Origin: a virus
Length of the DNA stretch: 24,743 nucleotides
Strand: one strand, 5' to 3'
IMG/VR virus record: IMGVR_UViG_3300028384_000667
Coordinates: 1 to 24,743 of that record
Translations under genes and position numbers: made by a program
Shown here: piece after piece, positions 1-24,743 of the stretch
Numbering within the stretch: the stretch's first letter is position 1
Layout: each line of letters begins with the position of its first letter
The notes under the pieces: generated by a model
What the model was told of the DNA's origin: nothing
Database searches by the model: none
What the model saw: only the letters and a program-made list of their open reading frames with translations

Positions 1-90
1 GAAATTGCATTCGAATCGATTACAGACAAAGTAGAAAAGAATTTACAAAAGAAGAGTGAGAAATATGGTGTTACTCTCGAGGAATTAAAA

Positions 91-1239
91 ATGAAGTACT
101 TATCATATAAAGAATTTATGTCTGAAAACGAGACTTTTGACACAATCAATACAGAGCTCGCACATATCGCAGAAGACGATAAGCCAAACAAGCGCGGCGA
201 TGATGCCAAGGGTCATAAGCGACCTACTGAAGACGGTGCTGGTTTGACTCGTAAAGGCGCGAAGGCAGCTGGTGTCAAGACGGCTGTAACAACACCGCCT
301 AGTAAGTTAAAGAAAGGCGGCAAGGCATGGAAAAGACGTAAGTCATTCTGTGCACGTATGAGTGGCATGAAAGGACCAATGAAAGATGAGAAAGGTCGAC
401 CAACTCGTAAGGCTATGTCACTGCGCCGTTGGAATTGCAATGAAGATTCTATGCTCGAGGCAGTATATCAAAAGCGAGCAAAAGATCGTATCGAAAGAGA
501 AAAAGCTGCAGATATGGCTAAGCATGATAGAGCTATGGATCGTGCGAGACTTCGTGATGCACGTGCAAAGTGGGCCCAGATGCATAAAGATGCCGCTGAA
601 CTTCAAAAGCGCAAGCAAGAAAAATTGCATAAAGAAGAATCAGAGCAACTTACAGAGATATCAGCAAAGGTTGCAAAGTCTGCGTGGTTAAAGCGTAAGG
701 CACAGGCTGCAAAAGTAAGTGGCCACAATCATGATATTCTTGCTGCGAAAGCACGAAAGAACAAAGAGCGGTTTGGCCACAAAGAAGAAATGCCAGAAGC
801 TAAATCGGCACAAGATCCTGATATCAAAGATCGTAAGGGCACACAGCCGGCTGCATATCACAAAGGTTTAAAGAAAACTACAAAAGCCAAGCGTGATGCA
901 CATTTTAAAAAGCACGGACCAAAAGCGGACAACGATGCATCGGCATATAAAGATGCACCGGGCGATAAGCAAGCTCGCAAGAAAGATATGCCAAAGTCGA
1001 AGTATACGAAGTATGTCGATCAGATGATGGATGAAGAATCAAAAGGTCTCGCGGCCAAAGCGAAGAAGTCAGGTATCTCAGTAGGTACGCTTCGCAAAGT
1101 TTATAATAGAGGTGTAGCAGCATGGAAGACTGGCCATCGGCCAGGTACAACTCCACAACAATGGGGACATGCACGAGTTAACGCCTTTATTACAAAGAAG
1201 AAGAAAGGTGGATTGAACCACGATAAAGATTTAGCATGA
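91..1239 (+). CDS. Lysine-rich modular virion/core-type protein
   Basis: 382 aa, very rich in Lys, Ala and Arg. Modules are visible: a motif at about residues 49-116 with SFCARMSGMKGPMKDEKGRP and a second Cys at RRWNC; a middle Lys-rich block; a segment at 255-310 (YHKGLKK to PKSKYTKYV); and a C-terminal segment at about 318-375 with GVAAWKTGHRPGTTPQQW and ARVNAFI. From memory these segments recur in head or internal proteins of marine T4-like phages, with no defined function. The start at 91 has a GAGGA Shine-Dalgarno 8 nt upstream, in a context (ctcgagg) also seen before the gene at 3757, and opens with an amphipathic MKYLSYKEFMSE typical of such proteins. The same frame is open back to base 1 without a stop, so a longer protein starting outside the window is possible. 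SEQLTE (about 184-189) fits the T4 prohead-protease L/I-x-E pattern; cleavage is inference. Confidence 0.8.
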   Translation: MKYLSYKEFMSENETFDTINTELAHIAEDDKPNKRGDDAKGHKRPTEDGAGLTRKGAKAAGVKTAVTTPPSKLKKGGKAWKRRKSFCARMSGMKGPMKDEKGRPTRKAMSLRRWNCNEDSMLEAVYQKRAKDRIEREKAADMAKHDRAMDRARLRDARAKWAQMHKDAAELQKRKQEKLHKEESEQLTEISAKVAKSAWLKRKAQAAKVSGHNHDILAAKARKNKERFGHKEEMPEAKSAQDPDIKDRKGTQPAAYHKGLKKTTKAKRDAHFKKHGPKADNDASAYKDAPGDKQARKKDMPKSKYTKYVDQMMDEESKGLAAKAKKSGISVGTLRKVYNRGVAAWKTGHRPGTTPQQWGHARVNAFITKKKKGGLNHDKDLA

Positions 1240-1249
1240 GGAATATATA

Positions 1250-1531
1250 ATGCCAGATATAAAAGACACAAAAGTTTTACAAGGATTAAATTCAGCTGTG
1301 ATGGATATATTACAGCAGAATCAAAATCTATATCAACAGGACTTAGAGCGTCAATACGGTCACTACGGTGATAAACCTCAAATGTCACAAGACGAGGTAG
1401 AAGCCGTAGCGGATAATAACGTTGTAGACGTACCAGAACCTGTTGCCGAACCAGAAGACATAAATCCTGACGATGTAATCGCAGGAGCAAGTGGAGTCGA
1501 GGATGCAGGACAAGAAGAAGCAGAAGGTTGA
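1250..1531 (+). CDS. Small acidic hypothetical protein
   Basis: 93 aa. The N-terminal half is polar and helical with a Gln-rich stretch (ILQQNQNLYQQDLERQ). The C-terminal half is strongly acidic and Pro-rich (DVPEPVAEPEDINPDD), probably disordered. It starts 11 nt after the previous stop with a good ribosome site (GAGGA then ATATA before ATG). Its 3' end overlaps the start of the next gene by about 29 nt in another frame. It lies between two very basic virion-type proteins, so an acidic partner or scaffold role is conceivable, but the family is not recognised and no function is assigned. Confidence 0.72.
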   Translation: MPDIKDTKVLQGLNSAVMDILQQNQNLYQQDLERQYGHYGDKPQMSQDEVEAVADNNVVDVPEPVAEPEDINPDDVIAGASGVEDAGQEEAEG

Positions 1532-3332
1532 TCCAGACGGCCCACTTCCGAAGTGGGGTTCACCTGAAGGTGTCAAGCTATATTTAGATAAGACACCGGG
1601 TCAAAAGAAAGTCAAGGAAGCATGCTGGGATGGCTACAAGAAAGTAGGCATGAAAAAGAAAGGCAATAAAATGGTTCCTAACTGTGTTAAAACTGAGCAA
1701 GTAAAGACAATCAAGGTTGGCGAAGATGCAGTCGGCAGTGATAAGTGCCATTATGCTCTTGTCATGGATCGTAAAGTACAGGCCATAGGCACCAAAGAAG
1801 AGATGCTTGCAAAGTGTGCTGAAGAAGGTGGTCGAGTATGGGTATCGACTAAGCAAGTTGGAGATATCGTAGAAGCTAAATATAGTGTAGATGTTGAAGG
1901 TCTACCACGATTCTACATGGATGCTGACTCGCCTGCACAGATTAAAAAATCGTTGCGAGTTCTTTTACGTAAGGCTTCTTCAATTGATTCAGTTGAACGT
2001 GTGAATGATGCAAAAATCAAACAGGACTTACGTCAAAGAATCAAAGGCGCAGACACAGATAAAAGAAATGTAGACGAAAAGCTTGATCCAACGAAGCATG
2101 ATGCTGGTGACTACATTAAAGATTTTAGAGACTCGGATGCACCTCAATTTAAAGGTAAATCTGATAAGAAAAAAAGACAGATGGCTATCGCCGCTTACTT
2201 GAACGCGAGACGACAAAAAGGATTAGAAGAAATGGCATATCGTAAACCAACACCAGCTGAGATTGCTGCTGATAAGAAAAAAGATCAGAAGTCAGGCGGC
2301 GATCGTTATAAGTCAATGAAGAAAAAAATGTATGGTAATGCAATGGGTGGACTGAAGAAAGAATCATCTGCAGAATATGGCAAGTCGATGGATCGTATTC
2401 AGGCCAAGAAGACTGCGAGTCAGTTGTCACCAGAACATAAGAAGAAGCTAGCTGCTTTGCATAATCTAATGAAGAAGCAGAGAAAAACTGGCAACTATAA
2501 GATGGAAGAAGTCGAGCAGATGGATGAGTCAAAGAAAGCAGTAAGTGCACTGAATATGCTGGCAAAGAAAGATAGCCGTGTTATTCCAGATCAAATTGCA
2601 ATGCTAAACAAAATTGTCATGGATGGCAAGCACAAAGATGCTCATAAGTTTGTTCGAGTAGCGTTAGATAAGAAGATTGCTCCAACTGTAGCTGGTATTC
2701 TGCGCAAGCACGGTATTAAAGAGGAAAAAGATATGACACCAGAAGAGAAGGCAAAGAAGCGACAGGCATTCCTTGATCGTCTTCGCGGTAAGCCACCAGT
2801 AAAAGAAGCATACGAATATCTCGGTGAAGAAGATGGTTATCACTATGTAAAGGTACACGGTGTTCGTGCCGGTGATCATATTGTCGTAAAAACAAAAGCA
2901 CCGAATAAGCGTGCAGCTGTTGCTAGTGTGAAGAAGCAGTGGCCAAAAGACAAAGTCACTTATCACGACCGTCACAACGAAGAGCGAGATATGAACGAAG
3001 GTATGGTAAGAGCTGTAGCAACAGCTCGCCGTATGGCTGGCAACATGACTGGTGCATCTAAGAAGATCGACAAGATGAAGCCTGCAAAGAAGAGTGGACC
3101 TACTGGTCGATTCTCTGATAATCCACGTATTGCAAAGAAGCTGCAAAAATATAATGAAGACATGCAATCTTGGAAGCAGTTCGTAGAGGGTTCTTGTGGC
3201 GGCTACGGTGGCAAGAAAATGAGAAAAGAAGGTGAACTATCACCTGCACAAAAGAAGCATATGGATACTGACAAAGATGGTGACATCGATGGAAAGGATC
3301 TAGCTACATTGCGTAACAAAAAGAAATCATAA
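1503..3332 (+). CDS. Long lysine-rich modular protein with EF-hand-like loop
   Basis: 609 aa from the ATG at 1503, which has GGAG 6 nt upstream; an in-frame GTG at 1491 is possible but its ribosome site is too close. The protein is a chain of basic modules: residues 15-62 (KWGSPEGVKLYLDKTPGQ, CWDGYKKVGMKKK, VPNC); 200-237 (AGDYIKDFRDSDAPQFKGKS); 334-404 (MEEVEQMDESKKAVSALNML); 436-490 (YEYLGEEDGYHYVKVHGVRA); and 554-575 (DMQSWKQFVEG then a Gly-rich patch), which itself resembles the N-terminus of a separate protein. The C-terminus has a canonical 12-residue EF-hand loop, DTDKDGDIDGKD (588-599), with Asp at positions 1, 3, 5, 7, 9 and 12 and Gly at 6, suggesting calcium binding. From memory similar modules are shuffled among marine T4-like phage virion proteins. 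An internal head or core role is inference. Confidence 0.8.
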   Translation: MQDKKKQKVDPDGPLPKWGSPEGVKLYLDKTPGQKKVKEACWDGYKKVGMKKKGNKMVPNCVKTEQVKTIKVGEDAVGSDKCHYALVMDRKVQAIGTKEEMLAKCAEEGGRVWVSTKQVGDIVEAKYSVDVEGLPRFYMDADSPAQIKKSLRVLLRKASSIDSVERVNDAKIKQDLRQRIKGADTDKRNVDEKLDPTKHDAGDYIKDFRDSDAPQFKGKSDKKKRQMAIAAYLNARRQKGLEEMAYRKPTPAEIAADKKKDQKSGGDRYKSMKKKMYGNAMGGLKKESSAEYGKSMDRIQAKKTASQLSPEHKKKLAALHNLMKKQRKTGNYKMEEVEQMDESKKAVSALNMLAKKDSRVIPDQIAMLNKIVMDGKHKDAHKFVRVALDKKIAPTVAGILRKHGIKEEKDMTPEEKAKKRQAFLDRLRGKPPVKEAYEYLGEEDGYHYVKVHGVRAGDHIVVKTKAPNKRAAVASVKKQWPKDKVTYHDRHNEERDMNEGMVRAVATARRMAGNMTGASKKIDKMKPAKKSGPTGRFSDNPRIAKKLQKYNEDMQSWKQFVEGSCGGYGGKKMRKEGELSPAQKKHMDTDKDGDIDGKDLATLRNKKKS

Positions 3333-3335
3333 ATA
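3328..3335 (+). promoter_or_regulatory. Late promoter motif CATAAATA
   Basis: CATAAATA matches the T4-type late promoter core (TATAAATA in T4; NATAAATA in marine T4-like phages). It lies about 31 nt upstream of the ATG of the structural-type gene at 3367, leaving room for a leader with its AGAGGA ribosome site. The stop codon of the preceding gene (3330-3332) is embedded in the motif. Confidence 0.6.
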
Positions 3336-3366
3336 CAATACAATCACCATTTAAGAGGAAAGTAAA

Positions 3367-3717
3367 ATGGCACAATGGGGAGATAGGGATCAGTTATCTG
3401 ATGCACCAAAGTTTGTCGTTACTGATGACAACCAAACCGGTCAAGATCGTTTTGGTAATACTACAGTCGGCGTTTTCGGTGTTGACGATGCAGAATCTGC
3501 AGCCGCTCGTGGAGACGGCAAAGGAAGTGTACCTCCGGGCTGGGTTCTTCGTACAGAAGGATCTGGCGGTCGTGCAGGTCGTGTAACCCACGAAGTATTA
3601 GTTGCTATGACTGGAGCATTCAGCACCGGTGATGCTACTGACTTCGCCAATACATCTACTGATGATGTTGCTAATACTACTGGTGCAGCTGACGATTCTC
3701 AGTTCCCAGATAGCTAA
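3367..3717 (+). CDS. Conserved T4-like phage structural-type protein
   Basis: 116 aa, acidic, rich in Gly, Asp, Thr and Ala. It begins MAQWGDRDQLSDAPKFVV and carries TVGVFGVDDAES, a GWVLRTEGSGGRAGRV block (about residues 58-73) and HEVLVAMTGAF. From memory this N-terminus/GVFGVD/GGRAGR arrangement is shared by a small protein family in marine T4-like phages usually annotated as structural or hypothetical. A clear AGAGGAAAG ribosome site and an upstream CATAAATA late motif support late expression. The last 30 residues are Thr/Asp/Ala-rich low complexity. A stable hairpin follows the stop. The precise virion role is unknown. Confidence 0.8.
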   Translation: MAQWGDRDQLSDAPKFVVTDDNQTGQDRFGNTTVGVFGVDDAESAAARGDGKGSVPPGWVLRTEGSGGRAGRVTHEVLVAMTGAFSTGDATDFANTSTDDVANTTGAADDSQFPDS

Positions 3718-3723
3718 TAATGG

Positions 3724-3747
3724 TGGGCTCCACTTCGGTGGAGCTCG
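3724..3747 (+). terminator. cUUCGg hairpin after the structural gene
   Basis: GCTCCAC-TTCG-GTGGAGC forms a perfect 7-bp stem (3727-3733 with 3738-3744), extendable by G-T and G-C pairs, capped by the very stable C(UUCG)G tetraloop. There is no downstream T-run and the ribosome site of the next gene follows at once. It may therefore be a partial terminator, an mRNA 3'-end stabiliser or a processing site, not a strong intrinsic terminator. Confidence 0.6.
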
Positions 3748-3756
3748 AGGTATATT

Positions 3757-4146
3757 ATGACACCACTAAATGAGTCAAACTTTATATTATATGCCGCAGC
3801 TAACTATGTTAACACTTGCTATGATACTGAAGAATTTTATGATGATTTGAAGAGATTCAAATATTTGAAGCGGTTATTCTCGAGATATATCGAGAAAGGG
3901 GAGTTAAAAGAAAGATTGATTTTAAATCATATCATCACTCTCTATAATGTTTTCAATCATGAGGCTGTAACGAGGATGTTGTTCTATAGGATTGATGAGA
4001 GACATTGGAAAATACTTAAAACGTTTCTGTTGTTCTTATCATATATGCCTAAAAGAGTTCATCACCTTGAGTTTGAAAACAATCACATTGACTCAGAAAT
4101 GATTGGTGTAGATTTAGAAATAGCAAACATCTTAAGGAAGATTTAA
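3757..4146 (+). CDS. Conserved hypothetical protein of T4-like phages
   Basis: 129 aa, mostly helical. Signature segments are EEFYDDLKRFKYLKRLFSRY (about 26-45), GELKERLILNHIITLYNVF (48-66) and RMLFYRIDERHWKILKTFL (73-91). From memory this is a conserved family near the structural/holin region of marine T4-like phages, of unknown function. The start has a GAGG ribosome site directly after the cUUCGg hairpin. Its stop (TAA 4144-4146) overlaps the ATG of the next gene by one base, so the two are probably translationally coupled. No catalytic motif or membrane segment is convincing. Confidence 0.85.
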   Translation: MTPLNESNFILYAAANYVNTCYDTEEFYDDLKRFKYLKRLFSRYIEKGELKERLILNHIITLYNVFNHEAVTRMLFYRIDERHWKILKTFLLFLSYMPKRVHHLEFENNHIDSEMIGVDLEIANILRKI

Positions 4147-4646
4147 TGGCCAAGGGCGTACTAGACATAGCATTGATCTATACCTTTCTGAAAAGATTGG
4201 TAACGCCTTTTGATCAGTGGGATGCCTATAAGAAAGGAATGATTGACAAAGATGGTAAAGTCATTGTTCCAAAGGGCGAACGAACACCAGAACAAGATAA
4301 GTCTTGGGGTTACTATGATCGTCTCGTAGCAAATCTCAAGAAACTACTTGGTAAGATACCGGGCGGCAAGTCAAGAATCGCTTCATTTGCTGCTGCCCTA
4401 TTGCTTTTGCGAGAAGAGAATATCGATCCAGATAATATTGAACTTCTCGAAGAAAAGCTTACACAATACATGGAAGAAGCAACATATCTCAGCGAAGAAA
4501 TGACTGCTGGATCTGGTGCTGTTGCCGGCATAGGTATTGGTCCGGATGGTGAGCCGGGTATTTTAACAAAGAAGCGAAAAACAAAAATGATAACTCGTAA
4601 CTATATCGAAGTTGGTGGAGTTAGAAAAAAAATAGTGAAGGGATAA
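4146..4646 (+). CDS. Conserved phage hypothetical protein
   Basis: 166 aa. The N-terminus VLDIALIYTFLKRLVTPFDQWDAYK is followed by a Lys-containing turn with DKDGKVIVP, a helical middle (PGGKSRIASFAAALLLLREE), an acidic helix and a Gly-rich linker (GSGAVAGIGIGPDGEPG, about 122-138). The C-terminus is basic (KKRKTKMITRNYIEVGGVRKKIVKG). The N-terminal pattern is familiar from small proteins next to structural genes in marine phages, but no function is known. Translation is coupled to the preceding gene through the TAATG overlap. The Gly-rich linker between a helical body and a basic tail suggests two separable parts. Confidence 0.82.
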   Translation: MAKGVLDIALIYTFLKRLVTPFDQWDAYKKGMIDKDGKVIVPKGERTPEQDKSWGYYDRLVANLKKLLGKIPGGKSRIASFAAALLLLREENIDPDNIELLEEKLTQYMEEATYLSEEMTAGSGAVAGIGIGPDGEPGILTKKRKTKMITRNYIEVGGVRKKIVKG

Positions 4647-4649
4647 AAT

Positions 4650-5102
4650 ATGTTGTCAATTCTTGGTTCATTGATTGGTTTCGCAGGTTCGGCATTACCT
4701 GCAGTACTTGGTCATTTTAAACAAAAAGAGTCAACCAAGAAACAACTTGAGCTCGCTAAGTTGCAGGCTGATCTCGTAAAGCAAGGCGCTGAAATAGATC
4801 TAATGAAGTTCAACGCCATGGCTATTGATAATGAACATCAAAGATTAATAGAACATGATATTGCGATGCAGCAAGATCATGGACCGCTAGCATGGTTAAG
4901 AAAATCTGTAAGACCTACCATTACTTACATGTTTTTCTTTCTCTTTGCTGCAGTAAAAATTGCCACGCTACAGACTGCTTTAGCAGATACTGGAAACTTT
5001 AACGAAGCGATATTGATAGTATGGGATGATGAGACACAGGCTATGTTTGCAGCAATCATCTCTTTTTGGTTTGGAAGTAGAGCGATTGAAAAAGTAAAAT
5101 GA
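4650..5102 (+). CDS. Putative holin (GTA-type three-segment)
   Basis: 150 aa with three hydrophobic segments: residues 1-22 (MLSILGSLIGFAGSALPAVL), 90-110 (TITYMFFFLFAAVKIATLQT) and 129-143 ending in the motif SFWFGSRAIEK. Between the first two lies a charged helix. The layout and the C-terminal W-F-G-S-R motif match the three-transmembrane holin family first described in gene transfer agents and common in marine phages. Holins permeabilise the inner membrane so that lysin reaches the wall. The assignment is by motif and topology; no endolysin is seen in the window. It starts 3 nt after the previous stop with an AAGGGA ribosome site. Confidence 0.7.
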   Translation: MLSILGSLIGFAGSALPAVLGHFKQKESTKKQLELAKLQADLVKQGAEIDLMKFNAMAIDNEHQRLIEHDIAMQQDHGPLAWLRKSVRPTITYMFFFLFAAVKIATLQTALADTGNFNEAILIVWDDETQAMFAAIISFWFGSRAIEKVK

Positions 5103-5111
5103 GATTTTTAC

Positions 5112-5291
5112 ATGAAGGATCGACGGACACATACACAACAGTATGTTAATAAAAAACTAGAAAATATAGAAAAGAAACTCGACCACTGCTTGAATGTACT
5201 GAATCGAGGCTTTAACTATCAGAAGGAAGAGACATATAATGTCACAGGACAACATTCAACAAGAGATCGAGGTGATGAGAAGGACGTCTGA
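5112..5291 (+). CDS. Possible small basic protein
   Basis: 59-codon ORF filling the gap after the holin candidate: begins MKDRRTHTQQYV and contains a coiled-coil-like KKLENIEKKLDHCLNVLN stretch. The first 40 codons have phage-like codon use. The last 18 overlap the next gene in another frame. The ribosome site is weak, so translation may depend on read-over from the holin gene that ends 9 nt upstream. No family recognised; it could be spurious. Confidence 0.42.
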   Translation: MKDRRTHTQQYVNKKLENIEKKLDHCLNVLNRGFNYQKEETYNVTGQHSTRDRGDEKDV

Positions 5292-5559
5292 TATGCGTCT
5301 TGATCGTATCGAAGGTAAAATTGATCAATTGACAGATGCTATGGTTTCTTTGGCAAGAGCTGAAGAAAAACTTTTGGCAATGGAAAAGAATGCAGAAACT
5401 TTCTATGACAGATTGAATAGACATAGCGAGAAAATTGATGAAGTAGAATCACGTGTTGAAGAACATACATCTACTCTCGGAATGCTTACTAAAGGTCTAT
5501 GGGTACTCTTTGGAACTGCTGCTTCGGTCATCATCGCAGAAATTATTCGCCACACATAA
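5239..5559 (+). CDS. Coiled-coil protein with C-terminal membrane anchor
   Basis: 106 aa. Residues 5-80 form a long charged heptad-like helix (RLDRIEGKIDQLTDAMVSL, then ETFYDRLNRHSEKIDEVESR). Residues about 85-103 are hydrophobic (LTKGLWVLFGTAASVIIAEII), giving a tail-anchored topology with the coiled coil in the cytoplasm or periplasm. The ribosome site GAAGGAAGAG precedes the ATG. Its position next to a holin candidate raises a lysis-accessory (holin partner or spanin-like) role. It has no signal peptide or lipobox, so a classical spanin is unlikely. The family is not named here. Confidence 0.78.
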   Translation: MSQDNIQQEIEVMRRTSDMRLDRIEGKIDQLTDAMVSLARAEEKLLAMEKNAETFYDRLNRHSEKIDEVESRVEEHTSTLGMLTKGLWVLFGTAASVIIAEIIRHT

Positions 5560-5568
5560 AAATAAACA

Positions 5569-5598
5569 TTTACAATCAAGCCTATTCAGTAGTATAAT
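5569..5598 (+). promoter_or_regulatory. Sigma70-type promoter for the primase operon
   Basis: TTTACA (5569-5574), an 18-nt spacer and a perfect TATAAT (5593-5598) lie just after the end of the coiled-coil gene and 31 nt before the primase ATG. The -35 hexamer is the same as in five other promoters in this window, indicating use of unmodified host sigma70 RNA polymerase for early or middle expression. Confidence 0.78.
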
Positions 5599-5599
5599 G

Positions 5600-5615
5600 C
5601 ATTATGCACATAATG
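5600..5615 (+). promoter_or_regulatory. Operator-like inverted repeat at the primase start site
   Basis: CATTATG-CA-CATAATG is a perfect 7-bp inverted repeat with a 2-nt centre, beginning one base after the -10 box and covering the predicted transcription start. The position suits a repressor operator; as RNA the loop would be too small for a good hairpin. Confidence 0.4.
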
Positions 5616-5628
5616 ATAGGTTTATACA

Positions 5629-6639
5629 ATGCTGTGGCTTGAACAAAAATATCTTGGTATAGTATCCAATCGTCTAGAACGATTTACTCGAAAGAAAAAC
5701 AACACGTATAACTTCCGTTGCCCTGTCTGCGGCGACTCTCAAAAAAGCAAATATAAAGCTCGTGGTTGGGTTTTTCCAAAGAAGAAAGAATCTGGTCTTC
5801 TCTATCACTGTCATAATTGTACAGTCACTATGGATGTGCCTAAACTTGTTGAGATGGTAGATCCTATTGCGTATCAAGAATACATCCGTGAAAAAATGTC
5901 TGAAGGCCATGGACCAAATAGACAGAAGTCCGAAGCTGAGATTCTTGCATTCAAGATGAAGACACCACAATTCATCAAAACTACACCGCTCAAGAACATC
6001 AAGAAGATCTCTCAGCTGCGTCATGACCATCCTGCTAAAAGATATGTGGATGAACGTAAGATACCTCCTGCAGCTCAATCTAAGATCTTCTACTGTCCTC
6101 GTTTTAAAGAGTGGACAAATACAATGATACCAAATAAATTTGCTGACCTCGAATGGGATGAGCCGAGGCTTATCATACCATTTATAGACGAGGAAGGTAA
6201 CCTATTTGGATATCAAGGTCGATCATTTAAACCGACAGGTATTCGATACATTACTATTATGCTCAACGAAGATATGCCAAAAATTTATGGTCTAGATCAG
6301 TGTGATCGTACAAAACCGCACTATATCTTTGAAGGTCCTATCGATTCAATGTTTATACCGAACTCAATAGCCATGGCTGGAGGAAGCATAAATTATAACT
6401 GGGTCAACGAAAATTCTATCTTCGTTTATGACAACGAACCGCGCAGTTCAGAGACATGTGCGAAGATCGAAAAAATTATAAGTAAAGGATATCAAGTTGT
6501 TATTTTTCCAGAATCTATATCGGAAAAAGATATCAATGATATGGTCCTAGAGGGCATGTACGTTGAAGATATTTTGAAGTATAATATATCTTCTGGCCTC
6601 GAAGCAAAAATACTCTATACCGCTTGGAAAAGGATTTAA
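5629..6639 (+). CDS. 61: DNA primase, gp61-like
   Basis: 336 aa, close to T4 gp61 (342 aa). It makes the RNA primers for lagging-strand synthesis in the phage primosome with the gp41-type helicase. An N-terminal zinc finger is visible: CPVC at residues 31-34 and CHNC at 61-64. The catalytic TOPRIM-like core has EGPIDS at 235-240 and YDNE at 267-270, supplying the acidic metal-binding residues, preceded by LIIPFIDEEGNLFGYQGRSF (181-200), a typical DnaG/gp61 segment. It is the first gene behind a TTTACA/TATAAT promoter with an operator-like palindrome and has a GATAGG ribosome site. The next gene starts one base after the stop, so the primase heads an operon running into the nrd genes. Confidence 0.92.
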   Translation: MLWLEQKYLGIVSNRLERFTRKKNNTYNFRCPVCGDSQKSKYKARGWVFPKKKESGLLYHCHNCTVTMDVPKLVEMVDPIAYQEYIREKMSEGHGPNRQKSEAEILAFKMKTPQFIKTTPLKNIKKISQLRHDHPAKRYVDERKIPPAAQSKIFYCPRFKEWTNTMIPNKFADLEWDEPRLIIPFIDEEGNLFGYQGRSFKPTGIRYITIMLNEDMPKIYGLDQCDRTKPHYIFEGPIDSMFIPNSIAMAGGSINYNWVNENSIFVYDNEPRSSETCAKIEKIISKGYQVVIFPESISEKDINDMVLEGMYVEDILKYNISSGLEAKILYTAWKRI

Positions 6640-6640
6640 C

Positions 6641-6850
6641 ATGGGATCAACCGAACACACGCTAGTAGCGCTGGCTTGTATTGCAATTGCGTTCTATCTT
6701 GGACGAATTATTGGCAGACTATCTGGCTATCAAACAGGTTACGAAGAGGCGGTAGCAGCAAGTATCTCAGCTGTACTCACAAGCCTTCATGAAGAATACA
6801 ATGTCACTCTGCGAGCTGACGTACAAATACAGGAAGACGAAAATGATTGA
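6641..6850 (+). CDS. Small membrane-anchored hypothetical protein
   Basis: 69 aa with one N-terminal hydrophobic segment at about residues 7-27 (TLVALACIAIAFYLGRIIG) containing spaced glycines, followed by a soluble acidic tail ending IQEDEND. It probably spans the inner membrane once with the tail in the cytoplasm. It follows the primase stop by one base with an AAAGGAT ribosome site and overlaps the glutaredoxin start by 8 nt, so it is part of the same operon. Function unknown. Confidence 0.75.
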   Translation: MGSTEHTLVALACIAIAFYLGRIIGRLSGYQTGYEEAVAASISAVLTSLHEEYNVTLRADVQIQEDEND

Positions 6851-7070
6851 AATTTACGGCAAAGAAAATTGCGTTCATTGTCAGAATGCGGTCAAGCTTG
6901 CAGTCAGCTTAGAACAGAAGTATAAGTATTATAATGTTCAAATCGATGGTATTGAAGCTCTCGTTGAACGCATGGGTGTCAGGCCTCGCACTGTACCTCA
7001 AATCTTTGTCGATGACAATTTCGTCGGAGGATATAAAGAATTCTATCAATATATGAATGATAAAGGTTAA
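6843..7070 (+). CDS. Glutaredoxin
   Basis: 75 aa from the ATG at 6843; this start has AGGA upstream and yields a standard glutaredoxin N-terminus (MIEIYGKENCVHC). The active site is CVHC (residues 10-13), with the cis-proline TVPQIFVDD motif and the glutathione-side GGYKEF motif near the C-terminus. It would re-reduce ribonucleotide reductase, whose large-subunit gene starts 3 nt after its stop. T4 likewise encodes its own NrdC redoxin. It overlaps the preceding membrane-protein gene by 8 nt. Confidence 0.92.
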   Translation: MIEIYGKENCVHCQNAVKLAVSLEQKYKYYNVQIDGIEALVERMGVRPRTVPQIFVDDNFVGGYKEFYQYMNDKG

Positions 7071-7072
7071 TC

Positions 7073-9364
7073 ATGGAAACATTTGTTACGAAGAGAAACG
7101 GAGATCGCGAGGTATTAGATCTCGATAAGTTTCACAAGGTGGCACAATTTGCCTGTGAAGATCTCGCTGGAGTATCAGTATCAGATCTAGAAATCAAAAC
7201 TCATTTGCAGTTTTACAATAATATCAAAACGATTGACATTCAAGAAACACTTATCAAGGCAGCATCAGATCTTATTAGTGAAGATGCACCGAACTATCAA
7301 TATGTCGCAGGTCGTTTGATCAATTATGGCCTACGCAAAGAAGTGTATGGTGATTTTGAGCCACCCTCACTTGCTGAACACATTATCGAAAATGTGTTTC
7401 ATGGTCGATATGATGGTATACTCATGGAAAAGTATACACGTGAAGAGATCGATCAACTCAACACATACATTAATCATGAACGCGACTTCGATCTTACCTA
7501 TGCTGCGATGGAGCAGATGCGTGGTAAGTACTTAGTTAAGAATCGAGTCACTGGAGAGATCTATGAGACTCCTCAGATGGCGATGATGTGTATTGCCATG
7601 ACGCTCTTTAACTCTTATGGAAAAGATCGTTTGAAGTGGGTCAAAGATTTATACGATGCTTTAAGTACTTTTGATATTAGTTTACCAACACCTATCATGG
7701 CAGGCGTACGTACGAGTCAGCGTCAGTTCTCGTCATGTGTTCTTATCGAAACCGATGACTCACTGGATTCTATCAATGCATCTGCAAGCTCAATCGTCAA
7801 ATACGTTTCGCAAAAGGCTGGAATCGGTATTGGCGCCGGTCGTATTCGCGCTATGGGTACTCCTATTCGCAACGGTGATACTAGTCATACTGGTATTATC
7901 CCTTTTCTCAAGTATTTTCAATCTGCTGTTAAAAGCTGTTCGCAAGGTGGTGTCCGTGGCGGCGCGGCTACCGTCTATTACCCCATTTTTCACTACGAGA
8001 TAGAAGAACTTCTTGTACTTAAGAATAATAAAGGTACCGAAGAGAATCGAGTCCGTCACATGGACTATGGTGTGCAATTCAATCAAGTCATGTATGAACG
8101 TTTAGTACGCGGCGAGAATATTACATTGTTCAGTCCAAGCGATGTACCTGATTTATATGATGCATTCTTTGTTGACAATGATAGATTCCGTGAACTATAT
8201 GAAAAGTACGAGCGTAAGACATCCATTCGTAAAAAGTCTGTACCAGCACGAGATCTCTTTGCTCTCTTTATGCAAGAACGAAAGGATACTGGTCGCATCT
8301 ATTTGATGAATGTTGATAACGCAAATGATCATGGAGCATTTATCAAAGAGCTTGCACCTATTCGTCAGTCGAATTTGTGTTGCGAGATCAATCTACCTAC
8401 TACGCCACTTACCGATTTGAATGATCCTAATGGTGAGATCTCACTATGTACTCTTGCGGCAATTAACTGGGGTAAGATTCGAGATCCAAAAGATTTTGAG
8501 AAGCCTTGTACATTGGCTGTTCGTGCCCTCGATGCCTTGTTGTCGTTCCAAGACTATCCAGTTCTTGCAGCTGCAAAAGGTACAGAGAATCGCAGACCTC
8601 TCGGTGTAGGTATCATCAACTTTGCGTATTGGTTAGCTAAGAACAATACCACATATCAAGATCCTAATTTGGATCTTATTCATGAATATGCAGAAGCTTG
8701 GTCATACTATCTTATTCAGGCCTCAGCAGATCTTGCAGTCGAGCAACATCCCTGTTTGAAGTCACAAGAAACACGATACAACGAAGGTATTCTACCAATT
8801 GATACGTACAAGCGTACTGTAGACGAACTTGTTGAGCCACGTTACAAGATGGATTGGGATGGCCTTCGTGCACAACTCGAGAACTTTGGTATTCGTAATT
8901 CTACACTTATGGCACTTATGCCGGCAGAAACATCTGCACAAATTAGTAATAGCACAAATGGTATCGAACCACCTCGTGCACTTATATCAATTAAACAATC
9001 AAAGGATGGCATTCTTAAGCAAGTCGTCCCGGGTATACATCGATTAAAGAATAAATATGACCTGCTGTGGGATCAGAAGTCACCTGAAGGCTATCTTAAA
9101 ATTATGGCTGTTCTGCAGAAGTTCATCGATCAAGGTATATCAGTAAACACATCGTACAATCCACTTCATTTCGAAGACGAGAAAATACCTCTGTCAACCA
9201 TGATGCAACACATGCTTTCGTTCTACAAGTATGGCGGTAAGCAGCTATACTACAACAACACGTATGATGGTGCTGGTGAGATGACAGATGAGAGAGATCC
9301 GCCAGAAACGGAACTGCCACCGTCATTTTATGATGAAGAAGATTGTGATTCATGTAAAATTTAG
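7073..9364 (+). CDS. nrdA: Ribonucleotide reductase class Ia, large subunit
   Basis: 763 aa, matching T4 NrdA (about 754) and E. coli NrdA (761). It reduces ribonucleoside diphosphates to the deoxy forms for phage DNA synthesis. An N-terminal ATP-cone (about 1-95, TKRNGDREVLDLDKF) implies dATP/ATP activity control. Catalytic residues are intact: C222 (SSCVLIE) and C459 (SLCTLAA) as the redox pair, and N434/C436/E438 in NLCCEINLP as the thiyl-radical site. TSAQISNSTNGIEPPR is the family signature near 643. The C-terminal DCDSCKI holds the CxxC shuttle (C758, C761) that passes electrons from glutaredoxin. It sits between glutaredoxin and nrdB with almost no spacing. Confidence 0.97.
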   Translation: METFVTKRNGDREVLDLDKFHKVAQFACEDLAGVSVSDLEIKTHLQFYNNIKTIDIQETLIKAASDLISEDAPNYQYVAGRLINYGLRKEVYGDFEPPSLAEHIIENVFHGRYDGILMEKYTREEIDQLNTYINHERDFDLTYAAMEQMRGKYLVKNRVTGEIYETPQMAMMCIAMTLFNSYGKDRLKWVKDLYDALSTFDISLPTPIMAGVRTSQRQFSSCVLIETDDSLDSINASASSIVKYVSQKAGIGIGAGRIRAMGTPIRNGDTSHTGIIPFLKYFQSAVKSCSQGGVRGGAATVYYPIFHYEIEELLVLKNNKGTEENRVRHMDYGVQFNQVMYERLVRGENITLFSPSDVPDLYDAFFVDNDRFRELYEKYERKTSIRKKSVPARDLFALFMQERKDTGRIYLMNVDNANDHGAFIKELAPIRQSNLCCEINLPTTPLTDLNDPNGEISLCTLAAINWGKIRDPKDFEKPCTLAVRALDALLSFQDYPVLAAAKGTENRRPLGVGIINFAYWLAKNNTTYQDPNLDLIHEYAEAWSYYLIQASADLAVEQHPCLKSQETRYNEGILPIDTYKRTVDELVEPRYKMDWDGLRAQLENFGIRNSTLMALMPAETSAQISNSTNGIEPPRALISIKQSKDGILKQVVPGIHRLKNKYDLLWDQKSPEGYLKIMAVLQKFIDQGISVNTSYNPLHFEDEKIPLSTMMQHMLSFYKYGGKQLYYNNTYDGAGEMTDERDPPETELPPSFYDEEDCDSCKI

Positions 9365-9373
9365 AGGTAATCA

Positions 9374-10435
9374 ATGAGTGTATTTCACACACATGCTGTA
9401 GACAGCACAACACAACCTGCGTTCTTCGGAACACCAGTGAATATTGCTCGTTATGACAAGCAACGCTATCGCATATTCGAAACACTGACAGATAAGCAGC
9501 TTGGTTTTTTCTGGCGTCCTGAAGAGGTTGATATTAGTAAAGATAGTAAAGACTTTAAACAGCTCAGTGAGCACGAACAACATATCTTTACGAGTAATTT
9601 AAAGAGACAAATTTTACTTGACTCTGTACAAGGCCGTGCACCAACCGAGGCGTTCCTTCCTATTTGTTCTTTACCTGAGTTGGAGAATTGGATCGTTACG
9701 TGGTCATTTAGCGAAACTATTCACTCACGTTCTTATACACATATCATTCGTAATATCTACAATGATCCAAGTATCGTATTTGATGAGATGTTAGATATCA
9801 AAGAGATTGCAGATTGTGCTTCAGATATCTCGAAGTACTACGATGCATTGATTGATTTTGATGGTGTACAAGGATCGTACGAACATAAAAAGATTCTATG
9901 GATGGCACTCAATGCTGTTAATGCACTCGAGGGGATTCGTTTCTATGTTTCGTTTGCTTGCTCGTGGGCATTTGCAGAGCTAAAGAAGATGGAAGGCAAT
10001 GCGAAGATCATCAAGCTTATTGCAAGAGATGAAAATGTGCACCTTGCATCAACACAACAACTCATCAAAATTCTGCCAAAAGAAGACGATGACTATGCTC
10101 GCATTGCTGAAGAATTAAAAGACGACGTACTTGAAATGTTTACTGCTGTCGCCAATCAAGAAAAAGCATGGGCACAATACTTGTTTAAAGACGGTACAAT
10201 GATCGGTCTAAATGAGAATCTACTTTGTGATTACGTAGACTTTATTACAGCCCGTCGTTTACACGCTATTGGTCTTGGACCTCGAACAACTACAAACCCA
10301 CTACCATGGACTGAAAAATGGATTAGTGGTAGCGAGGTACAGGTAGCACCACAAGAAACAGAAATTACGTCATATATTATTGGAGGCATCAAGAAAGATC
10401 TCGACGACGAAACGTTTAAAGATTTTTCATTTTAA
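9374..10435 (+). CDS. nrdB: Ribonucleotide reductase class Ia, small subunit
   Basis: 353 aa, slightly shorter than T4 NrdB (388). It carries the di-iron centre and tyrosyl radical that starts catalysis in NrdA. All metal and radical residues can be placed: D83 (LLDSVQGR), E114 and H117 (SETIHSRSYTHII), the radical tyrosine Y121, E186 (ALEGIRFY), E220 and H223 (DENVHLAS). The normal tyrosine makes this class Ia-type, not a Tyr-less variant. It starts 9 nt after nrdA with an AGAGGT ribosome site. The C-terminus ends in acidic and aromatic residues (DDETFKDFSF), as expected for docking to NrdA. Confidence 0.97.
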   Translation: MSVFHTHAVDSTTQPAFFGTPVNIARYDKQRYRIFETLTDKQLGFFWRPEEVDISKDSKDFKQLSEHEQHIFTSNLKRQILLDSVQGRAPTEAFLPICSLPELENWIVTWSFSETIHSRSYTHIIRNIYNDPSIVFDEMLDIKEIADCASDISKYYDALIDFDGVQGSYEHKKILWMALNAVNALEGIRFYVSFACSWAFAELKKMEGNAKIIKLIARDENVHLASTQQLIKILPKEDDDYARIAEELKDDVLEMFTAVANQEKAWAQYLFKDGTMIGLNENLLCDYVDFITARRLHAIGLGPRTTTNPLPWTEKWISGSEVQVAPQETEITSYIIGGIKKDLDDETFKDFSF

Positions 10436-10444
10436 GGGGGTAGG

Positions 10445-10609
10445 ATGTACAAGAAAACGATTAACTGTCTGTCGTGCGAGGTAAAATGTGATGTCATCAT
10501 TCGCCAGACAAATTTTGATACTGAAGAGTTAGAGATTGAATACTGCCCGATATGTAGTGCACTACAGACTGATGCAGATGTGACAGAGTATGAAGAGTAT
10601 GACGAATAA
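10445..10609 (+). CDS. Small zinc-ribbon protein
   Basis: 54 aa beginning MYKKTINCLSCEVKCDV, with CLSC near the N-terminus and CPIC (about residues 35-38), i.e. two CxxC knuckles typical of a zinc ribbon. The rest is acidic (TEYEEYDE). It lies 9 nt after nrdB behind a very G-rich ribosome site (GGGGGTAGG) and overlaps the start of the dCMP deaminase by up to 20 nt. Small zinc ribbons are frequent in T4-like nucleotide-metabolism operons; the target is unknown. Confidence 0.8.
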   Translation: MYKKTINCLSCEVKCDVIIRQTNFDTEELEIEYCPICSALQTDADVTEYEEYDE

Positions 10610-11087
10610 ATGGGATGTCCGTTTTCTTGATTTAGCTCGGCATGTTTCAACATGGTCAAAAGATCCATCACGTAAAGTTGGTGCTATTGCAGTTGGAGAG
10701 TCTCGTAATATTTTAGCGACAGGATACAATGGATTTCCGTCTCGCATAAAAGATACCGAAGAGCGACTCAACAACCGTGAGATGAAATACGATCTTGTTG
10801 TTCATGCCGAAATGAATTGTATATACAATGCAGGAAAAGAAGGCGTATCATTACGCCGTGCTACAATGTATGTGTGGGGTTTACCGGTATGTCATGAATG
10901 TGCAAAAGGCATCATACAGGCCGGATTTTATAGAGTCGTAATCGCTGATGAAAATTACACCGATGAGAGATGGATAAATAGCTTTGAGAAAACACAAAAA
11001 TTATTTCATGAAGCCGGTATAATTTGCGATGCAATCGACCTACAACAATCCTTGGATACTACCCACTGGGAAGCCTTTAGAATCTGA
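10590..11087 (+). CDS. cd: dCMP deaminase
   Basis: 165 aa. It deaminates dCMP to dUMP, feeding dTMP synthesis. The zinc site is clear: HAE (H72-A73-E74) with the catalytic glutamate, and PVCHEC (C101, C104). KVGAIAV and GYNGFPSR match the family's substrate-binding segments. A second in-frame ATG at 10599 (MTNKWDV) is an equally likely start. Either start overlaps the zinc-ribbon gene, so coupling is likely. No thymidylate synthase gene is seen in this window; it may lie elsewhere or come from the host. Confidence 0.93.
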   Translation: MKSMTNKWDVRFLDLARHVSTWSKDPSRKVGAIAVGESRNILATGYNGFPSRIKDTEERLNNREMKYDLVVHAEMNCIYNAGKEGVSLRRATMYVWGLPVCHECAKGIIQAGFYRVVIADENYTDERWINSFEKTQKLFHEAGIICDAIDLQQSLDTTHWEAFRI

Positions 11088-11460
11088 AGACATTACAGAC
11101 TATGTGGGTATGGTCTATCTCATCGTCAATAAAACAAATGGTCGAAAATATATTGGTAAGAAATTCTTCTGGTCGACCCGCAAACTCCCTCCTCTCAAAG
11201 GCAAAAAACGAAAAAGAACAAAGACAGTAGAGTCTAATTGGAAAGACTACTATGGTTCGTCGACATGGCTTCAAGAAGATATAAGTAAACTAGGGCATGT
11301 TAATTTTGAGAGACATGTGATAAAATTATGTAATACGAAAACACAATGCGCTTACTATGAACTCAAAGAACAAGTGGATTGTGAAGCTATACTGACCGAT
11401 GAATACTATAATGATTTTATCGGCGGTAAAATAAATGGAAAAAACTTAGAAAGGTTATGA
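11029..11460 (+). CDS. GIY-YIG-like putative endonuclease
   Basis: 143 aa. GMVYLIVNKTNGRKYIGKKF (about residues 27-46) fits the two-strand GIY-YIG core in the relaxed form VYLI...KYIG. It is followed by a basic KGKKRKR stretch, DYYGSS and an acidic helix (YYELKEQVDCEAILTDEYYN) with a glutamate able to act as metal ligand. From memory this compact nuclease-like family is common in T4-like phages. It may be a stand-alone homing enzyme or a host-DNA-degrading nuclease. The start overlaps the deaminase end by 59 nt, but the N-terminal NNPW...GKPLESEDITDYVG is part of the family pattern and supports it. Confidence 0.75.
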   Translation: MQSTYNNPWILPTGKPLESEDITDYVGMVYLIVNKTNGRKYIGKKFFWSTRKLPPLKGKKRKRTKTVESNWKDYYGSSTWLQEDISKLGHVNFERHVIKLCNTKTQCAYYELKEQVDCEAILTDEYYNDFIGGKINGKNLERL

Positions 11461-11702
11461 GTAATTCTCCACATCATATTGTTGTAATTGCACAAAATGG
11501 TTGTCCACCATGTGAAGTTATCAAGGATTTCTTTGAACAGAAAGGTGTTGAGTTTGATGTGATATATCTTGGCAATGGTCCTAATGAAATGTCACCTGAG
11601 CTTTTTCGTATACTATGGCCAGACAGCAAAGGTACACCGCATACACTTATTGATCAACGTGTATGCCATGATCCTTTTGCATTTTTTGATTTAAACTTTT
11701 GA
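11457..11702 (+). CDS. Thioredoxin-fold / glutaredoxin-like protein
   Basis: 81 aa. It begins with a beta strand (HHIVVIAQ) followed by the redox motif CPPC (residues 16-19), then an alpha/beta pattern with GVEFDVIYLG and GTPHTLID, where TP corresponds to the cis-proline loop. The C-terminus lacks the glutathione-binding GG..D motif of the first glutaredoxin, so it may accept electrons from a different donor. It overlaps the nuclease stop by 4 nt (ATGA). It is the second redoxin in the block and could serve ribonucleotide reductase or another target. Confidence 0.82.
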   Translation: MSNSPHHIVVIAQNGCPPCEVIKDFFEQKGVEFDVIYLGNGPNEMSPELFRILWPDSKGTPHTLIDQRVCHDPFAFFDLNF

Positions 11703-11709
11703 GGTTATT

Positions 11710-11889
11710 ATGTTAGAAACATTTCGTGTGAAGAAAACGAAACAAATCGTGTATCCTATCGGCCCTGTCGGTAAAGGCGGTCACACACTTTGCTTATTCC
11801 CACTTGGATTTACAACAAGAGCCGGTAATCGCTCAGTCATTCAACCTGTTCGTAACGAGAACTTAGTGAAAGACAGGGAGCAGCTGTAA
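11710..11889 (+). CDS. Small basic hypothetical protein
   Basis: 59 aa, beginning MLETFRVKKTKQIVYPIGPV and containing a GKGGHTLCLFPLGF stretch. It fills the gap between the redoxin and the glycosyltransferase exactly: GAGG ribosome site 7 nt before the ATG, and a stop (TAA 11887-11889) sharing its last base with the next ATG. Coding-like composition and tight packing argue that it is real. No family recognised. Confidence 0.7.
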   Translation: MLETFRVKKTKQIVYPIGPVGKGGHTLCLFPLGFTTRAGNRSVIQPVRNENLVKDREQL

Positions 11890-12890
11890 TGGCACAGATA
11901 TTAGGCGGCGATTTCTTACGTAATGATACAAACGAAAACTCAATGGGAGGCACTGAGCGCCTTACTATGCAACTGGCTGAGAAGCTAGGCAAAGAAACAT
12001 TAGAAGATTTTCAAATTGTATCATCGCGTGTAAGAGATCTTGATGAAGATAAGATTCGTATCTTCTGGGCTCATGACCTACCAAACGATCCAGAGAGTCA
12101 CTTTCTTAAAACAAAAGATGGAATGAATCAATTTCATAAGTACGTCTTTGTATCTAACTGGCAGATGCAAGGCTACATGCAAACTTATGGCATTCCATTC
12201 TCAAAGTGTCTTGTCATTCCAAATGCAATCGATCCAATCGAAGATCATGAAAAACCCGATGTAAAAGATGGTATCAATCTGATCTATCATACTACACCTC
12301 ACCGCGGTTTAAATATTCTCGCAGCTGTATACGATAAGCTTGTAGAGAAATATGACAATCTCAGTCTCGATGTATTCTCGTCATTCAAGCTATATGGCTG
12401 GGAAGAAAGAGATAAGCAATACGAACCTCTCTTCGAATCCATGGCTGCGATGAAAGGTGTAACCATGCACGGCACACAACCAAATGAAGTCGTAAGAGAA
12501 GCACTCAAGAAAGCTCATATCTTTGCCTATCCGTCAATCTGGCCTGAAACTTCGTGTCTATGTTTGATGGAGGCGATGTCAGCCGGCTGTATACCAATTC
12601 ACTCAAACTATGGTGCATTATTCGAAACAGCTGGCCAGTTTAATCAGATGTATCAGATGCAAGAAGATCAATCACAACATGCAAGTGTATTGTATGGCAT
12701 CATCGATGGTAATATTCAAAACATTGAGCACTCATTAGAAAGAGCAAAGTCATCTAAGTCTTATGCTAACTTATATTACTCGTGGGATCAACGTGTGTTT
12801 GAATGGAAAGCTCTCTTGCATTTACTCTCAAATACTGTAACAGATCGATCAATTCCGGAGCCAGTATTCTCATATGACTCAAAAGGATAA
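11889..12890 (+). CDS. Glycosyltransferase, GT-B fold (GT4-like)
   Basis: 333 aa. The N-terminal part carries a Gly-rich loop (NSMGGTERLTMQLAEKLG); the middle has KYVFVSNWQMQGY and LVIPNAIDP, typical GT4 segments before the nucleotide-sugar domain. The C-terminal domain has the E-x7-E motif in WPETSCLCLMEAMSAGCIPI (about residues 218-237). It would transfer a sugar from a nucleotide donor onto an unknown acceptor, possibly phage DNA base, capsid or host surface glycan. T4 DNA glucosyltransferases belong to another family, so DNA modification is not implied. An AGGGAG ribosome site precedes the ATG. Confidence 0.88.
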   Translation: MAQILGGDFLRNDTNENSMGGTERLTMQLAEKLGKETLEDFQIVSSRVRDLDEDKIRIFWAHDLPNDPESHFLKTKDGMNQFHKYVFVSNWQMQGYMQTYGIPFSKCLVIPNAIDPIEDHEKPDVKDGINLIYHTTPHRGLNILAAVYDKLVEKYDNLSLDVFSSFKLYGWEERDKQYEPLFESMAAMKGVTMHGTQPNEVVREALKKAHIFAYPSIWPETSCLCLMEAMSAGCIPIHSNYGALFETAGQFNQMYQMQEDQSQHASVLYGIIDGNIQNIEHSLERAKSSKSYANLYYSWDQRVFEWKALLHLLSNTVTDRSIPEPVFSYDSKG

Positions 12891-13191
12891 TATAGTAAGC
12901 TTTCCTCTGAAGAAGAGGATGGAGCAAGTACATCACCAGTCTTCTGCAGTTGATGAAGACATTGAAGCTATGATTGATGATGTAGCAAGTGATGTTCTTG
13001 CATTTTTAGCTGATGAAGGATTCGACATCGCAGATAAGGAATATATGTACAGTATTTCATATTTCGTTGAATCTCTTCGAAGCATGGTATTTCACATGCA
13101 TGATGAGCCTCATCCATTTAGAGATATGGCTATCACTCTTTATGAGAATGTTAAGTATGATAATCCTGAGCAACTCGAGTTCGATTTCTAG
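12874..13191 (+). CDS. Conserved hypothetical acidic protein
   Basis: 105 aa. A basic N-terminus (NIVSFPLKKRMEQV) is followed by an acidic helical body (DEDIEAMIDDVASDVLAFLADEG) and an aromatic/His segment (SYFVESLRSMVFHMHDEPHP). The start overlaps the glycosyltransferase end by 17 nt. The stop is immediately followed by the -35 box of the RNase H promoter, so it closes this operon. The INVSFP-like start and acidic body are familiar from marine phage hypotheticals, but no function is known. Confidence 0.75.
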   Translation: MTQKDNIVSFPLKKRMEQVHHQSSAVDEDIEAMIDDVASDVLAFLADEGFDIADKEYMYSISYFVESLRSMVFHMHDEPHPFRDMAITLYENVKYDNPEQLEFDF

Positions 13192-13220
13192 TTTACAATA
13201 TTCTTGTACTGTGGTAGAAT
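13192..13220 (+). promoter_or_regulatory. Sigma70-type promoter before RNase H gene
   Basis: TTTACA (13192-13197), a 17-nt spacer and TAGAAT (13215-13220) with an extended -10 TG at 13212-13213. The predicted start leaves a leader of about 20 nt containing TTGGAG, the ribosome site of the gene at 13246. Confidence 0.72.
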
Positions 13221-13245
13221 GTAATCTAGATAATTGGAGTTTAAC

Positions 13246-14106
13246 ATGATAATTTTAGATTATAATCAGGTAGCGATCGCCAATCTAATGACATCTGGTA
13301 TTACACGTCATGGCGGTCCTGCTATTCCTCAAGAAGATCTTCTTCGTCACATGATTCTTAATTCTATTCGTATGAATAAGGTCAAGTTCGGTAGTGACTA
13401 TGGCGAAATGGTTATCGCCTGCGACTCTCGAAACTATTGGCGTAAAGAGATATTTCCCTATTATAAAGCAGCTCGTAAACGTACGCGCGACGACTCAGGT
13501 CTTGATTGGAACGAGATCTTTCGTATTCTCAATAAAGTACGTGATGAGATTCGCGATTACTTTCCCTATCCTGTACTCAATGTAGAAACTGCTGAAGCAG
13601 ACGACGTGATTGCTACACTTTGTCATGAACATGGTCGTGATCTTGGTGGCGATCCTATCTTGATCTTGTCTGGTGACAAAGACTTTATGCAGCTACAGAA
13701 GTATGCCAACGTCTCTCAGTTTGATCCTATTCGAAAGAAGTGGGTACGTACTAATAATCCAGTTGAGTATCTGATGGAGCACATCCTACGTGGTGATACA
13801 GGTGATGGTATTCCAAACGTACTGACTGAGGATGACTGCTTCGTAAGTGGTGCACGTCAAAGACAAATGCGATCTAAGTTTGTCGACAATATTATTAGTC
13901 AAGGTACAAGTGAATTGACTGATGAAGTACTTCGAAACTTCCATCGTAATCGTAAATTAATCGACCTTGATCTTGTACCAGATGATCTACAGTCTGACAT
14001 TCTTAGTGAGTATGAAGGTCAAACAGGTAAAGGTCGAGCTAAGTTGTTTAATTACTTCATTAAGCATAAACTAAAAAATCTAACAGAAAATATAGGTGAA
14101 TTCTAA
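13246..14106 (+). CDS. rnh: RNase H, 5'-3' exonuclease (T4 Rnh-like)
   Basis: 286 aa from the ATG at 13246, which has GGAG 6 nt upstream (the frame also has an upstream TTG). T4 RNase H is 305 aa. It is a FEN1/PIN-type nuclease that removes RNA primers from Okazaki fragments. Acidic metal ligands are visible: MIILDYNQ at the N-terminus, MVIACDSRNYWRKEIFPYYK (D59 region with the Arg/Lys/Tyr cluster of the family), AEADDVIA (about 119-126), LSGDKDFMQL, and GDTGDGIPNV with the H3TH-type Asp pair. In T4 rnh sits just upstream of 33-59; here it is about 10 kb away with its own promoter. Confidence 0.93.
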   Translation: MIILDYNQVAIANLMTSGITRHGGPAIPQEDLLRHMILNSIRMNKVKFGSDYGEMVIACDSRNYWRKEIFPYYKAARKRTRDDSGLDWNEIFRILNKVRDEIRDYFPYPVLNVETAEADDVIATLCHEHGRDLGGDPILILSGDKDFMQLQKYANVSQFDPIRKKWVRTNNPVEYLMEHILRGDTGDGIPNVLTEDDCFVSGARQRQMRSKFVDNIISQGTSELTDEVLRNFHRNRKLIDLDLVPDDLQSDILSEYEGQTGKGRAKLFNYFIKHKLKNLTENIGEF

Positions 14107-14534
14107 TGCAAAAAGTTGAGATGATCAGCGAGATTCTCTCTAAAGTTGAGAAAGAAAGTAGTCGAAAAAAGAAAGTAGAAATTCTACAAAGCTACTCAAA
14201 AAATAATGCACTCCGTACAATTTTAAAAGGCACATTCGATAATAGAGTTCAATTTCTTTTACCAGAAGGTGATCCACCTTTTACTACACAAGATGCAGCT
14301 ATCGACAATCGAGGCGGTCTATACAATGAAGTACGTAAGTTATATCTCTTTGTAAAGAATGATCAGAGTGATGGCATTCACCCTATCAAGCGCGAACGTC
14401 TTTTTGTTGAGATGTTAGAAACACTACCCGAAGAAGAAGCCAAAGTTGTACTTGGTATGAAAGATGGCAAACTACCGTATAAAGGTATTACTGAAAAATT
14501 AGTCAAAGAGGCATTTCCGGAGTTGATTACATGA
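14106..14534 (+). CDS. Conserved T4-like phage hypothetical protein
   Basis: 142 aa, Lys/Glu-rich. The N-terminus MISEILSKVEKESSRKKKVEIL is followed by NALRTILKGTFD, then LLPEGDPPFTTQDAAIDNRG (about 51-70), and a helical C-terminus (LPEEEAKVVLGMKDGKLPYK). The LPEG-PP pattern is that of a family widespread in marine T4-like phages, seen next to RNase H or replication genes; function unknown. Its ATG overlaps the rnh stop by one base and its stop overlaps the next ATG by 4 nt, so it belongs to the RNase H operon. Confidence 0.85.
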   Translation: MQKVEMISEILSKVEKESSRKKKVEILQSYSKNNALRTILKGTFDNRVQFLLPEGDPPFTTQDAAIDNRGGLYNEVRKLYLFVKNDQSDGIHPIKRERLFVEMLETLPEEEAKVVLGMKDGKLPYKGITEKLVKEAFPELIT

Positions 14535-14698
14535 GTAAGTCCAAGCGAGAAAACAATCATCGACGAGCCGAAGATAGGTATACAGATGGTAATAGAAAAA
14601 CTAGTAGTTCTCAAAATCATCGTGCCGAAAAACGTGTAAAGAATATGTTCAGGTCGAATAACGTTGAACAGCTTCTTGAAACAGATTTTAATCGCTAA
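14531..14698 (+). CDS. Small basic hypothetical protein
   Basis: 55 aa, strongly basic and hydrophilic: MSKSKRENNHRRAEDRYTDG at the N-terminus, then Ser/Asn-rich sequence and a final helix with NVEQLLETDFNR. Two NHRRAE/NHRAEK segments form an internal imperfect repeat. It starts in an ATGA overlap with the preceding gene. Nucleic-acid binding is possible from charge alone, but no family is recognised. Confidence 0.68.
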   Translation: MSKSKRENNHRRAEDRYTDGNRKTSSSQNHRAEKRVKNMFRSNNVEQLLETDFNR

Positions 14699-14702
14699 AT
14701 TA

Positions 14703-14710
14703 TATAAATA
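14703..14710 (+). promoter_or_regulatory. T4 late promoter motif TATAAATA
   Basis: A perfect T4 late consensus TATAAATA ends 5 nt before the ATG at 14716. T4 late transcripts start about 5-7 nt after this motif, so the transcript would begin at or next to the start codon. It may be a leaderless late start or a chance match in an AT-rich gap. Confidence 0.4.
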
Positions 14711-14715
14711 ATTGT

Positions 14716-14955
14716 ATGCCAATTTACGTATATCACAACGAAAAGACTGGCGATCTCGAAGAGCACAGTCATCGTATCTCTGAGATGGATTCCTTCTTGG
14801 AAGAGAATCCTCACCTCACTCGAAAAATAACAACTGTAGGATTTGCACGCAACAGCGGCGTTGGGCAAGCGAATAAGCCTGATGACGGCTTTCGTGATGT
14901 CCTAAAATCGATCAAAAAAGCATCCGGAAAAGATAATTCTATCAACACGTTCTAA
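14716..14955 (+). CDS. FmdB-like protein lacking the zinc cysteines
   Basis: 79 aa. The N-terminus MPIYVYHNEKTGDLEEHSHR follows the FmdB/zinc-ribbon pattern (MPIYEYxCxxC) but the CxxC pairs are absent, replaced by HNEKTG. The C-terminus (GFRDVLKSIKKASGKDNSINTF) matches the tail of FmdB-like proteins in marine phages from memory. It therefore looks like a derived, probably zinc-less member. There is no convincing ribosome site; TATAAATA lies directly upstream. It precedes phoH by 63 nt. A regulatory role is only suggested by family. Confidence 0.72.
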   Translation: MPIYVYHNEKTGDLEEHSHRISEMDSFLEENPHLTRKITTVGFARNSGVGQANKPDDGFRDVLKSIKKASGKDNSINTF

Positions 14956-15018
14956 GGAGGTAATACAAACCCTTATATTATGCGAACTTAAATTCACTTA
15001 CAACAAAAGGGTTAACCA

Positions 15019-15801
15019 ATGCAACTTTCAAAAAGACAAAGACGTCAGCTCAAAAAACAAGGAATACTGGATTCCCAAGATGGATTGACTCGAGTACCTC
15101 AGAAAGGCATGAAAATAAGAAACATTCATCCTAAAACCAAAAATCAAGAAAGGACTTTTGAAGCTTATGATGATGGACAAAATTTAATCCTACACGGTTC
15201 GCCGGGCACCGGCAAAACATTCCTCTCCCTTTACCTTGCGCTATACGACATTTTTGAATACAAGGAGAATACCCACGAAAAGATCGTCGTAATTCGATCA
15301 GCGCAACCATCTAAAGACATCGGATTCCTACCGGGTAAGGAATCAGAAAAGATGGCAAACTATCAAGCACCTTATAAGTCAATAGCATCGGAACTCTTCG
15401 GTCGTGGTGACGCGTACGAGATTCTCAAGACAAAAGGCCTGATAGAATTTCAATCAACATCGTTTCTTCGAGGTACTACCATTGACAACGCGATCATTAT
15501 CCTCGACGAAGCGCAAAACCTCAATTATATGGAGATAAAGACAGTACTCACACGCGTTGGAGAAAATAGCAGAGTAATCATTTGTGGAGACGTACTCCAA
15601 GATGATCTTACCAGTTCTCGATTTAATCAGGAATCTGGTCTCTTAAAAGCAATGAACGTATTCAAAAACGTTCCGTCAATGACACACATAGAATTTTCGA
15701 TAGATGATATCGTACGTTCTGGATTTGTCAGAGAATTCATCATTGCTGAGAGTGAACTCTACGATAGAAACAGCATTGTAGACATCCGTGCGGTAGCATA
15801 A
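15019..15801 (+). CDS. phoH: PhoH-like ATPase
   Basis: 260 aa. Walker A GSPGTGKT at residues 60-67 and Walker B AIIILDEAQN at about 158-167, followed by TVLTRVGENSRVIICGD with the sensor segment. This is the PhoH core, a RecA/SF1-like ATPase common in marine phages and in Pho regulons of bacteria. Its cellular role remains unclear, though RNA helicase activity has been proposed for the family. The N-terminus is basic (KRQRRQLKKQG). The gap before it (14956-15018) has an AAGGAGG not followed by an ORF and an AACCCTT/AAGGGTT inverted repeat with a long loop. Confidence 0.93.
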   Translation: MQLSKRQRRQLKKQGILDSQDGLTRVPQKGMKIRNIHPKTKNQERTFEAYDDGQNLILHGSPGTGKTFLSLYLALYDIFEYKENTHEKIVVIRSAQPSKDIGFLPGKESEKMANYQAPYKSIASELFGRGDAYEILKTKGLIEFQSTSFLRGTTIDNAIIILDEAQNLNYMEIKTVLTRVGENSRVIICGDVLQDDLTSSRFNQESGLLKAMNVFKNVPSMTHIEFSIDDIVRSGFVREFIIAESELYDRNSIVDIRAVA

Positions 15802-15804
15802 ATA
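15797..15804 (+). promoter_or_regulatory. Late promoter motif CATAAATA
   Basis: CATAAATA spans the phoH stop codon (TAA 15799-15801), the same arrangement as at 3328 and 23794. It would drive the exonuclease-methyltransferase-oxygenase trio from about 15811, giving a leader of about 33 nt. Confidence 0.42.
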
Positions 15805-15806
15805 TG

Positions 15807-15835
15807 TGTACAAAAGTGAGATTACAGTATAGAAT
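15807..15835 (+). promoter_or_regulatory. Possible sigma70-type promoter before the exonuclease gene
   Basis: TGTACA (15807-15812), 17-nt spacer and TAGAAT (15830-15835). The predicted start falls within a few bases of the ATG at 15844, which lacks a strong ribosome site, so transcripts would be nearly leaderless. It overlaps the late-type motif; one of the two may be fortuitous. Confidence 0.4.
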
Positions 15836-15843
15836 GGTATACT

Positions 15844-16515
15844 ATGAAAGAATTTGTACACAAACACTTCGAGCCTAAAACGCTCAAGCAGATTAATGAA
15901 AATGGCCAACGGCTGTACGTAACCGAGAGCGGAGAAAAATACCCATCGGTTACTACAGCCCTTGGTGCCCTCAATCGTAAGAAGATCTGGGAATGGCGAA
16001 AGCGTGTAGGCGCTGAAGCAGCCAATAAGATCTCCACTCAGGCATCTCGAGCAGGTACTGCAGTCCATCATATTGCCGAAGATTATATTCTCGGTCAAAT
16101 GAAAGAAGACGCCAACCCAATTGCTCTCAATACATTTCGAACTATCCAACCACAAATCGATATGAATGTCGATGAAGTGTATGGTGTTGAACTTCGTATG
16201 TATTCAGATGTGCTTAAAACTGCTGGCACTGCCGATCTCATTTGTCGTTACGCAGGCAAAAATACCATCCTTGACTTTAAAACCTCTAAGCGTTGGAAAT
16301 CAAAAGACGAGATTACCACTTACTTTATGCAAGGTGCAGCCTATGCACAAATGGTCGAAGAACATTATGGTATGGAGATCGAGCAGATCGTTGTGTTGAT
16401 GGCTGTAAATGCAGGTGAAGGCTCATTGGTATTTGTTGAAGATCTCAAAGATTGGAAAGCAATGACGCATAAGTTCTTTGATCTATATCATAAAGGTAAG
16501 CTCAAGGATTTTTAA
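15844..16515 (+). CDS. PD-(D/E)XK exonuclease (Cas4/RecB-like)
   Basis: 223 aa. The nuclease core is readable: GTAVHHIAEDYI (H75/H76) as the N-terminal His motif, YGVELRMYS with the helix/strand glutamate (E116), GTADLICRY with D131, and ILDFKTSK with D144 and K146 (the D-x-K of PD-(D/E)XK). This arrangement is that of single-domain RecB/Cas4-type exonucleases found in T4-like phages. No iron-sulphur cysteine cluster is present, unlike true Cas4, so it resembles MGME1-type enzymes more. It probably processes ends in recombination or host-DNA breakdown. It heads a tight trio; the next ATG overlaps its stop. Confidence 0.87.
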   Translation: MKEFVHKHFEPKTLKQINENGQRLYVTESGEKYPSVTTALGALNRKKIWEWRKRVGAEAANKISTQASRAGTAVHHIAEDYILGQMKEDANPIALNTFRTIQPQIDMNVDEVYGVELRMYSDVLKTAGTADLICRYAGKNTILDFKTSKRWKSKDEITTYFMQGAAYAQMVEEHYGMEIEQIVVLMAVNAGEGSLVFVEDLKDWKAMTHKFFDLYHKGKLKDF

Positions 16516-17171
16516 TGTACTATCGATTTATTGAAATTGGCACATGCGATTTCGGTACGATCGTTGATGACGCCAGAGATTTTGATCATGGTATTTGTGT
16601 TGAACCGATTCATGAATATCTAAGTGAACTAAAACAAAGACCAAATGTCAAATATCTATGCGCTGCCATCGGAACAGAGGATGGAACATGCGACATTACT
16701 TTTATACCTCCGAAAGTATATGATAATGATTCGAGTGTTCCACCTCTAAATTTTAATTTGAGAGGATCAAATACTATTAAAGATAGTCATCATCTTATGA
16801 GAGAACATTATGATATACCAGAAGGCGCAGAAGGTAAATCATGGTGGGAAGGTTATGATTACTCAGAAAAAACAATTAAGAGAAAGGTGCCTCAAGTATC
16901 AGTAAAAACATTTGTTGAAATGTTTGAAATTTCAGCATGTGAAATATTAAAAATAGATATAGAAGGCATGGATACTGCCATTATGAGGCAATTCTGTGAG
17001 TTATGGCGAACAGGTAAGATGGATCCTCCATCATTTATAACATATGAAGATATGGAAAACGACGAAGACTTAAAAAATATGTTAAGAGATGAATTTAAGT
17101 ATGTTTTAAAGCGTGATGATCCATTCGGTCGTACATTTGTGACACAAGATTGGATAGGGAGTTGGGGATGA
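16515..17171 (+). CDS. FkbM-type SAM-dependent methyltransferase
   Basis: 218 aa. MYYRFIEIGTCDFGTIVDD gives motif I of a Rossmann methyltransferase (residues 6-14), followed by GICVEPIHEYL with the acidic residue that holds the SAM ribose, and ILKIDIEGMDTAIMRQF (about 144-160), the hallmark D-x-E-G segment of the FkbM family. FkbM enzymes usually methylate hydroxyls of sugars or small molecules. Overlaps of 1 nt upstream and 4 nt downstream couple it to the exonuclease and oxygenase. The region is more AT-rich and uses more AGA/AGG and ATA codons than the flanking replication genes, hinting at separate acquisition. Confidence 0.85.
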   Translation: MYYRFIEIGTCDFGTIVDDARDFDHGICVEPIHEYLSELKQRPNVKYLCAAIGTEDGTCDITFIPPKVYDNDSSVPPLNFNLRGSNTIKDSHHLMREHYDIPEGAEGKSWWEGYDYSEKTIKRKVPQVSVKTFVEMFEISACEILKIDIEGMDTAIMRQFCELWRTGKMDPPSFITYEDMENDEDLKNMLRDEFKYVLKRDDPFGRTFVTQDWIGSWG

Positions 17172-17809
17172 ACGATACTGCTTTTGCCACCATTCCAAAT
17201 GCATTCACCGAAGAAGAATGTGATGAAATTGTAAGAATTGGTGATATGCTGACAAATCAGAAGAAGGGTAAGATAACTGGCGGTGAAGATCATTGGATGC
17301 AGTATTATCGAGAATGTGATGTAGCTTGGTTTAATGAGCATCAATCACAGGCTAATAATCTTGATTTTACTTTCATGTATCAAAAGCTTGATAACCTTGT
17401 TCATTCGATGATGCGCAACGTAGGTTGGAGTTATGAATTGACATCAAGACAGTCTGCGCAATATACATCGTATGAAAAAAGTGGTCGATACGATTGGCAT
17501 AAAGATGCTCACGCTAAACCATATTCGGAAGATACACAATGGCCCGGTCAGGTCAGAAAAATGAGTGCGGTTGTTTTACTATCGGATCCTGAAGATTATG
17601 TCGGCGGTGATTTACTTGGCGAAAATCCATTTAAATATACGCCGCTTGAATATTGGAAAAGAATATCGAACTTAACAGCAGATCCAAAGAATAAAAAGAA
17701 GGGAACAGCATTTGTGTTCCCTTCTTGGGCCCATCATAAGGTGACACCTATTGAATCGGGCAGTAGAAAATCACTAGTATGTTGGTGGAATGGTCCACCG
17801 TTTACTTAA
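17168..17809 (+). CDS. 2OG-Fe(II) oxygenase (prolyl 4-hydroxylase-like)
   Basis: 213 aa from the ATG at 17168, which overlaps the methyltransferase stop (ATGA); the frame also has a TTG at 17150. The iron ligands are H111 and D113 (YDWHKDAH) and the distal His at 189 or 190 (FPSWAHHKVTPIESGSRKSL). R200 would bind the 2-oxoglutarate carboxylate. The fold signature GGDLLGENP and the closing CWWNGPPF are typical of phage P4H-like dioxygenases. It would hydroxylate a protein residue, base or sugar using 2-oxoglutarate. Its stop overlaps the stop of the convergent minus-strand gene (TTAA). Confidence 0.88.
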   Translation: MNDTAFATIPNAFTEEECDEIVRIGDMLTNQKKGKITGGEDHWMQYYRECDVAWFNEHQSQANNLDFTFMYQKLDNLVHSMMRNVGWSYELTSRQSAQYTSYEKSGRYDWHKDAHAKPYSEDTQWPGQVRKMSAVVLLSDPEDYVGGDLLGENPFKYTPLEYWKRISNLTADPKNKKKGTAFVFPSWAHHKVTPIESGSRKSLVCWWNGPPFT

Positions 17810-18054
17810 GCAATTAAAACGTTTATGCGTTTTACGTCGCAGCGTTGTACCTTACCGCCTTGTCGAATGACGACTTTTTGTGATGGTAAAGATCGCTTGA
17901 CAACAACAACCTCTTTTGAGGTATCAATGTCACAGTTTGCGACAGTAATATTCCAAGTCATATTTTTATCTTGGATGTGTACGGTTTTGGTCTCTGCGGC
18001 CAATGTGTACAATGGGGTCATGGATATTACAAGAGCTAGAAAATAGTTCTTCAT
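17806..18054 (-). CDS. Small secreted/periplasmic protein
   Basis: 82 aa, the only minus-strand gene in the window. MKNYFLALVISMTPLYTLAA is a textbook Sec signal peptide with cleavage near LAA-ET. The mature part is about 60 aa, beta-rich and basic, with two cysteines (ANCDID and VQRCDV) that could form one disulphide in the periplasm. The start is firm: AAGGAG lies 6 nt upstream on the minus strand. Upstream are two GTGA-capped hairpins. It is convergent with the oxygenase and divergent from the tRNA/isocitrate lyase pair, as expected of a moron-type insert expressed independently. A role at the envelope such as superinfection exclusion is conjecture. Confidence 0.78.
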   Translation of the reverse strand: MKNYFLALVISMTPLYTLAAETKTVHIQDKNMTWNITVANCDIDTSKEVVVVKRSLPSQKVVIRQGGKVQRCDVKRINVLIA

Positions 18055-18066
18055 TTGTTTCTCCTT

Positions 18067-18102
18067 GTCGTCTCACGACGACTTCTATCGCCTCACGGCG
18101 TT
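18067..18102 (-). promoter_or_regulatory. Tandem GNRA-tetraloop hairpins in the leader of the secreted-protein gene
   Basis: On the minus strand the leader holds CGCC-GTGA-GGCG and then GTCGTC-GTGA-GACGAC, stems of 4 and 6 bp both capped by a GTGA (GNRA) loop, ending just before the AAGGAG ribosome site. GNRA loops form only on the minus-strand RNA, which supports a structured 5' leader for the minus gene that could stabilise the mRNA or bind a regulator. Confidence 0.55.
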
Positions 18103-18163
18103 TAATGTTACGGTTTTATTACAACCATAACTATATATATAAATTAAAAACTGGGGGTATATT

Positions 18164-18240
18164 CGGAGATTAGCACAGTCTGGTAGTGCACTCGCTTTGG
18201 GAGCGAGGGGTCGTAGGTTCGAATCCTACATCTCCGACCA
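18164..18240 (+). tRNA. tRNA-Pro (anticodon TGG)
   Basis: Full cloverleaf: acceptor stem CGGAGAT/ATCTCCG, D arm GCAC...GTGC, anticodon stem CTCGC/GCGAG around the loop TTTGGGA (anticodon TGG), T arm GTAGG-TTCGAAT-CCTAC, discriminator A and an encoded CCA end. All stems pair perfectly. It reads CCA/CCG and other proline codons, which the phage genes use. It ends 19 nt before the isocitrate lyase ATG, so both probably share a transcript. A promoter is not clear; the upstream 30 nt are AT-rich. Confidence 0.96.
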
Positions 18241-18259
18241 TTTTAACAGAGGATTTTCT

Positions 18260-19501
18260 ATGAAAAAACGCGACTACACAATTGATGAAGTAAATCGCCT
18301 TCGAGGAACTGTTCAAATTGACCATACCCTCGCAAAGTTAGGAGCTGCAAAACTCCGGCAGCTCTTTGATGAGAATGAATACATCAATACATTTGGAGCT
18401 TACAATGGACAACAAGCTGTTCAACATGTCAAAGCTGGTCTTAAAGCCATATATGTTTCAGGATGGCAAGTGGCAGCCGCCGCTAACAGTACTGATGAGG
18501 TTTATCCGGACCAGTCTCTTTACTCAGTTAATTCTGTCCCTAATGTGGTACGGAATATTAATAATGCTTTTCGCAGAGCCGATCAAATCGAATTTCTTGA
18601 ACGTGAAGAAGGATTCCCATTCGCACCTATCATCGCAGATGCCGAGGCAGGATTCGGTGGAGTACTGAATAGCTATGAATTGGCTCGTAATCTTATTGAA
18701 GCTGGAGCTGCAGCGGTTCACTTCGAAGATCAGGTGGCTGCTGAAAAGAAGTGCGGCCATCTCGGTGGAAAAGTACTTATCCCTACTTCTCAGGCTATAC
18801 GTAATCTTAATGCTGCTCGGCTCGCTAGCGATGTGGCTGGCACTGACACCGTGGTTATTGCGAGAACTGATGCCGAATCTGCTAAACTTCTAAGTAGTGA
18901 TATTGATTCTATCGATAAGCCATTTATCAAACGTGTATCTCAAGGTTCTGGTGGTTCTATTAAGTGTCGAACTACTGAAGGTTTCTACATGCTTGAAGAA
19001 GGTAAGGGTCTTGAGTTTGGCTGCGTAAGAGGTCAAGCCTATGCAGAATATGCAGATCTTGTTTGGTGTGAAACTTCGAAACCTTGTCTCAAGGAAGCAA
19101 AACGATTTGCTGACGCAGTTAAAGGTGCTGTGCCTGACGCAATGTTAGCATACAACTGTTCGCCTTCGTTTAATTGGCGTAAGTCTATTCCATCTGATCA
19201 TGAACTCAAAATGTTCCAACGTGAACTTGGTCGTATGGGATTCAAATTCCAATTTATCACACTCGCAGGCTTTCATCAGACTAACTACTCGATTTTTGAT
19301 TTTGCTAATCGTTATAAAGATGAAGGAATGTATGCTTACAGTTTATTGCAAGAGGCAGAATTCGATGCAGAAGCCAGAGGTTACACGAGTACGAGACACC
19401 AAAGAGAAGTCGGTGTCGGTTACTTCGATGCCATTACTCAAACGTTGGGCTCTAAGAGTACTGCCGCCATGGCGGACTCCACCGAAACCGAGCAATTCTA
19501 A
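18260..19501 (+). CDS. aceA: Isocitrate lyase
   Basis: 413 aa from the ATG at 18260 with AGAGGA ribosome site; the longer frame back to 18197 lies inside the tRNA. The enzyme splits isocitrate into glyoxylate and succinate, the first step of the glyoxylate shunt. The sequence follows E. coli AceA (434 aa) almost end to end, lacking only about 20 N-terminal residues. Conserved features: SGWQVAA (67-73), YPDQSLY, DAEAGFGG (127-134), the catalytic signature KKCGH (163-167; Cys165), WCETS (269-273), SPSFNW (301-306), TLAG (334-337) and the TETEQF tail. KKCGH and the tail separate it from methylisocitrate lyase and PEP mutase. A roughly ten-residue insert (SQGSGGSIKC, about 227-236) is unlike AceA. 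All catalytic residues look intact. No malate synthase is in the window. Confidence 0.95.
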   Translation: MKKRDYTIDEVNRLRGTVQIDHTLAKLGAAKLRQLFDENEYINTFGAYNGQQAVQHVKAGLKAIYVSGWQVAAAANSTDEVYPDQSLYSVNSVPNVVRNINNAFRRADQIEFLEREEGFPFAPIIADAEAGFGGVLNSYELARNLIEAGAAAVHFEDQVAAEKKCGHLGGKVLIPTSQAIRNLNAARLASDVAGTDTVVIARTDAESAKLLSSDIDSIDKPFIKRVSQGSGGSIKCRTTEGFYMLEEGKGLEFGCVRGQAYAEYADLVWCETSKPCLKEAKRFADAVKGAVPDAMLAYNCSPSFNWRKSIPSDHELKMFQRELGRMGFKFQFITLAGFHQTNYSIFDFANRYKDEGMYAYSLLQEAEFDAEARGYTSTRHQREVGVGYFDAITQTLGSKSTAAMADSTETEQF

Positions 19502-19518
19502 TATATGTATATGGGATC

Positions 19519-19634
19519 TTGAGAAAGAAGGATAAGTCTTGGGCTGACTTAAAAAGCACCCTGGTCACGCCCCGGTACCTGAGCATGTAGTAAAACTGCT
19601 TATTCTAAAAGGTTATAAAAATGTGAAAAATTAA
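19519..19634 (+). pseudogene. Probable frameshifted small ORF
   Basis: Two overlapping frames read as one protein-like string if a single A is added to the run at 19551-19555. Frame one gives KKDKSWADLK, ending its good stretch at 19554. The -1 frame continues KHPGHAPVPEHVVKLLILKG and on to a TAA at 19632-19634. No ATG is in frame (only a TTG at 19519) and no good ribosome site is placed for it. Interpretation: remnant of a small gene broken by a one-base deletion and start loss. A -1 ribosomal frameshift at the A-run is a less likely alternative. Confidence 0.45.
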
Positions 19635-19683
19635 CAAAAATAATCTAAAAAAAGTACGTTTTTTTCGCTGAAAAATCGTAACA

Positions 19684-19736
19684 AAATCAACAACTTGCAA
19701 TTCTCTAAAAACTCTAATCAAATCAATAACTTAGAA
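19684..19736 (+). repeat. Two 17-bp direct repeats upstream of -35, copy 1
   Basis: AAATCAACAACTTGCAA (19684-19700) and AAATCAATAACTTAGAA (19720-19736) are spaced 36 nt start to start, the second abutting the -35 box. The placement is that of activator sites or an extended A-rich UP element. Confidence 0.65.
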
Positions 19737-19737
19737 G

Positions 19738-19766
19738 TTTACATTCTCTCATCCATTTAGTATAAT
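19738..19766 (+). promoter_or_regulatory. Strong sigma70-type promoter
   Basis: TTTACA (19738-19743), 17-nt spacer, perfect TATAAT (19761-19766). Transcripts would start near 19773 and include TTGTCAAATGGA and the structured leader before the ATG at 19903. Confidence 0.85.
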
Positions 19767-19789
19767 GCTTCTTGTCAAATGGAATAACG

Positions 19790-19870
19790 CAGTGGCCACT
19801 GGCGCCCTCGGGGCTAGATCAACTGCAAGCAGCTTAGCTGCTACTGGAGCCCACAGGGCTAGAACAACTG
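19790..19870 (+). promoter_or_regulatory. Structured leader RNA with a tandem 28-nt repeat
   Basis: A 12-nt perfect palindrome CAGTGGCCACTG (19790-19801) overlaps repeat A (19798-19825). A hairpin AGCAGC-TTA-GCTGCT (19828-19842) separates it from repeat B (19843-19870). The repeats differ at only 4 of 28 positions, and each contains GCCC-N3-GGGC followed by CTAGANCAACTG. Differences lie in loops or linkers while stems are kept, indicating RNA structure. It sits in the 5' leader of the gene at 19903. It matches no riboswitch class recognised here. Confidence 0.6.
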
Positions 19871-19902
19871 AAGGCCGCTGCACTTACTAAGAGAGAATGA
19901 TT

Positions 19903-20562
19903 ATGTCAAACCCAACTTACAACGACCAGATCAAAGCAGATATCGCTAACGGTGGCTACACTTCTTTCGAATTCGCAAATGAAAAGTACTACTGGTCAGC
20001 TCCTGTTAAGGTGTATGCTCGTATCGGATACAAGGCTATCGACCCTTCAGACCGCAGCCTCGGCATGAAAGATGTCCTCCAGCTCACGATCAATCACTCT
20101 TCTGGCGGTAACAACGACCTTGATACTGTCGAAACAGCTGAAGCAATGATGGCTTTGTTGCACGAAGCATGTGAGTTGGTTGAAGCTATCCGCGCTGACG
20201 AAGATGCAATCATCGCATTGTACCAGACAGTTTTGGCAGCACGGCGCGAAGCCGAGCTTAAAGCTGATGAAGAGCGTCGTGCTAAGATCAACAACGATAC
20301 TCGCATCGGTGAAGAACAGGCAACATTGATCGTTGAACAGCTTAAGCTCAATGCTAAAACTAACGGTCGTTACCGTGATGCAGTTAAGCTTCGTGTACGA
20401 GGCAGCGATGATACAAAAGTGTTTCACTCTGAATTCCACTACAAGCGTGTAACATTCTCAACACGTCGTCGCTACGGTGTAACTCGTCAAATCTCTCGAC
20501 TCGAGCTGATCAGCACAATCGCTGAAATGGCTGAAATTATCGAAACTGAAGCCGTGGCATAA
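19903..20562 (+). CDS. Hypothetical early protein, probably highly expressed
   Basis: 219 aa from the ATG at 19903, 6 nt after GAGAGA; an ATG at 19897 is too close to that site. The N-terminal region is beta-like with aromatics (YYWSAPVKVYARIGYKAI). The centre is a long charged helix (about 75-150, EAIRADEDAIIALYQTVLAA, RREAELKADEERRAK). The C-terminus is Arg-rich and beta-like (FSTRRRYGVTRQISR). Codon choice favours C-ending AAC, GAC, ATC and TAC far more than in the neighbouring replication genes, a sign of high expression. It has a strong promoter, a structured leader and its own 3' hairpin. No family recognised. The abundance signals suggest an early host-takeover or nucleic-acid-binding protein, which is inference. 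Confidence 0.8.
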   Translation: MSNPTYNDQIKADIANGGYTSFEFANEKYYWSAPVKVYARIGYKAIDPSDRSLGMKDVLQLTINHSSGGNNDLDTVETAEAMMALLHEACELVEAIRADEDAIIALYQTVLAARREAELKADEERRAKINNDTRIGEEQATLIVEQLKLNAKTNGRYRDAVKLRVRGSDDTKVFHSEFHYKRVTFSTRRRYGVTRQISRLELISTIAEMAEIIETEAVA

Positions 20563-20572
20563 ACCACGGCTT
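20549..20572 (+). terminator. Hairpin spanning the stop codon
   Basis: AAGCCGTGG (20549-20557) pairs perfectly with CCACGGCTT (20564-20572), 9 bp with loop CATAAA that contains the TAA stop. Only TT follows, so it may be a factor-assisted terminator or a 3'-end stabiliser isolating this gene from the next promoter unit. Confidence 0.6.
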
Positions 20573-20645
20573 ATACGCGAAAGTTATATACTTAGGCGAA
20601 AATAGTCTAAAAAAAGTTGAAAAAAGTTATATAAAAATCGTAACG

Positions 20646-20698
20646 AAATCAATAACTTGCAAGTCTCCAAAAACTCTAATCAAATCAATAACTTAGAA
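20646..20698 (+). repeat. Two 17-bp direct repeats upstream of -35, copy 2
   Basis: AAATCAATAACTTGCAA (20646-20662) and AAATCAATAACTTAGAA (20682-20698), again 36 nt apart and again abutting the -35 box. Confidence 0.65.
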
Positions 20699-20699
20699 G

Positions 20700-20728
20700 T
20701 TTACATTGCAGCTACCGTTTGATATAAT
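20700..20728 (+). promoter_or_regulatory. Strong sigma70-type promoter
   Basis: TTTACA (20700-20705), 17-nt spacer, TATAAT (20723-20728), followed by TTCTTGTCAAATGGA. It drives the gene at 20765 and probably those at 21120 and beyond. Confidence 0.85.
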
Positions 20729-20764
20729 TCTTCTTGTCAAATGGAAAAACACAGGAAAAAAGCT

Positions 20765-21109
20765 ATGGCTACATTCACCGTTCACCAGCTGGATCGCGAC
20801 CTTTCAGATACTAATCTGGACGCGTTCTACCGTTTGTCTTTTAACGCCGACCGCTATCAGTCTGAAGACTTCAAATTCTTCAACCCTGTAGCTCGCGTTG
20901 AAGCTAACGACATGGAAGAAGTGTTTGACATCAGCAACCGTCTCGGTATGGTAACCGATCCTGCTATGCGGGACGAGCTTAACCAAAAGATTCGTCGATT
21001 CATGCCAATGCACTCTCTGAGTGTTGGTGACATCATCGAGTGTCACACTGGCGAGCACGAATACTACATCGTTGCTGATTTCGGTTTCAACAAAATTTCT
21101 GTAGCTTAA
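20765..21109 (+). CDS. Hypothetical early protein with SLSVGD motif
   Basis: 114 aa from the ATG at 20765. The in-frame ATG at 20741 belongs to the conserved TCAAATGGA leader found upstream of several genes, so it is not taken as the start; AGGA precedes 20765. The C-terminal segment MHSLSVGDIIECHTGEHEYYIVADFGF (about residues 83-109) matches a motif (SLSVGD...Y.V...GF) recurring in phage and plasmid proteins, probably a small beta barrel. The N-terminal part is helical and acidic. C-ending codons again suggest high expression. Function unknown. Confidence 0.75.
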   Translation: MATFTVHQLDRDLSDTNLDAFYRLSFNADRYQSEDFKFFNPVARVEANDMEEVFDISNRLGMVTDPAMRDELNQKIRRFMPMHSLSVGDIIECHTGEHEYYIVADFGFNKISVA

Positions 21110-21119
21110 GGAGATTGTT

Positions 21120-21335
21120 ATGTTAGTTCGTTTACCTGAGTATGATGGCCAGAATTGTGATTACACTGGCATGCCTATGGCTAAAGCCGTAGGTGCTTTT
21201 GCGCGCGGTGCAACTGGCCGTGTTTGTCTTGTCTTGGCGTTCGATGCCGCTGAGGCAACTAACAAGAACTGGGTCACCCTCGAAGAAGTCGAGGCTTGGG
21301 CCGAGTCAGAGCCGGGTGGTTACTTGGACTATTAG
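21120..21335 (+). CDS. Small hypothetical protein
   Basis: 71 aa: MLVRLPEYDGQNCDYTGMPM at the N-terminus, then a hydrophobic strand (GRVCLVLAFDAAEA) and an acidic C-terminus (LEEVEAWAESEPGGYLDY). Two cysteines, not paired as CxxC. It begins 10 nt after the previous gene with an AAGGAG ribosome site, so it is in the same operon. No family recognised. Confidence 0.7.
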   Translation: MLVRLPEYDGQNCDYTGMPMAKAVGAFARGATGRVCLVLAFDAAEATNKNWVTLEEVEAWAESEPGGYLDY

Positions 21336-21364
21336 TCCTTGTAACTATTTTACAGAAATAGTGT

Positions 21365-21393
21365 TGTACAGCAGTGGTAGTTTGCAGTATAAT
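21365..21393 (+). promoter_or_regulatory. Sigma70-type promoter
   Basis: TGTACA (21365-21370), 17-nt spacer, TATAAT (21388-21393), followed by GGTCAAATGGAGGAAA, sharing the TCAAATGGA leader with the duplicated promoters; here GGAGG also serves as ribosome site for 21419. Confidence 0.72.
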
Positions 21394-21418
21394 GTATCGG
21401 TCAAATGGAGGAAAGCAG

Positions 21419-21571
21419 ATGAGTAGCATGAGAGATTTTTCGAAGAAAGAATATCTACGTCCTAAGAAGCAGATTGGTTCTTCCGAGTTCGTAGCGTGGG
21501 GTACACTCATCGCCATGGGTATGGCACTTGGTTTTATTTTCGGCTACGGCCTTCTCTACACAGGAGTTTAA
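21419..21571 (+). CDS. Small single-pass membrane protein
   Basis: 50 aa from the ATG at 21419, which has GGAGG 7 nt upstream; upstream in-frame ATGs lie inside the promoter. A basic N-terminus (MRDFSKKEYLRPKKQ) precedes one transmembrane helix at about residues 24-48 (FVAWGTLIAMGMALGFIFGY) with GxxxG-like spacing suggesting self-association. The positive N-terminus predicts an N-in orientation. It is an early gene by promoter type. Candidate for an envelope-modifying or superinfection-immunity peptide; function not known. Confidence 0.68.
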   Translation: MSSMRDFSKKEYLRPKKQIGSSEFVAWGTLIAMGMALGFIFGYGLLYTGV

Positions 21572-21573
21572 TC

Positions 21574-21858
21574 ATGACTAGCCTACAAGGACACGTTTGC
21601 ACTACTTATCATGATCTTGTCGACACTTTCGGCATGCCAACTTACCTCGACACTAGTGACGACGGTAAAGTCACTACTGAGTGGGAAATCACCGGTGTTG
21701 ACATGTTCGGTAACTATACGCCTATTACCATCTACGATTGGAAAGAGTATGATGGTGGTGAGATGGCGCGCTCTGGTCTTAAGTATGAGTGGCACGTTGG
21801 TGGCAAAGATCGCTCAGCAGTTAATTATGTTCTCGAATGTTTACAAGGAATTGTGTAA
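21574..21858 (+). CDS. Conserved phage hypothetical protein
   Basis: 94 aa from the ATG at 21574 (AGGAG 8 nt upstream), not the longer frame. Residues 27-60 read DTSDDGKVTTEW, then PITIYDWKEYDGG, then YEWHVGGKDRSAV. The pattern D.K...EW...TIYDWK...WHVGG is familiar from small proteins in many phages, of unknown function, probably a compact beta sheet. It starts 2 nt after the membrane peptide and its stop overlaps the next ATG by one base. Confidence 0.78.
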   Translation: MTSLQGHVCTTYHDLVDTFGMPTYLDTSDDGKVTTEWEITGVDMFGNYTPITIYDWKEYDGGEMARSGLKYEWHVGGKDRSAVNYVLECLQGIV

Positions 21859-22214
21859 TGGAAATCAATATACCTGCACCTGAAAATGACGAAGCTCTCG
21901 GTCCTGACTTCAAACAGGAAACTATGATTATGCAGCTTCGCAAAATCGTCGACTCTATTGGCAATCCTACTCCTCTTCATTGGGTTCGTACTGACAATGG
22001 CCGTAATGTATGGATTGCTCACAAGCATGCACGTACTATTGTAGATTTGTACGATAGATTGACTGCACGTGAAGCTAAGTCTTCATACGTCGACAATCGA
22101 ATGGATGCTGCGGTAAATGCATCGATGACACGCGCTAAGCGTCAATTGGTTGAAGCACTGCAAACAACCGAAGGTTTGAATACACTCATTAAGGAGCTAC
22201 GCAATGCAAATTAA
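21858..22214 (+). CDS. Hypothetical protein
   Basis: 118 aa from the ATG at 21858 (TAATG overlap; AAGGA upstream). An acidic N-terminus (INIPAPENDEALGPDF) is followed by a helical segment, a strand with HWVRTDNGRNVWIAHKHARTI (about 41-61) and a long C-terminal helix (ASMTRAKRQLVEALQTTEGL). No catalytic motif is convincing. It belongs to the chain of small early genes 21419-22622 with overlapping starts and stops. Confidence 0.7.
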   Translation: MEINIPAPENDEALGPDFKQETMIMQLRKIVDSIGNPTPLHWVRTDNGRNVWIAHKHARTIVDLYDRLTAREAKSSYVDNRMDAAVNASMTRAKRQLVEALQTTEGLNTLIKELRNAN

Positions 22215-22398
22215 AGATGTCAATGAAAAGTTGAAAGCGTTACGAGTAGCTGAAAACTGTATGAATTCAGTAGTAGCAATTAATCCTAGCGCCGTTACTG
22301 ATGAAGTATTTTCGATGATTAGTGATTTAAAAGTTGATCTCATTGATCATCAATATGATGAGATGAGAGTTGGTAATTTCGTAAACGAGATTGTATGA
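22204..22398 (+). CDS. Small helical hypothetical protein
   Basis: 64 aa, predicted helical: MQIKDVNEKLKALRVAENCM at the start, then SAVTDEVFSMISDLKVDLID. AAGGAG ribosome site inside the end of the previous gene (11-nt overlap). No family recognised. Confidence 0.65.
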   Translation: MQIKDVNEKLKALRVAENCMNSVVAINPSAVTDEVFSMISDLKVDLIDHQYDEMRVGNFVNEIV

Positions 22399-22622
22399 AG
22401 ATATTAAAAGAAGTGACTGTGTGGGATCAGGTAGAATATAAGGTACCGAACCACACATACGCAATCAATGATGCTGGTAAGATGGTGGCTTATAAGAAGT
22501 CAGGCGATACACAGTGGTTTGTATTTCCTAAGCCACGTTTCTTTGATCGTGCACGCCGTAAGTTCATCACTCTTAAGACTGAGAACAGCAAAGTTGCAGC
22601 AGACTTTTTTTCTCATTTGTAA
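22395..22622 (+). CDS. Small basic hypothetical protein
   Basis: 75 aa, basic and beta-like: KEVTVWDQVEYKVPNHTYAI, then GDTQWFVFPKPRFFDRARRK and a helical end. ATGA overlap with the preceding gene shows coupling. Its stop is followed within 15 nt by the -35 box of the next promoter. No family recognised. Confidence 0.68.
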   Translation: MKILKEVTVWDQVEYKVPNHTYAINDAGKMVAYKKSGDTQWFVFPKPRFFDRARRKFITLKTENSKVAADFFSHL

Positions 22623-22632
22623 CTATTTACTG

Positions 22633-22661
22633 TTTACAAACAGATCATTTCTTAGTAGAAT
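22633..22661 (+). promoter_or_regulatory. Sigma70-type promoter before the DUF932 gene
   Basis: TTTACA (22633-22638), 17-nt spacer, TAGAAT (22656-22661), followed by CTTGTAAATTGGAAAA, a variant of the shared TTGTCAAATGGA leader. Confidence 0.75.
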
Positions 22662-22705
22662 AGATCTTGTAAATTGGAAAACACACACAACACAGGTACT
22701 ATATT

Positions 22706-23713
22706 ATGTCGCATGAAGTAGAAATTATCAACGGTCAAGCTCAAATGGCGTACGCAGGTGACGTTCCATGGCACGGTCTTGGTATTAAAGTTGATCCTAA
22801 CCTCTCACCTCAAGAAATTCAGAAGGCTGCTGGTCTCGACTGGTCAGTATCAAAGCAACCAATCTATGCTTCAATGGAAGGCGAAGACCTCATCGAGGTA
22901 ACCGGTAAGAAAGCATTGATTCGTTCATCAGATAACAGCGTTCTCGATGTAGTTGGTGATCAGTGGATCCCAGTGCAGAACGATGACGCGTTTAACTTCT
23001 TTGACGATTATGTCAAAGCTGGTGGCATGGAAATGCACACAGCAGGTTCACTCAAGGATGGTCGTATCGTATGGGCATTGGCAAAAGTCAACGAGACTTT
23101 TACATTGTTCGGTGGTAAGGATCAGGTTGAGTCATATCTTCTCCTCTCTAATCCTCATAATTATGGTCGCGGTGTAGACGTTCGCTTTACTCCCACCCGT
23201 GTGGTGTGCAACAACACCCTATCAATGGCCTTAAACGGTAAGGCATCACTTGGTATCTCTTTGAATCACCGGCAAGAATTTAATGCCGAGAAAGTACGCG
23301 AAGCCCTCGCGCAGGCATCTGAGCAGATGAATCAATATGCTCAAGCCGCAGAGTTCCTCGGTTCAAAGCGATTCAACCAAGATAAATTGACCGAGTACTT
23401 CTCACGTGTCTTCCCTAAGACTACTGGTAAGGACAAGGGTATCAACTTCGAAGAGTTGATGGCCAACATTAAGTCAGGCAAGAACATCCTATCACGGAAT
23501 GCTCAGTCTGCACTTGAGGTCATCGACACTCAGCCCGGTGCAAATCTTGGTGCTGGTACATGGTGGTCTGCTTATAACGCAGTTACTTACATGACTAATC
23601 ACACACTAGGCAATAATGCTGATACTCGTTTGCAGTCGGCTTGGTTTGGTCATAATAAGAATACAAATATTGAAGCACTTGGATTGGCGGTCGAATATGC
23701 AGAGGCTGCCTAA
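22706..23713 (+). CDS. DUF932-type phage/plasmid-like protein
   Basis: 335 aa. MSHEVEIINGQAQMAYAGDV then PWHGLGIKVDP is the hallmark N-terminus of the DUF932 (phage/plasmid-like) family. Further family segments are ALIRSSDNSVLDVVGDQWIPVQN, FTPTRVVCNNTLSMAL and a C-terminal TYMTNHTLGNNADTRLQSAWFG. Members occur on plasmids and large phages; no reaction is established. It has its own promoter and C-ending codons, so is likely early and abundant. The ribosome site is CAGGTAC, 9 nt from the ATG. The C-terminal 17 nt overlap a small membrane-peptide ORF, and a terminator follows. Confidence 0.88.
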   Translation: MSHEVEIINGQAQMAYAGDVPWHGLGIKVDPNLSPQEIQKAAGLDWSVSKQPIYASMEGEDLIEVTGKKALIRSSDNSVLDVVGDQWIPVQNDDAFNFFDDYVKAGGMEMHTAGSLKDGRIVWALAKVNETFTLFGGKDQVESYLLLSNPHNYGRGVDVRFTPTRVVCNNTLSMALNGKASLGISLNHRQEFNAEKVREALAQASEQMNQYAQAAEFLGSKRFNQDKLTEYFSRVFPKTTGKDKGINFEELMANIKSGKNILSRNAQSALEVIDTQPGANLGAGTWWSAYNAVTYMTNHTLGNNADTRLQSAWFGHNKNTNIEALGLAVEYAEAA

Positions 23714-23798
23714 TCCATTCTTTCAAGGTCTAATGTGGGCGTTACTAATGGTAACGCCTTTTTGGCTTATCGTATCGCTGCTCTTTTGGGTAGCATAA
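23697..23798 (+). CDS. Possible 33-aa membrane peptide
   Basis: ATG at 23697 inside the end of the DUF932 gene opens MQRLPNPFFQGLMWALLMVT and continues as one hydrophobic helix (PFWLIVSLLFWVA), stop at 23798. Short proteins of this NPF...G...L type are seen in other phages. The ORF runs through the terminator hairpin at 23738-23763, and the ribosome site is weak, so either the ORF or the terminator could be coincidental. Confidence 0.42.
   Translation: MQRLPNPFFQGLMWALLMVTPFWLIVSLLFWVA
23738..23763 (+). terminator. Intrinsic terminator
   Basis: GGCGTTAC (23738-23745), loop TAATG, GTAACGCC (23751-23758): a perfect 8-bp GC-containing stem directly followed by TTTTT. It is the only classical hairpin-plus-T-run seen here and closes the early region after the DUF932 gene. 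Confidence 0.75.
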
Positions 23799-23801
23799 AT
23801 A
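23794..23801 (+). promoter_or_regulatory. Late promoter motif CATAAATA
   Basis: CATAAATA placed 30 nt upstream of the ATG at 23832, after the terminator; it again contains a TAA stop (of the 33-aa ORF). It would express the SAP-like protein, gp33 and gp59. Confidence 0.45.
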
Positions 23802-23831
23802 TATTTTACACACAACAAATGGAGTAATAAA

Positions 23832-24110
23832 ATGTTAGAGACAGTAGTAACGCTCACTATTATGGCTGCAGTTGCTTACTATCTTTTCGTAGTACGTGCA
23901 AATCAGCCGGCTGATATGGATGAATTTGAAGGTCAAGATCTAACTTTTCCAGACGAAGAAATTATTCAAGACATGATTACAGCCGAATTTTTGAATTCTA
24001 TGTCAAAGACTCAACTGATGAATTGGTGCGAGGAGCGTGGTATTCGAATCGCTAAGAGCTGGACAAAAGCTCGTATTGTTGAAGCAATTCTTGAAGGTGA
24101 TATGACATAG
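23832..24110 (+). CDS. Membrane-anchored SAP/HeH-like protein
   Basis: 92 aa. An N-terminal transmembrane helix (about residues 3-22, TVVTLTIMAAVAYYLFVV) is followed by an acidic linker (PADMDEFEGQDLTFPDEE) and a C-terminal helix-extended-helix MSKTQLMNWCEERGIRIAKS...IVEAIL (about 57-86) of the SAP type, which binds DNA or RNA in other proteins. The combination would tether nucleic acid to the membrane. GGAG ribosome site; its TAG stop overlaps the GTG start of the next gene. Confidence 0.75.
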   Translation: MLETVVTLTIMAAVAYYLFVVRANQPADMDEFEGQDLTFPDEEIIQDMITAEFLNSMSKTQLMNWCEERGIRIAKSWTKARIVEAILEGDMT

Positions 24111-24355
24111 TGACTGTAATTGACGATTCTCCAAAAGAATTCGGTGCACAGTCATTTTTGATCGAGATTGAGAAACTAAGAAGAGATAGCACGGTGTCTT
24201 TAATGGACGCCGTCATCCATTACTGTGAAAAAAACAACGTTGAAATAGAATCCGTTGCACAATACATGAAGAAAAATCTCGTACTTAAATCTCAGCTCGA
24301 AGAAGAGGCTGAGCAACTGAATTACTTACAAAAGACAGCAAGGTTACCAATTTGA
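24110..24355 (+). CDS. 33: Late transcription co-activator gp33
   Basis: 81 aa with a GTG start at 24110 overlapping the previous stop (TAGTG); AAGGTGA lies upstream. T4 gp33 (112 aa) bridges the sliding clamp and the RNA polymerase beta flap to activate late promoters. Here FLIEIEKLRRDSTVSLMDAV then HYCEKNNVEIESVAQYM match the short gp33 of marine T4-like phages, and EEAEQLNYLQKTARLPI is the C-terminal flap/clamp-contact tail. The gene directly upstream of a gp59-type gene is as in T4, which strengthens the call. Confidence 0.82.
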   Translation: MTVIDDSPKEFGAQSFLIEIEKLRRDSTVSLMDAVIHYCEKNNVEIESVAQYMKKNLVLKSQLEEEAEQLNYLQKTARLPI

Positions 24356-24360
24356 GTTTA

Positions 24361-24743
24361 ATGGTTATGGACGCGTTCGATGCATTTCAAAAGTATCTCG
24401 CGATAAAGTTACACTTTAACAACAAAAATTATGACTTCTTTAAGTACAATGGAAAAGTAACAGCTCAACGGTCTAAGTTCGAGACCCGTAATGACAAGTA
24501 TCACTTTCATAGATTGTCTAAAAGATATCAAGATCAGCTAGATCTTTTCCTTGCCTGTAATCTACTCAACAACAATAAGATTTGGGTAGGTGATTTACTT
24601 GAACAAGAATGTGAAAATTTATTCAAGGAACACAAGAAAAAGCTTGAGTCACTTGAATATACCTTTCGAACTGATATGTCTCAGTTCGATTCTCTTGATG
24701 AAGCCTTTGTAGTAAAATCAAGAGGAGATTGGCCTGATATACT
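24361..24743 (+). CDS. 59: DNA helicase loader gp59 (N-terminal part)
   Basis: Cut by the window end; 127 codons visible. gp59 loads the gp41 helicase onto forked or single-stranded DNA covered by gp32. The visible part aligns with T4 gp59: FQKYLAIKLHFNNKNYDFFK then YNGKV (HMNGKYDVIKYN in T4), RNDKYHFHRLSKRYQDQLDL (RRDKYFFQKLSEKY in T4), FLACNLLNNNKIWVGDLLEQ (FISNLVANQDAWIGD in T4). Starts at 24361 and 24367 (MDAFDAF) are both possible; a TTG at 24352 has the best-spaced AAGG but adds three residues. It directly follows gp33. Confidence 0.88.
   Translation, partial: MVMDAFDAFQKYLAIKLHFNNKNYDFFKYNGKVTAQRSKFETRNDKYHFHRLSKRYQDQLDLFLACNLLNNNKIWVGDLLEQECENLFKEHKKKLESLEYTFRTDMSQFDSLDEAFVVKSRGDWPDI

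Follow-up and report, generated by a model that had tools for sequence, protein, structure and literature searches.

The stretch of DNA analysed here (the window) spans the 24.7 kb of the IMG/VR virus record IMGVR_UViG_3300028384_000667, itself a fragment of a larger genome. The question raised by this locus is whether the isocitrate lyase (ICL) gene found in it encodes a working enzyme that belongs to the phage and, if so, what such an enzyme would do during infection. Isocitrate is the branch point between full respiration and carbon saving, and ICL, by established chemistry, yields succinate and glyoxylate. The features concerned are the following:

18164..18240, + strand: tRNA-Pro (TGG), ending 19 nt before the ICL start codon
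18248..18253, + strand: AGAGGA ribosome-binding site, 6 nt before the ATG, by sequence inspection
18260..19501, + strand: isocitrate lyase gene (aceA-type, 413 aa) of an N-terminally short viral class, from profile, PDB and model matches
18746..18760, + strand: KKCGH active-site loop, residues 163-167, invariant in 77/77 viral relatives
18926..18967, + strand: viral hairpin insert of 14 residues (223-236), from alignment and model, present in 43/77 viral relatives
19502..19535, + strand: conserved 3' element CIWDLEKEG*, in the +1 frame, right after the ICL stop

Identity and conservation of the window ICL

The ORF at 18260-19501 begins with the ATG at 18260, ends with the stop codon at 19499-19501 and encodes an AceA-type ICL with a complete catalytic domain. 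It scored 622 bits against the NCBIfam NF011645/PRK15063 equivalog (cut-off 562), 493.7 bits against TIGR01346 (cut-off 275.9) and 304.6 bits against Pfam ICL (gathering score 26), and PDB 6lrp stood at the top of the matches to solved ICLs with 520.5 bits. By the curated equivalog criterion the gene is, as far as its sequence tells, an isocitrate lyase. The full-length AceA-type enzyme announced in the preliminary description was thus recovered together with every motif named there, namely DAEAGFGG (residues 127-134), KKCGH (163-167), SPSFNW as part of NCSPSFNW (299-306), TLAG (334-337) and the C-terminal TETEQF, and the catalytic set (KKCGH loop, Mg-binding Asp/Glu, ARTD Arg, CET Glu and SPS/Thr) is present. 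The AlphaFold model (pLDDT 86.6) superposes on Brucella ICL 7rbx with a TM of 0.93 and an rmsd of 2.3, and the modelled fold is the ICL TIM barrel.

Comparison was made with 77 viral ICLs, which are the near relatives of the window ICL and include the contig L082 discussed below. SGW, PDQ, DAEAGFGG, KKCGH, ARTD, CET, NCSPSFNW and TLAG are kept across them and changes are rare. For the pairs where dN/dS could be estimated it lies between 0.03 and 0.11, by which measure the viral ICLs are under strong purifying selection. A degenerate enzyme is ruled out by the invariant motifs together with the low dN/dS, and the window ICL is predicted to cleave isocitrate to succinate and glyoxylate as a homotetramer.

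Compared with bacterial AceA (NF011645/PRK15063; PDB 6lrp, 7rbx, 3oq8 and 1f8i), the catalytic fold, the active-site motifs and the TETEQF-type tail are common to both, whereas the window ICL has no N-terminal RWxxIxR-type segment, has a longer hairpin at 223-236 and falls in a separate virus-only clade. The hairpin insert, the lost N-terminal segment and an identity of 56-62% to most cellular ICLs could indicate a relative of ICL with a changed substrate, for instance 2-methylisocitrate, or with lost activity. This reading is very unlikely in view of the ICL catalytic residues, which are invariant, and of the score of only 108 bits against PrpB (cut-off 354), to be set against 622 bits for the ICL equivalog.

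The short N-terminus and the hairpin insert

Both odd features singled out in the preliminary description, the short N-terminus and the Gly/Ser insert, do exist, but they are not defects, being common to relatives that are under selection. In all 77 near viral relatives (L082 included) the LxG[S/T] motif follows an N-terminal stretch of 12-17 residues, compared with one of at least 27 in the bacterial ICLs in which the motif could be placed; the short N-terminus is therefore a real trait of the clade. In many relatives, moreover, an adjoining upstream tRNA leaves no space for a longer ICL N-terminus. The RWxxIxR-type segment of cellular ICLs, a length feature outside the curated definition of ICL, is absent from the window ICL and from all 77 of these relatives, and its loss could alter the stability of the oligomer.

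The insert consists of residues 223-236, IKRVSQGSGGSIKC, at a place where most ICLs have 4 residues, and the structure model shows it as a lengthened beta-hairpin. It measures 12-14 residues in 43 of the 77 viral relatives, and its gain and loss need 6 changes on the tree. A blockage of the active site by the insert is judged unlikely, as insert-bearing ICLs retain all catalytic residues and are under purifying selection. Since both traits recur among relatives under purifying selection, they are best taken as inherited traits of working enzymes.

Genomic setting and gene junctions

Upstream of the ICL gene lie genes for a T4-type primase family member, NrdA, NrdB, dCMP deaminase, T4 RNase H, PhoH, an exonuclease and a 2OG-Fe(II) oxygenase, and downstream, at the right end of the window, the N-terminal domain of the T4 Gp59 helicase loader. 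T4 genes thus flank the gene on both sides, which places it within a T4-like genome. The GC3 of the ICL gene is 0.326, and that of most neighbours 0.23-0.38. The placement among phage genes given in the preliminary description holds, and the chimeric flanks that it named as a possible refutation were not borne out: an assembly or bacterial chimera is ruled out by the T4 genes on both sides, the neighbour-like GC3 and the conserved junctions. At the megablast level just the ICL and a short nrdA stretch of the window resemble any deposited phage. IMG/VR searches with the upstream 2OG oxygenase and with the gene downstream of ICL found zero and one viral relative respectively, and the window phage is therefore rare in IMG/VR.

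Two further observations were made in the window. A GIY-YIG SegE-like homing endonuclease gene at 11029-11460 overlaps the dCMP deaminase gene. A 122-nt repeat, 87% identical between its copies at 19671-19792 and 20633-20754, is intergenic and stands upstream of a gene in each case; the first copy contains a TATAAT-like box, for which reason the repeat may be a duplicated promoter cassette.

The position of the gene directly behind a tRNA, also claimed beforehand, was confirmed, tRNA-Pro(TGG) ending 19 nt 5' of the ATG. Among contexts of the window-type clade, a tRNA lies within 45 nt upstream of ICL in 29/72, compared with 19/993 for other ORFs, counts drawn from related and hence not independent sequences. 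Six tRNA types were found directly upstream of window-type ICLs.

At the 3' side, the 19502-19535 element corresponds to the C-terminal end of a membrane protein of 112 aa whose gene follows ICL in relatives. In many of these the membrane protein gene (L020:11245-11583 and relatives) starts on the ICL stop, as TAATG; the protein gave no family match and occurs in the deposited phage collection in C48C1 only. The C[IV]WDLE[NKS]EG* stretch stands alone after the ICL stop in 18/153 viral contexts (the window, L001, L024, L036, L047, L162 and others), at 10, 22, 25 or 31 nt from that stop and in the +1 frame every time. The stretch may be a remnant retained as the ribosome-binding site of the next gene. 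A programmed frameshift fusing ICL to the +1-frame WDLExEG tail was also considered; the spacing is always +1, and the slippery codon is inconsistent.

Distribution and ancestry of viral ICLs

Three IMG/VR scans, each with a different query enzyme, gave 123, 148 and 180 matching stretches, and once identical contexts had been removed there were at least 135 viral ICLs of the short-N-terminus class and 33 of full length, the IMG/VR copies numbering in the hundreds. In 50,697 deposited phage records, by comparison, one convincing ICL was found, that of the complete, circular C48C1; matches labelled as Salmonella, Escherichia and Acinetobacter phages look like host DNA. C48C1 (OQ984149.1, Kyanoviridae, complete at 156 kb) carries an ICL 87% identical to that of the window and annotated as a hypothetical protein. 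Its megablast match to the window is confined to the ICL region, and it differs from the window in lacking a tRNA directly upstream and in having an alternative oxidase. A PHROGs search returned no ICL family match and a BFVD structure search no ICL-like structure; with the C48C1 copy called hypothetical, viral ICL is probably under-reported.

In a tree whose root was assumed among bacteria, 33 viral ICLs and L082 are split from 41 bacterial ICLs by a branch of 100/99 support. In a wider tree the short-N-terminus class again holds together as one clade (SH-aLRT 100), divided into a window type and an L077 type, so that on these phylogenies the short-N-terminus viral ICLs are a single virus-only clade. 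The full-length viral ICLs branch among bacterial ICLs and were therefore acquired separately. The window ICL is up to 89% identical to viral relatives; among 398 genomes from a single phylum, that of a Pelagibacterales genome, the best cellular ICL has 62% identity. Apart from L082, no cellular ICL above about 64% was found in those 398 genomes or in the genome scan, cellular ICLs beyond that phylum being sampled only through pattern-based matches. A recent cellular donor was thus not found, the best cellular identity being about 64%: the protein search and phylogeny proposed earlier for tracing a donor led to a virus-only clade instead.

L082 (JAAERX010000037.1), a 76% match, comes from a Gammaproteobacteria MAG, where it stands on a contig of 6 kb. 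Because its ICL falls inside the viral clade and tRNAs and an oxidase gene lie nearby, this contig is regarded as viral, likely placed in the MAG by binning contamination. A second viral branch (L076-L080 and L265-L342) is very common and includes contigs of 338-374 kb; the neighbours of ICL there are often nrdA, nrdB or a gene for a fatty acid desaturase. In L002, L023, L029, L039 and L047 a permuted tmRNA gene, whose tag is of the ANDD..YALAA type, is found a few kb or less from ICL; one of these five also matches the alphaproteobacterial model, and together they are a weak pointer to hosts among the Alphaproteobacteria. A cyanophage host is not supported, psbA being absent from 26 ICL records.

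Recent capture of a host gene, or an assembly chimera, without a selected role in the phage might be argued from isolate collections nearly devoid of ICL, with one convincing record in 50,697 and the rest resembling host DNA. It is hardly credible and already contradicted by the T4 genes on either side, the ameliorated GC3, the virus-only clade under strong purifying selection, the conserved tRNA and 3' junctions and the presence of ICL in a complete circular genome. As expected of a phage auxiliary metabolic gene, the ICL gene lies in a bona fide phage context, with a complete circular phage among its relatives, and is kept by selection in phages as judged from dN/dS and the virus-only clade.

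The preliminary description did not know ICL as an established phage gene, a view that does not hold. aceA and aceB were reported in Pacific Ocean viromes in 2013 (PMC4053976), an aceBA operon in the 179 kb T4-like environmental genome TARA_ERS478052_N000008 in 2017 (PMC5332604), ICL in Pelagibacter viruses in 2023 (PMC10721903) and aceA in lake-sediment viruses (PMC12783922). Its novelty, which many known phage ICLs would undo, is in part removed by these cases and the IMG/VR copies. What is new, with no description found in the literature searched, is the virus-only clade, its common truncation and the missing malate synthase; new as well is the recurrence of viral ICL beside tRNAs, alternative oxidase or nrdAB.

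Partner genes of the viral ICL

Malate synthase was searched for in the 24.7 kb of the window and in 100 viral records of relatives, 6.87 Mb in all, among them the complete circular genome of C48C1 and contigs 137-374 kb long; none turned up, and the control genomes were positive. A complete glyoxylate shunt (aceA with aceB or glcB in the same genome) is accordingly not present in the window, a fragment beyond which malate synthase or alternative oxidase could lie, and the phage seems to supply the first step only. That malate synthase lies elsewhere in the genome of the window phage and both steps are phage-run is an unlikely reading, given these negative searches, although both genes occur in ocean viromes (PMC4053976) and as an operon in TARA_ERS478052_N000008 (PMC5332604). 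The latter, compared through its published description, shares with the window a phage-borne ICL in a T4-like genome but pairs aceA with aceB. The search for malate synthase suggested in the preliminary description therefore came back empty, and the bypass of the CO2-releasing steps proposed there stays plausible but incomplete.

In 15/73 window-type contexts an alternative oxidase gene is found no further than 1.5 kb from ICL, and 15 of the 50 ICL-bearing records searched contain one; conversely, ICL occurs in the examined surrounding DNA of 11/63 unique viral oxidase loci. The ICL-linked oxidase scores 219 bits against PF01786 and 122 bits against the PDB mitochondrial AOX. The plastoquinol terminal oxidase of cyanophages (phrog_4235), itself an alternative oxidase family member, is already known as an auxiliary gene. 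By a weak match (26 bits) the oxidase adjacent to ICL in relatives belongs to the same family, but general AOX is the closer relative of the ICL-linked oxidases, and no psbA occurs in the 26 ICL records searched. Phage alternative oxidase genes lie at L257:3331-3903 and C48C1 26249-26818, the latter downstream of tRNA-Thr; in the deposited phage collection this oxidase type occurs only in C48C1, which is also the ICL carrier.

In L077-type contexts nrdA is found no more than 1.5 kb from ICL in 37/62 and nrdB in 35/62, which ties ICL to nucleotide supply, and in the window nrdA and nrdB are about 8-11 kb upstream of ICL. Together with the absence of malate synthase from the 100 related records, these positions agree with an ICL that chiefly supplies glyoxylate for host transamination to glycine and thence purines for phage DNA, succinate being a by-product. 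This role is conceivable but rather doubtful: no SHMT was found in 26 records (nor citrate synthase or isocitrate dehydrogenase), no dedicated aminotransferase was noticed in a non-systematic look at aminotransferase families, and gene adjacency is no proof of flux.

Proposed role

An intact, conserved and selected ICL gene is present in T4-like phages, it belongs to one virus-only lineage, and no phage malate synthase occurs in the searched set. The window gene is probably a functional, phage-adapted ICL that cleaves host isocitrate and leaves the glyoxylate to host enzymes; we infer its catalytic activity and expression, the direction of flux and the host partner. During infection the phage ICL would split host isocitrate into succinate and glyoxylate, skipping both decarboxylating steps of the TCA cycle, and the succinate would pass directly to the quinone-linked dehydrogenase. 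As the phage seems to be without malate synthase, the glyoxylate must go through host enzymes: host malate synthase would turn it into malate and then oxaloacetate for amino acids and pyrimidines, or, alternatively, a transaminase would turn it into glycine for purines. In related phages the alternative oxidase beside ICL would be an outlet for the extra reduced quinone. In SAR11 genomes, to take one example, malate synthase is commonly kept and the occurrence of ICL in subclade IIIa is patchy (PMC10030771); a phage ICL could thus complete a half-pathway of its host.

It is tentatively proposed that the virus-only ICL without malate synthase and the phage alternative oxidase form a two-part respiratory-carbon module in many members of the lineage. 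If so, infected cells could oxidise succinate by a route that neither proton-motive force nor the decarboxylating part of the TCA cycle limits; no description of such a viral rewiring of the cycle was found in the literature searched. Taken together, a widespread viral lineage that keeps the branch-point enzyme only, under selection and structurally altered, suggests a repeated benefit to phages of aquatic bacteria, possibly that of carbon pushed beyond the CO2-releasing steps, and its recurring link with alternative oxidase or ribonucleotide reductase provides testable ideas on the reason.
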